In this document: positions 1 through 64,000 of the stretch, piece by piece
Position numbering within the stretch: position 1 is the stretch's first letter
Layout of the letters: each line of letters starts with the position of its first letter
Origin: Mesorhizobium sp. ZC-5
Lineage (GTDB): Bacteria > Pseudomonadota > Alphaproteobacteria > Rhizobiales > Rhizobiaceae
Direction of reading: 5' to 3'
Length of the DNA: 64,000 nucleotides
Assembly: GCF_025753855.1 (NCBI RefSeq)
Contig: NZ_JAOWPT010000005.1
Location: 248,001 to 312,000 of the forward strand
Program-made: the position numbers and the translations under genes
Notes under the pieces: model-generated
Database searches by the model: none
Seen by the model: only the letters and a program-made list of their open reading frames with translations
What the model was told of the DNA's origin: nothing

Positions 1-1675
1 GATGAACGGGTTTCCGCAGCAGGATCTCGCGGGGCGCGAGTTCGACAATGCGACCACCGCACATGACGGCGATACGATCGGCCATGTAGTCCACCACCGC
101 CAGATTGTGCGATATGAAAAGATAAGTCAGTCCCAAGTCCTTCTGCAAGTCCTTGAGAAGGTTCAATATCTGGGCTTGGACCGAGACGTCGAGCGCCGAT
201 ACCGGCTCATCGCAAATGATGAGATCCGGGCCGAGAGCCAAGGCTCTCGCGATACCGATACGCTGTCGCTGGCCGCCGGAGAAGCTGTGCGGATAGCGGC
301 TGATGAAACGCTTGTCGAGGCCGATTGCCTGCATGAGGGATTTGACGGTCTCGAGCCTGGAACGGGCATCGCCGCGATCATGGATTTCCAGCGGTTCGCT
401 CAGGATATTCTGGATCGTCATACGCGGCGACAGCGATGAGACCGGGTCCTGGAAAACCATCTGGATTTTAGTGCGAAGCGCGCGCAGGGCGCTGCCCTCG
501 GCAGCCAGGACGTCAACCGGCCCGTCAGGACCATTATAGATGACGGAGCCCGAGTCCGGCGTCAGCGCCCGCATCAGAATCTTGCTGACCGTGGTCTTGC
601 CGCAACCGCTTTCGCCGACCAGTCCCAGGCATTCGCCGCGGCGAATATCAAAACTGACACCGTCGACGGCGCGAACCTCGTGTTTCTGCCCGCTACCGAA
701 CCAACCGGATTTGCGCGTGGTGAAAGTCTTGGTCAGCCCCCTGACCGACAAAATAACGTCCGGCGCGGTTGCTGCAGGGGCGTGTCGTTTGCCGAGCAGG
801 CTCTCGACATTCACCGGCACTTCGCGGAGCGCTTTCAGTCTTTCACCCGGCTTCATGTCGAAATGCGGAACGGCGGCCATCAGCCCCTTCAGGTAGGGAT
901 GGCTGGGCCTCCTGAATATCGCCTCCACGGGACCGGCTTCGACGATTTCGCCGTGGTAGATGACGACCACCTCGTCAGCAACGTTTGCCACCACCCCGAG
1001 ATCGTGAGTGATCAGCAGCATTGCCATGTTCAGCTTGGACTGGAGGTCGCGGAGCAGTTGCAGGATTTGCGCCTGGATTGTCACGTCGAGCGCCGTCGTC
1101 GGCTCGTCGGCGATGAGCAGCGCCGGGCGGCATATCAGTGCCATCGCAATCATCGCGCGCTGGCGCAGCCCACCGGAAAGTTCGAAGGAGTATTTGTCGT
1201 AGGCCCGCTGCGGATCGGGAAAGCCGACCAGTCCAAGCATTTCGACGGTGCGTTCCCGCCGTTCGGGTTCGGACATATCCGTATGGATCTGCAACACTTC
1301 GCTGATCTGATTGCCGATCGTGTGCAGCGGAGAAAGCGACGTCATCGGCTCCTGGAATATTTTTCCGATACGTCGGCCTCGCAGCGACCTGATCTCTTTC
1401 CCGTCGCGCGGCATCTGCAGGATGTCGGCCGTCTTGCCGGGCGTGGCCGGGTCGGAAAACAGGATACGTCCACGTACTTTCGCGGTCCTCGGCAATATTC
1501 CCATCACCGCCTGGCTGATAACCGACTTTCCTGAGCCGGACTCGCCAACCAGCGCGGTCACCTTGCCGGGCAGGATCCGCAAATTTGCATGTTTTACGGC
1601 GTGAATCGGCCCGCCAACGATGGCAAAGGAAATGCCAAGATCTTCAATTCTCAACAGATCAGTGCCAGAATTCAT
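1..1675 (-). CDS. Peptide-type ABC transporter ATPase with two fused ATP-binding domains (3' end beyond window)
   Basis: Powers uptake of peptides or similar small solutes through an inner-membrane permease; the family is the fused DppD-DppF / GsiA / YejF type. The protein reads leftwards from an ATG preceded by a purine-rich GGGTAGGG and is cut by the window edge after about 558 residues. Domain 1 has Walker A GESGSGKS near residue 44, signature ELSGGLRQR and Walker [13 protein letters not shown]. Domain 2 repeats the set as [17 protein letters not shown] and [12 protein letters not shown]. Both sites look intact. The permease and binding-protein genes are not in the window, so the substrate cannot be named. 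Confidence 0.93.
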
Positions 1676-1815
1676 CCCTACCCATTCCCCGCCCCGGGGA
1701 GTTTCGCCACGCGCGAAATCTGCGGGGTCAGCAACAGACTATCGCACACCCGCGAGCCTGCCTAGACCGTCTTATTTAGCAAGCACGAAAATGAAGTCGG
1801 CGTGCTCTATCCGCA

Positions 1816-2772
1816 CTATTTGGCGGAACAGAGGCCGTTCTGTAGAACGTCGGAGCAGTTCGGCGATCGCCTGAAATCATCGTAGTAAAGGGTCCAGTCG
1901 GTCGTATGCGCTGCCCGGTATGGGCCGAACTTGAAGTACTGGTTCTTGCCTAAGCCTGGATCGGCATGTCCGATGTGACCCTTGACCGTCACGACCGGTT
2001 TGCCGTTTGCGAAGAGTTCGATAAGGCCTGATCCGTCCGGACCAGGTTTCGTGAAGATCGCAAAATCGATCCATCCGGTATTCGGGGCAGGCAGCTTGTT
2101 GCCATGGTCGGTGACGGTGATTGCATCCGTGCAGGCATCGAAAAGGCTGCCATCGTCAGGTGTCCAGTTGCCGTCGGTGGCGACCAGCGCGCGCATCTGG
2201 TTGGTTTCCGGCCTGTACCAGACCGGCGTTCCGGCGGTGCATGGTGCGGCAGCGGTGCTGACAGATGTGGCCGTCGGCGCGACATAGTTGGTTTCGACCG
2301 TGGCAAACAGTTTTCCCTGCCTCAGCCGCAGCGCGAGGAACGGACTGAAATCGCCATCGGCACCCGGGTCGATTTCCCGCTTCCATTGAGCGATGAGATA
2401 ACGGTGGTCGTCAGTGGGTATCGGATCGGCGAACTTGACCGCGAAACCGTACCAGACGCCTTGATCGTAGGGGACGCGCAAGGCCGTTTTTTCCCAGATT
2501 TCAGCGCGTTCGCTGCAGGACGTGCTGGACGTGGCGCAGAGCGGCTTCACGCTGAGCTTGAGGGCACCGCCGCCGTTCCGCACGACATCCTTCTGGAATT
2601 CGACGATGCCGGCACTTTGCTCGAAATTTTCCTTGTAGTAGAGGCCACCGCTTTCGGAAAAACCGGGGCCGTCGAACCCGTCGACGAGGACTTGCGAGTC
2701 TCCGGCTCCCGCCGGACCACATAGACAGACCGCCGCAGCCAAACCGGCCATTCGGATGCTCTCGCTTCTCAT
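1816..2772 (-). CDS. Secreted polysaccharide lyase (heparin-lyase-I-like family)
   Basis: Predicted exported enzyme that cleaves an acidic polysaccharide. The 318 residues start with a signal peptide (hydrophobic run about residues 8-22, likely cut after AGA). A beta-rich domain of the Polysacc_lyase type follows, with WYGFAVKF, YLIAQWKRE and the late motif YFKFGPYR. Six cysteines in the mature part fit an extracytoplasmic protein. The start codon overlaps the end of the cyclase gene by 4 bp, so the two are probably translated together. I infer that it trims or releases the polymer made by the glycosyltransferases nearby. The substrate is unknown. Confidence 0.8.
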   Translation of the reverse strand: MRSESIRMAGLAAAVCLCGPAGAGDSQVLVDGFDGPGFSESGGLYYKENFEQSAGIVEFQKDVVRNGGGALKLSVKPLCATSSTSCSERAEIWEKTALRVPYDQGVWYGFAVKFADPIPTDDHRYLIAQWKREIDPGADGDFSPFLALRLRQGKLFATVETNYVAPTATSVSTAAAPCTAGTPVWYRPETNQMRALVATDGNWTPDDGSLFDACTDAITVTDHGNKLPAPNTGWIDFAIFTKPGPDGSGLIELFANGKPVVTVKGHIGHADPGLGKNQYFKFGPYRAAHTTDWTLYYDDFRRSPNCSDVLQNGLCSAK

Positions 2773-4112
2773 TGGATTTTCTTTGGGTTTTCGGTGGGCA
2801 GTTGAATTCTCCTGGTGTCGCGATGCAGAAGGATCACCTGTTCCGCATCTGACATCCGATCGTAGCTGCCTTCCAGGCTGCCGTCATCGTCGATCGTTCC
2901 CACATCCGAGGCATCCGGCGACAGAATCGTCAGTTTTTGCCGGACCCCGGCGAGTTTTTCCTTGCCCAGGGTCACCCATCCGCCGCCGCAATAGGCCGCG
3001 AAATCCTTGCTTGCGATGAGCCGTTGCGGGTATTTCTTGGTCAGAAGCTGGAGCCGCTGGACCTCGTTCACAGCCGATCCGAAGGCCGAAAATGTCAGGC
3101 GGTCGGTCAGCCCCACATTGCCGAACATCACGTTGCCGACGTGCAGGCCGATACCGAAGCCGATCTCACCGAGGCCTTTCTGACGTCTCTGGCTGTTGAG
3201 TTCAGACATCCTGGCCGTTGCCTTGAAGGCTGCGCTCAACGCAGCCTGGCATGCTATCTGGGACGGCACCTGGTGCCTTTCGCAGGGATAGACCGCCAGG
3301 AAGCCGTCACCGAGAAAGCTCAGAATCTGCCCTCCCGCCCTGTTGAACGGCGCGGCGATCGCGTCGAAGAACTGGTTCAGCGTGTCGATATAGGCTTCAC
3401 GGCCAGACGTCTCCGCCAGCTTGGTCGAGCCGCGCATGTCTGCCATCACCAGTGCGGCCCGGATCGTATCGCCTTCGCCGCGTTTGATCTGGCCGTTGAG
3501 CACGCGTTTACCCGCGTCGCCGCCGAGATAGGTCGTCAGCATATTGTCCGCCAGCTTGTTCAGCACCGCCATTTTCGTGGCCACGGCGAGGTTGCTCTGG
3601 ACCCGCAGCAGCGCCTCGATCATGTCGTCGGTGAACCCTGACGGGTTGTCGGTCGACCACGATCCGATCATGCCTTGGTTCGAATTGTCGCCGAAAGACT
3701 GCACGAAAGCCATGTAGTCGGTGACGCCCAGAAGTTTGAGGTCGTCGAAAATCGGAAACTCCGACGGTCTCGATGGATCGATCCGGCGGCGGATATATTC
3801 CAGATTGTTGGAAAGCAGATGGTAGTATGGGCTGTTCAGGAAGCGGTCCGACGAAAGCCCTGCTTTCTTGCGAAAACCCTCGACCTCCATGCCGCGCCCA
3901 CGCTCCCAGGTGAAGCCAAGAGCATCATAGAGGGGATGCAGCATCGAGAAGCTCAGATGCACGCGTACGAGCGGCAAACCAGCGGCCGCAAGCCGCTCGC
4001 AGAAGCCGCGAACCATGACCTCCAGATTGTCACCGGAGAGCGAAGACTTCATCAGCCAGTCACCGACCCTGTCCATGAGAATGGTGGAAACTTCGGCTTG
4101 CACTGCTTTCAT
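2769..4112 (-). CDS. Class III adenylate/guanylate cyclase with uncharacterised N-terminal domain
   Basis: Makes a cyclic nucleotide from ATP or GTP. The 447 residues have an uncharacterised N-terminal half (about 1-185) typical of rhizobial stand-alone cyclases, then a class III catalytic domain (about 215-400). Both metal aspartates are visible: D225 in ADMRGST and D269 in FLGDGFLAVY. The transition-state pair N349 and R353 lies in SAVNEVQRL. No membrane segment is obvious, so it is probably cytoplasmic. It overlaps the FkbM gene upstream and the lyase gene downstream by 4 bp each. Base specificity cannot be read safely because the usual D-x-T pocket motif is altered (FSAFG). Confidence 0.88.
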   Translation of the reverse strand: MKAVQAEVSTILMDRVGDWLMKSSLSGDNLEVMVRGFCERLAAAGLPLVRVHLSFSMLHPLYDALGFTWERGRGMEVEGFRKKAGLSSDRFLNSPYYHLLSNNLEYIRRRIDPSRPSEFPIFDDLKLLGVTDYMAFVQSFGDNSNQGMIGSWSTDNPSGFTDDMIEALLRVQSNLAVATKMAVLNKLADNMLTTYLGGDAGKRVLNGQIKRGEGDTIRAALVMADMRGSTKLAETSGREAYIDTLNQFFDAIAAPFNRAGGQILSFLGDGFLAVYPCERHQVPSQIACQAALSAAFKATARMSELNSQRRQKGLGEIGFGIGLHVGNVMFGNVGLTDRLTFSAFGSAVNEVQRLQLLTKKYPQRLIASKDFAAYCGGGWVTLGKEKLAGVRQKLTILSPDASDVGTIDDDGSLEGSYDRMSDAEQVILLHRDTRRIQLPTENPKKIQ

Positions 4113-4897
4113 GGCGTTTCAGGTTCGGATCGAACGGGATGCCGTTCGAATACGAGGTCTGCTCCCTTTGGTACGCGGCGAAACAAAACCCCCTTGATGA
4201 CGTAGCCCGCAAGGCTGCCGAACTTAGCGAATCGAGGGGCGGGAAGGAAGCCGTTGAACAACTGCCCAAATTGCCAGGTGGCCCAGGCAACCCGGAGCCG
4301 TCGCGACAGACGGCTGCCCTTCAGGGTTTTTTCGTAAAGCTGCGGATGGACCGCGATCTGGAGCCCCCGAACGCGATAGTTGCGTAATTTTGCGATCTCA
4401 TCGGCAATTGCGAATTCGTATCCTTCGATGTCGATCTTGACGAAGACCTCTTGGCCATCCGCATGGCTCATGATCTCGTCCATGCTTATTCCGCGTACCG
4501 TGGTGCATTCTCCGTCGCCGATGTCGAGTACGCTAGTCTCCGAACTGCCGAAACCTTCGACTGCGTTGATGGCGACGCTGCGGTCAACGGCCAATGCGCC
4601 TTCAAGGACGGTGACATTCGGAGCGTCAGCCGCGATTTTCCTCAGGATGCCGACGCATTTCGGGTCGGGTTCGACCGCGATCACTGCTTTGGCGACTTGG
4701 GCCGACCACATTGGAGTCACGCCGATCCACGCGCCGATATCCACACAAACCGTGTCGCGGTCGAGATTCCGTGCAAGTGTCTGAAAAGTGCCTGTTTCCC
4801 AGCGTCCGCCGGAAAGTTTGCGATAGAATTTTTCATATTCGGGAAGGTTCGCAAGCCTGACGGTGCGTCCTGCGTAGCTGATGTCTACTGTTCTCAT
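4109..4897 (-). CDS. FkbM-family SAM-dependent methyltransferase
   Basis: Predicted O-methyltransferase of the FkbM type, a family often found in polysaccharide and lipid-sugar clusters. The SAM-binding motif is CVDIGAWIGVTP, followed by the acidic VEPDP; the family-typical VKIDIEGYE comes later. I place the start at the ATG giving MRTVDISYAG (262 residues). The open frame continues about 69 residues upstream to an ATG at 5104, but that part looks unlike the family. Neither start has a strong ribosome site. Its end overlaps the cyclase start by 4 bp, making an FkbM-cyclase-lyase unit. The methyl acceptor is probably a sugar of the locus polymer (inference). Confidence 0.8.
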   Translation of the reverse strand: MRTVDISYAGRTVRLANLPEYEKFYRKLSGGRWETGTFQTLARNLDRDTVCVDIGAWIGVTPMWSAQVAKAVIAVEPDPKCVGILRKIAADAPNVTVLEGALAVDRSVAINAVEGFGSSETSVLDIGDGECTTVRGISMDEIMSHADGQEVFVKIDIEGYEFAIADEIAKLRNYRVRGLQIAVHPQLYEKTLKGSRLSRRLRVAWATWQFGQLFNGFLPAPRFAKFGSLAGYVIKGVLFRRVPKGADLVFERHPVRSEPETP

Positions 4898-5116
4898 GGC
4901 AGGTTTCCCGGCCGTCGTGCTCCGCCGGACTTCAGCGGTCGCCGCGTCAGGCAACGACGCTTCCGGGAGGCGATGATGAAGTGACTGAGGGGCAATCAGA
5001 TAACTGCTTTTCTTGCCGACAGGACGCGGCGCACCGAAAAGGCGAATCCCATCGGCAATACGCACGTCCTTATGGCAGATATGGCTTAATCCGATTTCCT
5101 GCAAGAAGGGGTAGGG

Positions 5117-6277
5117 TTAAGCGGCCTTCTTGGCCTTCATGCTGGCGGCGGCCATGGCATAACCACCGGCAGCGCCATCGACAAAGTGAACGTGGTCGCG
5201 CTGCAACGGGGACGCCACGATGCAGGTCATCAAAGCTGAATCTTGCCGGTGAATGCCATATACGCAGACACCTGCCGCTTCGGCGGCCTTCAAACGGTTT
5301 TCGATCTTTTCGAAGATCATGGCGTCAACGTCTATGGTCATCTTCAGACCATCGTCGAATTTCCGGAAATCCGAGTTCTGAGCAACATCGTTTTTATAGC
5401 GTTTCGGGTCGAAACTGCCGATCGTCCAGCCAAGCTTGTCGGAGATCGTGGTCAAAGCCATCTGTCCCAGGATGAAAGCTTTCGGCCATAGCCGGCGTCC
5501 TTTCGGAGCGATGGCGGCCGCTTCGATGGCGAGCCCCTTGGGTGGGAAGCTGTAACCGGGGCCGTCGAGCGGCACCGGATGTCCTGCGCGCTCCTGCTCG
5601 CCGGCGATAGCGACGATATCCGCGACCAGATGCCGGAAGGCCCGCTGGCTGTCGGAACCACTGGGAGCCGCTATGATCGATACGATCTCGCCATTTTGGG
5701 CTTCGATCGGATTCCAGCGGCATGAAAGACCGGTGAGGTCCGGCCTGGTTCCGGTCGGTGCCGGGTCGATACGATAGCGTCCAGCCTTCATCTCGGCTTC
5801 GGCCCAGCTCGAGCCGCCGCCGGCGAACATGGCATAAAAAACCTCGTCGGACGCCTGGAAGCGCGCGACGCGAACGTCCAAGCCTTTTGCTCGAATGTCC
5901 GTCATCGGAACAATCGCCGCCCGCAACGTCAGCCCCAGTTCGTCGGCCACCCACGCCTGGACGGCGGCCAGAGCGTCTCGCGTCTTGTTCTGCATGGCGG
6001 TCGGGAAAGCCACCATGGCGCCGTCTCCACCGAAAACAAAAGGCAGGTCGCGGCGGCCGAGTGTGTTGAGGAGGCAGGAGATGACACTTGCCCCGGCCAT
6101 GTTCACCGATTTGTAGCCACCGGCTTCGATCGCCTGGGTGGACCCAACGATGTCCGCCGTTGCAAGTGCCCAATCGTCTGGCAGTGGCCGATAGTTCTCT
6201 ACATCCGCAACGCCCTCGAACTTCGCGAAGATCGGCAAGGTATCGAAAAACGCGTCGGGAGCGGCAATCTTGTCCAT
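5117..6277 (-). CDS. DUF3095 family protein, class III cyclase-like
   Basis: 386 residues of the DUF3095 family, whose function is not established. The N-terminal half resembles a class III nucleotide cyclase. D42 in ADIVGST and D85 in VFGGDGAMVAF sit where cyclases hold their two metal-binding aspartates, with the spacing reduced. The family-typical YRPLPDDW and FAGGGSSWAEAEMKAG are present. I chose the ATG at 6277 (MDKIAAPD). The frame stays open to 6394, but that would run into the divergent glycosyltransferase gene. It lies just upstream of the FkbM-cyclase-lyase unit on the same strand. Whether it makes or senses a nucleotide is unknown. Confidence 0.75.
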   Translation of the reverse strand: MDKIAAPDAFFDTLPIFAKFEGVADVENYRPLPDDWALATADIVGSTQAIEAGGYKSVNMAGASVISCLLNTLGRRDLPFVFGGDGAMVAFPTAMQNKTRDALAAVQAWVADELGLTLRAAIVPMTDIRAKGLDVRVARFQASDEVFYAMFAGGGSSWAEAEMKAGRYRIDPAPTGTRPDLTGLSCRWNPIEAQNGEIVSIIAAPSGSDSQRAFRHLVADIVAIAGEQERAGHPVPLDGPGYSFPPKGLAIEAAAIAPKGRRLWPKAFILGQMALTTISDKLGWTIGSFDPKRYKNDVAQNSDFRKFDDGLKMTIDVDAMIFEKIENRLKAAEAAGVCVYGIHRQDSALMTCIVASPLQRDHVHFVDGAAGGYAMAAASMKAKKAA

Positions 6278-6369
6278 CCCAGTACAATTAACACATTTCC
6301 CCTCGGCGTTGGTCAGTTGAATATGGCCGAAATTGACTTGTGCGAATTTTCGGTGGAAGGCTCGCCGCG

Positions 6370-7449
6370 ATGCGAATTGCCTTCTATGCGCCAATGAAAT
6401 CGCCCAATCATCCCGTTCCGTCGGGAGATCGCCAGATGGCGCGGCTGCTGATCAAAGCGTTGGAGCGCGCTGGTAACGAAGTGTCCGTGGTTTCGGAACT
6501 GCGCAGCTTCGCAACGAAGTCCGGGCCCGAACACTACGCGGCCATCGCGCATCAGGCAGACATGGAGATCTCCAGGCTGACAGCTCGCTGGGAGAAGGGC
6601 GGAAAGCCGGATCTCTGGCTGAGCTACCATCCCTACTACAAGGCGCCCGACTTCATTGGCCCAAGCATGGCCAAGGTTCTTGCCATCCCCTATGTGACGG
6701 TGGAGGCATCCTATTCCGCCCGCCGCAATGTGGATGCATGGTCTGACACCCAGGTTTTGGTCGCGGATGCGGTGAAAAGCGCCTCTCTCAACATCTGCTT
6801 CACGCGCCGGGACCGTGACGGGCTGGCGTCAATCGCACCGGATGCGCGTTTCGCAATGCTGTCGCCCTTCATCGACACAACGGCTTTCATTGCCGGGCCG
6901 AACTCACCGAGGCTTGTCGTGGTGGCGATGATGCGCCCGGGCGACAAGCTCGCCAGCTACGGAATGCTGGCGCGGGCGCTCGAGCGGCTGGACGACAGGT
7001 CATGGACCCTCTCGGTCGTCGGCGACGGGCCTTGCCGTGCCGAGGCGATAGAGGAGTTCGCCGGCTTGCCAGCCGAACGCATTGAATGGCTGGGCAAGAA
7101 GGAGCCCGACGAAATTCCAGGCTTCCTTGCCGGCGGCGGCATCTACGTCTGGCCAGGTTGCGGCGAAGCCTACGGTCTTGCATACCTTGAAGCCCAAGCG
7201 GCCGGACTGCCCGTCGTCGCGCAGGACACCGCCGGTGTGCCGGAAGTCGTACGCGACGGCGAGACCGGTATTCTGACAGCCCCCGGCAATATCGACGCCT
7301 ATGCATCGGCTGTTGCGCGACTGCTGACCGACCGCGGTGAAAGGCAGGCGATGGGCGATGCGGCGCGGCGCTTCGTTCTGGAAGAAAGGTCGCTTGACGC
7401 GGCTGCATCGCGCCTAGACGGAATCCTTCCGATGGCGCCGCCACAATGA
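6370..7449 (+). CDS. Glycosyltransferase family 4 protein
   Basis: Predicted sugar transferase (GT-B fold, GT4) in the cytoplasm, adding a residue to a surface polysaccharide. The 359 residues begin MRIAFYAPMKSPNHPVPSGD, with an N-terminal acceptor domain and the C-terminal donor-binding part VWPGCGEAYGLAYLEAQAAG, which includes the family E-x7-E region. The start at 6370 has GGAAGG nine bases upstream; an in-frame TTG at 6340 is less likely. The deacetylase gene overlaps its end by 4 bp. It is divergent from the DUF3095 gene. Confidence 0.87.
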   Translation: MRIAFYAPMKSPNHPVPSGDRQMARLLIKALERAGNEVSVVSELRSFATKSGPEHYAAIAHQADMEISRLTARWEKGGKPDLWLSYHPYYKAPDFIGPSMAKVLAIPYVTVEASYSARRNVDAWSDTQVLVADAVKSASLNICFTRRDRDGLASIAPDARFAMLSPFIDTTAFIAGPNSPRLVVVAMMRPGDKLASYGMLARALERLDDRSWTLSVVGDGPCRAEAIEEFAGLPAERIEWLGKKEPDEIPGFLAGGGIYVWPGCGEAYGLAYLEAQAAGLPVVAQDTAGVPEVVRDGETGILTAPGNIDAYASAVARLLTDRGERQAMGDAARRFVLEERSLDAAASRLDGILPMAPPQ

Positions 7450-8210
7450 ACAGAGATGCGGCGTGGCTGCCGCTGACTATGGAACTTGCACGCTGGGAAG
7501 ATGCCGGCCGCACAGCGGAGTTCTGGCTACGCGATGACGACGCGGTCGAACCCACCGAGCCGCTCGACCGCCTGCTCGGGCTGACCGAAAAGTTTGGCGT
7601 TCCGGCCACACTTGCCGTGATTCCAGCATTCACCGGAAAAGCTCTCGCAATCAGGCTCGCCGGCGCATCGCAGGTGACGGTTGCCGTTCACGGATGGTCG
7701 CATGAGAACCATGCGCCTGACGAAGAGAAGAAGCAGGAACTCGGCCGGCATCGTGAACGTGGGATGGTGCGCGATGATCTGGGGCGAGGGCTGTTCCACA
7801 TCACCAATCTCCACGGTCCGCGGATGGTCCCGCTGCTGGTGCCTCCATGGAACAGAATCCACCCGGACTTGCTGCCCGATCTCATGCCGCTCGGCTTTAC
7901 GGCGCTGTCCGTCTTCGGCCCGGCAAAGCCCGCCGCCATCCGCACGATCAACAGCAATGTCGACCTGATGGATTGGCACGGCACACGCGGTTGTCGCGAC
8001 CATGGTTTGATTGCTCGTGACATTGCAGCGCAACTCGCTCAGGCCTTTGAGGGTGGCGATGCGGTTGGCATTCTCACGCACCACCTTGTGCATGACGAAG
8101 CGGCGTGGGTGTTTCTGGAGGATCTTTTCGAACTCACCGCGGGTCACCGTGCCTGCGGATGGCGTTCCATTCGCGAATTGATCGCCACTGGAGAGGAAGC
8201 TGCGCGCTGA
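7446..8210 (+). CDS. Polysaccharide deacetylase family protein
   Basis: Predicted metal-dependent N- or O-deacetylase of the NodB/carbohydrate-esterase-4-like superfamily. The 254 residues carry the aspartate cluster D30-D31-D32 in WLRDDDAVE and the histidines H82/H86/H89 in VHGWSHENH, which fit the family metal site. No signal peptide is visible, so it may act on a cytoplasmic lipid-linked or monosaccharide intermediate. It is translationally coupled (4 bp overlap) to the GT4 gene before it. Its stop abuts the end of the convergent MBL gene. Confidence 0.82.
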   Translation: MNRDAAWLPLTMELARWEDAGRTAEFWLRDDDAVEPTEPLDRLLGLTEKFGVPATLAVIPAFTGKALAIRLAGASQVTVAVHGWSHENHAPDEEKKQELGRHRERGMVRDDLGRGLFHITNLHGPRMVPLLVPPWNRIHPDLLPDLMPLGFTALSVFGPAKPAAIRTINSNVDLMDWHGTRGCRDHGLIARDIAAQLAQAFEGGDAVGILTHHLVHDEAAWVFLEDLFELTAGHRACGWRSIRELIATGEEAAR

Positions 8211-9119
8211 TCAGCGCTGTTTCACGGTTTGACGCACGAAGTCCAGGACTTGGCCGTCACGCGCCGCAAAAGCGCCGGAAAACGCCTGGGCCGCCTCCTG
8301 CTCGATCGCCTCGATCTGGGCATCCGTGCGCGCCGGATCGTGGTGAAACAGCGCTAGGCGCTTTGCTCCGGCCGCCTTGCAAAGCTTGACGCCTTGTTGC
8401 CAGGTCGAATGGCCGTAACCGCGATAGCGCTGCATTTCCTCTTCGACGTAGGTGCAGTCGTAGACGACGAGTTCGGCGCCTTCGATCAGGCCCAGGATTG
8501 CCGGATCGAGCTTGCCGGGCTCGTGTTCCGTATCCGTGATTACCGCGATTGCCCGCCCACCCCATTCGACACGATAGCCGATGCAGCCCCCGGGATGATT
8601 GAGGCTGGCTGTCCGTATCGCAATGCCTTCGCGTGGGCGAAGGATGTCGCCGGAAACAAAATCCTTGCAGTCGAGGTTCGCCTTGCAGATTTCCAGCCGC
8701 ACGGGAAACCATGGGGGGCGCATGAATTCGCTCAGCATCTCCCATGTCGTCATGCGGCCGGCCAGGTGCCCGGACCAAAGCCTGACCCGGATCTTCGGAT
8801 CGTAGAATGGAAAGAAGAATGGCAACCCAACAATATGATCGTAGTGGCAGTGGGTGAAGAATATGTCGAAATCGTTGATGGCAGCAGCCATCAACGCCTC
8901 GCCGGCAGGGCGTATCCCCGAGCCGGCGTCGAAAAAGAGCGTATGCCTCCCGCATTGCACTTCGACGCATGCGGTGTTGCCGCCATAACGGATGAATTGA
9001 GGACCCGAGACGGGCAGACTGCCGCGTACTCCCCAAAAACGGACCCGGAATGCCTCTTCGTCCATCATGCCTCTTCGCGGCGTCCCCATCGGGCCACTAT
9101 CGTAGCCATCCTGCCGCAT
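8211..9119 (-). CDS. MBL-fold metallo-hydrolase (FWGVRGS-type)
   Basis: Predicted di-metal hydrolase. The family opening FWGVRGSLPVSGP and YGGNTACVEV is followed by the metal motif H90-C-H92-Y-D94-H95. Later ligand candidates are H175 (SLNHPGG), D196 (ITDTEH) and H259. Proteins of this branch include cyclic-phosphate phosphodiesterase-like enzymes and often occur with cyclic-nucleotide-binding domains. The next gene on this strand encodes such a domain, so cleavage of a cyclic nucleotide is possible but unproven. The start is uncertain: ATGs at 9119 and at 9068/9065 are all open, and the latter fit the conserved N-terminus better. Confidence 0.8.
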   Translation of the reverse strand: MRQDGYDSGPMGTPRRGMMDEEAFRVRFWGVRGSLPVSGPQFIRYGGNTACVEVQCGRHTLFFDAGSGIRPAGEALMAAAINDFDIFFTHCHYDHIVGLPFFFPFYDPKIRVRLWSGHLAGRMTTWEMLSEFMRPPWFPVRLEICKANLDCKDFVSGDILRPREGIAIRTASLNHPGGCIGYRVEWGGRAIAVITDTEHEPGKLDPAILGLIEGAELVVYDCTYVEEEMQRYRGYGHSTWQQGVKLCKAAGAKRLALFHHDPARTDAQIEAIEQEAAQAFSGAFAARDGQVLDFVRQTVKQR

Positions 9120-9189
9120 TTAGACGAGACACGTATTTGGCGTGTTTTTCAACCGCCTCGGGATTGGCATATCGGCTAACCGGCTCCGG

Positions 9190-9645
9190 CTAGTGTTTAT
9201 TGTTCCGGGCATCGGCGAGTTCGGCCGTTGTGTGGCTGAGCCTGTCGGCCAGAACGCGGACGATCTCGATGGTCATTTCAGGAAACTCCTTCAGGAGCCT
9301 CAGGAAATGATCCTTGCGTATCCGCAGCGCCTCGAGCGGCTCGGCTGCCCTTACCGTTGCGGTACGCGATACATCGCAAAGAATGGCGATTTCGCCGACG
9401 ATCGAATTGGGCTCAAGTTCCGCAACCTTGATCTGGCCGGTATCGGAGTCCACCAGGATGTCCGCTGTTCCCGACAGGATGACATAGGCCGCGTCACCCT
9501 CATCGCCCTGATTGAAGAGGATTTGGCCTTCGCTGTAGCTGACGCGGTCCGACGTGAAAGCGAGAAGCTTGAGTTTCGCCGGCTCGACGCCCGAGAACAG
9601 CGGAACCCGCCGGAGCATTCCCACTTCATCCTTGAGAAGCATCAT
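9190..9645 (-). CDS. Stand-alone cyclic-nucleotide-binding domain protein
   Basis: 151 residues that are essentially one cNMP-binding beta-roll (about 10-125) with a short helical tail and no DNA-binding domain, so not a Crp/Fnr activator. The phosphate-binding cassette is clear: G84-E85 in IVGEIAIL and R94-T95-A96 in VSRTATVRA, where the arginine normally holds the cyclic phosphate. It lies 36 bp downstream of the degenerate ABC gene on the same strand and upstream of the MBL gene. I infer a cNMP-sensing regulatory subunit for the exporter or another product of the locus. Confidence 0.85.
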   Translation of the reverse strand: MMLLKDEVGMLRRVPLFSGVEPAKLKLLAFTSDRVSYSEGQILFNQGDEGDAAYVILSGTADILVDSDTGQIKVAELEPNSIVGEIAILCDVSRTATVRAAEPLEALRIRKDHFLRLLKEFPEMTIEIVRVLADRLSHTTAELADARNNKH

Positions 9646-9681
9646 CGCAAACCTCGTCCCCTGGTCTTATTTAAGGGATCA

Positions 9682-12396
9682 CTATGACAGTAGTCCCTTA
9701 AAGATACCGTTTCTTGCCAAAAGTGTCTCGTGGGTTCCGTCTTCTACCAATTCGCCGGCATCGAAGACGATAACCCGATCGAACAGCTTCGCCATCGCCG
9801 GGTTGGTCAGCACCCAGATGATCGCAGGTGCGCGGCCGTCACGTCGTGCTTCCTCCAGCACGTTGCGCAGGATCTGATCCTGCAAACGCTGGTCCAGCGC
9901 GGAAAGCGGGCGGTTCAGGATAAGGAAGTCCGCGCGTTTGAGCAGCGCGCGCGCCACGTCGAGTTTCTGGCGCTGCGCGCCGGTGAGGCGCCTGCCGCCG
10001 ACCCCGACGTTGAAGCCCAGCCCGACATCGAGGACATCGTCATAGAGACCGAGTTCATCCAGAATCTCGTAGACGATCGCCCGGATGCGTTCAGGCCCTT
10101 CCGGATGGCTGTTGGCTATCCTGCCGAACAGCACATTGTCCATGACATTTGCCGCCACCGTATAGCGCATGGGATCGTAGGGTTCGATCGCGCCTTGCAG
10201 GTCTTCCGGCAGGTTCTCGTAGAAACTTTCGCGCGCAGCGATGATCTTCGCCATCAGATCGTCGCTCAGCAGACCGAAACGGTGGCGGGGCTCGATATAG
10301 GCGAAACTCAAGGTGATGATTTGCGCACGGTCGGCTTCCGCAACACTTTCATACGGCTTGCCCTTCAGCTTTTGCAGAAGCGACTGATAGGTCGGAATCT
10401 CCTCGGCCGTCATGAAGGCAAGCTGCTGGAAGAAAGGGTGATCCGGCGGCAGATCGCTGAACAGTTCGATTGCCTGCTCGGCAATCTCAAGGCCCATGCC
10501 GTAGAGGACTTGATCCAGCCCGTCAGCCTTGAGTACCGACAGGAAGTACGGGTTGGCCGCGAGTGCCTTTCCAGCCAGCGCCGAGCCTGTCGCCGCTCCG
10601 AACAAGAGGTTCTCGCCGATCGTCGCTTCGCGGTTGTAGGCGCCGGGTTCGAACGGGACGACTAGGTCCGTCAGCTTTTCCTTTTCCAGTCGCACCCGCA
10701 ACGCATTGCGCAATTCCACGATGCGTTCGACCAGTTGCTGGTGGCGCTGCAGGTCGGCGGTCGTGCGCAGGCCAAGATCCAGAATATCGCGGGAGAGAAC
10801 CACGGCGTCGAGCATATGGCGGATGACGCCGAAAAGGTCGTTCGGACCTGTGGCACCCGCCGCGCCGTAATCCACCCAGTCGCTGTTGAGATCAAAATCC
10901 GGATTGCCGGATCGTTTTGCCTCATCGAGATCCCAACTGTGCTTTTTCGCCTTCTCGCCTTCATATGTCACGCTGGTCAGCGGAACATGTTTCAACCCGT
11001 ACAATAAATTGTCGCGCAGGGTTCCTTGCGAAAGGTAGGCGTCGGACGAGGCATAGGACATCCGGCGTCCGGTAATCGATTCCGGCAATTCGAGCAGGTC
11101 GGCGTCACCGGCGACCACTTTTCCACTTTCGGGCCAGTTCAGCCGTGCAAATGCCTCCGCCAGCGCTTCGCCGCCGCCATTGGCCGTGGTGATGATCGCG
11201 ACCGTCTCGCCAGGTTTGATCTGGAAGGAAACACGTTCAAGTAGCAGCGCGCCGCTATCGTCGATGAGCGACAGGTTGACGGCTCCTAGCGCGCCGCTGA
11301 GCGGGCCGACCGGATCTACCGTCATCGTCTGAATTTTGGGATCTACCAGGCGGTCGATGGCGAACTGCTCATAGACTTGCGCATATTTGACCTGGACATC
11401 CTGGCGCGCCTGGTCCCAATCGATCAATTCCTTCATCGGACCTGGCAAATCCTTGTAGGCGGCGATCACCGCGACGAGCTGTCCAACGTCGAGGCGGCCG
11501 CGCAGCGCAAGATAACCACCGATCAGGTAGAACAGGAAGGGCGTCACCTGAGCGAGGAAATTATTGATGAATTTTACGAGGAATTTCCATTGGTAAAGGT
11601 CGTAGCGAATCTTGAAAATACGACCGAGCCTGGAGGCGATGTCGGCGCGCTCGTAGTTGGATGTGTCATGGATATGGATCGTGCCGATACCGTCGACGAT
11701 TTCACCCACCCGGCCCGACAGTTCGCGCGCAGTCAGCTGTCTCTCACGACCGAGCCGGATCAGCCGCTTGCGCATTTTTGGAATAAGGACGAGTTGGATT
11801 CCCACGATCACGGCAGCGATCAAGCCCAGCCAGTAGTTCTGGATGATGATGAAGACGAGCGCCGTCAGCGCCTGGCCGCCAAGCAACGCGGGCTGGACGA
11901 AGGCATCGCCGATGAAGCCGCCCAGCGGCTCCACCTCGTCCTTCACCATCGTGGCGACTTCCGCGGATTTCACCCGTTTGAACTGGTAGGGCGGAAAGCG
12001 CAGGACCCGGTCGACAAGTTCGAAACGGATGCGCCGTAACATCCGTTCGCCGAGACGGCCCTTGTAGGTATTGATGTAGAATTTGAAGAGCCCGTTGATG
12101 ACGACGAGCAGGAGGAAAACCATGCTCAAGGCGAAGAGTGTCTCTTCGCGGTCGAGTTGGAAGCCGGAGAAAAGCTGGATATTTCCGACAACCGGCAGAT
12201 TGAAACTGATATCCATGAACGTCTGAGTGGCGCCCGGCGTTTCGAAGCCGTCGCCCTGGATCGGTCCGTTCACGATCAGCTTGGGCAGATCGAAGGACAT
12301 GAAATACGGGATCATCGACAGCGCGACGATCGTCAGAATCCAGAGCTGCTGTCTCCAGGTGTGCGTCCAGATATAGCGAACGAGGCTTTCTATCAT
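9682..12396 (-). CDS. ABC-exporter-like membrane protein with degenerate, enlarged nucleotide-binding domain
   Basis: Type IV ABC exporter architecture: a six-helix transmembrane domain (about residues 15-330) then an NBD-like region, 904 residues in total against about 600 for a normal half-exporter. The NBD has lost its chemistry. The Walker A position reads TTANGGGEAL (403-412) with no GKS/T. The signature is LTGAQ (804-808). Walker B is FLILNRPLSALD (824-835) with Asn-Arg in place of Asp-Glu. The switch His region is WVLTNPAMAK. About 300 extra residues separate Walker A from the signature and include three copies of a D/E-N-hydrophobic-L-x-G motif. The frame is intact. The ATG at 12396 is chosen; a TTG at 12417 overlaps the upstream gene. 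Confidence 0.82.
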   Translation of the reverse strand: MIESLVRYIWTHTWRQQLWILTIVALSMIPYFMSFDLPKLIVNGPIQGDGFETPGATQTFMDISFNLPVVGNIQLFSGFQLDREETLFALSMVFLLLVVINGLFKFYINTYKGRLGERMLRRIRFELVDRVLRFPPYQFKRVKSAEVATMVKDEVEPLGGFIGDAFVQPALLGGQALTALVFIIIQNYWLGLIAAVIVGIQLVLIPKMRKRLIRLGRERQLTARELSGRVGEIVDGIGTIHIHDTSNYERADIASRLGRIFKIRYDLYQWKFLVKFINNFLAQVTPFLFYLIGGYLALRGRLDVGQLVAVIAAYKDLPGPMKELIDWDQARQDVQVKYAQVYEQFAIDRLVDPKIQTMTVDPVGPLSGALGAVNLSLIDDSGALLLERVSFQIKPGETVAIITTANGGGEALAEAFARLNWPESGKVVAGDADLLELPESITGRRMSYASSDAYLSQGTLRDNLLYGLKHVPLTSVTYEGEKAKKHSWDLDEAKRSGNPDFDLNSDWVDYGAAGATGPNDLFGVIRHMLDAVVLSRDILDLGLRTTADLQRHQQLVERIVELRNALRVRLEKEKLTDLVVPFEPGAYNREATIGENLLFGAATGSALAGKALAANPYFLSVLKADGLDQVLYGMGLEIAEQAIELFSDLPPDHPFFQQLAFMTAEEIPTYQSLLQKLKGKPYESVAEADRAQIITLSFAYIEPRHRFGLLSDDLMAKIIAARESFYENLPEDLQGAIEPYDPMRYTVAANVMDNVLFGRIANSHPEGPERIRAIVYEILDELGLYDDVLDVGLGFNVGVGGRRLTGAQRQKLDVARALLKRADFLILNRPLSALDQRLQDQILRNVLEEARRDGRAPAIIWVLTNPAMAKLFDRVIVFDAGELVEDGTHETLLARNGIFKGLLS

Positions 12397-12413
12397 GGGC
12401 TGCCGCGGACCAA

Positions 12414-12998
12414 TCAACCTTTGGAATGCAGGACGAAGAAACGCCTTTTCGCATAAGGCGAACCGGCAATGGCGGCGTCGTCAAGAACAAGCTCGAAACT
12501 GCAATGTACAGAAACAGTTGGTCGGCTGACAATCTCCGGCACCTGCGAGGCAGCGCGTTCGAGATCGGGCGCGTAATCGATAACGATCGTTTTGGCGTTA
12601 TCGATCAGCGAAAAGAGCAACTGGCCCAGTGGCTCGCGCCTGCCGAATGGTTTCAGCGAATAACCAAGCAGAACCAGCGCGTAGCTTCGCGGGGGGTAGT
12701 CATAGCTGATTTCCTGGAATTTTCGCGGAATGTGACGCACGCGGCAGCGATGACCGTTGAGTTCGTCCGCCTCGTAGGCGGTTGTCTTCGGATCGACCGA
12801 CAGGACCGATTGAGGCGCGTGCGTGAGAAAGCCGGTGATCGGGGTCAGGTGTCCGCCGATTTCGACGATATGCGCACAGTCGCGCACGAAATGGGCGGCG
12901 ATCACTTGACGTATGGGGGCTGCGGCGCCCGACAGGTGCGCCAGGCCTTCTCCAGCACTCGCCGAGGGCGAGGCAGCTTCGAAAGTCTTCATGTCCAT
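12414..12998 (-). CDS. SAM-dependent methyltransferase-like protein
   Basis: About 194 residues from the ATG at 12998 (MDMKTFEAA). The pattern IVEIGGHLTPITGF followed by LSVDPKTTAYE resembles SAM-binding motif I and the acidic loop of class I methyltransferases, and YALVLLGYSL fits motif IV. The glycine-rich loop is not canonical, so activity is unproven. It is the first gene before the degenerate ABC gene; the longest frame of that gene overlaps it by 4 bp. It is divergent from another methyltransferase-like gene starting at 13048, with only about 50 bp for both promoters. Confidence 0.6.
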   Translation of the reverse strand: MDMKTFEAASPSASAGEGLAHLSGAAAPIRQVIAAHFVRDCAHIVEIGGHLTPITGFLTHAPQSVLSVDPKTTAYEADELNGHRCRVRHIPRKFQEISYDYPPRSYALVLLGYSLKPFGRREPLGQLLFSLIDNAKTIVIDYAPDLERAASQVPEIVSRPTVSVHCSFELVLDDAAIAGSPYAKRRFFVLHSKG

Positions 12999-13047
12999 CG
13001 GGTCAGATTGCGTTGTGTTGCCAAGATTCTCAACATACAACACGCCC

Positions 13048-13722
13048 ATGATGGACGCCACCCAGCCGGAATACCCGGGCGCCGATTGGCGCGAGCACGC
13101 TTTCGACCTCACGCGCGGAATAGCCGCCTACACATCCAACCCGCTGATCGCAGGCCTTGCCCGTATCATCGCGAAGCATCCTCAAGCGGATATCGCCAAT
13201 GCCTTCAACCACAAGCAGGTCGCCTGCAAGATGTGGGCGCGCGACAAGCTGCTCGAAAGCAGCGGTGCGCGTTTTGGACGAATCTGGATCCTCGGCGGGT
13301 GGTATGGCGTTCTCGCCGCGATGCTGTTCGACGACACGCGGCTCGATATCGATGCGATCGACAGCTTCGATATAGACCCGTCCGTTGCAGCCGTTGCCCG
13401 AACGCTGAATCGACCGGCGGGAGAGCGCTTTCAGGCGGTGACGGCTGACATGTATGCACTGGACTACGCGGCCGTCAGGCCCGACCTGGTGGTCAACACC
13501 AGCTGCGAGCACATCGCGAACGTTCGCGGCTGGCTCGATCTTCTGCCGCGCGGCACGCAGGTGCTGCTGCAATCGAATGATTATTTCAGTGAACCGACAC
13601 ACATCAATTGCGTGGCTTCGGTGGGGGCCTTCGAGGAGATGGCCGGGCTGAGCGAGTTGCGGTTCTCCGGCGAACTGCCGATGAAGAAATATACCCGGTT
13701 CATGCTGATCGGGACGGTCTGA
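13048..13722 (+). CDS. Class I SAM-dependent methyltransferase-like protein
   Basis: 224 residues from MMDATQPEYPGADW. The Rossmann-type pattern RIWILGGWYGVLAAML, then DSFDIDPSVAAVA and DLVVNTSCEHI, matches motifs I, II and IV of SAM methyltransferases. A longer frame to 12913 would run into the divergent gene, so the ATG at 13048 is preferred even though its ribosome site is weak. Its last 23 bp overlap the end of the convergent glycosyltransferase gene. The substrate is unknown; the setting suggests sugar or polymer modification. Confidence 0.68.
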   Translation: MMDATQPEYPGADWREHAFDLTRGIAAYTSNPLIAGLARIIAKHPQADIANAFNHKQVACKMWARDKLLESSGARFGRIWILGGWYGVLAAMLFDDTRLDIDAIDSFDIDPSVAAVARTLNRPAGERFQAVTADMYALDYAAVRPDLVVNTSCEHIANVRGWLDLLPRGTQVLLQSNDYFSEPTHINCVASVGAFEEMAGLSELRFSGELPMKKYTRFMLIGTV

Positions 13723-14845
13723 GTTCCAGCTTCCGGCGGAGCAACTGGGCCGATTTCCTTGCCCCATCGAGGTCCAGTGCATGCCGGCCGGGATTGGGGG
13801 CCGCGAACGCGCGTTCAATGGCCGTCGATAGCCCAGTCGGCGTCAGGGCGTCCTCAGTTAAAATCGTAGCCAGCCCCAGAGCTTCGAGCCGCTCGGCGCG
13901 CGCCGTCTGCTCGGTTTCCCCGCCGGCCGAAAAGGGAACGAGCAGCGAGCGGCAGCCGGCGCGCAGCACGTCGCATACCGTATTGTAGCCGGCCTGCGAA
14001 ACCGATAGGCGAACACCCGTCAGCAAACTGGCGAAGTCCTCGCGGAACCTGAAGACGGATAGGCCCTTCGGTGCTCCGGCAACGGCTGCCCGGAACTCCG
14101 GTTCCGGCAAATTGGGACCGGTGATGAGGCACCACTTCAGGTCGCTATTTTTTGCCGCGGCTATCGTCGAAGCGGCGAGGGCGCTGCCAGCCGCACCGCC
14201 CCCTGCGGAGACAAGAATGTCAAAGCGCTCGCCGGTCAGTTGCGGCGGCGGGGCGGCGACAAGGCCCGTGTAAGCGACCTTGGCTTCGAAGGTACGGGCC
14301 AGCGGAAACGTCTGTTCGATCGTGGCGAATGCCGGATCGCCATGAACCATCACCAGATCGAAATAACGTTTGATGAGGTCGACGGTTTCCTCGTTGCGCC
14401 CGACCTTGGTGCGTTCCTGAAGGATATCGCGCGCAGAGGTCACTACCAACGGTTTGGGAGTTCGGTTCGCAATTGTTTCCAGCAGCGGAAGAAGTTCGAA
14501 CCGCATCTGGCGGCGTCCGAATGGGAAAGCCTCCACAATGACGATATCGGGCCTGAAGTCCTCGAATGCCTGCAGCAAGATTTGCTGGCGTTGTTTCTTG
14601 AAGGTGTCGTCGACAGGTTGTCCTTGCAAATCCGCAAGGCCCGAAAATCCGTGATCGCCAGCCGTGATCGGCGGCAGTTTCAGGGTTTTCACGCCCGACC
14701 CCGGAAAACCGGCCACCGGCGTTCCGCCGATCACCAAGAGAACGTCAAAGCCGTCCTCGACAAGAGCAGCCGCGATACGGCTCGCCCGCGCCAGATGACC
14801 GATACCGAGCAGATGCTGGACATAGAAGAAGACGCGCGGCTGCAT
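13700..14845 (-). CDS. MurG-like glycosyltransferase (GT28-type fold)
   Basis: Predicted GT-B glycosyltransferase of 381 residues starting MQPRVFFYVQHLLGIGHLAR. The N-terminal G-x-GH-x-x-R loop is typical of MurG-like enzymes. The donor-binding C-terminal half has ILVSAGGGAAGS and SVSQAGYNTVCDVLRAG. The ATG overlaps the TGA of the upstream GT4 gene by one base, so translation is coupled. It is a paralogue of the product of 16096-17373. It is likely to act in polymer assembly at the inner face of the cytoplasmic membrane. Confidence 0.8.
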   Translation of the reverse strand: MQPRVFFYVQHLLGIGHLARASRIAAALVEDGFDVLLVIGGTPVAGFPGSGVKTLKLPPITAGDHGFSGLADLQGQPVDDTFKKQRQQILLQAFEDFRPDIVIVEAFPFGRRQMRFELLPLLETIANRTPKPLVVTSARDILQERTKVGRNEETVDLIKRYFDLVMVHGDPAFATIEQTFPLARTFEAKVAYTGLVAAPPPQLTGERFDILVSAGGGAAGSALAASTIAAAKNSDLKWCLITGPNLPEPEFRAAVAGAPKGLSVFRFREDFASLLTGVRLSVSQAGYNTVCDVLRAGCRSLLVPFSAGGETEQTARAERLEALGLATILTEDALTPTGLSTAIERAFAAPNPGRHALDLDGARKSAQLLRRKLELRPSRSA

Positions 14846-16092
14846 CACGAAACCGCCCGCCACTCCTGCTCGAACAGAGCCTTCAGTTGGCCGATGCTGG
14901 AATTGTGATCGAAATGGCCGCGTACGCGTTGCTCGGCGGCATCGCCGAGGCGCTTTCGCAGCGCCGGGTCGCGCATCGCGCGTTCAAGTGCTTGTGCCAA
15001 GGCCTGCGGGTTCTCGGGAGCGACAACCATCCCATTCTCTTCGTCCGTCAACAATTCCGGCACGCCGGAGACGTCGGTCGATATGCAGGCCAGTTTCTGG
15101 CTCGCAGCTTCCACCAGCACATTCGGCAGGCCGTCGCGATCGCCGTCGGTCGCAATCCGGCACGCCAGCGCGAAAATGTCCGACTGCCGGTAATGCTCCA
15201 GCACGTCCTCCTGCGCCAGTGCGCCTTTCCAGGAGATGCGCGAGGCGATCCCGAGACCGTCTGCCAGCGCCTTGAGTCGAGCGAGTTGCTCGCCGCCCCC
15301 GATATGTTCGAAGCGCCAATTAAGATCCGGGGGCAAAAGGGCGAGGGCCTTCAACAGTAGATCGTAGCCCTTCTTTTCCACAGCCCGCCCGACACTTAGC
15401 ACGCGCACCGGGTCGGCTTCGGTCGAGCCGTCGCGCGGCGCCCGCGCGCTGTCGAAACTGCCGAAACGAGCGAGGTCGAGGCCGTGATAGCTCAGCTGCA
15501 CTCGGGACGTGTCCTTCGCCAGGCTTTTCAGGTGTTCGTAGCCGGTCCGCGTGCAGGTCACCATCCAGCGCACCGACGAAAGCTTGTCGGCCAGATCCCA
15601 GTCCTGCGACGTCCAGATGTCCTTGGCGTGTGCCGAACAGGTCCAGGGAAGGCGGCGAAGCAGGCTGGCATAACGGGTCACCGAGGCGGGCGTATGCGCA
15701 AAATGCGCATGAAGCCATTCACCGTTCTCGGGCCACTCCGCAGCGAGCACCAAAGCCTGGCCGAAGCGGCGGATTCGGTTGCGTGTCGGATCGCGCCGAA
15801 GATCCGCCGCAAAGCTCCGCAGCGCTGGCCAGAAGCTGCTCCGCGGCAGAACGGCAAACAACGAGCGGGCAACGCGAAAAGGCTCGTCATGCAAATATTC
15901 AGGGAGGTAATGCACGTTCGCCTTGATCTCGTCGTGCACGGGATGGCGCTTACCGTCGGTCGGCCTTCTCAGCGCAACGAGCACCAGCTCCATGCCCGCC
16001 CGCTCCAGCCCCAGCAGTTCCTGCGCGATGAAGGTCTCCGACAGACGCGGATAACCCTTCAGCACAACGACGATCTTGCGGCGCTCGGGCAA
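14845..16092 (-). CDS. Glycosyltransferase family 4 protein (colanic-acid type)
   Basis: 415-residue GT-B enzyme. The opening KIVVVLKGYPRLSETFIAQE is typical of exopolysaccharide GT4 transferases, LHAHFAH follows in the acceptor domain, and the donor part has VLSVGRAVEKKGYDLLL and DGDRDGLPNVLVEAASQ with the conserved E-x7-E region. It sits between two MurG-like genes on the same strand, three bases after one and overlapping the other by one base: a compact three-gene transferase operon. Confidence 0.88.
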   Translation of the reverse strand: MPERRKIVVVLKGYPRLSETFIAQELLGLERAGMELVLVALRRPTDGKRHPVHDEIKANVHYLPEYLHDEPFRVARSLFAVLPRSSFWPALRSFAADLRRDPTRNRIRRFGQALVLAAEWPENGEWLHAHFAHTPASVTRYASLLRRLPWTCSAHAKDIWTSQDWDLADKLSSVRWMVTCTRTGYEHLKSLAKDTSRVQLSYHGLDLARFGSFDSARAPRDGSTEADPVRVLSVGRAVEKKGYDLLLKALALLPPDLNWRFEHIGGGEQLARLKALADGLGIASRISWKGALAQEDVLEHYRQSDIFALACRIATDGDRDGLPNVLVEAASQKLACISTDVSGVPELLTDEENGMVVAPENPQALAQALERAMRDPALRKRLGDAAEQRVRGHFDHNSSIGQLKALFEQEWRAVS

Positions 16093-16095
16093 GCT

Positions 16096-17373
16096 TCAGC
16101 TCTTGCCGTCAACAACGGAGAGATGGGGATGCGCGCGCTGATCCAGCCAGTCGCCGACGATTTCGGAAATGTTTGCCAGACCTTCCAGCCGCAGCTCCGG
16201 ATTGCTCTGCGAAGGGCGGGGCCGGTCCGGGAGAGCCTTCAGGGCCTCGGCAAAGCGCGGCGCGTCTTCCGCCTCCTCCGGCAGCAGCATCTCGACAAGC
16301 CCGAGTTCGGCGGCGCGGCGGGCCCGGATCAGTTGTTCCTCGCGCGGCTTTACGCGCGGCACGATCAGCGCCGGCTTGTCGAATGAGAGTATCTCGCAAT
16401 AGGTGTTGTAGCCGCCCATCGCCACGACCGCCTTAGCGCCGGCGATCAGGTCTTCCATCCGGTTATCGAATTCGATGATCTCGATCTGGGGTATCTGCGC
16501 GCCCTTCTTGATCAGCTTGTTGCGCTTCTTTGCCGGCATATAGGGCCCAAGTACGACCAGCGCCTTGTGCTGCAATTCCGGATCCTGCTGATAGGCGTGG
16601 ATCACGTTGTGGATCAGGTCGGCGCCATCGCCGCCGCCGCCGGTTGTCACCAGTATGTAGTCGCCTTGCGGGCGGTGCCCTGGCGTCTCGTCGTGCGGAA
16701 GGCTTCGCTGCAGGAAACCCACGAACTTCATCTTCGCGCGGACGGATGCCGGTACATCGAGCCCGGTCAGCGGATCATAGAATTCGGGCGGTCCGTAGGC
16801 CCATATCATGTCGTAGAAGGAGCCCATCTTGCGCATCACGTCGCTCCTTTTCCACTCTTCCTCGAGCAGATGGGGCGCATCCATGACTTCGCGCAGGCCG
16901 AGGACCAGCGTCGTTCCGCGGGTCTTCAAGTAGGAGAGGGTTTCCTCGGCTTCTCCCCGCAAACCGAGCGGCTCCTTGTCGACGATGAAGATGTCCGGCT
17001 GGAAGGTTTCCGCGGTGTGGCGGATGATCGATTGGCGCATCTTCAAAGTCTCGTGCACATCGATATGCCGTTCGAGCGACGTGTATTCACCGTTGCGCAG
17101 TTTGATGACGCTGGGAATTTTGACGAAGTCGACGCGCGCCCGGTAGTCGAACGCACCGGCGATCGTCGCGCCGGAAATGATGAGGATATTGAGCCCGCGA
17201 TAATCCTCGACCAGCGAGTGGGCGATGGTCCGGCAGCGCCGCAAATGACCTAGCCCGAACGTATCGTGGCTGTACATCAGGATTCGGGCATGTTCGAAGC
17301 GCCGCATCATGGCCAGATCAACCTCAGTTTCAGCGCCGGGCCTGAGCCTGGAATCGGGCTGGAAGCCATACAT
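16096..17373 (-). CDS. MurG-like glycosyltransferase (GT28-type fold)
   Basis: 425-residue GT-B protein. The N-terminal motif is RILMYSHDTFGLGHLRRCR; the C-terminal half has ILVTTGGGGDGADLI and AVVAMGGYNTYCEILSF, the donor-binding parts of this family. It is related in layout to the 13700-14845 product and is probably the first gene of the three-transferase operon. The real start may be the MM pair near 17310, which has GAGG upstream, rather than the ATG at 17373. The sugar specificity is unknown. Confidence 0.82.
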   Translation of the reverse strand: MYGFQPDSRLRPGAETEVDLAMMRRFEHARILMYSHDTFGLGHLRRCRTIAHSLVEDYRGLNILIISGATIAGAFDYRARVDFVKIPSVIKLRNGEYTSLERHIDVHETLKMRQSIIRHTAETFQPDIFIVDKEPLGLRGEAEETLSYLKTRGTTLVLGLREVMDAPHLLEEEWKRSDVMRKMGSFYDMIWAYGPPEFYDPLTGLDVPASVRAKMKFVGFLQRSLPHDETPGHRPQGDYILVTTGGGGDGADLIHNVIHAYQQDPELQHKALVVLGPYMPAKKRNKLIKKGAQIPQIEIIEFDNRMEDLIAGAKAVVAMGGYNTYCEILSFDKPALIVPRVKPREEQLIRARRAAELGLVEMLLPEEAEDAPRFAEALKALPDRPRPSQSNPELRLEGLANISEIVGDWLDQRAHPHLSVVDGKS

Positions 17374-17690
17374 TCAGACAATAGAAAAGCCCACCGTTTC
17401 GAACGCGATTTTGCATGGAAAGAAAACATCGTTATGTCAGCATCGCGGACCGGGCGACCCGGCGTTATTCACCGGCCGGCTTCGTACGTTGCGCTTCATC
17501 CTTGATGTCCCGGATCCGAAATACGGCGCCATCCCGGTCGTCATGCAGCAAGGCTTCCTTGATCTACGGGCGCCACGTCGGAGACGCCTCTGCTGTGCAA
17601 GCTGGCGACCTTAGCCCACGGCTGGCTGGCTGCCTAGACTAGTTCCTTGAACGATGTTGCCTACGAAAGCTGCCCGCAATGAATGTGATC
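17374..17690. other. Intergenic stretch without recognisable gene
   Basis: 317 bp between the glycosyltransferase operon start and the end of the GtrA gene. Short open frames exist on both strands, but none has a clear ribosome site, a family match or codon use like the neighbours. The stretch next to 17373 presumably holds the promoter of the leftward operon. I see no convincing sigma70 boxes or hairpin. Confidence 0.5.
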
Positions 17691-18095
17691 TCAGAGGAGG
17701 CGATCCTCGATGGACCAGCGGGCGGCGAGAAAGTTGGCCACCGCCGCCACGATGAGCCCGACAATCTTTGCCGGCAAGACACCGATCAGCCCACCCAGCG
17801 CAACGATGGCGCCGCTCGAAACGCCGAGCGTGATGATGGCGCCCAGCACGAAGAATCGGAAAACGGACCGGCGATTGCCCAGGTTCCCCGCGCGCTCGAA
17901 CGACCATCGCGAATTGGCGACATACGAAAAGCAGACGGCCCCCAACCATGCCAGGAGGTTCGCGAGCAGCGGCGTGACTGCGAACCACAACAGCGCCGAA
18001 AAGATCGCCAGGTCGATGAGACTGTTGGCGATGCCGACAACCCCGAAGCGCAGCATTTTCGAGACGAGCGGCCGCCCTGCCGGCCCATCGGTCAT
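17691..18095 (-). CDS. GtrA family membrane protein
   Basis: 134 residues with four predicted membrane helices, beginning FGVVGIANSLIDLAIF. The segment NSRWSFER is the hallmark of GtrA proteins. The family is thought to take part in moving polyprenyl-phosphate-linked sugars across the inner membrane. Its start overlaps the preceding GT2 gene by 4 bp, the usual GtrB-GtrA pairing. It probably supplies a lipid-linked glucose-type donor for modifying the surface polymer or LPS. Confidence 0.88.
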   Translation of the reverse strand: MTDGPAGRPLVSKMLRFGVVGIANSLIDLAIFSALLWFAVTPLLANLLAWLGAVCFSYVANSRWSFERAGNLGNRRSVFRFFVLGAIITLGVSSGAIVALGGLIGVLPAKIVGLIVAAVANFLAARWSIEDRLL

Positions 18096-19126
18096 TTGCG
18101 TTTCACTGATGCGGGGCGAGCAGGTTTGGCCGGGGCGATCCTTGCCGGCTGCCGGGCGGTTTGGTCATCATCCCCCAGTCCATGCGTCTCGCGGACGACA
18201 TAAAGGGGCCGGTTGCGCACTTCTTGCGACATGCGGCCGATGTATTCGCCCATGATGCCGAGCGACAGCAGGTTCAGCCCGCCGAGAAGCAGCACGGTGA
18301 CGAGTGTCGAAGCATAACCAGGGACATCGACGCCAAACACCGCCGTTTTGACAATGACGACAGCGGCATAGACAAAGGCACCAAAGCCGATCAGCAGGCC
18401 GAGATAACTCCAGACACGCAACGGCGCGGTCGTCGAGCCGATCAACCCGTCCAGTGCAAAGCGTATCAGCCGGCGATAAGGCCATTTGCTGTCGCCGCCA
18501 GAACGGCCCGCCCGGTCATATTCGATGTCGACGTTGCGGTATCCGACCCAGGAATAGAGCGCCTTGGTGAATCGCGAACCTTCCGAAAGCTCGTTCAGGG
18601 CCTCGACGACGGCGCGGTCGAGCAAGCGGAAATCGCCGACGTCGGCCTTGATCGGGATGTCGGCGATCTTGTTGTAGAGTTTGTAGAACAGCCGCGCCGT
18701 GAATCGCTTGACCGCGGTGTCGGTATCGCGGCGACGCCGGATCGCGTTGACGATCTCGGCGCCTTCAAGCCACTTCTCCACCATGCGCGGCACCACGTCC
18801 GGCGGATCCTGGAGATCGACATCCATCGGAATGACGGCATCGCCGGTCGCGTGCCGGAAGCCGGCCGCGAGAGCCGCTTCCTTGCCGAAATTCCTCGAGA
18901 AGCGGACAAGCTTGATCGAAGGGTTGGCTTTTGCGGCGGCAATGATGGCAAGCCGCGTGGCGTCGATGCTGCCGTCGTCGATGAAGATGATTTCGTAGCT
19001 GCCGGTTTTGAGCTGGTCGCGGCACACGGATTCCAGCATCGGCACGCAGGTCTCTACGAACAGCGCGATCGTGTCCTGTTCGTTGACGACGGGGACGATG
19101 ACCGAAATCTTCAAATTTTCGCGCAA
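18092..19126 (-). CDS. GT2 polyprenyl-phosphate glycosyltransferase (GtrB/ArnC/DPM1-like)
   Basis: 344 residues: a GT-A domain with ISVIVPVVNEQDTI, the nucleotide-sugar aspartates in IIFIDDGSID and the metal motif PMDVDLQDPP, followed by two C-terminal membrane helices (about 235-255 and 270-292). It transfers a hexose from a nucleotide sugar to undecaprenyl phosphate. It is coupled to gtrA by a 4 bp overlap. It closes the polysaccharide locus; the next gene to the right is housekeeping. Confidence 0.9.
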   Translation of the reverse strand: MRENLKISVIVPVVNEQDTIALFVETCVPMLESVCRDQLKTGSYEIIFIDDGSIDATRLAIIAAAKANPSIKLVRFSRNFGKEAALAAGFRHATGDAVIPMDVDLQDPPDVVPRMVEKWLEGAEIVNAIRRRRDTDTAVKRFTARLFYKLYNKIADIPIKADVGDFRLLDRAVVEALNELSEGSRFTKALYSWVGYRNVDIEYDRAGRSGGDSKWPYRRLIRFALDGLIGSTTAPLRVWSYLGLLIGFGAFVYAAVVIVKTAVFGVDVPGYASTLVTVLLLGGLNLLSLGIMGEYIGRMSQEVRNRPLYVVRETHGLGDDDQTARQPARIAPAKPARPASVKRK

Positions 19127-19257
19127 ATGCCAACCTCAAACGGTTCATCCGAAGCTCGGATAGGCTATTAGCGGTATGTCGCTCGCCGTGACAAGCATCA
19201 CGTAGGCGGCGAACACGATATGGGAATGCTTCCGTCATCGAGCGGAACGAGGTCGAG

Positions 19258-20160
19258 ATGAATATTCAGTCACCAGCGCCGGCATTCGAACCGCTGGCCG
19301 AGCACGCGGCCTCCGAAGGTGCGGATTTCTCGCTGTTTCGCGATTTCCCCGTCTCGGTCGAGCCCAGCAAGCTGCGCAAGCGCCTGCTGAGACTGACGCG
19401 CCAGGCGATCGACGACTTCGCTATGCTGCAGCCCGGCGACCGCTGGCTGGTAGCGCTGTCGGGCGGCAAGGATTCCTATGGTCTGCTGGCGATCCTGCTC
19501 GACCTCAAGTGGCGAGGGCTTTTGCCAGTCGATCTGCTGGTCTGCAATCTCGACCAGGGTCAGCCGAATTTCCCGAAACATGTCCTGCCGGATTTCCTGG
19601 ACAAACACGGCATCGCCCACCGGATCGAATATCAGGACACCTATTCGGTGGTCGTCGACAAGATTGCGGAAGGCAAGACCTATTGTTCGTTATGCTCGCG
19701 GTTGCGCCGCGGCCATCTTTACCGCATCGCGCGGGAGGAGGGCTGTTCGTCGCTGGTGCTCGGACATCACCGTGAAGACATCCTCGAGACGTTCTTCATG
19801 AACCTCTTCCACGGCGGCCGGCTTTCGGCGATGCCTGCCAAGCTCCTCAATGACGATGGCGACGTGATGGTCCTCCGGCCGCTTAGCTATTGCGCCGAGG
19901 CGGACCTGGCCAAATTCGCCGAGATCATGCGGTTTCCGATCATTCCCTGCGATCTCTGCGGCAGCCAGGAGGGATTGCAGCGCAACGCCATGAAGGCCAT
20001 GCTGGAAGACATCGAGCGGCGCATGCCCGGCCGGAAGGACACGATGATCCGTGCAATGGCGAATGTGCGCGCATCGCAGCTTCTCGATCGAAACCTCTTC
20101 GACTTTGCCGGGCTGAATGCCCTGCAGGCCCAGCCCGCCGAAGTACGGCGGGCGCCCTGA
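19258..20160 (+). CDS. ttcA: tRNA 2-thiocytidine biosynthesis protein TtcA
   Basis: ATP-dependent thiolase that puts sulfur on cytidine 32 of certain tRNAs, using an Fe-S cluster. The 300 residues show the PP-loop SGGKDS (68-73) and cluster cysteines in C143-SL-C146 and C231-DLC, with the conserved [11 protein letters not shown] between them. The length matches the family. Transcribed alone; no linked partner gene is visible. Confidence 0.95.
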
Positions 20161-20194
20161 CCGGCAAGGCTGACGGAACCCGCCAGCTCCGAAC

Positions 20195-21445
20195 TCAGGG
20201 CAGGGGCTTGCTGTGCGGCTGGAAAAGTTTCCCCCGCTCGGCAATCAGCACGATCACAAGGCCCAGCACAGAAACCGTGCAGAAGCCGGCGGCGAGCGGT
20301 GTGACCGTGCCATCGAAGGCCTGGCCGATGCTGGCGCCGATTATCCCGCCGCCGATGGTCTGCAGAAAGCCGATGACGGAAGAAGCCGTGCCGGCGACGT
20401 GGCCGAGCGGCTCCATGGCAATCGAGTTGAAATTGGAGCCGATCCAGCCGAATTGCAGCATGGCCAGCGTGAAAAGGCCGAGAAACACCGGCAGTGGCAC
20501 CGGTCCAAGCAGCGACACTGCGAAAAGAATGCAGGTTACCGTCATGAAGCCGATCAGCGCGCCGTGTGAAAGCCGCCGCATACCGAACCGGCCCACAAGC
20601 TGCGAGTTGGCGAAGGAAGACAGCGCCATCATGCCCGCGACCACCGCGAAAATGACCGGAAACCACACACCCAGTCTATAGATGCCGACATAGATCTGCT
20701 GCGCCGAGTTGATGAAGCCGAACAGCGCGCCGAACACGATCATCGTTGCCAGCGTGTAGCAGAGCGATACCCGGTTGGTCAGCACGATGCGGAAGCCGCC
20801 GAGGATCGAGCCAAGGGTGAATGGCCGCCGGTACTCCGGGTGAAGGGTTTCGGGCAGCCGCATCGCCGTCCAGACGGTGACGGCAAGCGCGATGGCTGCC
20901 ATGAAGGTGAAGATCATGTGCCATTCGGAAAACAGCATCACGAGTTGGCCGATGCCCGGCGCGATCACCGGAATCACCATGAAGACCATGAAGACCAGTG
21001 ACATGATTTCCGCCATCGCGCGGCCGCCGAAAACGTCGCGAATGATTGACACGGCGATGACGCGAGTTGCTGCCGCGCCGATGCCCTGCACGAAGCGAAG
21101 CATCAGCAGCGTGGTGAAACTGGGCGCATAGGATGCTGCAAACGCAGCAATCACATAGATTGCCAGACCGGCCAGCAACGGCGTGCGGCGGCCGAATCGA
21201 TCGGAGATCGGTCCATAGGCGAGCTGCGCCAGGCCAAAACCCGAAATGTAGGCGGTGATCACGTACTGGCGATGGTTTTCGTTCTCGACCCCCAGGCTGG
21301 CGCCGATCTGCTGGAGCCCCGGCAGCATGATGTCGATGGCCAAAGCGTTGAGCGCCATCAGCGCCGCGGTCAGCGCGATGAATTCCCAGCGTGGAATTGG
21401 CAGCAACGGTACCGTTGCCTCCGGGGCTTTCTGCTGATCCATCAC
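20195..21445 (-). CDS. MFS transporter, Bcr/CflA drug-resistance family
   Basis: Inner-membrane proton-driven exporter, 416 residues with about 12 hydrophobic helices. Family marks are the first helix ending MLPGLQQIGASLGV, the loop GPISDRFGRRTPLL (MFS motif A) and RFVQGIGAAATRV. Bcr/CflA members export drugs, sulfonamides or cysteine, but the substrate here cannot be read. Transcribed alone, convergent with ttcA. Confidence 0.9.
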   Translation of the reverse strand: MMDQQKAPEATVPLLPIPRWEFIALTAALMALNALAIDIMLPGLQQIGASLGVENENHRQYVITAYISGFGLAQLAYGPISDRFGRRTPLLAGLAIYVIAAFAASYAPSFTTLLMLRFVQGIGAAATRVIAVSIIRDVFGGRAMAEIMSLVFMVFMVIPVIAPGIGQLVMLFSEWHMIFTFMAAIALAVTVWTAMRLPETLHPEYRRPFTLGSILGGFRIVLTNRVSLCYTLATMIVFGALFGFINSAQQIYVGIYRLGVWFPVIFAVVAGMMALSSFANSQLVGRFGMRRLSHGALIGFMTVTCILFAVSLLGPVPLPVFLGLFTLAMLQFGWIGSNFNSIAMEPLGHVAGTASSVIGFLQTIGGGIIGASIGQAFDGTVTPLAAGFCTVSVLGLVIVLIAERGKLFQPHSKPLP

Positions 21446-21464
21446 ATTGCTCGCGGCTATTGCT

Positions 21465-21492
21465 AAAACAAAACGCGCCGGCGAGCCGGCGC
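21465..21492 (-). terminator. Rho-independent terminator after the glutaredoxin gene
   Basis: Read on the minus strand: an 8-bp perfect stem GCGCCGGC / GCCGGCGC with a two-base turn, followed by GTTTTGTTTT. It lies just downstream of the glutaredoxin stop and before the MFS start. Confidence 0.75.
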
Positions 21493-21547
21493 ATTGTTCG
21501 AAAAACGACTCCGGAAATCTCCGGAATCTATTGTTTCTGTTGGCTAA

Positions 21548-21883
21548 TCAGGAATCGACCTTGGCGGCGATACCCTTTTCGGCGAGGAGGGTTTTAAGCT
21601 CGCCAGCCTGGAACATCTCGCGGATGATGTCGCAGCCGCCAACGAACTCGCCCTTAACATACAATTGCGGGATCGTCGGCCAGTTGGAATATTCCTTGAT
21701 GCCCTGGCGCAGCTCGTTGGAGGTGAGCACGTTCACACCCTTGTAGTCGACGCCGAGATAATCGAGAATCTGTACAACCTGGCCGGAAAAGCCGCATTGC
21801 GGAAAGCCGGGCGTGCCCTTCATGAAGAGCACTACGTCCTGGCTCTTCACTTCGCTGTCGATGTAGTCGTTGATACCGCTCAC
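21548..21883 (-). CDS. grxD: Monothiol glutaredoxin, Grx4 family
   Basis: Binds and passes on [2Fe-2S] clusters with BolA partners. From the GTG at 21883 (AAAGGA six bases upstream) the protein is 111 residues, the normal family length; the frame stays open to 22093 but that part is unrelated. It has the monothiol active site QCGFSGQ, the family stretch KGTPGFPQ, the glutathione-binding [14 protein letters not shown], and CDI near the end. A BolA gene lies about 1 kb to the right on the same strand. Confidence 0.93.
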
Positions 21884-22007
21884 GTGAAATCCTTTCGCGC
21901 CTGTGGGAGTCAGGTCGGGAACATGACATTCAAATAAACCCAATGGCGACCCGAAACAAGACATGCCGGTTCGCGGTACCACGTTCCATAGGTGATAACA
22001 GGCAAGG

Positions 22008-22814
22008 ATGTCGGTGGGTTTGAGTCGATCAAATTGGACTTTGGCACTTGTTGGCCTGTCGATGGCGGCTGCGGGGGGCGTTTGGTGGCTCACATTGCCA
22101 CCGAATACGGCAGACGGACCGGCTCCCGAATTGCCATCACAATGTCGCGAGCTTGATTTCGAAGCGGTGGCTTATGTCGTGTGCGAAGTCGATACAGCTT
22201 CCGATCGCGTCGACCTGTTCCTGAGGGATATCGACGGAAAGCCGTTCGGTTCGCTGCCGGCATTCGACGCAGCAGTCGCCAAGCGCGACACGCCAATCAT
22301 GCTGGCCATGAACGCGGGCATGTACCATGAGGATCTGACGCCTGTCGGTCTCTACGTCAGCGATGGCCGTCTGCAATCGCCGTTGAACCTCGCCGACGGT
22401 GAGGGCAATTTTTTCCTGAAGCCCAACGGCGTCTTTTTCATCGGCAACGACGGAAGCGCGGGCGTTATTGAAACGACGGCTTTCGCAGCGACGAAGCCGG
22501 AAGTTCGACTGGCGACCCAATCGGGCCCAATGCTGGTCATCGATGGTCATATTCACCCCCGCTTCGAGCAAAACGGCACATCACGATTCATCCGCAATGG
22601 CGTCGGGGTGCGTGACGCGCATACCGTGGTGCTGGCGATTTCCCGCTCCGAAGTGAGCCTTGGCAGCTTCGCCCGGTTGTTTCGCGATGCGCTGGGCTGC
22701 CGCAATGCGCTGTTCTTCGACGGCGCGATCTCCGCCCTTTCAAACGGCAGGAAGATGGTCATCGGCGGCGAATTTCCCGCCGGTCCCATCATCGCCGTTT
22801 CGGCAAAACCTTGA
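22008..22814 (+). CDS. Phosphodiester glycosidase family protein (NAGPA domain), membrane-anchored
   Basis: 268 residues: an N-terminal hydrophobic segment (about 10-30, signal peptide or anchor), then a NAGPA-type domain recognised by [49 protein letters not shown] and [10 protein letters not shown]. The family includes the uncovering enzyme that removes GlcNAc from phosphodiester-linked sugars. Bacterial members are probably exported; their substrates are mostly unknown. It lies between the grxD and bolA genes on the opposite strand. Confidence 0.85.
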
Positions 22815-22854
22815 GCTGGTCTCGGCGAGACCACCAACAGACGATACGGGGGGA

Positions 22855-23088
22855 CTACTCTGGCGCGCTCGTCTGGAGCGCGAGCGCGTGCAGCACGCCG
22901 CCCATGTTGCCTTTCAAGGCGTCGTAGACCATCTGGTGCTGCTGGACACGCGTCTTGCCGCGAAAGCTTTCCGCCACGACTTCCGCGGCATAATGGTCGC
23001 CGTCGCCGGCGAGGTCCCGAATCGTGACCTTGGCGTCGGGAATGCCTTCCTTGATGAGCTTTTCTATATCGTGGGCATCCATCGCCAT
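22855..23088 (-). CDS. bolA: BolA family protein
   Basis: 77 residues with the BolA fold: a KVTIRDLAGDGDHY segment and the helix-turn signature GKTRVQQHQMVYDAL. Family members pair with monothiol glutaredoxins to sense or traffic iron-sulfur clusters. The ATG overlaps the stop of purL by one base (TAATG), so it is probably translated from the purL message. Confidence 0.92.
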   Translation of the reverse strand: MAMDAHDIEKLIKEGIPDAKVTIRDLAGDGDHYAAEVVAESFRGKTRVQQHQMVYDALKGNMGGVLHALALQTSAPE

Positions 23089-25328
23089 TAAAAGATTTCT
23101 CCGTCAGTTCCCATGAAACGAGGGAACCAGGATTCGTGGGCGGCCCTCAATTCGGAAATAGCTATCGCACGCGCATTGCCGAGTTTCAATTCACTGCCGC
23201 CGGTGGTGCCTATCCAGGGCGCGAAGATTTCGGCTTCCTTGATGCGGGCCATGAACCGCGCAAAATCCTCGAGATCCGGGAAATCCTTGACGGTGACGAC
23301 GTAGCGCCCCTGATCCTCGCCAAAGAATTGCGGGATCGGGTCGCCGGATTCCAACTGGTTGACCTTGGCGCCGATTCCGGAAGCCATCGCCATTTCGGCA
23401 AGGGCAACGGCCAATCCGCCGTCGGAAACGTCGTGCACCGCCGTAGCGGTTCCCTCTTGGATCAAGCCGCGGACGAAATCGCCGACCTTCTTCTCATGCG
23501 CCAGGTCGACCGGTGGTGGCGGGCCGTCGGCACGGCCATGGATGTCGCGCATAAAGATCGATTGCCCGAGATGCGTGCCCCACCAGTCCGGTGCGCCGAA
23601 CAGCAGAATGATCTCGCCTTCGCCGGCAAAGCCGAGGCGCGCCATTTTCGACCAGTCACGGATCAGGCCGACGCCGCCGATGGTCGGGGTGGGCAGGATG
23701 CCCTGGCCGTTGGTTTCGTTGTAGAGCGAAACGTTGCCCGAGACGATCGGGAAACCGAGCGCCCGACAGGCTTCGCCGATGCCTTTCACCGCGCCGACCA
23801 ACTGCCCCATGATCTCGGGTCGCTCCGGATTGCCGAAATTGAGGTTGTCGGTGGCTGCCAGCGGTTCCGCGCCGGTGGCGGTCAGGTTGCGCCAGCATTC
23901 CGCGACCGCCTGCTTGCCGCCTTCGTAAGGATCGGCCTCGCAGTAGCGCGGCGTGACGTCGGAGGAGAAGGCGAGCGCTTTGGTCGCATGGCCGTCGACC
24001 CGCACCACGCCTGCGTCTCCGCCCGGAATCTGCAACGAGTTGCCCTGGATCAGCGTGTCGTATTGTTCCCACACCCAGCGGCGGCTGGAGAGATCCGGCC
24101 CGCCGAGCATTTTCAGCAAGGCGTCGGCGATATCGGCCTGCGGAACGTCCGACGCGGCTAGCGGGACAGGCTTCTTGGGTTCGACCCATGGCCGGTCATA
24201 TTCCGGTGCCTGGTCGCCCAGATCCTTGATCGGCAGATTGGCCACTTCATCGCCCTGATGGAGGATGCGGAACCGCAGATCGTCGGTGGTTTTGCCGACG
24301 ATCGCGAAATCGAGCCCCCATTTCTTGAAAATTGCCTCTGCTTCGGCCTCCTTTTCGGGACGCAGCACCATCAGCATGCGTTCCTGGCTTTCCGAAAGCA
24401 TCATCTCGTAGGCCGACATGCGCTCTTCACGCACCGGCACCTTGTCGAGGTCGAGTTCGATGCCGAGATCGCCTTTGGCGCCCATCTCGACCGCCGAGCA
24501 GGTAAGGCCGGCAGCACCCATGTCCTGGATGGCGATCACCGCTCCCGACGCCATCAGTTCGAGGCAGGCTTCGAGCAGGCATTTTTCGGTGAACGGATCA
24601 CCGACCTGCACGGTCGGCCGTTTCTCGTCGATCTTGTCGTCGAACTCGGCGGAAGCCATGGTTGCGCCGCCGACGCCGTCGCGGCCCGTCTTGGCGCCGA
24701 GATAGACAACGGGCAGGCCAACGCCCTTGGCTTGCGACAGGAAAATGGCGTTGCTCTTCGCTAGGCCTGCGGCAAATGCGTTGACCAGAATGTTGCCGTT
24801 GTAGCGGGCGTCGAAATTCACCTCGCCGCCGACGGTCGGTACGCCGAACGAATTGCCGTAACCGCCGACGCCGGCGACAACGCCGGCAACGAGATGGCGG
24901 GTTTTCGGATGATCCGGAGCGCCGAAGCGTAGCGCGTTCATCGCCGCTACCGGCCGCGCGCCCATGGTGAAGACGTCGCGCAGGATACCGCCGACGCCGG
25001 TCGCGGCACCCTGATACGGCTCGATGTAGGAGGGGTGGTTGTGGCTCTCCATTTTGAATACCACGCAATCGCCGTCGCCGATGTCCACCACGCCGGCGTT
25101 TTCACCCGGCCCCTGGATGACCTGTGGCCCGGTCGTCGGCAGCGTGCGCAGCCATTTCTTCGACGATTTGTACGAGCAGTGCTCGTTCCACATCGCCGAG
25201 AAGATGCCGAGTTCGGTGAATGTCGGTTCACGCCCGATCAGATCGAGGATGCGCTGATATTCGTCGGGCTTCAGGCCGTGCGACGCGATCAGATCGGGAG
25301 TTATCGGAATGGAGTTGGAAATGGTCAT
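23088..25328 (-). CDS. purL: Phosphoribosylformylglycinamidine synthase large subunit PurL
   Basis: 746-residue small-type PurL that makes FGAM from FGAR with ammonia from PurQ, assisted by PurS. Visible marks are the early [57 protein letters not shown] and the late [18 protein letters not shown], all conserved in the two ATP-grasp-like halves. The length fits the PurLSQ type seen in alphaproteobacteria. purS and purQ lie 4-6 kb to the right on the same strand. Confidence 0.97.
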
Positions 25329-25435
25329 CGGCGGCTGTCGATTCCGTTGGCGTTCTGCTCGCGCTCACTTAGCGCAAGAAGCCGCCGTTTACACCGGCAA
25401 AAGACGGAAAAACACCCTCGGCGCCGCCGAATACG

Positions 25436-26854
25436 TCACGTGTAGGGATCGTGACCGATGCCACCGCTGTCGAGCAGGCGGCAGATCGCCATGAGGCCGC
25501 TTTCAACTTCGGCCATCGTCCCGGGCACCGAAAAAGCGACACGAATGCGATGAAATGCGCGTTCCGAGCGGCCTGACTTGAACTCGTCCTCGTCCTCGAT
25601 CAAAACGCCTTCGTTCTCGCCTGCCTTCTTGAAATTGCCGGACAGCCAGGGTTCGGGCAATTTCATCCACAGGAAAGGGATGTCCGGATTCGAGGTGAAA
25701 TCGAGACCGGCAAAATGCTGGCGCGCTAGCGCCTCGCGCATCGCAATCTCCGCCTTCACCCTGGTGCGTATCGCGGCAGCTTCTCCGGAAAGGACAAGTC
25801 GGGCCGACAAATCGGCAAGCAGGAACGGCATGCCGCCGGTGACCATCTTATGCGATGTGGTGATGCGCGAGGCCAGATTGGCGGGGCAGGAGACCCAGCC
25901 GCCACGTACGCCAGCAGCCACGGTTTTTGACAGGCTGCCGACGTGAAAGGTGCGTTCCGGTGCAAGTTCGGCCAGCGGGGTAGGGCCGTGATCGAGCAGG
26001 CTGCCGTAGATGTTGTCTTCGATCAGCCAGACATTGTACTTGCGCGCTATCGAGACAATGTCGCGTCGCTCCTGTTCCGGAATGATGGTCAGCGTCGGAT
26101 TGTGGATCGTCGGCATCAGGAAAGCGACTTTCGGGTGCTGCTGGGCGCAAAGGCGTTCGAAGCTCTCCGGGTCGATTGTACCGCTGGCTGAATCGATTGT
26201 TATGCTGCGCCGCCCGATGAGATTGGTGCTTCTGGCGATGGACGAGAAGGTGAGCTGTTCGAATGCGACCTTGTCGCCTGGGTTGGTCACCGCCGCGATG
26301 ATCGCGATGAGGGCCGCGTGTCCGCCGAGCGTCGGCACCACCGACGCCGGATCCGGCGTCCAGTCACCGCTCGAAAGCCAGCGGCTGCCGGCTTCCATCC
26401 ACGATGTGCGCCAGGTGCGCGTATATGTGGCGATTTCGCCGGGATGTTCGCGGGCGATGCGGCTGCTCAGCCTCTCGATGACTGCCGCCTGACCGACATC
26501 CGGTGCCGCGGTGCTGTCCATCCGCAATTTCCCGACGGGCGAGGGGGCGATGTTATAGGCACCAGACAGGCGGGTACCCGATGGTTGCGCCTCCGCATCG
26601 ACCTGTCCGTCGCGTGCGAGGATGTACGTCCCGCGTCCTACTTCGCCACTCACCAATCCCCGCTCGCGCGCCAGTGCATAGGCGCGGCCAACCGTGCCGA
26701 TGGTGACCCCTATGTCGAACGCGAGGTTGCGTTGAGGCGGTAGCTTGGCGCCCGATGGGAGAGCACCTGAACCGATGTCGTCTTCGATACGGTTCGCCAG
26801 CCGCAGGTAGAGCGGGCCGGAGCCTTCGCGAAGATCTGGAAGCCAATTTGTCAT
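25436..26854 (-). CDS. MocR-type transcription regulator (GntR winged helix plus aminotransferase domain)
   Basis: 472 residues. N-terminal GntR winged helix (about 10-80: LYLRLANRIEDDI, GAKLPPQRNLA, GTVGRAYALARERGLV). A class I aminotransferase-fold domain follows, with NPTLTIIPEQ, DNIYGSLL and the probable PLP lysine in VGSLSKTVAAGVRGGW. Such proteins are PLP-responsive regulators that usually control a divergent gene. Here the divergent genes are two small DUF1127-type proteins. A 6-bp-arm palindrome covers its own start codon. Confidence 0.9.
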   Translation of the reverse strand: MTNWLPDLREGSGPLYLRLANRIEDDIGSGALPSGAKLPPQRNLAFDIGVTIGTVGRAYALARERGLVSGEVGRGTYILARDGQVDAEAQPSGTRLSGAYNIAPSPVGKLRMDSTAAPDVGQAAVIERLSSRIAREHPGEIATYTRTWRTSWMEAGSRWLSSGDWTPDPASVVPTLGGHAALIAIIAAVTNPGDKVAFEQLTFSSIARSTNLIGRRSITIDSASGTIDPESFERLCAQQHPKVAFLMPTIHNPTLTIIPEQERRDIVSIARKYNVWLIEDNIYGSLLDHGPTPLAELAPERTFHVGSLSKTVAAGVRGGWVSCPANLASRITTSHKMVTGGMPFLLADLSARLVLSGEAAAIRTRVKAEIAMREALARQHFAGLDFTSNPDIPFLWMKLPEPWLSGNFKKAGENEGVLIEDEDEFKSGRSERAFHRIRVAFSVPGTMAEVESGLMAICRLLDSGGIGHDPYT

Positions 26855-26862
26855 AGTGACAA
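26848..26862. promoter_or_regulatory. Possible operator of the MocR regulator
   Basis: TTGTCA-TAG-TGACAA is a perfect 6-bp inverted repeat straddling the MocR start codon, in the short space before the divergent DUF1127 gene. The TGTC...GACA form resembles GntR-family half-sites. Chance cannot be excluded because it partly encodes the first residues. Confidence 0.35.
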
Positions 26863-26934
26863 TTCGGTATATTGATGCAATTTCCGAGTCAAGTCATATG
26901 ATTGCACCAGCAAAATGTCTCCATGGAGAAGACG

Positions 26935-27174
26935 ATGAGTGCAATAGACACAATTTCCTCTGTAGGTGCGGCCTCCCGCGCTGGGGTGCAGAAGAACCCG
27001 CGAGAGAGGAAGCTTCTGGCTCGCATCGCTGCGTTGTTCAGCGGGATGGAGAGGCTGCTCGAAAAGCGGCGCAGCCGGCATATGCTTCTTGACCTCACTG
27101 ACTCTCAGTTGAAGGACATCGGCATCACGCGTGCCGATGCTTACCGCGAAGGCATCCGGTCCATCTTCGATTGA
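26935..27174 (+). CDS. DUF1127 (YjiS-like) small protein
   Basis: 79 residues from the ATG at 26935, which has GGAGAA five bases upstream. The C-terminal half is a DUF1127 domain: an arginine-rich helix EKRRSRHMLLDLTDSQLKDIGI then TRADAYRE. Such small alphaproteobacterial proteins can bind RNA and affect stress or carbon/phosphate responses in some species. It is divergent from the MocR gene and so a likely target of it. Confidence 0.85.
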   Translation: MSAIDTISSVGAASRAGVQKNPRERKLLARIAALFSGMERLLEKRRSRHMLLDLTDSQLKDIGITRADAYREGIRSIFD

Positions 27175-27207
27175 AGTGCGGCAAACGCTTTCTGATTGGG
27201 AGTAACT

Positions 27208-27417
27208 ATGGGCAGATACGAAAAATCGCGCGGAGATGGAGTGCTGGCCCACATAGTTGGTATTCCAGCGACCCTGCAAAACTGGTGGAACAGGCTGCCG
27301 AACAAGCAGCTCACGCGCCGCGGGATCATGGAGCTTACCGACGAACAGGTGTCGGAACTCGGACTGCCGAGGCGGTCCATCGCGACAGATCGATTGAGAT
27401 CATTGAGCAGGCGATAA
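27208..27417 (+). CDS. Second DUF1127-like small protein
   Basis: 69 residues from the ATG at 27208, with GGGAG about five bases upstream. The pattern WWNRLPNKQLTRRGIMELTDEQVSELGL follows the DUF1127 consensus (aromatic-arginine helix, then L-x-D-x-Q-L-x-x-x-G-L), but is more divergent than the first copy. It follows that gene by 33 bp and is probably cotranscribed with it. Confidence 0.7.
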   Translation: MGRYEKSRGDGVLAHIVGIPATLQNWWNRLPNKQLTRRGIMELTDEQVSELGLPRRSIATDRLRSLSRR

Positions 27418-27443
27418 CCAGAACGTCGGTGCCTACCCTAGCG

Positions 27444-27884
27444 TCAGGCGGTCGCGCTGCAGCTCGTGTTGCCCGAGCGCCAGCGGTTGATGTCGGTGGA
27501 AATGCGATCGCCGAGCGGGTCGGAGAGCAGAGGCCCGAATATTTCGACCTGGCTGGAGTTGCCGCGAGCCTGGACGACCAGTGCCGGCAGTCCGCCGAAG
27601 TTTTTTGCCGGCACAAGCAGGAAGCGGGGCTGGCTGCTCATGGAATTGAGTTCATTGGCGAACCGGTAAGGGCGGAATGCCTTGTCCTTGCTGGCGAACC
27701 AGCATTTGTGCGCGGCAATCGCGACCTGCTCCATGGTGAGCAACGCTGCGCTCTTGCCGGATGGCGCGGCGCTGTCGGCTTTGTTGCCCGACTGGCAACC
27801 CGCCGCCGTGGCGGCTACTGCCACGAGAAGGACGGCGACACGGGCATTGCTGAGGAACGCATCGGCGATGGCGGCGATTGTCAT
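27444..27884 (-). CDS. Predicted lipoprotein of unknown function
   Basis: 146 residues. The N-terminus has a hydrophobic run and a lipobox ATAAGC, so the mature protein should start with a lipidated cysteine and sit in the periplasm. The rest (AIAAHKCWFASKDKAFRPYRFANE) has two further cysteines and no domain I recognise. The start overlaps the end of the upstream GST gene by 4 bp, so the two are coexpressed. Confidence 0.75.
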   Translation of the reverse strand: MTIAAIADAFLSNARVAVLLVAVAATAAGCQSGNKADSAAPSGKSAALLTMEQVAIAAHKCWFASKDKAFRPYRFANELNSMSSQPRFLLVPAKNFGGLPALVVQARGNSSQVEIFGPLLSDPLGDRISTDINRWRSGNTSCSATA

Positions 27885-28546
27885 GTACGTTCCGTCCTGA
27901 ATTCGGAAAGAAAAACCTTCAGCCCGTCGGCCATTTCGCCCCAGACGCGTGACAGCGCCGGGTGCTGCGTCGCGATGGATTCGTAGGCATTGAATTTCGG
28001 GTAGGCGTCCAGCAGATCGGTTCGCCCGGTCATCAGCCGAAAATTGTTGAAGATGAAGCGGATCGGCGTCAGCCAGGCGTCGGCAAGCGTAAGCTGGTCG
28101 CCCAAAGCGTATGGTCCGAATGCCATGCGCGCTTCGGCGGCACGCAGACCGTGGCGCAGTTTGCCGAAATACACCTCGATGGATTCATTGTCGCGCGCCG
28201 CCGCCGAATAGAGTTCGAACAGCTTCATCGTCGGGGCGAGGACATCCAGATCGGCGATCCGGGTGAACATGCGCACCAGTGCCTTGTCCTTGGGGTCGGC
28301 TGGCAACAGCGGCGGTTCGGGAAACCGTTCTTCCAGATATTCAACGATGACGGATGATTCGACGATGGTCACGCCCGAGGCTGTAATCAGCACCGGAATG
28401 CGGTTGAGCGGTGAAATCCGGCGAAATTCTTCCGGGATAGGAAAACCGGGTGGCGGCGTCATGATCTTCAGCGGCACGTCCTTGATGTAGGCGACACCGC
28501 GCACGACCGAGGAATAGGGAGACAACGGCCGTGAATAGAGCTTCAT
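27881..28546 (-). CDS. Glutathione S-transferase family protein
   Basis: 221 residues. N-terminal thioredoxin-like domain (about 1-75) with the possible catalytic serine region SRPLSPYSSVVRG, the cis-proline segment NRIPVLI and the glutathione-contact ES in TIVESSVIVEYLEERF. An all-helical C-terminal domain follows, with GPYALGDQLTLADAWLTP. Cytosolic; substrate unknown. It lies downstream of purQ on the same strand. Confidence 0.9.
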   Translation of the reverse strand: MKLYSRPLSPYSSVVRGVAYIKDVPLKIMTPPPGFPIPEEFRRISPLNRIPVLITASGVTIVESSVIVEYLEERFPEPPLLPADPKDKALVRMFTRIADLDVLAPTMKLFELYSAAARDNESIEVYFGKLRHGLRAAEARMAFGPYALGDQLTLADAWLTPIRFIFNNFRLMTGRTDLLDAYPKFNAYESIATQHPALSRVWGEMADGLKVFLSEFRTERT

Positions 28547-28580
28547 GGCCTAACCTTCTGTTGGAGCAATGATTTTTCGC

Positions 28581-29249
28581 TCAAGCAGCAATACCGAGCG
28601 CGCTTTCGAACAGGGCGCGGCCATCAATGCCGCCATGTGCCGGTTCGATCAGGTTTTCCGGATGCGGCATCAGGCCGAGAACATTGCCGCGCTCGTTGAT
28701 GATGCCTGCGATGTCGTCTATGGCGCCGTTCGGATTGCTGCCCTCGGCGTAGCGGAAGACAACCTGGCCGTTGCCTTCGAGACGGGCAAGCGTTTCCGGA
28801 TCCGCGAAGTAATTGCCGTCATGATGGGCGACCGGGCAGCGGATGATCTGGCCCGGCGCATATTTCCTGGTGAAGGAGGTGTTGGTGTTTTCAACGCGCA
28901 GCTTCACTTCGCGGCAGACGAATTTCAGGTGGTCGTTGCGCATCAGCGCGCCGGGCAGCAGCCCTGCTTCGACCAGAATCTGGAAGCCATTGCAGACGCC
29001 CATAACCTGGACGCCTTTGTCGGCCTTTTCGGCAATCGCCTTCATCACCGGCATGCGGGCGGCGATGGCGCCGCAGCGCAGATAATCTCCGTAGGAGAAG
29101 CCGCCCGGGATGACGATCAGGTCCACATCGGGAATTTCGGTATCCGTCTGCCAGACGGTGACCGGCGGAATTCCGGAAATCTTGGTCAACGCCGCGATCA
29201 TGTCGCGGTCGCGGTTAAGGCCGGGGAGCAGGACGACGGCTGATTTCAT
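28581..29249 (-). CDS. purQ: Phosphoribosylformylglycinamidine synthase, glutaminase subunit PurQ
   Basis: 222-residue class I glutamine amidotransferase that feeds ammonia to PurL. The catalytic triad is visible: nucleophile C86 in MGVCNGFQ, and H196 with E198 in [22 protein letters not shown] is the family-typical loop. The start overlaps the preceding 82-residue coiled-coil gene by 4 bp. Confidence 0.96.
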
Positions 29250-29494
29250 GATTTTGAATCGAATGGCCTTTGAGGTTCGGCAAGTTCACGCAGATCGAGG
29301 CGGCGTTCAATGCGGTCGAGGCGTTCGTCGTGGCGGTCGAGCCTGCGGTTCACGCCGGCCAAAGCTTCTTCAGTGCCTGTCATTCGCCTCTTCAGTTCCT
29401 GAAGATCGAATTTCATCTCCGAAAGATCGCCATGGACCTTCTTCAGCAGTTCGTACATCAATTCGTTCGTGACTTCCGGCATCGTGCCCGGCAC
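29246..29494 (-). CDS. Small coiled-coil protein between purS and purQ
   Basis: 82 residues from a GTG at 29494, or 78 from the ATG at 29482. Almost entirely predicted helix with heptad-like repeats, ending in an arginine/aspartate-rich run ([17 protein letters not shown]). No known catalytic motif. It begins just after the purS stop and overlaps the purQ start by 4 bp, so it must be made together with the FGAM synthase subunits. A structural or regulatory link is possible but unproven. Confidence 0.7.
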
Positions 29495-29498
29495 AACC

Positions 29499-29741
29499 TC
29501 AGATAATCGCTACACTATAATTCTCAATCACGGTGTTCGCCAGAAGCTTGTCGCACATGGCTTTCAGCTCGGTTTCCGCCTTGGCGCGATCGGAACCGTC
29601 GACTTCTATATCGAACACCTTGCCCTGGCGGACCGAGCCGATGCCGGCAAAACCAAGTCCGCCGAGCGCATGTTCGATTGCCTTGCCCTGCGGGTCGAGC
29701 ACGCCGTTCTTCAGGGTGACGGTGATGCGGGCCTTGATCAA
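29499..29741 (-). CDS. purS: Phosphoribosylformylglycinamidine synthase subunit PurS
   Basis: 80-residue bridging subunit of the PurLQS complex. I place the start at a TTG (29741) with AGGAA eight bases upstream, giving MIKARITVTLKNGVLDPQGK, the standard family N-terminus and length. A further 35 residues of open frame upstream overlap purC and look spurious. Other marks are ALGGLGFAGIGSVRQGK and the MCDKLLANTVIENY tail. Confidence 0.94.
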   Translation of the reverse strand: MIKARITVTLKNGVLDPQGKAIEHALGGLGFAGIGSVRQGKVFDIEVDGSDRAKAETELKAMCDKLLANTVIENYSVAII

Positions 29742-29772
29742 GTTGGCTGTTCCTGTTGAATTCGTGGCTGTT

Positions 29773-30564
29773 TTAATGTGGCTTGCCCTTGCCGCTGTCG
29801 GAAGAAACCAGCACCGGGCCGGTCGGGCGCGGCGGCTCGTTCTCATTCATGATGCCGAGCCGGCGTGCAACTTCCTGATAGGCTTCGACAAGCCCGCCCA
29901 TGTCGCGGCGGAAGCGATCCTTGTCGAGTTTGTCCTGGGTCGCAACGTCCCACAGCCGGCATGAATCCGGCGAAATCTCGTCGGCAACCACGATGCGCAT
30001 CATGTCGCCTTCGAACAGCCGGCCGCACTCGATCTTGAAGTCGACGAGCTGGATGCCGACGCCGAGGAACAGGCCGGAGAGGAAGTCGTTGACGCGAATG
30101 GCGAGTGCCATCACGTCGTCGATCTCCTGCGGGCTCGCCCAACCGAATGCCGTGATGTGCTCTTCCGAAACCATCGGATCGTCGAGCGCGTCGGCCTTGT
30201 AGTAAAATTCGATGATCGAGCGCGGCAGAACGGTGCCTTCCTCGATTCCGAGGCGCTTGGCCAGCGAACCGGCTGCAATGTTGCGCACCACCACCTCGAG
30301 GGGGATGATCTCGACTTCCTTGATCAGCTGCTCGCGCATGTTGAGCCGGCGGATGAAATGGGTCGGGATACCCATCCGGTTCAGATGGGTGAAGAGGTGC
30401 TCGGAAATACGGTTGTTGAGCACGCCTTTGCCGTCGACGACTTCATGCTTCTTTTTGTTGAAGGCAGTGGCATCATCCTTGAAGAACTGGATCAGGGTGC
30501 CAGGCTCGGGTCCCTCATAGAGGATCTTGGCCTTGCCTTCGTAGATGCGGCGGCGACGGTTCAT
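29773..30564 (-). CDS. purC: Phosphoribosylaminoimidazole-succinocarboxamide synthase PurC
   Basis: 263-residue SAICAR synthase. N-terminal [16 protein letters not shown] (ATP-binding loop), KDDATAFN, then [19 protein letters not shown] and the signature [14 protein letters not shown] with [14 protein letters not shown]. First gene of the purC-purS-coiled-coil-purQ run on this strand, divergent from the zeta-inhibitor gene. Confidence 0.97.
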
Positions 30565-30830
30565 CGATTGTTTTCTCTGGTTTCAAGGGCAGGCGGCAAG
30601 CAACCGGTCCCTTTTCTTGCGCGGCAGTGCAATGCGGCGGAGGTTCTCACGCGCGGTGTCTACCGCAATAAGGACGATTGCTCAATGCGCAATTCTCTGC
30701 CGTCAACCGTTTCAGGCCGAAATGCCGCGCCGCACAATTCACTGCGCGTATTGACCGGGCGGCAGCCTTTTGGTTTGTGCAGGGGAGCCCATATTGATGC
30801 CGAGAAGTTCGGCGACCACCGGAGGAAGCC

Positions 30831-31151
30831 ATGAGCAACATGAAAGACCGTGAAGAGGGATTCGAGCGCAAGTTCGCCTTCGATGAGGAACTGAAGTTCA
30901 AGGCCTTTGCCCGCCGCAACAAGCTGCTTGGCCTCTGGGCGGCAGAAAAGCTGGGCAAGAGTGGTGCTGACGCCGACGCCTATGCGAAGGAAGTCGTGGT
31001 TTCCGACTTTGAGGAAGCGGGCGACGACGACGTGTTCCGCAAGGTACGCAAGGATTTCGACGCTGCAGGTGTCGCGCAATCCGATCATCAGATTCGCCGC
31101 ACCATGGAAGAATTGCTGGCCCAGGCTGTGGAGCAGGTCAAAAACGGCTGA
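30831..31151 (+). CDS. F1-ATPase inhibitor subunit zeta (DUF1476)
   Basis: 106 residues. The start follows GGAGGAAGCC. The family opening MKDREEGFERKFAFDEELKFKA and RRNKLLGLWAAEKLG matches alphaproteobacterial zeta, which blocks reverse ATP hydrolysis by the F1 sector. The N-terminal inhibitory segment appears complete. Followed by a strong terminator. Confidence 0.92.
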   Translation: MSNMKDREEGFERKFAFDEELKFKAFARRNKLLGLWAAEKLGKSGADADAYAKEVVVSDFEEAGDDDVFRKVRKDFDAAGVAQSDHQIRRTMEELLAQAVEQVKNG

Positions 31152-31180
31152 TTGGGTACTGGTACAATCGAAGCCTACCG

Positions 31181-31207
31181 AACCGCCCGCAATACGGGCG
31201 GTTTTTT
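31181..31207 (+). terminator. Rho-independent terminator after the zeta gene
   Basis: AACCGCCCG-CAATA-CGGGCGGTT forms a nine-base-pair stem with a five-base loop, continued by a run of T. It lies 30 bp after the stop of the zeta-inhibitor gene. Confidence 0.9.
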
Positions 31208-31266
31208 CTTGCCGTTCCAACGGCTTCTGTTTGAATGGCTTATCTTCGATTTCAGGATTTTGCCCG

Positions 31267-32052
31267 ATGTCCCTGTTTGCACGCCTTGATGCCGGCGAAA
31301 CTCTGTTCAGCGCCTGGTCGGGCGTGCCCGATGCGTTGACCGTCGAAATACTGGCCGGCCAGGGGTTCGATGCCGTCACGCTCGATATGCAGCATGGCGG
31401 CCACCACGAAGACAGCGTGCTTCGGGGGCTGGTTCCTGTGCTCAGGGCCGGGAAGCACGCTGTTGTCAGGATACCTGTCGGACGCTTCGACATGGCGAGC
31501 CGCGCGCTTGATTTCGGCGCCGAGGCGGTGATTGCCCCGATGGTGAATTCGGTTGCTGATGCGCGCGCCTTTGCGGCAGCCATGAAGTATCCGCCGGTCG
31601 GCGAGCGCTCCTGGGGACCGACCTATGCGTTCCCGCGCAACAGCGCCAAGGATATGCAGGACTGGCTGCGCGAATCGAACAGCAGGACGGTTGCCTTCGC
31701 CATGGTGGAAACGCGTCAGGCGCTCGATTCGCTGGACGGCATCCTCGATACGCCGGGTATAGACGGGATTTTCCTTGGGCCGGCTGATTTTTCTATCGCT
31801 TGGACAAAGGGCACGGAGATCAATCCGCTGCTCGAGGACATGATGGAAACCGTCGCGAATATAGCCAAGCGCACGCTTGCGGCAGGTAAGGTCGCGGCCA
31901 TGTACGTCAACGACATGGATATTGCCGGGCGCTATGCCGAGATGGGTTACCATTTCCAGGCGATCGCGTCGGAGCACAAGCTTGTCGCGACCGGCGCGAA
32001 GAGCCTGATCGAGGCGGCCCGGGCGTCGCTGAAGCCGAAAGCCGGAACTTAA
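31267..32052 (+). CDS. HpcH/HpaI family aldolase
   Basis: 261-residue class II pyruvate aldolase of the 4-hydroxy-2-oxoheptanedioate aldolase type. The start at MSLFARLDAGETLF is chosen; the longer open frame before it overlaps the zeta gene. Conserved parts are VTLDMQHGGHHED, AVVRIPVG, KYPPVGERSWGP, the metal-ligand glutamate in FAMVETRQALD and GIFLGPADFSIAWT. The true substrate is not readable from sequence. Its stop overlaps the convergent hydrolase end by 4 bp. Confidence 0.9.
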   Translation: MSLFARLDAGETLFSAWSGVPDALTVEILAGQGFDAVTLDMQHGGHHEDSVLRGLVPVLRAGKHAVVRIPVGRFDMASRALDFGAEAVIAPMVNSVADARAFAAAMKYPPVGERSWGPTYAFPRNSAKDMQDWLRESNSRTVAFAMVETRQALDSLDGILDTPGIDGIFLGPADFSIAWTKGTEINPLLEDMMETVANIAKRTLAAGKVAAMYVNDMDIAGRYAEMGYHFQAIASEHKLVATGAKSLIEAARASLKPKAGT

Positions 32053-32606
32053 AGTCGCGACAGGAACTGCGCGAACGTCATCGAGCCTTCCGGCCAGGGA
32101 CCAAAACCTGCTTCCGCGTTGAGGTGCCCGGCCTCGCCGGCGTCAATGAACTTTGATCCCCAGGCGGCGGCGATATCCTCCGCCACCTCGAAGGCGCAGT
32201 AAGGATCGTTACGGCTGGCGATGGTGATCGATGGAAACGGCAGCGGATCCCGGGGATAAGGCCCGAACGTCATCAGGTGACGCGGCCGGATATCCGGATT
32301 TGCGACGTCCGGCGGCGCCACCAGAAACGCGCCCGCGACCGACGTTCTGAACTCAGGAATGCCGTGGATCATTGCCGGAACGCCGAGCGAGTGCGCCACG
32401 AGGACGACCGGACGCTCCGCGGCATTGACCGCCTCGACGATGTTGGTGGTCCAGTCCTCGCGCACCGGTTTCGACCATTCCGCCTGTTCGACGCGGCGCG
32501 CCGTCGACAATTTCGACTGCCAGCGCGTCTGCCAGTGTTCGGGGCCGGAGTTGGTGTAGCCGGGAACGATGAGGATATCTGCGTCCTTGACCTTCATGGC
32601 GCGCAT
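32049..32606 (-). CDS. RBBP9/YdeN family serine hydrolase
   Basis: 185-residue alpha/beta hydrolase. The opening ILIVPGYTNSGPEHWQTRW is the family hallmark; the nucleophile serine is in VAHSLGV, the acid in SRNDPYC and the histidine in GEAGHLNAEAGFGPWP. Cytosolic; natural substrates of bacterial members are mostly unknown. Confidence 0.9.
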   Translation of the reverse strand: MRAMKVKDADILIVPGYTNSGPEHWQTRWQSKLSTARRVEQAEWSKPVREDWTTNIVEAVNAAERPVVLVAHSLGVPAMIHGIPEFRTSVAGAFLVAPPDVANPDIRPRHLMTFGPYPRDPLPFPSITIASRNDPYCAFEVAEDIAAAWGSKFIDAGEAGHLNAEAGFGPWPEGSMTFAQFLSRL

Positions 32607-32795
32607 GTAGCCACGGTCGCTGCTTCATGCAACCGTCCATCCACGGCGATCCGGTGCTCCCGTTGAACAGCGTGTTCTCTGTTTCGATGCTTGCGCTTTG
32701 TTTTCCGCAGGCCGATCTAAACGTCAGATGTCGAAACAACGCGGCCGGGCTGGTTCCGTAAGAACAGCCCGCGCATGCCGCCAACGGAGTCGTCC

Positions 32796-33614
32796 ATGAG
32801 TGAATTGCCGTTTGCCGCGACAACGCCGATCAGCGTGGCGCAGGTCGGATTGAAGGCCAGGAACGCCGAGGCGCTTGCCGAATATTACCGCGACGTCGTC
32901 GGATTGGCTGAACTGTCGCGCTCGAATGGGTCGATCGTGCTCGGAACCGGCGAACGGCCATTGCTGCACATCGAGGGCGACCCATCGGCACGCCCGGACG
33001 ATCCGCGCAGCGCCGGGCTGTTTCACACGGCATTCCTTTTGCCGACCCGCGCCGACCTGGGCCGCTGGGTGAAACATGCGATCGAGAAGCGTATTCCGAT
33101 CGAAGGAGCCTCGGACCATCTGGTGAGCGAAGCGCTCTACCTGACCGATCCGGAAGGCAACGGTATCGAAATCTATGCCGACCGGCCGAAGGAAAGCTGG
33201 GCGCGAGATGGCGGCTCCATCGCCATGGCGACGAACAAGCTCGATATCCCCGACCTCGTCGGCGAAGTGCCGGCGGGCGATGCGGGCTGGCAGGGCGCCC
33301 CGGATAACAGCATCATCGGTCACGTGCATCTGCGGGTCGGCGACCCGATTACCGCTGAACAATGGTGGCACGCGCAATTCGGCTTCGAGACCATGGCGAA
33401 ATACGGCGCCGATGCGGCGTTTCTCGCGTCCGGCGGTTATCACCACCATATCGGTGCCAATTCCTGGCGCAGCCGCGGCGCCGGTATTCGTGACGATGCC
33501 CGTACCGGTCTTGCCTGGGTCGAGATGCAATCGTCGCTGGCCGAGAAGGCCGCAGAAGTGCAGGATTCCTGGGGGACGGTGATCCGCACCGTGCCGAAGA
33601 AGGCTTCTGCCTGA
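32796..33614 (+). CDS. VOC family protein, catechol-2,3-dioxygenase-like (two modules)
   Basis: 272 residues from the ATG at 32796, with CGGAG seven bases upstream. Two vicinal-oxygen-chelate modules: the first with QVGLKARNAEALAEYYRDV, LFHTAFLLP and the ligand glutamate in GNGIEIYADRP; the second opening IIGHVHLRVGD, with GYHHHIGANSW. Resembles CatE-type extradiol dioxygenases; the substrate is unknown. Followed by a terminator. Confidence 0.85.
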   Translation: MSELPFAATTPISVAQVGLKARNAEALAEYYRDVVGLAELSRSNGSIVLGTGERPLLHIEGDPSARPDDPRSAGLFHTAFLLPTRADLGRWVKHAIEKRIPIEGASDHLVSEALYLTDPEGNGIEIYADRPKESWARDGGSIAMATNKLDIPDLVGEVPAGDAGWQGAPDNSIIGHVHLRVGDPITAEQWWHAQFGFETMAKYGADAAFLASGGYHHHIGANSWRSRGAGIRDDARTGLAWVEMQSSLAEKAAEVQDSWGTVIRTVPKKASA

Positions 33615-33621
33615 ACACAAC

Positions 33622-33654
33622 AAAAAGCCCGCGGCAGGGAAGCGCGGGCTTTTT
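33622..33654. terminator. Bidirectional rho-independent terminator
   Basis: AAAAAGCCCGCG pairs with CGCGGGCTTTTT across a nine-base loop, giving a U-tract in both directions. It serves the VOC gene from the left and the small membrane-protein gene from the right. Confidence 0.9.
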
Positions 33655-33673
33655 GCGACTGGAACTCTCAGAA

Positions 33674-33856
33674 CTATTCCGGCGGGATTTCGATTTTCGA
33701 CGTATCGACCTTGAGTTCGATACCGGTCGAGCGGTCAAAATAACCGTCCGCATAGAGAAAGCCCGCGACGATGGCCGCAGCGGCGAACGCACCGGCGAGA
33801 AACCATCCCGCCCTGCTGCCGCCGCCATTCACCACAATCATGTCGTTGTCCGCCAT
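33674..33856 (-). CDS. Small single-span membrane protein
   Basis: 60 residues from the ATG at 33856, with GGAG upstream. Starts MADNDMIVVNGGGSRAGWF, has one membrane helix (about residues 18-36) and a short tail ending KVDTSKIEIPPE. Function unknown; the N-in/C-out topology is only a guess. Lies just downstream of purB. Confidence 0.6.
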   Translation of the reverse strand: MADNDMIVVNGGGSRAGWFLAGAFAAAAIVAGFLYADGYFDRSTGIELKVDTSKIEIPPE

Positions 33857-33919
33857 TTGTTGCACTCCATGATGCAAGTCCCGGGCAACAACGCGGACAG
33901 CGCGGCGAGGTTCCGCAGC

Positions 33920-35227
33920 TTAGACTTCGCCGAAAACCCGCCTGAAGATCGTGTCGACGTGCTTGGTGTGGTAGCCGAGGTCGAATTTCTCGCGGATATC
34001 CGCTTCGGATAGAGCAGCGCGTACGTCCTTGTCGGCGAGCAGTTCCTCAAGGAAATCAGCGCCTTGCTCCCAGACTTTCATGGCATTTCGTTGCACCAGC
34101 CGGTAGGAATCCTCGCGGCTCACGCCGGCCTGGGTGAGCGCCAGCAGAACCCGCTGCGAATGGATGAGGCCGCGGAACTTGTTCATGTTCTTCAGCATGT
34201 TGTCAGGGTAGACGAGCAGCTTTTCCACGACGCCCGTCAGCCGCGCCAACGCGAAATCGAGCGTGATGGTCGCATCCGGGGCGATCATGCGCTCGACCGA
34301 CGAGTGCGAAATGTCGCGCTCGTGCCAGAGCACGACGTTCTCCATCGCCGGCACGGCGAAGGCGCGGACCATGCGGGCAAGCCCGGTAAGATTTTCCGTC
34401 AGCACCGGGTTGCGCTTGTGCGGCATCGCCGACGAGCCTTTCTGGCCCGGCGCGAAATATTCCTCGGCCTCCAGCACCTCGGTGCGCTGCAGATGCCGGA
34501 TTTCGGTCGCCAGCCGCTCGACCGACGACGCGACGACGCCGAGCGTGGCGAAATACATGGCGTGACGGTCGCGCGGGATAATTTGCGTCGACACCGGCTC
34601 CGGCTTCAGTCCGAGCTTTGCCGCGACATGCTCCTCGACGCGCGGATCGATGTTGGCGAAGGTTCCGACAGCGCCCGAAATGGCGCAGGTGGCAATCTCG
34701 TCGCGTGCATGCACAAGCCGCTCGCGGCAACGCGAGAATTCGGCATAGGCCAGCGCCAGCTTGACGCCGAACGTCGTTGGTTCGGCATGGATGCCATGGC
34801 TGCGGCCGATGGTGACGGTATCCTTGTGTTCGAAGGCGCGTTTCTTCAGCGCCGCAAGCAGCCCGTCGAGATCGGCGAGCAGGATGTCCGTCGCGCGCAC
34901 CAGCTGGACACTGAGGCAGGTGTCGAGCACGTCGGACGAGGTCATGCCCTGATGGATGAAGCGCGCGTCGGGGCCGACGAATTCCGCCAGATGGGTCAGG
35001 AAGGCGATGACGTCGTGTTTGGTGACGGCTTCGATCTCGTCGATCCGATCGACATCGAAAGTGGCCGCGCCGCCTTTTTCCCAGATGGTTTTGGCCGCGT
35101 CCTTCGGGATGACGCCGATTTCGGCCAGCGCGTCGCAGGCATGCGCCTCGATCTCGAACCAGATGCGGAATTTCGTCTCGGGAGACCAGATAGCGACCAT
35201 TTCCGGCCGCGAATAGCGCGGGATCAT
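33920..35227 (-). CDS. purB: Adenylosuccinate lyase PurB
   Basis: 435 residues. Cleaves SAICAR and adenylosuccinate, the step after PurC and the last step to AMP. The signature GSSAMPHKRNPV carries the flexible catalytic loop serine; early marks are MIPRYSRPEM and QGMTSSDVLDT. The start at 35227 has AGGA upstream; the longer frame to 35284 is not supported. Confidence 0.97.
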   Translation of the reverse strand: MIPRYSRPEMVAIWSPETKFRIWFEIEAHACDALAEIGVIPKDAAKTIWEKGGAATFDVDRIDEIEAVTKHDVIAFLTHLAEFVGPDARFIHQGMTSSDVLDTCLSVQLVRATDILLADLDGLLAALKKRAFEHKDTVTIGRSHGIHAEPTTFGVKLALAYAEFSRCRERLVHARDEIATCAISGAVGTFANIDPRVEEHVAAKLGLKPEPVSTQIIPRDRHAMYFATLGVVASSVERLATEIRHLQRTEVLEAEEYFAPGQKGSSAMPHKRNPVLTENLTGLARMVRAFAVPAMENVVLWHERDISHSSVERMIAPDATITLDFALARLTGVVEKLLVYPDNMLKNMNKFRGLIHSQRVLLALTQAGVSREDSYRLVQRNAMKVWEQGADFLEELLADKDVRAALSEADIREKFDLGYHTKHVDTIFRRVFGEV

Positions 35228-35287
35228 GTCAGGTCCTGTTTCGAAGGAAGCGGAATGAGGGCGTCCTAACAGAGGCGGGCACAATGC

Positions 35288-35833
35288 TCAACGCGGCATT
35301 CTCGCAAACCAGATGCTGGCGGCGAACAATGCGACGAAGCCGATGGGAAACAACAGGCGCACGCCGAGTACGGCGAATTGGTACAGTGCCGCCAGCGTGG
35401 TGAAGACAAGCTGGAACACCCAGGTGATCGAGCCGGTGTCCGCATGCCATTCGGCATAGTAGGTGCGGTAGTCGAAAGCGAAGATCAGGCCGGTGATCGC
35501 GACTGTGGCTGTTGCGAGAGAGAGAAACGCCGCGGCGAAGGCCACTTCCGCCGATCGGCCCAACGCAAGCAGGCGCGCCACGAACAGGCCGACCGGAAAA
35601 GACAAGGCGCCGCCGAGCCCATAGAGCACGGCGACTGTTTCGATTTTTGCCGAGGTTTCCCAGTCCAGCAGCAGAATTCCAACGGTGGCGCTGGTTGCCA
35701 TTGCGATGGCCCATATGATGCCGCCTGCAAATATTTCGGCGCTGCTTGGCAAGGACCGTGCGAAGCGCGCGCCGAAGCCTCGCCCCAATGCAGGTCTGGC
35801 TGCCTCGGCCGGTTTTGTAGCCGACAGCTTCAC
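35288..35833 (-). CDS. Uncharacterised four-helix membrane protein
   Basis: About 181 residues from a GTG at 35833 that overlaps the stop of the DUF2259 gene (GTGA). After a basic N-terminal tail there are roughly four hydrophobic helices (GGIIWAIAMATSATVGILLL, YGLGGALSFPVGLFVARLL, AFAAAFLSLATATVAITGL, FPIGFVALFAASIWF). No family recognised. Cotranslation with the secreted DUF2259 protein suggests an envelope role. Confidence 0.6.
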   Translation of the reverse strand: MKLSATKPAEAARPALGRGFGARFARSLPSSAEIFAGGIIWAIAMATSATVGILLLDWETSAKIETVAVLYGLGGALSFPVGLFVARLLALGRSAEVAFAAAFLSLATATVAITGLIFAFDYRTYYAEWHADTGSITWVFQLVFTTLAALYQFAVLGVRLLFPIGFVALFAASIWFARMPR

Positions 35834-36552
35834 AGGCGTCCCGTCACCGCGATCCACCGATGGTCAGGTCCCTCAAAACCATATTGCCGGACCGAGATCA
35901 GTACGGCGAAGGTCGACAGGCCGTCCATCGCAAAGGTCTGCACGCCGCCAATGGCGTAGCCGTGTGGGCAGCCGCGGCTTTGCGGGATGGATTTGTCCTC
36001 ATGCAGCAGCCTGGTCTGGCCGCCATCCACCGCCTCGATCCTCAGCAGCCTGAATCCCTTGATCTCGCCCTGGCTGTTGCAGACTTCCATGCCCGGCAAA
36101 TTGTTCAAGGGGATCTCGTCGAGGCGAAACTCCAATGGACTGTCGATGGGGTAGAAGACGGGCCGGGGATTGACGACCATGCGAAAAGGATCCGCGGACA
36201 ATTCGGTAACCGGGTTGAACCCCGCCATTATGCCGCGATCGAGTTCGGCTTGTGCGACGATCGCCTCGCCCTTGTCGCGCGCCTGCTTGCGGACCGAATC
36301 CAGGGAGGCGTTCTCGTCGTCTAGCCGCACCCGGATCGGCGTGCCGGGCAGGAACTTGTCGGTGGCGGTGTCGATGTAATAGCGGTTGGCGTAAGGAAAT
36401 CCCGAACCGTCCTGGATGCCGAACTCCTCGAAGGCAAAGACGCCGCCATCCTTGGTGAAGCCGAGGATTTCGAGTTCGGCGACATCGCCGGCCCGCGCCG
36501 ACGAAAGGAAAAGAACCTGCGCAAGCAGGGTCATGAAAAACAGGATTCTCAT
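35830..36552 (-). CDS. Predicted secreted protein, DUF2259 family
   Basis: 240 residues from the ATG at 36552 (AGGGAAAC upstream). Signal peptide about residues 1-21 (cut after SARA), then the family opening DVAELEILGFTKDGGVFAFE and FGIQDGSGFPYANRYYID. Two cysteines (VCNSQGE, RGCPHGY) could form a disulphide. Periplasmic; no known activity. Confidence 0.82.
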   Translation of the reverse strand: MRILFFMTLLAQVLFLSSARAGDVAELEILGFTKDGGVFAFEEFGIQDGSGFPYANRYYIDTATDKFLPGTPIRVRLDDENASLDSVRKQARDKGEAIVAQAELDRGIMAGFNPVTELSADPFRMVVNPRPVFYPIDSPLEFRLDEIPLNNLPGMEVCNSQGEIKGFRLLRIEAVDGGQTRLLHEDKSIPQSRGCPHGYAIGGVQTFAMDGLSTFAVLISVRQYGFEGPDHRWIAVTGRL

Positions 36553-36690
36553 CGGTTTCCCTTCGCGCATCATGATCCACCGTCACCTATCACGATAAGG
36601 CACGTGCGTCGCGCCATGCGACAAACGATGCGCGATGCATCCAAACCGTGTGTTATCCGTTGTGGCGGAGGGCTTCAAAGGAGCAATGCC

Positions 36691-36945
36691 ATGAGCGACG
36701 TCAGCAAGATTCGTGAACATATGGAAGTGATCGGTGCCGATGGCGTTCATCTCGGGACGGTCGACAGGATGGAGGGCGACCGGATCAAGCTGACCAAGAG
36801 AGACAGCGGTGAGGGGGCTCACAGAGGTCACCATCACTACATTCCCGCCAGCCTGGTCGCCGAGGTCGAGGGCGACAAGGTCCGCCTGTCGGCGAATTCG
36901 GATGTCGCCGTCATGTTCGAGGAAGAAAAATCCGACCCGACCTGA
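36691..36945 (+). CDS. DUF2171 family small protein
   Basis: 84 residues, start set by AAGGAG eight bases before the ATG. A PRC-barrel-like beta fold: IREHMEVIGADGVHLGTVDR, GDRIKLTKRDS and HHHYIPASLVAEVEGDKVRL. Family members are small soluble proteins often induced by stress; the molecular role is unknown. Confidence 0.85.
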   Translation: MSDVSKIREHMEVIGADGVHLGTVDRMEGDRIKLTKRDSGEGAHRGHHHYIPASLVAEVEGDKVRLSANSDVAVMFEEEKSDPT

Positions 36946-36949
36946 AGCA

Positions 36950-37963
36950 TCATCCCGCTCGCTCCGACCAGACCGGCAGCAGATCCCCTTCCGCAGGCGT
37001 TGCAGCATAAACGGCGCGGGCGATGGCACGCGCCATGGTGGCACCGGCCGCTGCGTAGAGGTCGACCGTTGTGTCCGGAGAAGGCGTGATGCCGCTCCTG
37101 CCGGTCGCGAGCCCGAAGACGAGATCACCGTCGACCGGCGTGTGCGTAGGCCAGATGGCGCGGACGAAACCGTCGTGGGCGGCGATGGCCAGCCGCTTGG
37201 CCGCAGCCTTGGTCAAAACCGCATCGGTGGCAATGACGGCGATGGTGGTGTTTGCACCGGCCCGCATCAGGTCGCGATATTTGATCGACATATCCTGTGC
37301 ATCGGCCGGGAACGGCGAGGGAAGGCCGAGGCCGCCGAATTCGTCGCCGACTTCGAACGGCGCCGCCCAGAAATTGCGGGTGCGGCCGATGGTGACCGTG
37401 CCTGTCGGGTTTGCCGCAACCAGCGCGCCGACGGTGATGCCGCTGTCGAGTTTAGTGGAGGCTGAACCGAGGCCGCCTTTCAGTCCGGCGGAAAGCGCGC
37501 CGGTCCCGGCGCCCGCCGTGCCGATGGCGAAGTCGTGTGCCGCGGTCTGCGCGGCTTCATAGCCCAGCTCGCGATAGGGCGGATAGCGGCCCCAGTCCTT
37601 GTTGCCGCCGTTTGCAAGATCGAACAGGATGGCCGCAGGGACGAGCGGGATGTGCAGGCCACGCACTTCGAAACCGACGCCTCTTTCGCGCAGCGCCGCC
37701 TGCACGCCGGAAGCGGCATCGAGGCCGAAAGCGGAGCCGCCGGACAGAACCAGCGCGTCGATCGCCTGGACCGAATTGTGCGGCTCGAGCAGGTCGGTCT
37801 CGCGGGTGCCGGGCGCGCCGCCGAGAACCTGTACGCCGGCGACGGACGGTTCCTCGCAGACGACCACGGTGACGCCGGATTTGAGCTTCGCGTCGTCGGC
37901 ATTGCCGACGCGCAAGCCGGCGACGTCGGTGATCAGATTGCGCGGTCCCGGACGGAATGGCAT
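36950..37963 (-). CDS. P1 family peptidase (DmpA/NylC-like N-terminal nucleophile hydrolase)
   Basis: 337 residues made as a precursor that cleaves itself. The opening RNLITDVAGLRVGNADD and LSGGSAFGLDAASGV are family marks. The self-cleavage site should be in GANTTIAVIATDA, where a threonine becomes the new N-terminal nucleophile. Members are aminopeptidases or amidases; which peptides or amides are cut is not readable. Convergent with the DUF2171 gene. Confidence 0.9.
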   Translation of the reverse strand: MPFRPGPRNLITDVAGLRVGNADDAKLKSGVTVVVCEEPSVAGVQVLGGAPGTRETDLLEPHNSVQAIDALVLSGGSAFGLDAASGVQAALRERGVGFEVRGLHIPLVPAAILFDLANGGNKDWGRYPPYRELGYEAAQTAAHDFAIGTAGAGTGALSAGLKGGLGSASTKLDSGITVGALVAANPTGTVTIGRTRNFWAAPFEVGDEFGGLGLPSPFPADAQDMSIKYRDLMRAGANTTIAVIATDAVLTKAAAKRLAIAAHDGFVRAIWPTHTPVDGDLVFGLATGRSGITPSPDTTVDLYAAAGATMARAIARAVYAATPAEGDLLPVWSERAG

Positions 37964-37966
37964 TTT

Positions 37967-39079
37967 CTATTTCACCTCGGCGAACTTGATCCCGTCGTAG
38001 CGGAACAAGCGATAGGGATTTTCGGCAAGATCGCCCTTGGCGTCGAAGCGGATTTTTCCGAGCGCGGTCTGGAACTCGCGCGCGCCCAGGACGTCGAGCA
38101 CCGGCTGACTGGAACTTTCGCCGGCAAGTGCCGCGACAGCGATCTCCACCGCCGCATAGGCCGGCAGCACGTAGCCTTCAGCGACGATCTCGCGTTGCTT
38201 GAGCGCGGCAAGCACCTTCGGCGATGCGGATGCCGCCGGCTCCGGAAGGCCGATCATCAGCGTGCCCGGCTGCAACGGCACGTCGCCGACCGCCGCGCGC
38301 AATGCTTCGCCGCCCGCCGCGGTCAATTCCATGCCGAGGCCCTTGGCGTCGCGGCCGAGTATGGCGACGTCGTCGCGGTCGCCGCCGACAAAGACGTGGG
38401 TCGCGCCGGCCTTGCGCAGCCGGCCGGCAAGGCCGACCTGGTTGTCGAGCTCGGGGCGGAACGTGTCGACGAAAACCGGCTTCAGCGCGCGCGTTTCCGC
38501 CGCGGCGCGCACGCTCTCGGCGAGTTCGCGGCCGTAGATGGTGCCGTCGTCGATCAGGGCGAACAGTTCCTTTTGCCACAGCGCCGGGATGATTTCGCCC
38601 GCCGCCTTCTGCTCGCCGTCGGCACGAGGCCCGAGCCGGAACACCGGCCAGCCGGTCTTGTCGCGTCGATCGGTGATGCTGTCGGTGCGCACGCCGATGG
38701 TGATGACGGGAATTCCGGCGTCCTTCAGCACGGGCATCGCCGCTTCCAGCGTCTCTGTGCAGAGAAAGCCGACGACGATTTTCACTTTGGCGGCGACAAA
38801 CTGCCGGGCAGCGGCGGCACCCCCTTCGGCCGTGCAGGCGTCGTCGGCGATTTCGAGGCGGGCAGCCAGCGTTTCGGCGGCCGCCGTGGCGCCGGCATGA
38901 ACCTGTCCGCCAAGCAGCGCCGAAGTGCCGCTGAGGGGTGCCGTGACTCCGATCGCCAACTCGGCCGCGCCGGCGGGGACGGGCGCCAGCAGCGTCGCCA
39001 GCACAAGCAGGCCGGAAGCGATGACCCGGCACCCCGGTGCGGCCGTTCGCGACGTTGTCTTTGTGCTGCGCTTCGCCAT
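37967..39079 (-). CDS. ABC transporter substrate-binding protein, branched-chain amino acid (LivK) type
   Basis: 370 residues from the ATG at 39079. Signal peptide to about residue 35 (ASGLLVLATLLAPVPAGAA). Mature part starts ELAIGVTAPLSGTSALLG, followed by two Rossmann-like lobes with VGFLCTETLEAA, PVITIGVRTDS and ATHVFVGGDRDD. Binds a small solute in the periplasm; no permease or ATPase gene is adjacent, so the ligand is unknown. The frame runs on to 39283 but without a signal peptide. Confidence 0.85.
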   Translation of the reverse strand: MAKRSTKTTSRTAAPGCRVIASGLLVLATLLAPVPAGAAELAIGVTAPLSGTSALLGGQVHAGATAAAETLAARLEIADDACTAEGGAAAARQFVAAKVKIVVGFLCTETLEAAMPVLKDAGIPVITIGVRTDSITDRRDKTGWPVFRLGPRADGEQKAAGEIIPALWQKELFALIDDGTIYGRELAESVRAAAETRALKPVFVDTFRPELDNQVGLAGRLRKAGATHVFVGGDRDDVAILGRDAKGLGMELTAAGGEALRAAVGDVPLQPGTLMIGLPEPAASASPKVLAALKQREIVAEGYVLPAYAAVEIAVAALAGESSSQPVLDVLGAREFQTALGKIRFDAKGDLAENPYRLFRYDGIKFAEVK

Positions 39080-39155
39080 GTCGCGCCAACTGGTAAAGTG
39101 TGGCGGGGCAGGGTGCAACATGCGAGTTTCGCCGTCACCACGCCCTGGAAGCGCA

Positions 39156-39236
39156 GGGGACAGTTTACTTTTTCCGCCTGCTCGAAAATCTCCAAGACGG
39201 CTCCCTTCCGCGGAAGAAAGTAATAAAACTGTCCCC
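39156..39236. repeat. Inverted-repeat element with GGGGACAGTTT ends
   Basis: An 81-bp stretch bounded by GGGGACAGTTTACTTTTTCC on the left and the imperfect inverse (GGAAGAAAG...AAACTGTCCCC) on the right. The ends look like those of small palindromic elements and of REP/IS200-type transposase surroundings in proteobacteria. No transposase frame lies inside. It sits upstream of the LivK-type gene. Confidence 0.55.
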
Positions 39237-39738
39237 GGCACAAACTTCTCCGTTGCCACGCTGCGGAAATCCGCCCTGGCCATTGGGAGGCTGTCGTGCC
39301 TCCCGTGTAAAAGTGTGGGGGAGGCGGTGCGCGCCTGCCGGACGGACCGACAGCGCTGTTTTCAGTAACGATGCCCGAAAGACGCGCACCGCCGGCGTTG
39401 CTGCCCCGCCCAGCTCGCCCTGTGCCCGAAGGCCGTAGGCTCACCGTACGTCGAGGGCCGAGACCTTGGAGCATGACCTCCAACCTCGCCAATCCGGAGC
39501 GAGGCCAGTCCCGACGCCGCTGTTCTCCCTGGTCAACCCGGTGGCCACCCAGACCCCCACAAAGAACAACACGGTCATTATGCGGGAGGCGGCGAAGGGT
39601 GTGGACAGACGAATTTTGTAGAAATCGTACAAGCCATTGAAATCATGGAAAAGAATCTTTGGTGGATATGGAAAGGGCCTGAAACGGGGTGAATCTATTC
39701 ACACCCTTGCGGGCAGTTTCTGCTGGAGTACTGCCGAG
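39237..39738. other. Intergenic stretch without recognisable gene
   Basis: About 500 bp with only short open frames on either strand, none with a ribosome site plus a plausible protein. An oppositely oriented pair of motifs (GGCGGTGCGCG near 39322 and CGCGCACCGCC near 39377) suggests further repeat or relic sequence. Origin not determined. Confidence 0.4.
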
Positions 39739-39793
39739 AACCCCCACCCGGCGGCCCTTGGCCGCCGACCTTCCCTCAAGGGGGAGGTGAACG
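39739..39793. repeat. Palindromic intergenic repeat
   Basis: Contains the perfect hairpin CGGCGGCC-CTT-GGCCGCCG at 39749-39767, framed by a C-rich left end (CCCCCACCC) and CCTCAAGGGGGAGG on the right. The composition is like the mosaic palindromes common between genes in rhizobia. Confidence 0.45.
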
Positions 39794-39845
39794 GCGCGGC
39801 CTGCGCCTGCCTCGCGGCAACGGGCGCGGTATGGCGGCGCAAGCG

Positions 39846-40277
39846 TTACGCAGGGTCGAGTTCGAAGACAACGTAACCGTTTGCACGTTCCAGTTCTTCA
39901 AAACCCAGGACACGGAACCACTTCACGACTTCCGGGCGATCCGACCAACTGTATGAGTGGATCGGAGGATTTCCGCACAGGGCCTGGATACGTCTGATGT
40001 GCTTCTTGCAGAAACGAACGGTCGATCTGGAGAAGAAACTTTCATGGGCCGCGAAAGCAGTCTGCGCGGCACCGTCGACTTCACGCCAGGCGATGATGGC
40101 GGCCGGCCGACCGTCCTGCAGCAGCGTGTGACCGCGTCCTTCCCTCAGACACATCATGAATTCATCCTTCACCTCGTCGATGTTCAAGCCGGCGGTCGCA
40201 TATTGGTCAGCCATGCGAATGGCCAAATCCCTAAAGATTTCAGCAAGATCGCCTGGGGTAGCGGTTCGATAGTCCAT
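39846..40277 (-). CDS. Putative acyltransferase-fold protein, phage-like (T7 gp13/DUF2833-like)
   Basis: 143 residues from the ATG at 40277, which has a strong AAGGAG site; the longer frame to 41003 is the shadow of the VOC gene. MDYRTATPGDLAEIF and the end HSYSWSDRPEVVKWFRVLGF look like a GNAT fold. The middle SFFSRSTVRFCKKHIRRI resembles the small internal virion protein of T7-like phages. No other phage genes are near. The repeats to its right in gene direction and its isolation suggest acquisition. The similarity is a judgement by eye. Confidence 0.55.
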   Translation of the reverse strand: MDYRTATPGDLAEIFRDLAIRMADQYATAGLNIDEVKDEFMMCLREGRGHTLLQDGRPAAIIAWREVDGAAQTAFAAHESFFSRSTVRFCKKHIRRIQALCGNPPIHSYSWSDRPEVVKWFRVLGFEELERANGYVVFELDPA

Positions 40278-40436
40278 CCCTTCACTCCTTCTGGACGGCA
40301 AAGTTACCTGCCGAAGCACCGCCACGCAATTCATTGCTGCACCCGCATCCCCGGAAGCGGGCGAGGCTTCTTCACCGGAGCACCTCGATGAGCAGGCGGT
40401 CTTGAACCACGCGTTGCTTTGGGCCACATGCGGGGC

Positions 40437-41312
40437 ATGACGCTTCCCCTCGACCATCTTGTGCTGCCCGTTGCCGATCTCGACGTTGCACTGGCCCGGC
40501 TCAGCGCACTCGGTTTCACCGTTGCGCCGAATGGCATCCATCCGTTCGGAACGGCGAACTGCTGCGTCTACGTGAAGGGCGGCACATTTCTCGAGCCGCT
40601 GGCGATCGGCGACCGGAGCGTGGCCGACGCCGCGGCCCGGGACGGCAATGTGTTCGTCGCGCGGGACCGGGCTTTTCGCGATCGGCAAGGTGACGAGGGC
40701 TTTTCGGCGCTGGTCTTCGGTACGGCAAACGCCGGAGCTGAAGACAGCCGCTTTCGCGCCGGCGACATTTCGGCCGGAAAGATGCTCGAATTCTCGCGGC
40801 CTTTCGTCGATGCGCAGGGCAAGGCCGACACGGCTTCGTTCAGGCTCGCCTTTGCGGCTGAGGCCACGTCGCCGGATGCCTTCTTCTTCGCCTGCGAGCG
40901 GGTGAACGCACCGAAAGTCGACAGGAGCGCGCTTGAGCGCCACGCCAACGGGGTTTCCAGTCTCACGGGCGTCTTGGCGGTTGCCGGCGCGCCGTTGGAA
41001 CATCGCGATTTCCTGCTCCGACTCACCGGCGCCGAGGCGACCGGCGACGCCGCTTCAGGCTTCGCGATCGAAGCGGGCAACGGCACCGTCCTTGTCGTCG
41101 ACGCCGCGACGGCAGAATCCCGCTACGGCATCGCGGCGTCGGCGGGCAACGGGTTGCAGCTGGCCGGGGTGATTTTCGGCGTTGCCGATCTCGTGGCGGC
41201 GGAAAAGCTTTTCAAGGCGAATGCGATCTCCTACGAGAGGCGCGACCGGAAAATTCTTGTGCCGCCCGCGGCCGGGCAAGGCGCCACCTTCGTTTTCGAG
41301 GCCACGACATGA
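40437..41312 (+). CDS. VOC superfamily protein (glyoxalase-like)
   Basis: 291 residues from the ATG at 40437 (MTLPLDHLVLPVADLDVALA). Opening module with LDHLVLPV and FGTANCCVYVKGGTFLEPL, where the histidine and glutamate fit metal ligands; a second, more degenerate module near the end (GLQLAGVIFGVADLVAAEK). Function unknown. Its stop overlaps the kdsA start by 4 bp, so it is cotranslated with KDO synthesis. Confidence 0.8.
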   Translation: MTLPLDHLVLPVADLDVALARLSALGFTVAPNGIHPFGTANCCVYVKGGTFLEPLAIGDRSVADAAARDGNVFVARDRAFRDRQGDEGFSALVFGTANAGAEDSRFRAGDISAGKMLEFSRPFVDAQGKADTASFRLAFAAEATSPDAFFFACERVNAPKVDRSALERHANGVSSLTGVLAVAGAPLEHRDFLLRLTGAEATGDAASGFAIEAGNGTVLVVDAATAESRYGIAASAGNGLQLAGVIFGVADLVAAEKLFKANAISYERRDRKILVPPAAGQGATFVFEATT

Positions 41313-42142
41313 GCAAGCCGAACCACACCGTTGCCGCCGGCAATGTCCGTTTCGCCAATGACGCGCCGCTGGCGCTGATCGCAGGGCCGTGCCAGCTGGA
41401 ATCGCGCCAGCATGCCTTCGACATGGCCGGCGCGCTGAAGGAACTGTGCCAGAAACTCGACATCGGGCTGGTCTACAAGACCAGCTACGACAAGGCGAAC
41501 CGCACCTCGCTTTCGGCGACGCGCGGCGCCGGTCTCGACGCGGCGCTGCCGGTGTTCGACGATCTGCGAAAGGAGTTCGGACTTCCGGTGCTGACCGACA
41601 TCCACAGCGAGGAGCAGTGCGCGCTGGTCGCGCCGCATGTCGATATCCTGCAGATACCGGCCTTTCTTTCGCGCCAGACCGATCTTCTGGTGGCAGCGGC
41701 AAAGACGGGAAAAATCATCAATGTGAAGAAAGGCCAGTTCCTGGCGCCGTGGGACATGAAGAACGTCGTCGCCAAGGTGACGGATTCCGGCAATGCCAAC
41801 GTGCTGGTGACCGAGCGCGGCGCCTCCTTTGGCTACAACACGCTGGTTTCTGACATGCGGGCGCTGCCGATCATGGCCGAGATCGGCGCGCCGGTGATTT
41901 TCGATGCCACCCATTCGGTGCAGCAGCCGGGCGGGCGGGGTGCCTCGTCTGGCGGCGAGCGGCGCTTCGTGCAGACGCTGGCGCGCGCCGCGGTTGCGGT
42001 CGGTGTCGCCGGCGTGTTCATCGAGACGCACCAGGACCCCGACAATTCGACCTCGTCCGACGGGCCGAATATGGTGCCGCTTAAGGACATGCCGGAACTG
42101 CTGGAGCGGCTGATGGCGTTCGACCGCATCGCCAAGGGGTAG
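41309..42142 (+). CDS. kdsA: 3-deoxy-D-manno-octulosonate 8-phosphate synthase KdsA
   Basis: 277 residues. Joins arabinose 5-phosphate and phosphoenolpyruvate to give KDO-8-phosphate for the LPS core. Marks are LIAGPCQLESRQHAFDMA, the YKTSYDKANRTS PEP-binding loop, DIHSEEQ, IPAFLSRQTDL, NVKKGQFLAPWDM and FDATHSVQQPGG. The length is standard. Confidence 0.97.
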   Translation: MSKPNHTVAAGNVRFANDAPLALIAGPCQLESRQHAFDMAGALKELCQKLDIGLVYKTSYDKANRTSLSATRGAGLDAALPVFDDLRKEFGLPVLTDIHSEEQCALVAPHVDILQIPAFLSRQTDLLVAAAKTGKIINVKKGQFLAPWDMKNVVAKVTDSGNANVLVTERGASFGYNTLVSDMRALPIMAEIGAPVIFDATHSVQQPGGRGASSGGERRFVQTLARAAVAVGVAGVFIETHQDPDNSTSSDGPNMVPLKDMPELLERLMAFDRIAKG

Positions 42143-42150
42143 GGTGCCGC

Positions 42151-42480
42151 TCAGAACCTGGACAGGCTTTCTTCGGAAAAGTGATCCGAATCGTCCTGGC
42201 ATTCGTGCCACTCTTTGACGGCATTGGCTTCGTGATGCTTGCCGTAGCACCAGCCTCGTTCATTCAGCGCAAGGCCGTAGACCGTCATCGACATGCAGGC
42301 GACGGATATCCGGACGTCGCGGCTCGGGTTGCGCAGGCAGATATCGCCGGCCTGTTCGTAGAGGTCCATCAGCTGTTCATTGGTCTCGGTCGCATCCGCG
42401 AAGCGCTTTTCCTGGCCGATCGCGGGCTGTGCCAGGACGAGCGGAAATGCCAGTGAGAAGATGGCTGGGATGATCCGCAT
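42151..42480 (-). CDS. Small secreted cysteine-containing protein
   Basis: 109 residues from the ATG at 42480, set by AAAGGAGGAG. Signal peptide (about 1-22, cut after AIG). Mature part has four cysteines (GDICLRN, VACMSM, GWCYGK, HECQDD), which fits two periplasmic disulphides, and an acidic end. Family not recognised. Convergent with kdsA. Confidence 0.7.
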   Translation of the reverse strand: MRIIPAIFSLAFPLVLAQPAIGQEKRFADATETNEQLMDLYEQAGDICLRNPSRDVRISVACMSMTVYGLALNERGWCYGKHHEANAVKEWHECQDDSDHFSEESLSRF

Positions 42481-42530
42481 AACTCCTCCTTTCATCGTGG
42501 GGGACCTGTGGCGGTCGGGTGCCTGAAAAA

Positions 42531-42785
42531 TCAGGGCTGCGTCGTGCGGTGGTGCCGGGCGGCAAGCGACCAGACTACGAGAAACAGGACATAAAGTGCT
42601 GTGCCGCCCAATGGCATCACCTGGATCCCGACCATCAGTTCGCATTCGGCGGCGTCGCGGCACGGGATCAATCCCGCGCCGGCCAGGAGCTGGCCGATCA
42701 CGTAAGCAAGCAGCCAGCTTCCGACGAACAGGGCGAACATGACCACGGCCCGCAGGAGCGACAATCCGAGATATTTTGGGTCCAA
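42531..42785 (-). CDS. Small membrane protein with two predicted helices
   Basis: 84 residues from a TTG at 42785 with GGAGAGGA upstream. Two hydrophobic helices (about 8-33 and 52-72) joined by a loop with two cysteines (IPCRDAAECEL) that could face the periplasm. No family recognised. Same strand as the preceding small secreted protein gene. Confidence 0.5.
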   Translation of the reverse strand: MDPKYLGLSLLRAVVMFALFVGSWLLAYVIGQLLAGAGLIPCRDAAECELMVGIQVMPLGGTALYVLFLVVWSLAARHHRTTQP

Positions 42786-42890
42786 GAATCCTCTCCGTCA
42801 CGCTGGCAGACGGATGATTCATACAATTGTGACGACAACTTGCCGATGAGCGTCACGGAGAGTGTTCGGCCTGTGGTTGCCGGATAGGAT

Positions 42891-42925
42891 AAAGCCCGCC
42901 GCCAGTCCGGAGAAAGGCGGCGGGC
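42891..42925 (-). terminator. Likely terminator of the DUF1236 gene
   Basis: GCCCGCCGCC pairs with GGCGGCGGGC across a 12-base loop. On the minus strand the stem is followed by TTTATCC, a short U-rich end. It lies seven bases after the DUF1236 stop. Confidence 0.6.
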
Positions 42926-42931
42926 GTTCGT

Positions 42932-43255
42932 TCAGTCGTAAATCTTCACGATCCTGCGCGTGCCGGGTTCAACAAGCACGGTCCTGTTGTCGACGACGAC
43001 GTATTCGTACTTAACGTCGGGAACGTCCTCGAACCTGTGGACCTCGACGGTTTCCGGCAGGGTCGAGCCGATGTTCAACTCGACGCCCGGGACCGAAATG
43101 GACGCAAGCGGCTTCTTCTGCACGTACTCGCGGATGATGGTGTCCTGCTCCGGCGCGATGATGACGTCCTGTGCCGTTGCCACGGCCACGCCGGTGCACA
43201 TCATCAAGCCGGCAATCGCGGGCGAAAGAACAGTTTTAACGTCGATAACTTTCAT
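42932..43255 (-). CDS. Exported DUF1236 domain protein
   Basis: 107 residues, start set by GGAGGAGATTTCCG. Signal peptide to about residue 28 (MMCTGVAVATAQ). One DUF1236 unit: ITEYV-type repeat IIREYVQKKPLASISVPG, ELNIGSTLPETVEVHRF and YEYVVVDNRTVLVEPGTR. Periplasmic; such proteins are abundant in Rhizobiales but have no known role. Confidence 0.85.
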   Translation of the reverse strand: MKVIDVKTVLSPAIAGLMMCTGVAVATAQDVIIAPEQDTIIREYVQKKPLASISVPGVELNIGSTLPETVEVHRFEDVPDVKYEYVVVDNRTVLVEPGTRRIVKIYD

Positions 43256-43380
43256 CGGAAATCTCCTCCGATCAAAGTCCCTTCGCGTCTTTAACTCGTA
43301 GGGAGCGGGGTTGTTCCCCCTGCTTTGTGAGTGTTGTCGGTAGGCCAGCGCACGAGCGTGATCGGGCGCTACCAGCCAGC

Positions 43381-43704
43381 TTACGGGAAACGCAGCGTAC
43401 CCGTTGCTATACCCTGAATCTCGCCTCCGCGATCGAGCGCATAGACCTCCAGCCTATACACACTGGAGGGCGGGCTGCATGGACCAATGTATCCTTCTGA
43501 AGCAAAGTCGCCGTAGCCGAATTGGCCGCCTTCGTTTTTTTGCGCCAACCCCGCACCACGAAATTCACCCGTGGTGTGATTGTACAGCTTAAGTCTGACG
43601 TAGTGCGCTGAAGAAGGAAGATTGAATACCTCTAATGGGGGTGAGTTGGTATCGCCACAATCGACTGTAGGCCCCCACTCGAAAGTCATGCCAAACGATG
43701 CCAA
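43381..43704 (-). CDS. Short PEBP-like protein (uncertain start)
   Basis: About 107 residues from a TTG at 43704 that follows GGAGGGA; the frame is open to 43818. The pattern VDCGDTNSPPLEVFNLP, then GYIGPCSPPSSVYRLEVYALD and GTLRFP, follows the phosphatidylethanolamine-binding-protein (YbhB/PEBP) fold. The usual D-x-D-A-P region is replaced by a short KLYNHTTGEF, so it is smaller than normal. Base composition looks more AT-rich than the neighbours. No signal peptide is visible. The assignment rests on motif order only. Confidence 0.5.
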   Translation of the reverse strand: MASFGMTFEWGPTVDCGDTNSPPLEVFNLPSSAHYVRLKLYNHTTGEFRGAGLAQKNEGGQFGYGDFASEGYIGPCSPPSSVYRLEVYALDRGGEIQGIATGTLRFP

Positions 43705-43732
43705 GACACATCCCTCCAAGTTAAAGCTGGAT

Positions 43733-43966
43733 CTATTCTTCGCTGACGATTTCGAGTTTGTAATGTTTCCCATTTTGAATTGAACAATTGATCGGCGCCC
43801 ACTCGGTGGCGAGCACACTTGTCTGCCGAACCAAAGGCTCCTCTGGCGGGCCTGCTGTCTTTGTCAGGCGCCAGGTGCAAAGTCGCGTCCTTGTGCCTCT
43901 GTTGCGAATTCCCATCATGCGGCCCGTACCGCTACACGCGGCCCCGTCTTCTCGCACGCAATCCAT
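43733..43966 (-). CDS. Small cysteine-containing hypothetical protein
   Basis: 77 residues from the ATG at 43966, which has GGGAGGAAGCT immediately upstream, a strong ribosome site. It contains five cysteines (MDCVRED, GAACSG, RLCTW, INCSIQ region) and ends NGKHYKLEIVSEE. No signal peptide from this start and no family recognised. It precedes the PEBP-like gene on the same strand and shares its AT-richer composition. Confidence 0.4.
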   Translation of the reverse strand: MDCVREDGAACSGTGRMMGIRNRGTRTRLCTWRLTKTAGPPEEPLVRQTSVLATEWAPINCSIQNGKHYKLEIVSEE

Positions 43967-44145
43967 AGCTTCCTCCCAAGACAACGATGCATCAACGACG
44001 CATCGAGCCCGGCGACTCGAATGCAATATCGAGTGTGACACCGCCGTGATGCAGTTGTGAGGCTGTCGATCTCTCCCCTGCCTTGCCGCCACCTCGGCCC
44101 GGTTGTAGGCTCGGCGCCCGATCAACCACAGTGCAGGGGAATGCC

Positions 44146-44349
44146 ATGTCAGTCGCCCGGGTCACCGAGATTACCGCGTCCTCGAAGAAGAGCTTTCAGG
44201 ATGCCATCGAAAAAGGCATCGCCCGCGCATCGAAGACGCTGAAGAACGTCGAGGGCGCCTGGATCCAGGACCAGAAGATCGTCGTCGAGGACGGCAAGAT
44301 CGCCGCCTACCGGGTCAACATGAAGGTGACGTTTATTCTGGCGGATTGA
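44146..44349 (+). CDS. Dodecin (flavin-binding dodecamer protein)
   Basis: 67 residues, start preceded by AGGGGAA. Typical dodecin: VARVTEITASSKKSFQDAIE, GIARASKTLKNVEGAWIQDQ (with the flavin-stacking tryptophan) and KIAAYRVNMKVTFIL. Dodecins store or buffer riboflavin/FMN in the cytoplasm. Confidence 0.93.
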   Translation: MSVARVTEITASSKKSFQDAIEKGIARASKTLKNVEGAWIQDQKIVVEDGKIAAYRVNMKVTFILAD

Positions 44350-44446
44350 TTTTTTTTCGGGAACCGGATCGGGCCGTCTTTTCCCGGAACCTTCGTCGCG
44401 CCTCCTCATTGTCCCTGCATCGCCACGACAAATGAGGAGATCAGAT

Positions 44447-44812
44447 ATGAAGACGACCCATACCGGACATACAGACGCCATTGCCGCTTCGCGCGTCATC
44501 GGCACCGAAGTCTACAACGCCGCCGGCGACCATATCGGAACCATCGAGGACGTGATGCTGGAGAAGACCTCCAACGGCATCATGTTCGCGGTGATCGGCT
44601 TCGGCGGCTTCCTCGGCATCGGCGAGAAGTTCCACGCCATTCCGTGGTCTGCGCTCGACTACGAGCCCAACAAGGGTGGCTATGTCGTGCCGTTCACCAA
44701 GGAGCAGCTTAAGGCAGCGCCCGCCTATTCGATCAACGAACTGGCCGGCAATGACGGCCAGAAGGCGCGGGATGCATCCTATGCCTACTACCAGGTCGAT
44801 CCCTACTGGTGA
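44447..44812 (+). CDS. PRC-barrel domain protein
   Basis: 121 residues from the ATG at 44447 (GAGGAGA upstream). One PRC-barrel: ASRVIGTEVYNAAGDHIGTI, EDVMLEKTSNGIMFAVIGFG, GIGEKFHAIPWSAL. A short tail DASYAYYQVDPYW follows. Common stress-linked cytoplasmic proteins in Rhizobiales; molecular role not known. Followed by a terminator. Confidence 0.9.
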   Translation: MKTTHTGHTDAIAASRVIGTEVYNAAGDHIGTIEDVMLEKTSNGIMFAVIGFGGFLGIGEKFHAIPWSALDYEPNKGGYVVPFTKEQLKAAPAYSINELAGNDGQKARDASYAYYQVDPYW

Positions 44813-44828
44813 TCGACCGACATGAAAG

Positions 44829-44851
44829 CGGCCCCGAGAGGGGCCGTTTTT
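44829..44851 (+). terminator. Rho-independent terminator after the PRC-barrel gene
   Basis: CGGCCCC-GAGA-GGGGCCG followed by TTTTT, a tight seven-base-pair stem with a tetraloop. Confidence 0.92.
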
Positions 44852-44867
44852 CGTTGCGGCGGATACT

Positions 44868-44990
44868 CTACTCGCGCTCCTGGATGACGGACAGGTCGAT
44901 GGAGCCTTGTGTCGGTTGCGGATTGTTGCAGGACGTCAGGAACGCCGCGGCGATGAAGAACAGGCTGACGATGGCGGCAAATTGAGACAC
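44868..44990 (-). CDS. 40-residue predicted lipoprotein
   Basis: Starts at a GTG with GAGGGAG upstream. Reads (M)SQFAAIVSLFFIAAAFLTSC then NNPQPTQGSIDLSVIQERE. The first 19 residues are a lipoprotein signal with lipobox LTSC, leaving a mature lipopeptide of about 21 residues. It resembles the tiny entericidin-like or anchor lipoproteins in size, but no family match is claimed. Confidence 0.6.
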   Translation of the reverse strand: MSQFAAIVSLFFIAAAFLTSCNNPQPTQGSIDLSVIQERE

Positions 44991-45165
44991 GGCGAAACTC
45001 CCTCAAAGTTCCACCCCAAGCGCGGCGAATCATAACGCAAAACCATCTTGGCGTCGGCCCGGCGGTTGATGACAAATGATGACAAGGGCTGTCGATAACG
45101 TGAATCTTTTGCTGTCGACGGCCCGAAAGCCTGACGTAGACTGCGGCCCTCATCGGAGTGTCAGG

Positions 45166-46149
45166 ATGTCCGCCGCCGCTTTTTCCGTGTTCGATCTGTC
45201 GCGTTTTGAAAAGGCAGCGCCCGAGGAGCGCCGCAAGCTGGGGAGCGAGGTCGATGAAATCTGCCGCGCCACGGGCTTTCTGGCGATCAGCGGCCATTCG
45301 GTGCCGCGGGAGACGATCGACGGCGTCTGGAACGCAGCGCATGATTTCTTCGACCTGCCGCAGGAGACCAAGGACGGCGTGCGGGCGCCTTATCCCGGCT
45401 ATCCCTACGGCTATCTCGGCAGCGGCACCGAGGCGCTGGCGAAATCGAAGGGCGTCGACACGCCGCCCGACCTCAAGGAGAGTTTTAATGGCGGGCCGTT
45501 GAAAGTGCCGGACGGGCTGATCGATCCGGAAGCGCTGGCGTTCTGCTACGCCGAGACGATCTGGCCGGTTGAGCCCGATGGGTTCGTCGAGGCCTGGAAG
45601 GCCTATTATGCGGCGATGGAGGATCTGGCGGCGCGCATCATGCGGGTGTTCGCGGTGGCGCTCGATCTGCCGGAGGATTTTTTCCAGAAATCGATCGACG
45701 CGCCGGTCAGCGCGCTCAGGGCGCTCAACTATCCCGAAATGTCAGTGCCACCTAAGCCGGGGCAACTGCGGGCTGGAGCGCATACCGACTACGGCAGCCT
45801 GACCATCCTGTTGCCGCAGGAAGGGTCGCGCGGGCTGGAAATCTTCACGCCGGAGGGGGAGTGGCGCGAGGTGCCGCCGGTACCGGGCGCGTTCGTCATC
45901 AACATCGGCGACCTGATGGCGCGCTGGACCAACGACCGCTGGGTGTCGACGCTGCACCGCGTCGTCAATGCCGACGGGAGTGCGGCGCGCCGCCAGTCGC
46001 TGGCTTTCTTCCACCAGCCCAACTGGCATGCCGAGATCGCCTGCCTCGATACCTGCCTGGCGCCTGGTGAAACGCCGAGATACGAGCCAGTGCTTTCCGG
46101 ACCGTACCTGATGTCGAAGTTCCAAGCGACGGTGAAGCCCGCCGCCTAG
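45166..46149 (+). CDS. 2-oxoglutarate/Fe(II)-dependent oxygenase, isopenicillin-N-synthase family
   Basis: 327 residues from the ATG at 45166 (CGGAG seven bases upstream). N-terminal DIOX_N part (GFLAISGHSVP, FFDLPQETKDG) and the catalytic jelly roll. Iron ligands are H and D in GAHTDYGSLTIL and H in STLHRVVN; the 2-oxoglutarate-binding arginine is in RRQSLAFF. The oxidised substrate is unknown; members act on amino acids, purines or secondary metabolites. Confidence 0.9.
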   Translation: MSAAAFSVFDLSRFEKAAPEERRKLGSEVDEICRATGFLAISGHSVPRETIDGVWNAAHDFFDLPQETKDGVRAPYPGYPYGYLGSGTEALAKSKGVDTPPDLKESFNGGPLKVPDGLIDPEALAFCYAETIWPVEPDGFVEAWKAYYAAMEDLAARIMRVFAVALDLPEDFFQKSIDAPVSALRALNYPEMSVPPKPGQLRAGAHTDYGSLTILLPQEGSRGLEIFTPEGEWREVPPVPGAFVINIGDLMARWTNDRWVSTLHRVVNADGSAARRQSLAFFHQPNWHAEIACLDTCLAPGETPRYEPVLSGPYLMSKFQATVKPAA

Positions 46150-46202
46150 GATGTGCCGTTATTCAGGTGATGCCGGCCTGCGAATGGCGGCTTTCTGCGC
46201 TT

Positions 46203-46239
46203 CCGGTGCTCACGTACCCGAATGTACGCTGCGCTCCGG
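46203..46239. repeat. Imperfect inverted repeat upstream of eno
   Basis: CCGGTGCTCACGTAC faces GTACGCTGCGCTCCGG across CCGAAT, an imperfect palindrome typical of dispersed intergenic repeats in this group. It lies about 160 bp before the eno start and might equally be part of the eno control region. Confidence 0.35.
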
Positions 46240-46348
46240 TTCTCGAAATCTGCAATTTTCGGCTCGGCCTGACCTGAATATCGACACATCCCGGACGCTG
46301 CGGAATTTTTCAAAGCCGCCGCATTGCCTTTTGCCCGGCATTGGCTAA

Positions 46349-47671
<1,323 letters not shown>

Positions 47672-47674
47672 ATT

Positions 47675-48115
47675 ATGGGTGGAGTTGCGGGGAACAGACT
47701 GGCAAAGCAGCTCTGCAGGGGTTTTGCGGTCGCCGCCTCGCTCCTGTTCCAGTCGCCCCTCGCGTCGGCGCAGGATATGGAAGGCTTCCGCTCGCCGACC
47801 GGCAACATCCAGTGCCTGTTCTTCGATGATTCCTCGGTTCGCTGCATGGTCGGCGAGACGGCAAATCCACGACCTGCGCGACCGCCGGACTGCGAACTGG
47901 ACTGGGGCAGCGATTTCGGCCTCGACGCTTCGTCGCGGCGCGGCGAACGGCTGTGCGTGGGCGACACCATTGCCGGCGACTATGAGGCGTTGCCGTACGG
48001 CGAGAGCGTCCGGCGTGGCGGCATCACCTGCAGTTCGGAGCGAACCGGCGTCACCTGCATCAACGAACGCGGCGCTGGCTTCGAGCTGTCGCGGGCGCGG
48101 CAGCGGCTGTTCTAG
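47675..48115 (+). CDS. Exported DUF6636-type protein
   Basis: 146 residues starting three bases after eno; signal peptide to about residue 32 (AASLLFQSPLASA). Mature part has the pattern FRSPTGNIQCLFF, VRCMV, CVGDTIAGDYEALPYG, GGITCSSERTGVTCINERGAGFEL and a final RLF, with six cysteines. Periplasmic, role unknown. Probably read from the eno message. Confidence 0.8.
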   Translation: MGGVAGNRLAKQLCRGFAVAASLLFQSPLASAQDMEGFRSPTGNIQCLFFDDSSVRCMVGETANPRPARPPDCELDWGSDFGLDASSRRGERLCVGDTIAGDYEALPYGESVRRGGITCSSERTGVTCINERGAGFELSRARQRLF

Positions 48116-48244
48116 ACTACGCCGCAGGCAGGTCGATGATCGACCGCAATACCGCGTGCGCGCAATTTTGTCGGCCGCGACAGGCAGCCGTAACCGTCCA
48201 TTAAGCACAATCGGGCGACATAGAGCGCGAAAGGTTTGCGCACC

Positions 48245-48571
48245 ATGTGGACACGCCAGCACCGACGCAGAAACACCGGCCGACTGATCGTTCCGGTCAT
48301 TTCGGCGGCGTTTCTCGCCTATTTCGGCTTCCATGCCTACCACGGCGAATTCGGCATCTATTCCAAGTACCGATTCGAGGCGCGCATGGCCGAATTGCAG
48401 ACCCAGCTCGACAAGGTGAAGGGCGAGCGTGTCGAACTCGAGCACCGCGTGCAGCTGCTGCATGATGGCACGCTGGAAAAGGACATGCTGGACGAACAGG
48501 CGCGCAGGGCGCTGAACTTTTCGCATTCGGACGAGATCACCATCATGCGTGATCGCCCGCTGTCGAATTAA
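48245..48571 (+). CDS. Septum formation initiator family protein (FtsB/DivIC-like)
   Basis: 108 residues from the ATG at 48245. A basic N-terminus, one membrane helix (about 14-32, LIVPVISAAFLAYFGFHAYH), then a coiled coil (ARMAELQTQLDKVKGERVELEHRV) and the family end DMLDEQARRALNFSHSDEI. Bitopic division protein expected to work with FtsL/FtsQ-type partners. The place between eno and pdhA is conserved in Rhizobiales. Confidence 0.9.
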   Translation: MWTRQHRRRNTGRLIVPVISAAFLAYFGFHAYHGEFGIYSKYRFEARMAELQTQLDKVKGERVELEHRVQLLHDGTLEKDMLDEQARRALNFSHSDEITIMRDRPLSN

Positions 48572-48592
48572 TCAAAATCCAGTTAATCATAA

Positions 48593-48675
48593 CTATTTCC
48601 TGTAAATAGAACGGTTTAGCTGCATGCCAGCCATGCATTTTTCCGCATGGCTCTCACTCATTTTGCATGCTAGCT
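48593..48675. promoter_or_regulatory. Nested inverted repeats in the pdhA leader
   Basis: Three palindromic parts: CTATTT-n5-AAATAG at 48593-48609; an inner perfect pair AGCCATGC / GCATGGCT at 48629-48652; and around it AGCTGCATGC at 48618 with the near-inverse GCATGCTAGCT ending at 48675, followed by TTTT. The set could form a stem in RNA or be a binding site controlling the pdh operon, or end the upstream transcript. Confidence 0.4.
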
Positions 48676-48755
48676 TTTCGATCAGCCGGGGAGGTGACGG
48701 CACGGCCGCACGCCTCCCGAATGTCCGAAAAGAGACAGCCACCAGGGAGTGATTG

Positions 48756-49799
48756 ATGGCGACTGCCGCAAAGAAGACGTCCGCGAAATCGAAAGCGGAC
48801 GCCAAGGGCCAGGGTGGCCTCGTTGCGCCGAAACCGGCCGACTTCACCAAGGAACAGGAACTCGCGGCGTATCGCGACATGCTGCTGATCCGGCGTTTCG
48901 AGGAAAAGGCCGGCCAGCTCTACGGCATGGGATTCATCGGCGGCTTCTGCCACCTCTATATTGGCCAGGAAGCTGTCGTCACCGGCATGAAAATGGCGCT
49001 GATCGAAGGCGATCAGATGATCACCGCCTACCGCGACCACGGCCACATGCTGGCCATGGAGATGACGCCGCGCGGCGTGATGGCCGAGCTGACCGGACGC
49101 CGGGGGGGCTACTCCAAGGGCAAGGGCGGCTCCATGCACATGTTCTCCAAGGAGAAGAACTTTTATGGCGGCCACGGCATCGTCGGCGCCCAGGTGTCGC
49201 TCGGCACCGGGCTGGCCTTCGCCAACCGCTACCGCGAGAACAAGAATGTCTCGCTGACCTATTTCGGCGACGGCGCCGCCAACCAGGGCCAGGTCTACGA
49301 AAGCTTCAACATGGCCTCGCTGTGGAAGCTGCCGGTCATCTACATCATCGAGAACAACCGCTACGCCATGGGCACGTCGGTGACGCGGTCGTCGGCCGAG
49401 ACCGATTTCTCGCACCGTGGCGCCTCCTTCAAGATCCCCGGCATCCAGGTCGATGGCATGGACGTGCGCGCCGTGAAGTCGGCCTCCGACCTGGCGACCG
49501 ACTGGTGCCGTTCGGGCAACGGTCCGATCATCCTGGAGATGCAGACCTACCGCTATCGCGGCCATTCGATGTCGGACCCGGCGAAATACCGCAGCAAGGA
49601 AGAAGTGCAGAAGATGCGCTCCGAGCACGACCCGATCGAGCAGGTGAAGGCGCGCGTGCTCGACAAGAAGTGGGCGAGCGAAGATGATTTGAAGGCGATC
49701 GACAAGGAGGTTCGCGATATCGTCGCCGACGCCGCCGAATTCGCGCAGACCGATCCCGAGCCGGATGTTTCCGAGCTCTGGACCGACATCGTACTCTAA
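48756..49799 (+). CDS. pdhA: Pyruvate dehydrogenase E1 component, alpha subunit
   Basis: 347 residues, start set by GGGAG about seven bases upstream. Decarboxylates pyruvate with thiamine diphosphate. The ThDP motif [15 protein letters not shown] and [12 protein letters not shown], the phosphorylation-loop-like region [15 protein letters not shown], and a lysine/alanine-rich N-terminal tail are visible. First gene of the operon. Confidence 0.97.
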
Positions 49800-49816
49800 G
49801 GGGAGGCGCGAACAAC

Positions 49817-51226
49817 ATGCCGATCGAAATCCTGATGCCCGCGCTTTCCCCGACGATGGAGGAAGGCAACGTTTCCAAATGGCTGAAGAACGAAGGCGAC
49901 AAGATCGTTGCCGGTGACGTGATCGCCGAGATCGAGACCGACAAGGCGACGATGGAAGTCGAAGCCGTCGACGAAGGCATTCTGGCCAAGATACTGATCG
50001 CCGCCGGCACCGAAGGCGTGAAGGTCAACACGCCGATCGCCGTGCTGGCGGTTGACGGTGAAGACGTGGACAAGGCCGGCGAAGGCATCGGCGAAGAGCC
50101 TCCGGCAAAATTCGGTTCGGACGCTCCGAAGGCCGAAGCGCCGAAGGCGGAGGAAAAGCCGGCCGACAAGCCTGCCGCAGCACCGGTCGCTGCCGCGCCG
50201 AAGGCCGAAATCGCAGCCGATCCGGATATCCCGGCCGGCACCGAGATGGTTTCGACCACGGTGCGCGAAGCATTGCGCGACGCCATGGCCGAAGAAATGC
50301 GCCGCGACGAAAACGTCTTCGTCATGGGTGAGGAGGTCGCCGAATATCAGGGCGCCTACAAGATCACGCAAGGACTGTTGCAGGAATTCGGTGCGCGGCG
50401 CGTCGTCGATACGCCGATCACCGAGCATGGCTTTGCCGGCGTCGGCGTCGGCGCGGCGATGGCCGGCCTGCGCCCGATCGTCGAGTTCATGACCTTCAAC
50501 TTCGCCATGCAGGCGATCGACCAGATCATCAATTCGGCGGCCAAGACGCTCTACATGTCGGGCGGCCAGATGGGGGCGCCGATCGTCTTCCGCGGGCCGA
50601 ACGGTGCGGCAGCCCGCGTCGCCGCCCAGCATAGCCAGGACTATGCCGCCTGGTACAGCCACATTCCGGGTCTCAAGGTCGTGCAGCCTTATACCGCGGC
50701 CGACGCCAAGGGCCTGCTCAAGGCGGCGATCCGCGACCCCAACCCGGTGATCTTCCTCGAGAACGAGATCCTCTACGGCCACTCCTTCGATGTGCCGAAG
50801 CTCGACGATTTCGTGCTGCCGATCGGCAAGGCGCGCATCCACAAAAAGGGCAAGGACGTCACCATCGTCTCCTGGGGTATCGGCATGACCTATGTGGTCA
50901 AGGCGGAAGCCGAACTCGCGGGGCTCGGCATCGACGCCGAGATCATCGATTTGCGCACGATCCGGCCGATGGACCTCGATACGGTGATCGCTTCCGTCAA
51001 GAAGACCAACCGGCTGGTGGTGGTGGAGGAAGGCTATCCGCAATCCTCGGTCGGCGACTTCATCGCCAACCAGGTGTCGCAGCGCGCCTTCGACTTCCTC
51101 GACGCCCCTGTGATCACCATCGCCGGCAAGGACGTGCCGATGCCTTATGCCGCCAACCTCGAAAAACTGGCGCTGCCGAATGTCGGCGAGGTGGTCGAGG
51201 CGGTGAAGGCGGTGACGTATCGCTGA
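49817..51226 (+). CDS. pdhB: Pyruvate dehydrogenase E1 component, beta subunit with N-terminal lipoyl domain
   Basis: 469 residues: a lipoyl domain (1-80, lipoyl lysine K43 in [11 protein letters not shown]), an Ala/Pro/Lys-rich linker (about 85-135), then the transketolase-like beta subunit ([55 protein letters not shown]). A lipoylated E1-beta is known in rhizobia and relatives. Its lipoyl domain shares 50 identical bases with that of pdhC. Confidence 0.97.
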
Positions 51227-51303
51227 GGAGATTGACGCATGCCCGGTAGCGGCGACAATTGTGCTGCATCGGACCAAACGCTCCAACAGGACGAGCGACT
51301 GCA

Positions 51304-51918
51304 ATGGCCGAAACGGTAAATAAGCCTGTGACCTATGCCGATTTGGAGGCTGTGCCGCCGCATCTGGTGGCGGAGATCATCGACGGCGTCTTGAGGACAC
51401 ACCCGCGGCCATCGCCACGCCATTCGGGCGCGGCGAACGCCATTTCGGCGAAACTTACCGACCCGTTCCAATGGGGTGGAGGTGGGCCGGGGGGCTGGGT
51501 ATTCTTTGTCGAACCAGAACTGAAACTCGGGACGCATATTCTCGTGCCGGATATCGCGGGCTGGCGGCGTGAACGCCTCTCCGCTTACCCTGAGACAAAT
51601 TATTTCGAAATTGCCCCGGATTGGGTTTGTGAAATTCTCTCTGCTTCGACGGAAATCCGAGATCGCACCGTGAAAATGCGCATCTACGCGGAGGAGGGCT
51701 TGCCCTATTTCTGGCTGATCGATCCGCGCCTGCAGATACTCGAAGCCTTTGAACTGGTTGAGGGACGATGGGCCAAGGTCGGCGCGTGGAGCTCGGATGA
51801 CCAAGTGAGCGCACCGCCTTTCGATGCCATTTCCTTCTCGCTCGCCGACCTTTGGCCCTTGGACAAGCCGCTCGGCTTCAACGAAGACCCGCAAGCCCTC
51901 TACGCCGGAGATAGATAG
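51304..51918 (+). CDS. Uma2-family putative restriction-endonuclease-fold protein
   Basis: 204 residues from the ATG at 51304 (AGGACGAG upstream). PD-(D/E)XK fold of the Uma2 (DUF820) type: the metal aspartate in HILVPDIAGWRRERL, VCEILSASTEIRDRTVKMRI with the catalytic glutamate and lysine, and YAEEGLPYFWLIDPRL. All active-site positions look intact. It lies between pdhB and pdhC, two bases before the pdhC start, an odd place for a nuclease gene. Biological role unknown. Confidence 0.85.
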   Translation: MAETVNKPVTYADLEAVPPHLVAEIIDGVLRTHPRPSPRHSGAANAISAKLTDPFQWGGGGPGGWVFFVEPELKLGTHILVPDIAGWRRERLSAYPETNYFEIAPDWVCEILSASTEIRDRTVKMRIYAEEGLPYFWLIDPRLQILEAFELVEGRWAKVGAWSSDDQVSAPPFDAISFSLADLWPLDKPLGFNEDPQALYAGDR

Positions 51919-51920
51919 CC

Positions 51921-53369
51921 ATGCCCATCAACATCACCATGCCGGCTCTCTCGCCCACGATGGAGGAGGGCAATCTCGCCAAGTGGCTGGTCAAAGAGGG
52001 TGACAAGGTTGCGCCGGGCGACGTGATCGCCGAGATCGAGACCGACAAGGCGACGATGGAAGTCGAAGCTGTCGACGAGGGAACGGTGGCGAAGATCGTC
52101 GTGCCGGCCGGCACCGAGGGCGTCAAGGTCAACGCGCTGATCGCCGTGCTGGCAGGCGAGGGCGAGGATGCAAGTGCCGCGGCGAAGGCCGGTGGCGATG
52201 CGGCGCCTGCGAAGGCGGAGGCAACTCAGAAAGAAGCTCCAATCTCCCCACCTGTGGGGGAGATGTCGGCGAAGCCGACAGAGGGGGGCGCTGTCCCGCA
52301 AACCTCTCCACAGAAGGGCAACGGCAAATCCACGGAAGGGCAGGGTTCTACGTTGCCCCCCTCTGGCCTGCCGGCCATCTCCCCCACAGGTGGGGAGATC
52401 AGCCAATCCGGAGAACGCACCTTCGCCTCGCCGCTGGCGCGGCGCATCGCCAAGGATGCCGGCGTGGATGTCGCGGCGGTGACAGGCACCGGCCCGCACG
52501 GCCGCGTGGTCAAGGCCGATGTCGAGGCGGCGATCGCCGGTGGTGGCGCCAAGGCTGCACCCGAAGCGAAGGTGGCTCCCGCAACTGGAGCACCTGCGAC
52601 AGCGCCGGCCGCGAAACCGATGTCGGACGAGCAAGTGCTGAAGCTGTTCGAGGAAGGTTCCTACGAGCTGGTTCCGCACGACAATATGCGCAAGACCATC
52701 GCGCGGCGGCTGGTCGAGGCAAAGAGCACCATCCCGCATTTTTATCTCACGCTCGACTGTGAGCTCGACGCGCTGCTGGCGCTGCGGACGCAGCTGAATT
52801 CGGCGGCGCCGACGAAGAAGACCGACAAGGGCGACGTGCCGGCCTACAAGCTGTCCGTCAACGACATGGTCATCAAGGCGATGGCGATGGCGCTGATGGC
52901 GGTGCCGGACGCCAACGCCTCCTGGACCGACAGCGCGATGGTGAAGCACAAGCACGCCGATGTCGGCGTCGCCGTGTCGATCCCCGGCGGGCTGATCACG
53001 CCGATCATTCGCAAAGCGGACCAGAAGACGCTGTCGGCGATCTCCAACGAGATGAAGGATCTGGCCAGCCGCGCCCGCAACCGCAAGCTGAAGCCGGAGG
53101 AATACCAGGGCGGCACCACAGCGGTGTCCAACCTCGGCATGTTCGGCATCAAGGATTTTTCCGCCGTCATCAACCCGCCGCATGCGACGATCCTGGCGGT
53201 CGGTGCCGGCGAAGAGCGGGCGGTGGTGAAGAACGGCGAGATCAAGATAGCCACCGTCATGTCGGTGACGCTGTCGACTGACCACCGCGCCGTGGACGGC
53301 GCCCTCGGGGCCGAACTGCTGGTCGCCTTCAAGCGCTACATCGAGAACCCGATGGGAATGCTGGTTTAA
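51921..53369 (+). CDS. pdhC: Dihydrolipoamide acetyltransferase (pyruvate dehydrogenase E2)
   Basis: 482 residues: lipoyl domain (1-80, K43), linker, subunit-binding domain (about 168-205, FASPLARRIAKDAGVDVAAV) and catalytic domain (about 245-482) with H455 in STDHRAVDGALGAE. The linker between the first two domains (about residues 108-160) is encoded by a palindromic repeat inserted in frame, giving PPVGEMSAKPTEGG and LPAISPTGGEISQ. The catalytic core is complete. Confidence 0.96.
   Translation: MPINITMPALSPTMEEGNLAKWLVKEGDKVAPGDVIAEIETDKATMEVEAVDEGTVAKIVVPAGTEGVKVNALIAVLAGEGEDASAAAKAGGDAAPAKAEATQKEAPISPPVGEMSAKPTEGGAVPQTSPQKGNGKSTEGQGSTLPPSGLPAISPTGGEISQSGERTFASPLARRIAKDAGVDVAAVTGTGPHGRVVKADVEAAIAGGGAKAAPEAKVAPATGAPATAPAAKPMSDEQVLKLFEEGSYELVPHDNMRKTIARRLVEAKSTIPHFYLTLDCELDALLALRTQLNSAAPTKKTDKGDVPAYKLSVNDMVIKAMAMALMAVPDANASWTDSAMVKHKHADVGVAVSIPGGLITPIIRKADQKTLSAISNEMKDLASRARNRKLKPEEYQGGTTAVSNLGMFGIKDFSAVINPPHATILAVGAGEERAVVKNGEIKIATVMSVTLSTDHRAVDGALGAELLVAFKRYIENPMGMLV
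52242..52399. repeat. RIME-like palindromic element inside pdhC
   Basis: A 23-base palindrome-like unit at 52242-52264 has its exact inverse complement at 52377-52399. Inside these, AGAGGGGGGC near 52280 faces GCCCCCCTCT near 52355. Such C/G-rich mosaics (CTCCCCCAC...GTGGGGAGAT) are normally found between genes in Mesorhizobium-type genomes. Here the element is read through in the E2 linker without a stop. Exact insertion ends are uncertain. Confidence 0.8.
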
Positions 53370-53401
53370 GAAGTCTGTTCGTCAAAACGGAGGTCACGAC
53401 G

Positions 53402-53944
53402 ATGGCGACGGCGGTACATAACGAAAAGTTGCGCACGTCCTGGGTATGGATGGCGATCCTTGCGGTCATTTCGCTGATCGGCGGGGTGCTCGCTCTCTTC
53501 AACCCGCTTGCCGCCACGCTGGCGGCGACCGTCATGGCCGGCTGGGTATTTGCCCTGCTCGGCGCGGTTCAGATCCTGCAGTCGTTCCGGGTGACAGGCT
53601 GGCCGGGTTTCCTGTGGGGGCTGCTGTTCGGCATCCTCACCCTCGTCGTCGGCCTGTCGCTGATCTTCAATCCGCTGGCCGGCATGGTCTCGCTGACGCT
53701 GCTGGTCGCGGTGCTGTTCCTGGTCACTGGCGTGGTAAAGCTCCTCTATGCCTTCTCGCTGCGGCCGATTTCCGGATGGGGCTGGGTGCTCGCCTCGGGC
53801 ATCGTCTCGCTGGCGCTCGGCGTCATGATCCTCAGCAATTTCCCGTACGCGGCCGTGTCGGTGCTCGGCATCCTGCTGGCCGTGGAACTGCTGTCCAACG
53901 GCGTGCTCTTCCTGCTTCTGGCGCTTGGACTGCGCAAGGCCTAG
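53402..53944 (+). CDS. HdeD-family (DUF308) membrane protein
   Basis: 180 residues with six predicted helices in pairs: WVWMAILAVISLIGGVLALF, FRVTGWPGFLWGLLFGI, SLTLLVAVLFLVTGVVKLL and so on. HdeD-like proteins are linked to acid stress; the exact role is unknown. It lies between pdhC and lpd, all on one strand with short gaps. Confidence 0.9.
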   Translation: MATAVHNEKLRTSWVWMAILAVISLIGGVLALFNPLAATLAATVMAGWVFALLGAVQILQSFRVTGWPGFLWGLLFGILTLVVGLSLIFNPLAGMVSLTLLVAVLFLVTGVVKLLYAFSLRPISGWGWVLASGIVSLALGVMILSNFPYAAVSVLGILLAVELLSNGVLFLLLALGLRKA

Positions 53945-53975
53945 GCGGGCCGCTTCGTCTCGGGATCACCGCTTC

Positions 53976-54614
53976 ATGAAAACCATCCTCTGCTATGGCG
54001 ATTCACTGACCTGGGGCTATCACGCCGTCGGCCCCAGCCGGCATGCGCTGGCCGACCGCTGGCCGAGCGTGCTGGCGTCCGGATTGGGCTCGGGCGTCCA
54101 GGTGATCGCCGAGGGGCTGAACGGCCGCACCACAGCCTTCAATGACGACCTGGCGACCGAGGACCGCAACGGCACGCGTATCCTGCCGACGCTGCTCGGC
54201 ATGCATTCGCCGCTCGACCTTGTCATCATCATGCTCGGCTCCAACGACATGAAGCCGTGGATCCACGGTAACCCGCTCGCCGCCAAGCAAGGCATGGGCC
54301 GGCTGGTCAACATCGTGCGCAACCACCCTTACCCGCTGGAGGCAGAGGCGCCGCAGGTGCTGCTGGTCTCGCCGCCGCCAGTCAGCCGCACCGAGAACGC
54401 GGAATTCGCCAGCATGTTCGCCGGCGGTGACGAAGCGTCCCGGCACCTGGCCGGCCTGTACAGCCAGCTTGCCGACGAATTGGGATGCGGTTTCTTCGAC
54501 GCCGGCTCGGTTGCCGAAACGACGCCGCTCGACGGCGTCCACTTGGACGCGGAAAACACGCGCAAGATCGGCACCGCGCTGGTGCCGCTGGCACGCGTGA
54601 TGCTGGAACTTTGA
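53976..54614 (+). CDS. SGNH/GDSL hydrolase
   Basis: 212 residues from the ATG at 53976. Block I GDSLTWGYH (serine nucleophile S10), block II/III GLNGRTT and MLGSNDMKPW, and block V DGVHLDAEN with the catalytic Asp-His pair. No signal peptide. Similar to arylesterase-type members; natural ester unknown. It sits just before lpd in the pdh gene run. Confidence 0.9.
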   Translation: MKTILCYGDSLTWGYHAVGPSRHALADRWPSVLASGLGSGVQVIAEGLNGRTTAFNDDLATEDRNGTRILPTLLGMHSPLDLVIIMLGSNDMKPWIHGNPLAAKQGMGRLVNIVRNHPYPLEAEAPQVLLVSPPPVSRTENAEFASMFAGGDEASRHLAGLYSQLADELGCGFFDAGSVAETTPLDGVHLDAENTRKIGTALVPLARVMLEL

Positions 54615-54630
54615 TTTCAAGGAGAGTTCT

Positions 54631-56094
54631 GTGGCCGAAAACTACGACGTCATCATCATCGGTTCGGGCCCCGGCGGCTACATCGCGGCGATACGGGCAG
54701 CGCAGCTTGGGTTGAAGACGGCGATCGTCGAGCGCGAGCACCTGGCCGGCATCTGCTCCAATTGGGGCTGCATTCCGACCAAGGCGCTGCTGCGTTCGGC
54801 GGAAGTGATGCATCTTGCCACCCACGCCAAGAATTATGGGCTCAAGATCGAAGGCACCGTCGCGCCGGACATCAAGGCGGTGGTGGCGCGTTCGCGCGGC
54901 ATCGCCGAGCGCATGAACGGCGGCGTCGGCTTCCTGATGAAGAAGAACAAGGTCGACGTGATCTGGGGCGAGGCGAAGCTGACCAAGGCAGCCTCGGGCG
55001 ACAAGCCGGCCGAGATCGTCGTGGCGAAGACGGCGAAGAAGCCGATGCTGCCGCAGGCACCACTGCCCAAGAACACCAAGGGCGAGGGCACCTACACGGC
55101 CAAGCACATCATCGTGGCCACCGGCGCGCGGCCGCGCGCGCTGCCGGGTATCGAGCCGGACGGCAAGCTGATCTGGACCTATTTTGAGGCGATGGTGCCG
55201 CCGGAAATGCCGAAATCGCTGCTGGTCATGGGTTCGGGCGCCATCGGCATCGAGTTCGCCTCGTTCTACCGCATCATGGGCGTCGAGGTGACGGTGGTGG
55301 AACTGCTGCCGCAGGTGATGCCGGTGGAAGACGCCGAAATTTCGGCCTTCGCGAAAAAGCAGTTCGAGAAGCAGGGGATGAAGATCATCCTCGACGCCAA
55401 GGTGACCAAGGTCGAGAAGGCGGCAAATTCGATCACCGCGCATGTCGAGATGAAGGACGGCAAGGTGGAGAAAATCACCGCCGACCGGCTGATCTCGGCG
55501 GTCGGCGTGCAGGGTAATGTCGAGAATATCGGGCTCGAAGAACTCGGCGTGAAAACCGACCGCGGCACTATCGTCATCGACGGCTACGGCAAGACCAATG
55601 TGCCTGGCATCTATGCCATCGGCGATGTCGCCGGGCCGCCGATGCTGGCGCACAAGGCCGAGCACGAGGCGGTGATCTGCGTCGAGAAGATTGCCGGCCT
55701 GCCCAATGTGCACCCGATGGACAAGCTGAAGATCCCCGGCTGCACCTATTGCAACCCGCAGGTTGCTTCGGTCGGGCTGACGGAAGCCAAGGCGAAGGCC
55801 GAGGGCAAGGACATCCGTGTCGGCCGCTTCCCGTACGTCGCCAACGGCAAGGCGATCGCACTCGGCGAAGACCAGGGCATGGTGAAGACGATCTTCGACA
55901 AGAAGACCGGACAGTTGCTCGGCGCGCATCTGGTCGGCGCGGAAGTCACCGAGCTGATCCAGGGTTTTGTCGTGGCGATGAACCTCGAGACCACCGAGGA
56001 AGAGCTTATGCACACGATCTTCCCGCATCCGACGCTGTCGGAGACGATGAAGGAAAGCGTGCTCGACGCCTACGGCCGTGCGCTGAACGCATGA
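54631..56094 (+). CDS. lpdA: Dihydrolipoamide dehydrogenase (E3)
   Basis: 487 residues from a GTG with AAGGAGA upstream. Reoxidises the lipoyl groups of the complex with NAD. FAD motif IIIGSGPGGYIAAI, redox cysteines C42 and C47 in CSNWGC, NAD-binding GSGAIGIEFASFY, and the active-site histidine in HPTLSET. An insert of about 20 residues (KKPMLPQAPLPKNTKG) after residue 130 is seen in rhizobial PDH-type Lpd. No lipoyl domain of its own. Confidence 0.96.
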   Translation: MAENYDVIIIGSGPGGYIAAIRAAQLGLKTAIVEREHLAGICSNWGCIPTKALLRSAEVMHLATHAKNYGLKIEGTVAPDIKAVVARSRGIAERMNGGVGFLMKKNKVDVIWGEAKLTKAASGDKPAEIVVAKTAKKPMLPQAPLPKNTKGEGTYTAKHIIVATGARPRALPGIEPDGKLIWTYFEAMVPPEMPKSLLVMGSGAIGIEFASFYRIMGVEVTVVELLPQVMPVEDAEISAFAKKQFEKQGMKIILDAKVTKVEKAANSITAHVEMKDGKVEKITADRLISAVGVQGNVENIGLEELGVKTDRGTIVIDGYGKTNVPGIYAIGDVAGPPMLAHKAEHEAVICVEKIAGLPNVHPMDKLKIPGCTYCNPQVASVGLTEAKAKAEGKDIRVGRFPYVANGKAIALGEDQGMVKTIFDKKTGQLLGAHLVGAEVTELIQGFVVAMNLETTEEELMHTIFPHPTLSETMKESVLDAYGRALNA

Positions 56095-56176
56095 CAGGCG
56101 CGCCGGCGCGGGACTGTTTTACGCGCCGATTCTGACTTATATGCGTGGCGTGGGCGGCTGAGCGAGGAGACGGACG

Positions 56177-56461
56177 ATGGAACAGAGCGTCGGTATCATG
56201 GGCATGCCCGGCATCGGCTTTTTCGGCATGCTGCTGATCGGATTCCTGGCCGGCTACATTGCCGAGAAGGCGATGAACCGTGACCACGGCCTGTTCACCA
56301 ACATCCTCGTCGGCATCGCCGGTTCCTTTGTCGGCGGCACGCTGGCCGGCCTGTTGGACTTCAACTACCAGGGTTTCCTCGGAAACCTGATTGTTGCCGC
56401 CGTCGGCGCCATCGCGATCCTGTGGATTTTCGGGCGCGCCAAGGCGAGCGGAGTGAATTGA
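56177..56461 (+). CDS. GlsB/YeaQ/YmgE-type stress membrane protein
   Basis: 94 residues with three membrane helices. The family pattern [36 protein letters not shown] and [17 protein letters not shown] is clear. General stress-linked inner-membrane proteins of unknown mechanism. It stands between lpd and lipA and is probably cotranscribed. Confidence 0.9.
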
Positions 56462-56468
56462 GACCAAG

Positions 56469-57434
56469 ATGGTAACGCTGCTCGACACGATCGCCAATCC
56501 GCCGCGGCTGCGGCACCCGGAAAAGGCCCACCGGCCGGACCAGGAAGTGCTGCGCAAGCCCGACTGGATCCGCGTCAGGGCGCCGGTTTCCAAGGGCTAT
56601 GCCGAAACGCGCGAGATCGTGAAGTCGCACAAGCTGGTTACGGTGTGCGAGGAGGCCGGCTGCCCCAACATCGGCGAGTGCTGGGAGAAGAAGCACGCCA
56701 CCTTCATGATCATGGGCGAGATCTGCACGCGCGCCTGCGCCTTCTGCAACGTCGCCACCGGCATCCCGACCACGCTCGACCCGAACGAGCCGGAGAGCGT
56801 CGGCAAGGCGGTGGCCAAGATGGGGCTCAGCCACGTCGTCATCACCTCGGTCGACCGCGACGATCTCGCCGATGGCGGCGCGCAGCATTTCGCCGACGTG
56901 ATCCACGCGATCCGCAGGCACAATCCGACCACCACGATCGAGATCCTGACGCCGGACTTCCTGCGCAAGGACGGCGCGCTGGAGATTGTCGTTGCGGCAA
57001 AGCCCGACGTCTTCAACCACAATCTGGAGACGGTGCCGTCGAACTACCTGACCGTGCGTCCGGGTGCCCGCTATTTCCATTCGATCCGGCTCCTGCAGCG
57101 GGTGAAGGAGCTCGACCCGTCGATCTTCACCAAGTCGGGCATCATGGTCGGCCTTGGCGAGGAACGGAACGAGATCCTGCAGCTGATGGACGACCTGCGT
57201 TCGGCCAATGTCGACTTCATGACGATCGGCCAATATCTGCAGCCGTCGAAAAAGCACCATCCGGTGAAGAAATTCGTCACGCCGGAGGAATTCAAATCCT
57301 ACGAGACGATCGGCAGGACCAAGGGTTTCCTGCTTGTCGCCTCGAGCCCGCTGACGCGTTCCTCGCATCACGCCGGCGAGGATTTTGCCCGGCTGCGCGC
57401 GGCGCGGGAGAAGCAGCTTTCGCGGATCGCCTGA
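56469..57434 (+). CDS. lipA: Lipoyl synthase LipA
   Basis: 321-residue radical SAM enzyme that inserts two sulfurs into protein-bound octanoyl groups, here for the E2 and E1-beta lipoyl domains encoded upstream. The radical SAM cluster cysteines are in [10 protein letters not shown]; the auxiliary cluster is in [12 protein letters not shown]. The C-terminal [15 protein letters not shown] carries the family serine ligand region. Confidence 0.97.
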
Positions 57435-57439
57435 ACAGT

Positions 57440-57994
57440 TTGACAGCCTGCGCCGAACGGCTGTCGTCGGCGAACAGGGTGCTCGTCATCGGTTGCTCGG
57501 GTGGCGGCAAATCCACCCTGGCGCAGGCGTTGTCGCCCAAATTGAACCTGCCTTACATTTCGATGGACCGAGCCTTCTTCTGGCTTCCCGGTTGGAAGCT
57601 GCGCGAGCGCTCACAAATCCGATCGATGGTCGCCGACGCCGTCCAGGAAGACCGGTGGATCATGGACGGGACCGGCCATGCCACGCTCGATTTGCGTTTG
57701 CCGCGTGCCGAGGCTCTTATCTGGATTCGCTTGCCACGCCTACTTTGCCTCACACGGGTCGTTTTGCGGTGGATACGTTATGCCGGGCGCTCGCGTCCCG
57801 AGATGACGGAAGGGTGCCCGGAAAAGATCGACCTCGAATTCCTGCGCTACATCTGGAACTTCGAGAAGAAGCAGGCGCGGGACATCATCGATGGGTTGGC
57901 GAAGTACGGTCCCGATGTACCGGTTTTCGTTCTCGATTCGCGCGGCGACGCAGACGCCCTGCTTGCTCTTCTCGAAAGGCGTGATACGGACTGA
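57440..57994 (+). CDS. P-loop kinase-like ATPase (FlaR/topology-modulation type)
   Basis: About 184 residues from a TTG at 57440 (a GTG at 57479 is an alternative); the start is not well supported by a ribosome site. Walker A is VIGCSGGGKSTLAQAL, followed by LNLPYISMDRAFFWLPGW, RWIMDGTGHATLDL and a lid-like EALIWIRLPRLLCL, as in adenylate-kinase-related FlaR proteins. The substrate is unknown. It follows lipA by five bases. Confidence 0.8.
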   Translation: MTACAERLSSANRVLVIGCSGGGKSTLAQALSPKLNLPYISMDRAFFWLPGWKLRERSQIRSMVADAVQEDRWIMDGTGHATLDLRLPRAEALIWIRLPRLLCLTRVVLRWIRYAGRSRPEMTEGCPEKIDLEFLRYIWNFEKKQARDIIDGLAKYGPDVPVFVLDSRGDADALLALLERRDTD

Positions 57995-57996
57995 TC

Positions 57997-58467
57997 ATGC
58001 CGCAGTTCGAGACCGTCAAACACGTCAGCCATCCGCCGCACGAGATGTTCGCGCTGGTCGCCGACGTGGAGAAATACCCGCAGTTCCTGCCGCTTTGCGA
58101 AGGCCTGTCGGTGCGTTCCCGCAAGGAGCGCGACGGCCGCACCGTGCTCGTCGCGGACATGACGGTGGGCTACAAGGCGATCCGCGAGACGTTCACCAGC
58201 CAGGTGCACCTGAAACCCGACGAGAACGCCATCGACGTCAAATATCTCGACGGTCCCTTCCGCTACCTGAGCAATATATGGCGGTTCGATGCGGCCGCCG
58301 ACGGCGGCACCGATATCCACTTCTTCATCGACTACGAGTTCAAGAGCCGCATTCTGGGCGCCATGATGGGTGCGATGTTCGACCGCGCCTTCCGCATGTT
58401 CACCAACGCGTTCGAGAAGAGGGCGGATGTGGTGTATGGCAGTCCCAGTATCGGCCAAGCCGGATGA
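57997..58467 (+). CDS. Coq10/RatA-like START-domain protein
   Basis: 156 residues. Opens FETVKHVSHPPHEMFALVAD and contains KYPQFLPLCEGLSV and DGPFRYLSNIWRF, as in Coq10 (ubiquinone-binding) and RatA proteins. Alphaproteobacterial members next to lipA are usually seen as Coq10-like helpers of respiration; a toxin role is less likely. It begins two bases after the kinase-like gene. Confidence 0.9.
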   Translation: MPQFETVKHVSHPPHEMFALVADVEKYPQFLPLCEGLSVRSRKERDGRTVLVADMTVGYKAIRETFTSQVHLKPDENAIDVKYLDGPFRYLSNIWRFDAAADGGTDIHFFIDYEFKSRILGAMMGAMFDRAFRMFTNAFEKRADVVYGSPSIGQAG

Positions 58468-58523
58468 GCGGCGGCTATGCTGAAACGGGTTGGCGCCTTC
58501 ATCGCCTCAATCTCGAGACGTAG

Positions 58524-59333
58524 CTATAGCGGCTCAAATCGAAAGCTTCCGTTCGACCGGGCGACGCGACCAACGCCGGGCGAGTCCAGGTGTGCGCCCG
58601 CGATGAAATAATCGTCGTCCGATGCGAGTGCCAGCAACCGCAATCGGCTTTCGCGCGCCTGGTCCTGATCCTCATCGAACTCCCAGGTCAGTTCCGGTCG
58701 GTAGAACTGAAGCGATGGAACGTGAACGGTGTCTCCCCAAACCAAGAGGCGTTCGCCGCTGCTCGAAACGCGAAAGCAGCTGTGACCCACTTCATGGCCA
58801 TGAGCGCCAATAGCTTCAACATGTGTCTCGAGACGTTCTCCGGCTTCGAATGATTCCGCCTTGCCGTGAAAGCGTTCGAGCCGCGCCACGGCACGAAAGA
58901 GGTCAAGTTCTTGCTCAGGAACCAGCAAACGCGTCATCCGGGGAAAAGCCTCTCGACCGTCAGCAAGCACAAGACCATGGATATGGTCGAGATGAGTATG
59001 GGTGAACATGACGGTGCGGACTCTTTCGGCCTCGATGCCAGCTTCAACCAGCGCCTCGGGAAGGCGGCCCATGGTGGGATGCCAAGCATTTGACGCACCA
59101 GTATCGATCAAGGTTATCGCGCTTCCATCGTCAATTGCGAATGCATTGACCGAAAGCCTGAGTTGTCCGTCGAATAGCGGAATTTGATCTTTTAACTCAT
59201 CGCCAAATGGTTTGTTGCCGGGTTGACGGAGCCGCCTGAGTGGCATGTCGACATAACCATCGCGCAACGAAGTGATGCGCAGATCACCAAGGCTATAGGT
59301 TGAATGAAGTCCGCCTGAAGCTATTCGGTGCAT
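58524..59333 (-). CDS. MBL-fold hydrolase, lactonase-like
   Basis: 269 residues. The metal motif is HTHLDHIHG, with a further histidine in AIGAHGHEVGHS, the bridging aspartate in VWGDTVHV and a last one in AGAHLDSPG. Layout resembles AHL lactonase/methyl-parathion-hydrolase-like proteins. No signal peptide, so probably cytosolic. Not the same branch as the 8211-9119 protein. Confidence 0.88.
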   Translation of the reverse strand: MHRIASGGLHSTYSLGDLRITSLRDGYVDMPLRRLRQPGNKPFGDELKDQIPLFDGQLRLSVNAFAIDDGSAITLIDTGASNAWHPTMGRLPEALVEAGIEAERVRTVMFTHTHLDHIHGLVLADGREAFPRMTRLLVPEQELDLFRAVARLERFHGKAESFEAGERLETHVEAIGAHGHEVGHSCFRVSSSGERLLVWGDTVHVPSLQFYRPELTWEFDEDQDQARESRLRLLALASDDDYFIAGAHLDSPGVGRVARSNGSFRFEPL

Positions 59334-59384
59334 TTGCCGATCCGATCAAGAAGATTGCCGCCAGTTCTAAAACGCCGCGGAAGA

Positions 59385-59873
59385 CTAGCCGGCGAGCGCC
59401 TTCAGCCCCATCTCCAGCGCCGTCCGCACCGTCTCGCGGCGGATAAAATCGCGGCCCTTGTTGTCGAACTGACGACGTTCGGCGATCGGCTGAAGGCCGG
59501 TCATCGCCAGCCCGAACCAGACCAGCCCGACCGGTTTTTCCGCCGAGCCGCCATCAGGGCCGGCAATGCCTGTGACCGAGAGCGCGATGCCGGCATGCGA
59601 GCGGGCCAGCGCGCCGGACGCCATTTCCAGCGCGGTTTCGCGCGACACCGCGCCATGCGCGTCGAGGGTGACCGGGGAGACCCCGAGCATCTCGATCTTG
59701 GCGTCGTTGGAATAGGTGACGAAACCGCGATCGACCATCGACGACGAACCCGGGATGTCGGTGAGTATGGAGATGATCATGCCGCCGGTGCAGGATTCCG
59801 CCGTCGCAGAAAGGATCTTGCGGGCAGCGCACGCCTTGAGGAAACGATCAGCCAGTTCTCCAAGGTCACTCAT
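59385..59873 (-). CDS. pncC: CinA C-terminal domain protein, nicotinamide-nucleotide amidohydrolase
   Basis: 162 residues consisting of only the CinA C-domain. [21 protein letters not shown] holds the reactive serine region; [25 protein letters not shown] is the second hallmark. It deamidates NMN in the pyridine salvage cycle. The start overlaps the ispDF stop by 4 bp. Confidence 0.92.
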
Positions 59874-61090
59874 TCGGGCACATCTCCGGGGTAGACGACA
59901 CTTGCCGTAGCGATCGCCGCGATGCCTTCCTCGCGGCCGATGAAGCCGAGCTTTTCATTGGTGGTCGCCTTGATGGATATGCGTTCCCTGGCAATTCGGA
60001 GCATTTTCGACAGCGCCTCCGTCATGGCTTCACGATGCGGGCCGACGCGCGGCGCCTCGCAGATCAGCGTGACGTCGGCATTGGCGATACGGCCGCCAGC
60101 CGAACGCACGATGCCCGCTGCGTGTTCCACGAAGATATGCGAGGCCGCACCCTTCCATTGCGGATCGGATGGCGGGAAATGCGTGCCGATGTCGCCGGCG
60201 CCGCAGGTGGCGAGCAGCGCGTCGGTCAGCGCATGCAGGCCGACATCGGCATCCGAATGGCCGTTGAGCTTCTTGGTGTGCGGGATGGCGACGCCGCAAA
60301 GCGTGACATGGTCTCCGGGCTCGAAGGAATGCACATCGTAGCCGTTGCCGGTGCGGACGTCGGGGAACGCGCTTCGTTGGGAAAGCCGCTCGTTGGCCAT
60401 CGCGATATCCTTCGCCCAGGTCAGTTTCATGTTGTCCGGCGAGCCCAATACGAGCCGCACCGGCAGCCCATTCCATTCGGCGATCGCGGCGTCGTCGGTA
60501 AAGTCGTCGCGTCCGGCAGCGGCTGCCGCGTCGTGCGCGGCCATGATCGGGCCGAACGGAAAGCCCTGCGGCGTCTGGGCGGTGTGCAGGCCGGCGCGGG
60601 GCACCGTTTCGACGATGGTGCCGTCGGCAGCACCGCGCTTCAGCGTATCTGAGACCGGCAGAGCGGGCAGGGCGCCGTGGCCGGCATCGATCGCGGCGAT
60701 CACCCTGTAGATCAACGCCGCGTCGACGAAAGGCCGCACGCCGTCATGGATCAACACGACGCCGGGCGCTTCGCCGGCAAGCGCGCTCAAGGCAAGCCGC
60801 GTCGATTCCTGGCGCGTCGACCCGCCGGGCACGACAATGAAATCGCGGGTGAATTCGCCCATCGCAGCGAACAGATCCGTGTCGTCGGGATGGATTGCCA
60901 CGACGATGGTTCCGATCGACGGATGGCTGGAAAAGGCCTCGATGGTGCGGTAAAGCACGGCTCGGCCGCCGATCCTTCGGTATTGCTTGGGGCCTTCGGC
61001 GGACTGTCCGGCGCGCTCGCCGCGGCCCGCCGCGACGATGACCACGGCGACCTTGGCGGCTGAATGGCTGGATTGCTTGGTTTCGCCCAT
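59870..61090 (-). CDS. ispDF: Bifunctional IspD/IspF isoprenoid enzyme
   Basis: 406 residues. N-terminal IspD (CTP transferase: [25 protein letters not shown]) joined to C-terminal IspF (cyclodiphosphate synthase: [34 protein letters not shown] with metal ligands, [16 protein letters not shown]). It catalyses steps 3 and 5 of the MEP pathway. The fusion is typical of alphaproteobacteria. An ATG at 61102 is also possible. Confidence 0.96.
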
Positions 61091-61230
61091 GGCGAGACGC
61101 ATAGCGGCGGGTCAGGGCAAACGCCAGTGCAAAGCGGGGGTTTGACGAAAGTTGAGCGCCTTCGCAGTTGCACAAACGCGCAAAACTGTCTAGGCAATGA
61201 GCAGCAGACGAAAGTGCCCGGTTTTTGTGC

Positions 61231-62259
61231 ATGACCTCTTTTTCCCAACTCGGCCTGCCGCTCGACCTCGGCGCGGTCGAAATCCGCAACCGGGTGTTTC
61301 TGGCTCCGATGTCGGGCATCACCGACGAGCCGTTCCGGATGCGTGCGCATAGGCATGGCGCCGGGCTCGTCGTGTCGGAAATGGTGGCGAGCGGTGAACT
61401 CGCCAAGGGCCGGCTGGAATCCGAGCGCCGCATCCGGCGGCCCGACATTCCGGTCCACATGGTGCAGCTTGCAGGACGCCAGGCCGATCACATGGCTGAA
61501 GCGGCGCGCATCGCGGCAGGCGAGGGCGCCGACATCATCGACATCAACATGGGCTGCCCGGCGAAGAAGGTGACCGGCGGTTATGCCGGCTCCGCCTTGA
61601 TGCGCGAGCCGGACCATGCGCTGTCGCTCATCGAGGCGGTGATTGGCGCCGTCGACGTGCCGGTGACGGTGAAGATGCGGCTCGGCTGGGACGAAGGCGC
61701 GCTCAACGCGCCGCTGCTGGCGCGGCGCGCCGAACAGGCCGGCGTGAAGATGGTGACGGTGCATGGCCGCACGCGCTGCCAGTTCTACCAGGGCAAGGCC
61801 GACTGGCGCGCCATCGCGCGGGTCAAACAGGCGGTTTCGATACCGGTGGTCGCCAATGGCGACGTGACCAGCGCGGCGGATGCCGCTTTGGTGCTGGAAC
61901 AATCGGGAGCCGATGCGGTGATGGTCGGCCGCGCCAGCTATGGCGCGCCATGGGCTGCCGCCGAAATCGCCCAGGCGGCAGGCGGCAGCGCCGCGCAAGG
62001 CATTCCTCGCAGCGCCGAGGATATCGCCGGCTATGTGATCGACCACTACGATGCGATGCTTGCGCTTTACGGCGTCGAAAGCGGGCTCAGGCAAGCCAGA
62101 AAACATCTCGGCTGGTATCTGGAGCGTCACGCGGCAGCCGCCGCTCCAGACCTGCGCAAGGCGATCATGACCGGCCTGGAGCCGCAACAGGTAATCGCCG
62201 CGCTGCGCGAAGCATTCCTGGCCGGCGAAGCCGCAATGGACATCAGGGAAGTCGCATGA
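61231..62259 (+). CDS. dusB: tRNA-dihydrouridine synthase DusB
   Basis: 342-residue flavoenzyme that reduces uridine in t[17 protein letters not shown] (FMN site), [27 protein letters not shown] with the catalytic cysteine, [25 protein letters not shown] and [11 protein letters not shown]. The stop overlaps the ntrB start by 4 bp. An NifR3/DusB gene ahead of ntrBC is the standard alphaproteobacterial order. Confidence 0.96.
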
Positions 62260-63395
62260 ATGTGACACAGGCAGCAGTGCCGCCGCCGGCCGACGCCGCG
62301 CAGATCGTGCTCAACACGATTCGCCATCCGGTGATCATGGTCAGCGCGGAAGGTTTCATCACCTTCGCCAACGCGGATGCGGAAGATTTTTTCCGTGCCA
62401 GCGCCACCATGCTCGGGCGCTACACGCTGGCGAAGTTCGTGCCGTTCGGCAGCCCGCTGCTGACGCTTGTCGAGCAGGTGCGCGAGCGGAAGGCGCCGGT
62501 CAACGAATACCGTGTCGACATTTCCTCGCCGCGCCTCGGCATCGAAAAGATCGTCGACATCTATGTCGCGCCGGTGCCCGAACTGCCGGGTTCGGTGGTG
62601 GTGATGTTCCAGGAACGCTCGATGGCCGACAAGATCGACCGCCAGATGACGCATCGCGGCGCGGCCCGCTCGGTTACCGGTCTCGCCGCCATGCTGGCGC
62701 ACGAGATCAAGAACCCGCTGTCGGGCATTCGCGGTGCGGCACAGCTGCTGGAGACCGCGGTTTCGGACGAGGATCGGGCGCTGACCCGGCTGATCACCGA
62801 CGAGACCGACCGCATCGTCTCGCTGGTCGACCGCATGGAGGTGTTTTCCGACGAGCGGCCGATCGACCGTTATCCGGTCAACATCCATGTCGTTCTGGAT
62901 CATGTGAAGGCGATAGCCAGAAACGGTTTCGCCAAGGGAATCAAGATCATAGAGGAATATGATCCTTCATTGCCTGCGGTTTATGCCAATCGCGACCAGC
63001 TGATCCAGGTGTTCCTGAACTTGGTGAAGAACGCCGCCGAGGCGATCGGTTCCGACCCGCAGGGCGAATTGACGCTTTCGACCGCTTTCAGGCCCGGCAT
63101 CCGCGTTTCGGTGCCCGGCACCCAGGATCGCGTGTCGCTGCCACTCGAATTCACCGTCCGCGATAATGGTCCGGGCGTACCGGAGGACATTTTGCCGATC
63201 CTGTTCGATCCGTTCATCACGACCAAGCCCAACGGCTCCGGACTGGGACTCGCCCTGGTGGCGAAGATCGTCGGCGAACATGGCGGCGTCATCGAATGCG
63301 ATTCGACGCCGCGCGGCACCTCTTTCCGCATCCTGCTGCCGGCCTGGAAAGAGGCGCCTTATGCCGGTGACACCGAGACGGGATCCGGCCGATGA
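62256..63395 (+). CDS. ntrB: Nitrogen regulation histidine kinase NtrB
   Basis: 379 residues: PAS-like sensor domain (about 15-125), dimerisation/phosphoacceptor helix with H149 in [14 protein letters not shown], and the ATP-binding domain with N259 in [21 protein letters not shown] and [11 protein letters not shown]. It lacks membrane segments and works with PII proteins to control NtrC according to nitrogen supply. It overlaps dusB and ntrC by 4 bp each. Confidence 0.96.
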
Positions 63396-64000
63396 GCGTG
63401 CGTGGAAACATTCTGGTCGCCGATGACGATGCGGCAATCCGCACCGTGCTCAACCAGGCGCTGTCGCGCTCCGGGCATGACGTGCGCGTCACCTCGAACG
63501 CGGCGACGCTGTGGCGCTGGGTGGCGGCGGGCGAGGGCGACCTGGTCATCACCGACGTGGTGATGCCGGACGAAAACGCCTTCGACATGCTGCCGCGCAT
63601 CAAGAAGGCGCGGCCGGAACTGCCGGTCATCGTGATGAGCGCGCAAAACACCTTCATGACCGCGATCCGGGCGTCCGAGACCGGCGCCTACGAATATCTG
63701 CCGAAGCCGTTCGATCTCACCGAACTCCTGACCATCGTCAACCGCGCGCTGGCGGAGCCGAAACGCCCGTCGGCCGAGCCGCGCGGCGACGACCAGCCGG
63801 AATCGATGCCGCTGGTCGGCCGCTCCGGCGCCATGCAGGACATCTACCGCATGCTCGCCCGCATGATGCAGACCGACCTGACCGTGATGATCTCGGGCGA
63901 ATCCGGTACCGGCAAGGAACTGGTGGCGCGCGCGCTGCATGAATATGGCCGCCGCCGCAACGGCCCGTTCGTGGCCATCAACATGGCCGCGATCCCGCGC
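63392..64000 (+). CDS. ntrC: Nitrogen regulation response regulator NtrC (3' end beyond window)
   Basis: First 203 residues. The receiver domain has acidic D11-D12-D13, phosphoacceptor D55 in VITDVVMPD and K105 in YLPKPFD. The sigma54-activator AAA+ domain begins at [13 protein letters not shown], with Walker A GESGTGKE (169-176). The C-terminal DNA-binding part lies outside the window. Confidence 0.97.

Follow-up and report, generated by a model that had tools for sequence, protein, structure and literature searches.

The 64,000-nt stretch of Mesorhizobium sp. ZC-5 DNA analyzed here (the window; assembly GCF_025753855.1, contig NZ_JAOWPT010000005.1, positions 248,001 to 312,000 of the forward strand) encodes a 904-amino-acid ABC exporter-like protein, referred to below as the pseudo-ABC exporter, that lacks the catalytic residues of its nucleotide-binding domain (NBD), as do all 80 of its close rhizobial homologs, and is encoded next to a small cyclic-nucleotide-binding (CNB) protein. 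On balance, its sequence and genomic context point to a conserved pseudo-ATPase of exporter origin that would be controlled by the CNB partner and serve a surface-glycan system, a reading held with modest confidence.

Domain architecture and loss of the catalytic residues

The frame encoding the pseudo-ABC exporter runs uninterrupted from an ATG at position 12396 to a stop at 9682 on the minus strand. The ORF listing offers an upstream TTG at 12417 as an alternative start, and the ATG was preferred because the N termini of the homologs agree with it. The membrane domain matches Pfam family ABC_membrane (PF00664) at residues 84 to 312 with 74.2 bits (cutoff, 28) and is the best-conserved part of the family, with 81 columns at ≥85% in 102 aligned rows, whereas the ABC_tran (PF00005) match reaches only 35.1 bits (cutoff, 25) and is split over two stretches. 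The best curated model and the best PDB relatives are those of the MsbA-type homodimeric ABC exporter (TIGR02203; PDB 7met and 8gk7), with the score of 182.2 bits falling below the curated equivalog cutoff of 602. The initial annotation described a long intact frame ∼300 residues longer than usual, and both points hold: the matching PDB chains comprise 598 to 607 residues for MsbA and 578 for Sav1866. The PADLOC mads_3 model also matches residues 713 to 880 (E value, 3e-6), which was taken as general ABC likeness. In plasmid records, the family loci are annotated as “ABC transporter ATP-binding protein” or “ABC transporter transmembrane domain-containing protein” or are left unannotated.

Motif positions (Table 1) were placed by alignment to PDB chains of MsbA and P-glycoprotein and to five canonical exporters from the same genome; L192, L195, and L197, which have no usable single exporter frame, were left out of this set. 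The alignment bore out the previously claimed loss of the Walker A Lys, the Walker B Asp-Glu pair, and the switch His, as well as the altered signature. The C-terminal landmarks, said to be kept, indeed align in the same order as in MsbA, and the D-loop Asp (Asp835), the signature Gln, and the terminal GTHETLL are retained.

Table 1. Features of the pseudo-ABC exporter and its neighbors in the window
Feature	Residues	Positions	Strand	Basis
Class III adenylate/guanylate cyclase domain protein, possible ligand source		2769..4112	-	Pfam
DUF3095 protein		5117..6394	-	Pfam
Family-4 glycosyltransferase		6340..7449	+	Pfam
Polysaccharide-deacetylase-like protein		7446..8210	+	Pfam score under its cutoff
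Metallo-beta-lactamase-fold hydrolase, 302 aa		8211..9119	-	Pfam
CNB protein, 151 aa, next gene downstream		9190..9645	-	Pfam, alignment
Pseudo-ABC exporter, 904 aa		9682..12396	-	ORF, homologs, Pfam
Membrane domain	1-345	11362..12396	-	Pfam, family alignment
Former Walker A, TTANGGGEAL (Lys to Gly409, Ser/Thr to Glu410)	403-412	11161..11190	-	Alignment
Repeat copy 1, Q-loop strand and NLLYG (Gln to Ser)	445-468	10993..11064	-	Profile comparison
Repeat copy 1, helical part beyond spacer	about 525-545	10762..10824	-	Profile comparison
Repeat copy 2	576-637	10486..10671	-	Profile comparison
Spacer between copies 2 and 3	638-732	10201..10485	-	Family alignment
Repeat copy 3, continuing into signature	733-795	10012..10200	-	Profile comparison, PDB alignment
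Signature LTGAQ (Ser to Thr805)	804-808	9973..9987	-	Alignment
Former Walker B, ILNRPL (Asp to Asn828, Glu to Arg829)	826-831	9904..9921	-	Alignment
Former switch His, Thr864	864	9805..9807	-	Alignment
Family-28 type glycosyltransferase		13700..14863	-	Pfam
Family-4 type glycosyltransferase		14845..16092	-	
Second family-28 type glycosyltransferase		16096..17373	-	Pfam

The rhizobial clade comprises 81 sequences, the window protein and 80 close homologs (49 of them included in alignment A1), whose matches span at least residues 4 to 902. The canonical Lys, Ser/Thr, Asp, Glu, and His are absent from all 81. The Walker A Lys is replaced by Ala or Gly in every sequence, and the following Ser/Thr by Glu or Asp in 80 and by Asn in one; in the Walker B motif, Asp has become Asn in all 81, and Glu has become Arg in 80 and Gln in one, followed by an invariant Pro830. 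The signature Ser position holds Thr in 79 sequences and Ser in 2. The loss is not due to chance, because none of the 80 homologs is canonical at any of the five positions. Median dN/dS ratios, from 300 pairs drawn out of 1,021, are 0.147 for the membrane domain, 0.140 for the start of the NBD, 0.169 for the insert, and 0.164 for the end of the NBD, indicating purifying selection in every domain. The absence of all catalytic residues from the window copy might by itself suggest a pseudogene in progress, but the open frames of all 80 homologs, dN/dS values of 0.14 to 0.17, and the conserved Walker B substitutes argue against ordinary decay, the probability of which is negligible. The initial annotation was right to argue against decay, and the rhizobial proteins very probably do not hydrolyze ATP.

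Distant members, the repeated module, and NBD-less relatives

The course of the loss was traced in 95 distant members that are 30 to 50% identical to the window protein. The motif census excluded the window's own entry (L081), L177 (aligned from residue 365 on), and L178 to L180, which consist of the membrane domain alone; among the long matches listed, G210 (a 682-residue frame with one TAG) and G139, G178, and G124 (in pieces) were left out of the sequence set. The Walker A Lys position holds Lys in 60 of the 95 and Arg in 31 (Lys or Arg in 91); the Ser/Thr is canonical in 7, the Walker B Asp in 16, the Glu in 50, and the switch His in 32. The Ser/Thr and the Walker B Asp are missing from most distant lineages, and the replacement of Lys by Ala or Gly is a rhizobial step. 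On a tree of the 95 distant members and 7 rhizobial rows, the fewest changes needed are 17 for Lys, 6 for Ser/Thr, 12 for Asp, 15 for Glu, and 17 for His. The suggestion that all catalytic residues were lost at once is not supported, because the losses are scattered over this tree. Canonical relatives, which would have spoken against a conserved degenerate protein, were found once: L156, about 38% identical, retains every canonical residue (1 of 95, against 0 of 81 in the rhizobial clade), and the tree places it among degenerate relatives. Only L156 and L176 keep Lys, Ser/Thr, Asp, and Glu together. ATP binding or hydrolysis may therefore persist in the wider family, where Lys is retained in 60 and Glu in 50 of the 95 members and these two proteins keep all four residues.

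In SUR1 and CFTR, the NBDs sense ATP or Mg-nucleotides. A similar nucleotide sensor, which binds ATP without hydrolysis and in which the acidic residue has shifted from Walker B to Walker A, would fit the retention of Lys or Arg in 91 of the 95 distant members. It would also fit the acid (Glu/Asp) at the Walker A Ser/Thr position in 72 of them; the Walker B Asp is missing in 65 of these 72 versus 14 of the 23 others (Fisher P = 0.0025, a value that ignores shared ancestry). However, the replacement of Lys by Ala/Gly in all 81 rhizobial sequences and of Glu by Arg in 80 of them makes such a sensor unlikely.

The ∼300 extra residues are not peculiar to the dead members; they are found across the family and are partly a triplication. 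Profile comparison identified the Q-loop/helical module, expected once in a canonical exporter, three times: copies 2 and 3 matched at 98% (E values, 2e-13 to 9e-13), copies 1 and 2 at 91% (9e-7), and copies 1 and 3 at 56 to 67% over 22 columns (5e-5 to 1e-4), whereas control comparisons of repeat with membrane-domain segments gave 0.1 to 0.4%. One Asn is common to all copies (present in 94, 95, and 95 of the 95 members for copies 1, 2, and 3, respectively). The spacer between copies 2 and 3 contains near-invariant family residues (Phe646, Arg704-His705-Arg706, and Arg722); segment 635 to 735 also pairs with copy 1 (30%, 21 columns), and nothing was read into this pairing. In normal exporters, this module is the part of the NBD that touches the membrane domain. 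We know of no such triplicated module in SUR1 or CFTR.

The family also has membrane-domain-only relatives, some of them in Roseobacter copper islands. These 18 sequences carry 13 to 19 of 20 family-typical residues versus 3 to 6 in the five canonical exporters; the partial sequences L179, L216, and L217 (8, 14, and 9 of 20) were left out of this range and of the membrane-domain tree.

The CNB partner and the gene neighborhood

The strongest clue to the role of the pseudo-ABC exporter is the CNB protein, which the initial annotation had left unlinked. It matches PF00027 with 78.4 bits, and its phosphate-binding GE...R residues are intact; among 90 aligned CNB proteins, the Gly and Arg are present in all and the Glu in 84. 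In tblastn searches, a CNB sequence was found at 169 of 175 loci: downstream on the same strand at 159 and called as fused to the exporter at 10, with 6 lacking it. One fusion (L093) is a frame artifact, leaving 9 true ones; Pfam confirmed the CNB domain in all three counted fusions scanned (L155, L171, and L176). A count based on ORF starts (156 adjacent, 9 fused, and 10 without) was superseded by these figures, since in GC-rich DNA such starts are placed too far upstream. The mean number of ATPase residues kept, out of six, is 3.33 at the 6 CNB-less loci, 2.25 at 79 further loci, and 1.60 at the 10 loci called as fused (including the artifact L093); the suggested trend toward more retained residues at CNB-less than at fused loci was given no weight, as the sample is small and non-independent. 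Functional coupling of the two proteins is highly likely, and the CNB protein can reasonably be expected to bind a cyclic nucleotide. The CNB domain of HetC binds ppGpp in vitro, so that CNB domains can take other ligands (passages of PMC10986499).

Alternatively, the pseudo-ABC exporter could be one degenerate subunit of a heterodimeric exporter whose canonical half, encoded elsewhere, hydrolyzes ATP, with the CNB protein only regulating it. Degeneracy of one site is a familiar trait among exporters (passages of PMC7756269), and with 150 scored NBD matches in the genome potential partners are available. However, motif patterns detected an exporter-length ORF with one canonical NBD near only 4 of 155 loci, and the partner that recurs throughout is the CNB protein. 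Furthermore, degenerate Walker A motifs are described in the available passages as Lys-to-Arg changes (PMC7756269), in contrast to the Ala/Gly in all 81 rhizobial sequences, making a heterodimer improbable.

Glycosyltransferases are also common neighbors. Only those neighborhood clusters that fit known neighbors were used, as several others are probably spurious antisense ORFs. Glycosyltransferase matches were found near 132 of the 156 loci examined (every one of the 80 rhizobial loci; among the 76 distant loci, 52 with and 24 without a match), and relatives of the second family-28 enzyme lie directly upstream, in divergent orientation, in many distant loci. The metallo-beta-lactamase-fold hydrolase is nearby in 76 of the 80 rhizobial loci and 1 of the 76 distant ones, the DUF3095 protein in 57 and none, and relatives of the window cyclase in 56 and 3. 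A cyclase, a CNB protein, and a membrane protein recall Pycsar-like immunity, and PADLOC models of Pycsar-type CNB proteins match the CNB protein (best E value, 6e-17). These matches may, however, reflect general CNB likeness; the cyclase, frequent in rhizobia, is not paired with the exporter family-wide, and glycosyltransferases are the commoner neighbors, so that an immune effector is very improbable.

A polysaccharide role, in contrast, is likely. In Sinorhizobium meliloti strain 2011, the family member lies at 841.7 to 844.4 kb of pSymB. By gene counting between two tagged anchors, its ABC gene would be smb21269: the run of genes leading from a family-28 glycosyltransferase via the ABC and CNB genes to a LacI regulator matches smb21265 to smb21272 gene by gene. 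This is probably the same locus as the gene cluster for the phazolicin-protecting polysaccharide (PPP), a little-known surface polysaccharide of S. meliloti (PMC10128002). According to passages of that study, nine genes within smb21252 to smb21271 are required for PPP, the smb21252 and smb21265 mutants are phazolicin sensitive (resistance of the latter is 8-fold lower), and cAMP regulates genes potentially belonging to PPP. The PPP passages available are silent on the ABC protein, its dead NBD, and the CNB protein, and the term “cyclic nucleotide” does not occur in the text (PMC10128002). The available text on the cAMP receptor Clr lists targets up to smb21248 and none among smb2125x to smb2127x (PMC5498481). 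PPP is probably the surface-polysaccharide system served in S. meliloti.

Two other loci were set aside. The S. meliloti gene msbA2 (SMb21191) is likewise of the exporter type and forms an operon with glycosyltransferases, but it maps elsewhere, at about 938 kb on the Rm1021 pSymB, with other neighbors (passages of PMC3687685). For pRL110056, to which a passage of PMC11103875 assigns a role in O-antigen biosynthesis and importance for root colonization, no tie to the cluster was established, and it was not counted as evidence. Searches of the open-access literature by subject or by guessed locus tags found no earlier description of the family.

Proposed function and relation to known systems

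The preferred reading, a CNB-controlled pseudo-ATPase in a surface-glycan system, can be outlined as follows. The protein would derive from a homodimeric ABC exporter and keep an exporter-like membrane domain, while its NBD would have turned into a nonhydrolytic platform for dimerization and regulation that has gained two additional copies of the Q-loop/helical module. The CNB protein, adjoining or fused C-terminally, would contact this platform and work the switch at least in part, with a cyclic nucleotide or other CNB ligand setting the state of the membrane domain. In the polysaccharide system, the protein would act as a gate, a flippase regulator, or a scaffold; more broadly, channel, scaffold, or sensor roles may be considered. 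A more specific version, regarded as doubtful, is a cyclic-nucleotide-operated gate for a polysaccharide or lipid-linked precursor, working without an ATP stroke, in which the triplicated module would relay the CNB signal and the NBD-less relatives would be the end point.

Such a protein would resemble several known systems only in part. Its membrane domain and NBD landmarks align with those of MsbA in the same order; unlike MsbA, it lacks the catalytic residues, is ∼300 aa longer, carries the module three times, and has a CNB partner. Nostoc HetC similarly joins a CNB domain, needed for its function, to an ABC exporter, but its CNB and peptidase domains are N-terminal, whereas here the CNB domain is encoded separately or is C-terminal, and the ATPase glutamate essential in HetC is lost in the pseudo-ABC exporter (passages of PMC10986499). 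In TAP, TM287/288, and ABCC1, a degenerate nucleotide site is kept by selection and one canonical site is retained (passages of PMC7756269), whereas no linked canonical half was found for the pseudo-ABC exporter, a homodimer of which would have both sites dead. SUR1 and CFTR offer a looser likeness, as ABC proteins acting as a channel regulator and a channel (PMC4699857 and PMC5626490).

Related bacteria retain the intact protein, either next to a cyclic-nucleotide sensor or joined to it, which suggests that an ATP-driven engine was swapped for a signal-controlled job. ATP hydrolysis is the defining trait of ABC transporters, and this family, spread through the Alphaproteobacteria and including members in model symbionts, would show how a transporter can turn into a regulated non-ATPase. 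It forms a natural series from a canonical protein (L156) through the fully dead rhizobial ones to the NBD-less relatives; therefore, the role of the NBD besides burning ATP is directly testable. For S. meliloti, the family would point to a missing transport or control part of, and a cyclic-nucleotide input to, PPP, a shield against a peptide antibiotic.

Degenerate ATPase site and repeated module

The 904-aa ABC protein is encoded without interruption. Pfam recognizes its exporter membrane domain (74.2 bits) and gives a weak, split match to its nucleotide-binding domain (NBD; 35.1 bits); the top curated model is MsbA, yet with 182 bits against a cut-off of 602. In alignments with MsbA and P-glycoprotein chains and five canonical exporters from the same genome, the Walker A Lys and Thr positions are occupied by Gly409 and Glu410, the Walker B Asp-Glu pair by Asn828-Arg829, the signature Ser by Thr805, and the switch His by Thr864, in agreement with the initial annotation, which had described a degenerate NBD in an open frame. 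The canonical residues are missing from close homologues as well. A scan of GTDB species genomes yielded 415 relatives among 444 candidate stretches; in the rhizobial clade, comprising the window protein and the best 80 of the 415 (Mesorhizobium, other rhizobia, and their kin, 67 to 88% identical), canonical Lys, Ser/Thr, Asp, Glu, and His are found at the five positions in 0 of 81 sequences, and the Walker B substitutes are nearly fixed (Asn in 81, Arg in 80, and Pro in 81).

The excess of ∼300 residues, also pointed out initially, is present throughout the family. In profile comparisons (with single-comparison E values), copies 2 (residues 576 to 637) and 3 (733 to 795) of a Q-loop/helical module were recognized as repeats (98%, E = 2e-13 to 9e-13). 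Copy 1 (about 451 to 544, with a long spacer inside) is related to copy 2 (91%, E = 9e-7) and more weakly to copy 3 (56 to 67% over 22 columns); control comparisons of the repeat segments with two membrane-domain segments gave 0.1 to 0.4%. Matches to PDB are split: the first stretch stops at the copy 1 Q-loop and the second starts at residue 748 to 797, within or just after copy 3. The NBD thus contains three Q-loop/helical modules, where a normal NBD has one.

Spread of the family and course of the losses

Among the matches listed for 289 genomes sampled from the window's class, many families are represented by long relatives (one such match, G210, has an in-frame TAG). Used as the sole query, the extra stretch found matches in 25 of 299 genomes sampled from the phylum, all 25 in the same class. 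Relatives are also present in 262 plasmid records, among them those of S. meliloti 2011 pSymB and R. johnstonii 3841 pRL11. A census of the class sample gave 95 distant members (loci L082 to L176, from 92 genomes), whose best matches to the window protein are 30 to 50% identical; all except L093 have matches that begin no later than residue 12 and reach at least residue 830.

One Asn is repeated in copies 1, 2, and 3 of the module in 94, 95, and 95 of these 95 proteins, respectively, while their catalytic residues vary. The Walker A Lys position holds Lys in 60 and Arg in 31, the Ser/Thr position Ser/Thr in 7 and Glu or Asp in 72; the Walker B Asp is retained in 16, the catalytic Glu in 50, and the switch His in 32. 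The loss was thus graded rather than sudden, contrary to the initial view that all catalytic residues disappeared at once. On a tree built without the catalytic columns (quickly built, with long branches to the outgroup and an unsure root), the minimum numbers of changes are 17 for Lys, 6 for Ser/Thr, 12 for Asp, 15 for Glu, and 17 for His. Canonical orthologues, absent from the rhizobial clade, are represented by a single distant protein, L156, which has all six residues, signature Ser included. It is nested among degenerate relatives on this quick tree, and because its sister, L126, is degenerate, it either escaped losses that took place many times in parallel or regained its canonical residues; regain of the ATPase site is possible. 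Where the Walker A Ser/Thr position is acidic, the Walker B Asp tends to be lost (65 of 72 versus 14 of 23; P = 0.0025, uncorrected for ancestry), as if the carboxylate had moved between the motifs.

The initial annotation had favored conservation over decay. Nei-Gojobori counts for 300 pairs of rhizobial relatives, drawn from 1021 with dS of 0.15 to 0.9, gave median dN/dS values of 0.147 for the membrane domain, 0.140 for the NBD start, 0.169 for the insert, and 0.164 for the NBD end, so that constraint on the dead NBD is about equal to that on the membrane domain. The pair of the window protein and L043, with silent sites near saturation, adds little information.

The class search also matched short ORFs that consist of the membrane domain alone. 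Of 21 such loci, 18 gave usable sequences, which keep 13 to 19 of 20 chosen near-invariant family residues, versus 3 to 6 in five canonical exporters; a canonical NBD ORF is found in 2 of the 21 stretches, both times on the opposite strand. On the membrane-domain tree (quick, with long branches), these sequences fall in two places, 17 of them grouped and L180 beside the full-length L166 (support 84). On the two Roseobacter plasmids examined, relatives of L180 (48 to 51% identical) lie among genes for TolC-family, copper oxidase, copper-binding, and azurin-like proteins. The existence of NBD-less relatives favors a membrane domain that could function without ATP hydrolysis; unlinked NBDs are possible.

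Coordinates of the features discussed
Feature	Location	Remark
Pseudo-ABC exporter gene	window 12396..9682	minus strand
DUF3095 protein	window 5117-6394	
ORF directly upstream of the ABC gene	window 12417-13112	232 aa
Full-length relative with canonical residues	L156 6980-9658	
Stand-alone membrane domains, no NBD	L178, L180, L200-L217	313-413 aa in 18 usable
NBD-less relatives in copper islands of two conjugative Roseobacter plasmids	L218 8995-10488; L219 6995-8299	
Oligopeptide-type ABC importer near the cluster	L186 1144-7114; L189 12358-18499; L190 21379-24712	from annotation

The cyclic-nucleotide-binding partner and gene neighborhood

The gene for the cyclic-nucleotide-binding (CNB) protein lies directly downstream on the same strand at most loci: of 175, it is adjacent in 160, fused in 9, and lacking in 6 (adjusted from 159, 10, and 6, the L093 “fusion” being a frame artefact that was moved to the adjacent class). 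The fusion proteins have 1003 to 1103 aa; in three of them (L155, L171, and L176), Pfam confirmed the CNB domain. The CNB phosphate-binding residues are intact (Gly in 90, Glu in 84, and Arg in 90 of 90 aligned sequences). Decay of the nucleotide site in the ABC protein thus contrasts with preservation of the one in its partner.

Relatives of the window's glycosyltransferases, at any position in loci of 7.9 to 18.7 kb, were found at 80/80 rhizobial and 52/76 distant loci, and those of the deacetylase-like gene at 76/80 and 37/76. Relatives of the cyclase (56/80 and 3/76), the DUF3095 protein of unknown function (57/80 and 0/76), and the MBL hydrolase (76/80 and 1/76) are rhizobial features. 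Motif patterns revealed a nearby canonical ABC ORF of exporter length in 4 of 155 loci. The ORF directly upstream of the ABC gene, which may be spurious, overlaps an opposite-strand methyltransferase-like ORF and had no match in Pfam or NCBIfam; 31 of 80 rhizobial loci carry a relative of it. Annotations place an oligopeptide-type ABC importer close to the cluster in R. johnstonii and in Azospirillum, and the first genes of this importer close to it in a Mesorhizobium plasmid.

In S. meliloti 2011, the pSymB genes run in the order family-28, family-4, and family-28 glycosyltransferases, an opposite-strand methyltransferase-like gene, the ABC gene, the CNB gene, an FkbM-type methyltransferase, and finally a LacI regulator; the ABC and CNB proteins are 67% and 72% identical to those of the window. 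In published work, smb21265 is described as belonging to a glycosyltransferase family (PMC10128002) and SM_b21272 as a LacI regulator (PMC11387232); these eight genes fit eight tags, and by counting, the ABC and CNB genes would be smb21269 and smb21270. The phazolicin-protecting polysaccharide (PPP), an uncharacterized surface polysaccharide, needs nine genes between smb21252 and smb21271; the phazolicin MIC was 0.18 μg/mL for an smb21265 mutant versus 1.47 μg/mL (PMC10128002). Genes potentially of PPP are said to be cAMP-regulated, and the adenylate cyclase gene cyaA was depleted in the phazolicin screen, with a cyaA mutant alone little changed (PMC10128002). In the text of the Clr study cited there for cAMP, the pSymB targets extend to smb21248 and include no gene of this cluster (PMC5498481). 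During Myxococcus predation, 7 of 9 PPP genes were up (PMC10315480).

A putative membrane switch

Searches of the open-access literature by subject and locus tag found no description of the family, its dead NBD, the triplicated module, or the CNB pairing. The degenerate exporter sites described in a review are paired with a canonical site (PMC7756269). The ABC exporter HetC offers a precedent for carrying a CNB domain; however, this domain bound ppGpp in vitro, and HetC depends on its ATPase glutamate (PMC10986499), so neither the ligand nor ATP independence should be assumed for the window system. As a probable ABC-derived pseudo-ATPase, the window protein is unusual in its triplicated module and in having its ATP site exchanged for a CNB partner. 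Most likely, it is a pseudo-ATPase of exporter origin that would not hydrolyze ATP, and would act as a dimeric membrane switch serving a surface-polysaccharide system, with its input coming from the CNB protein, which would be physically coupled to it and bind a ligand.
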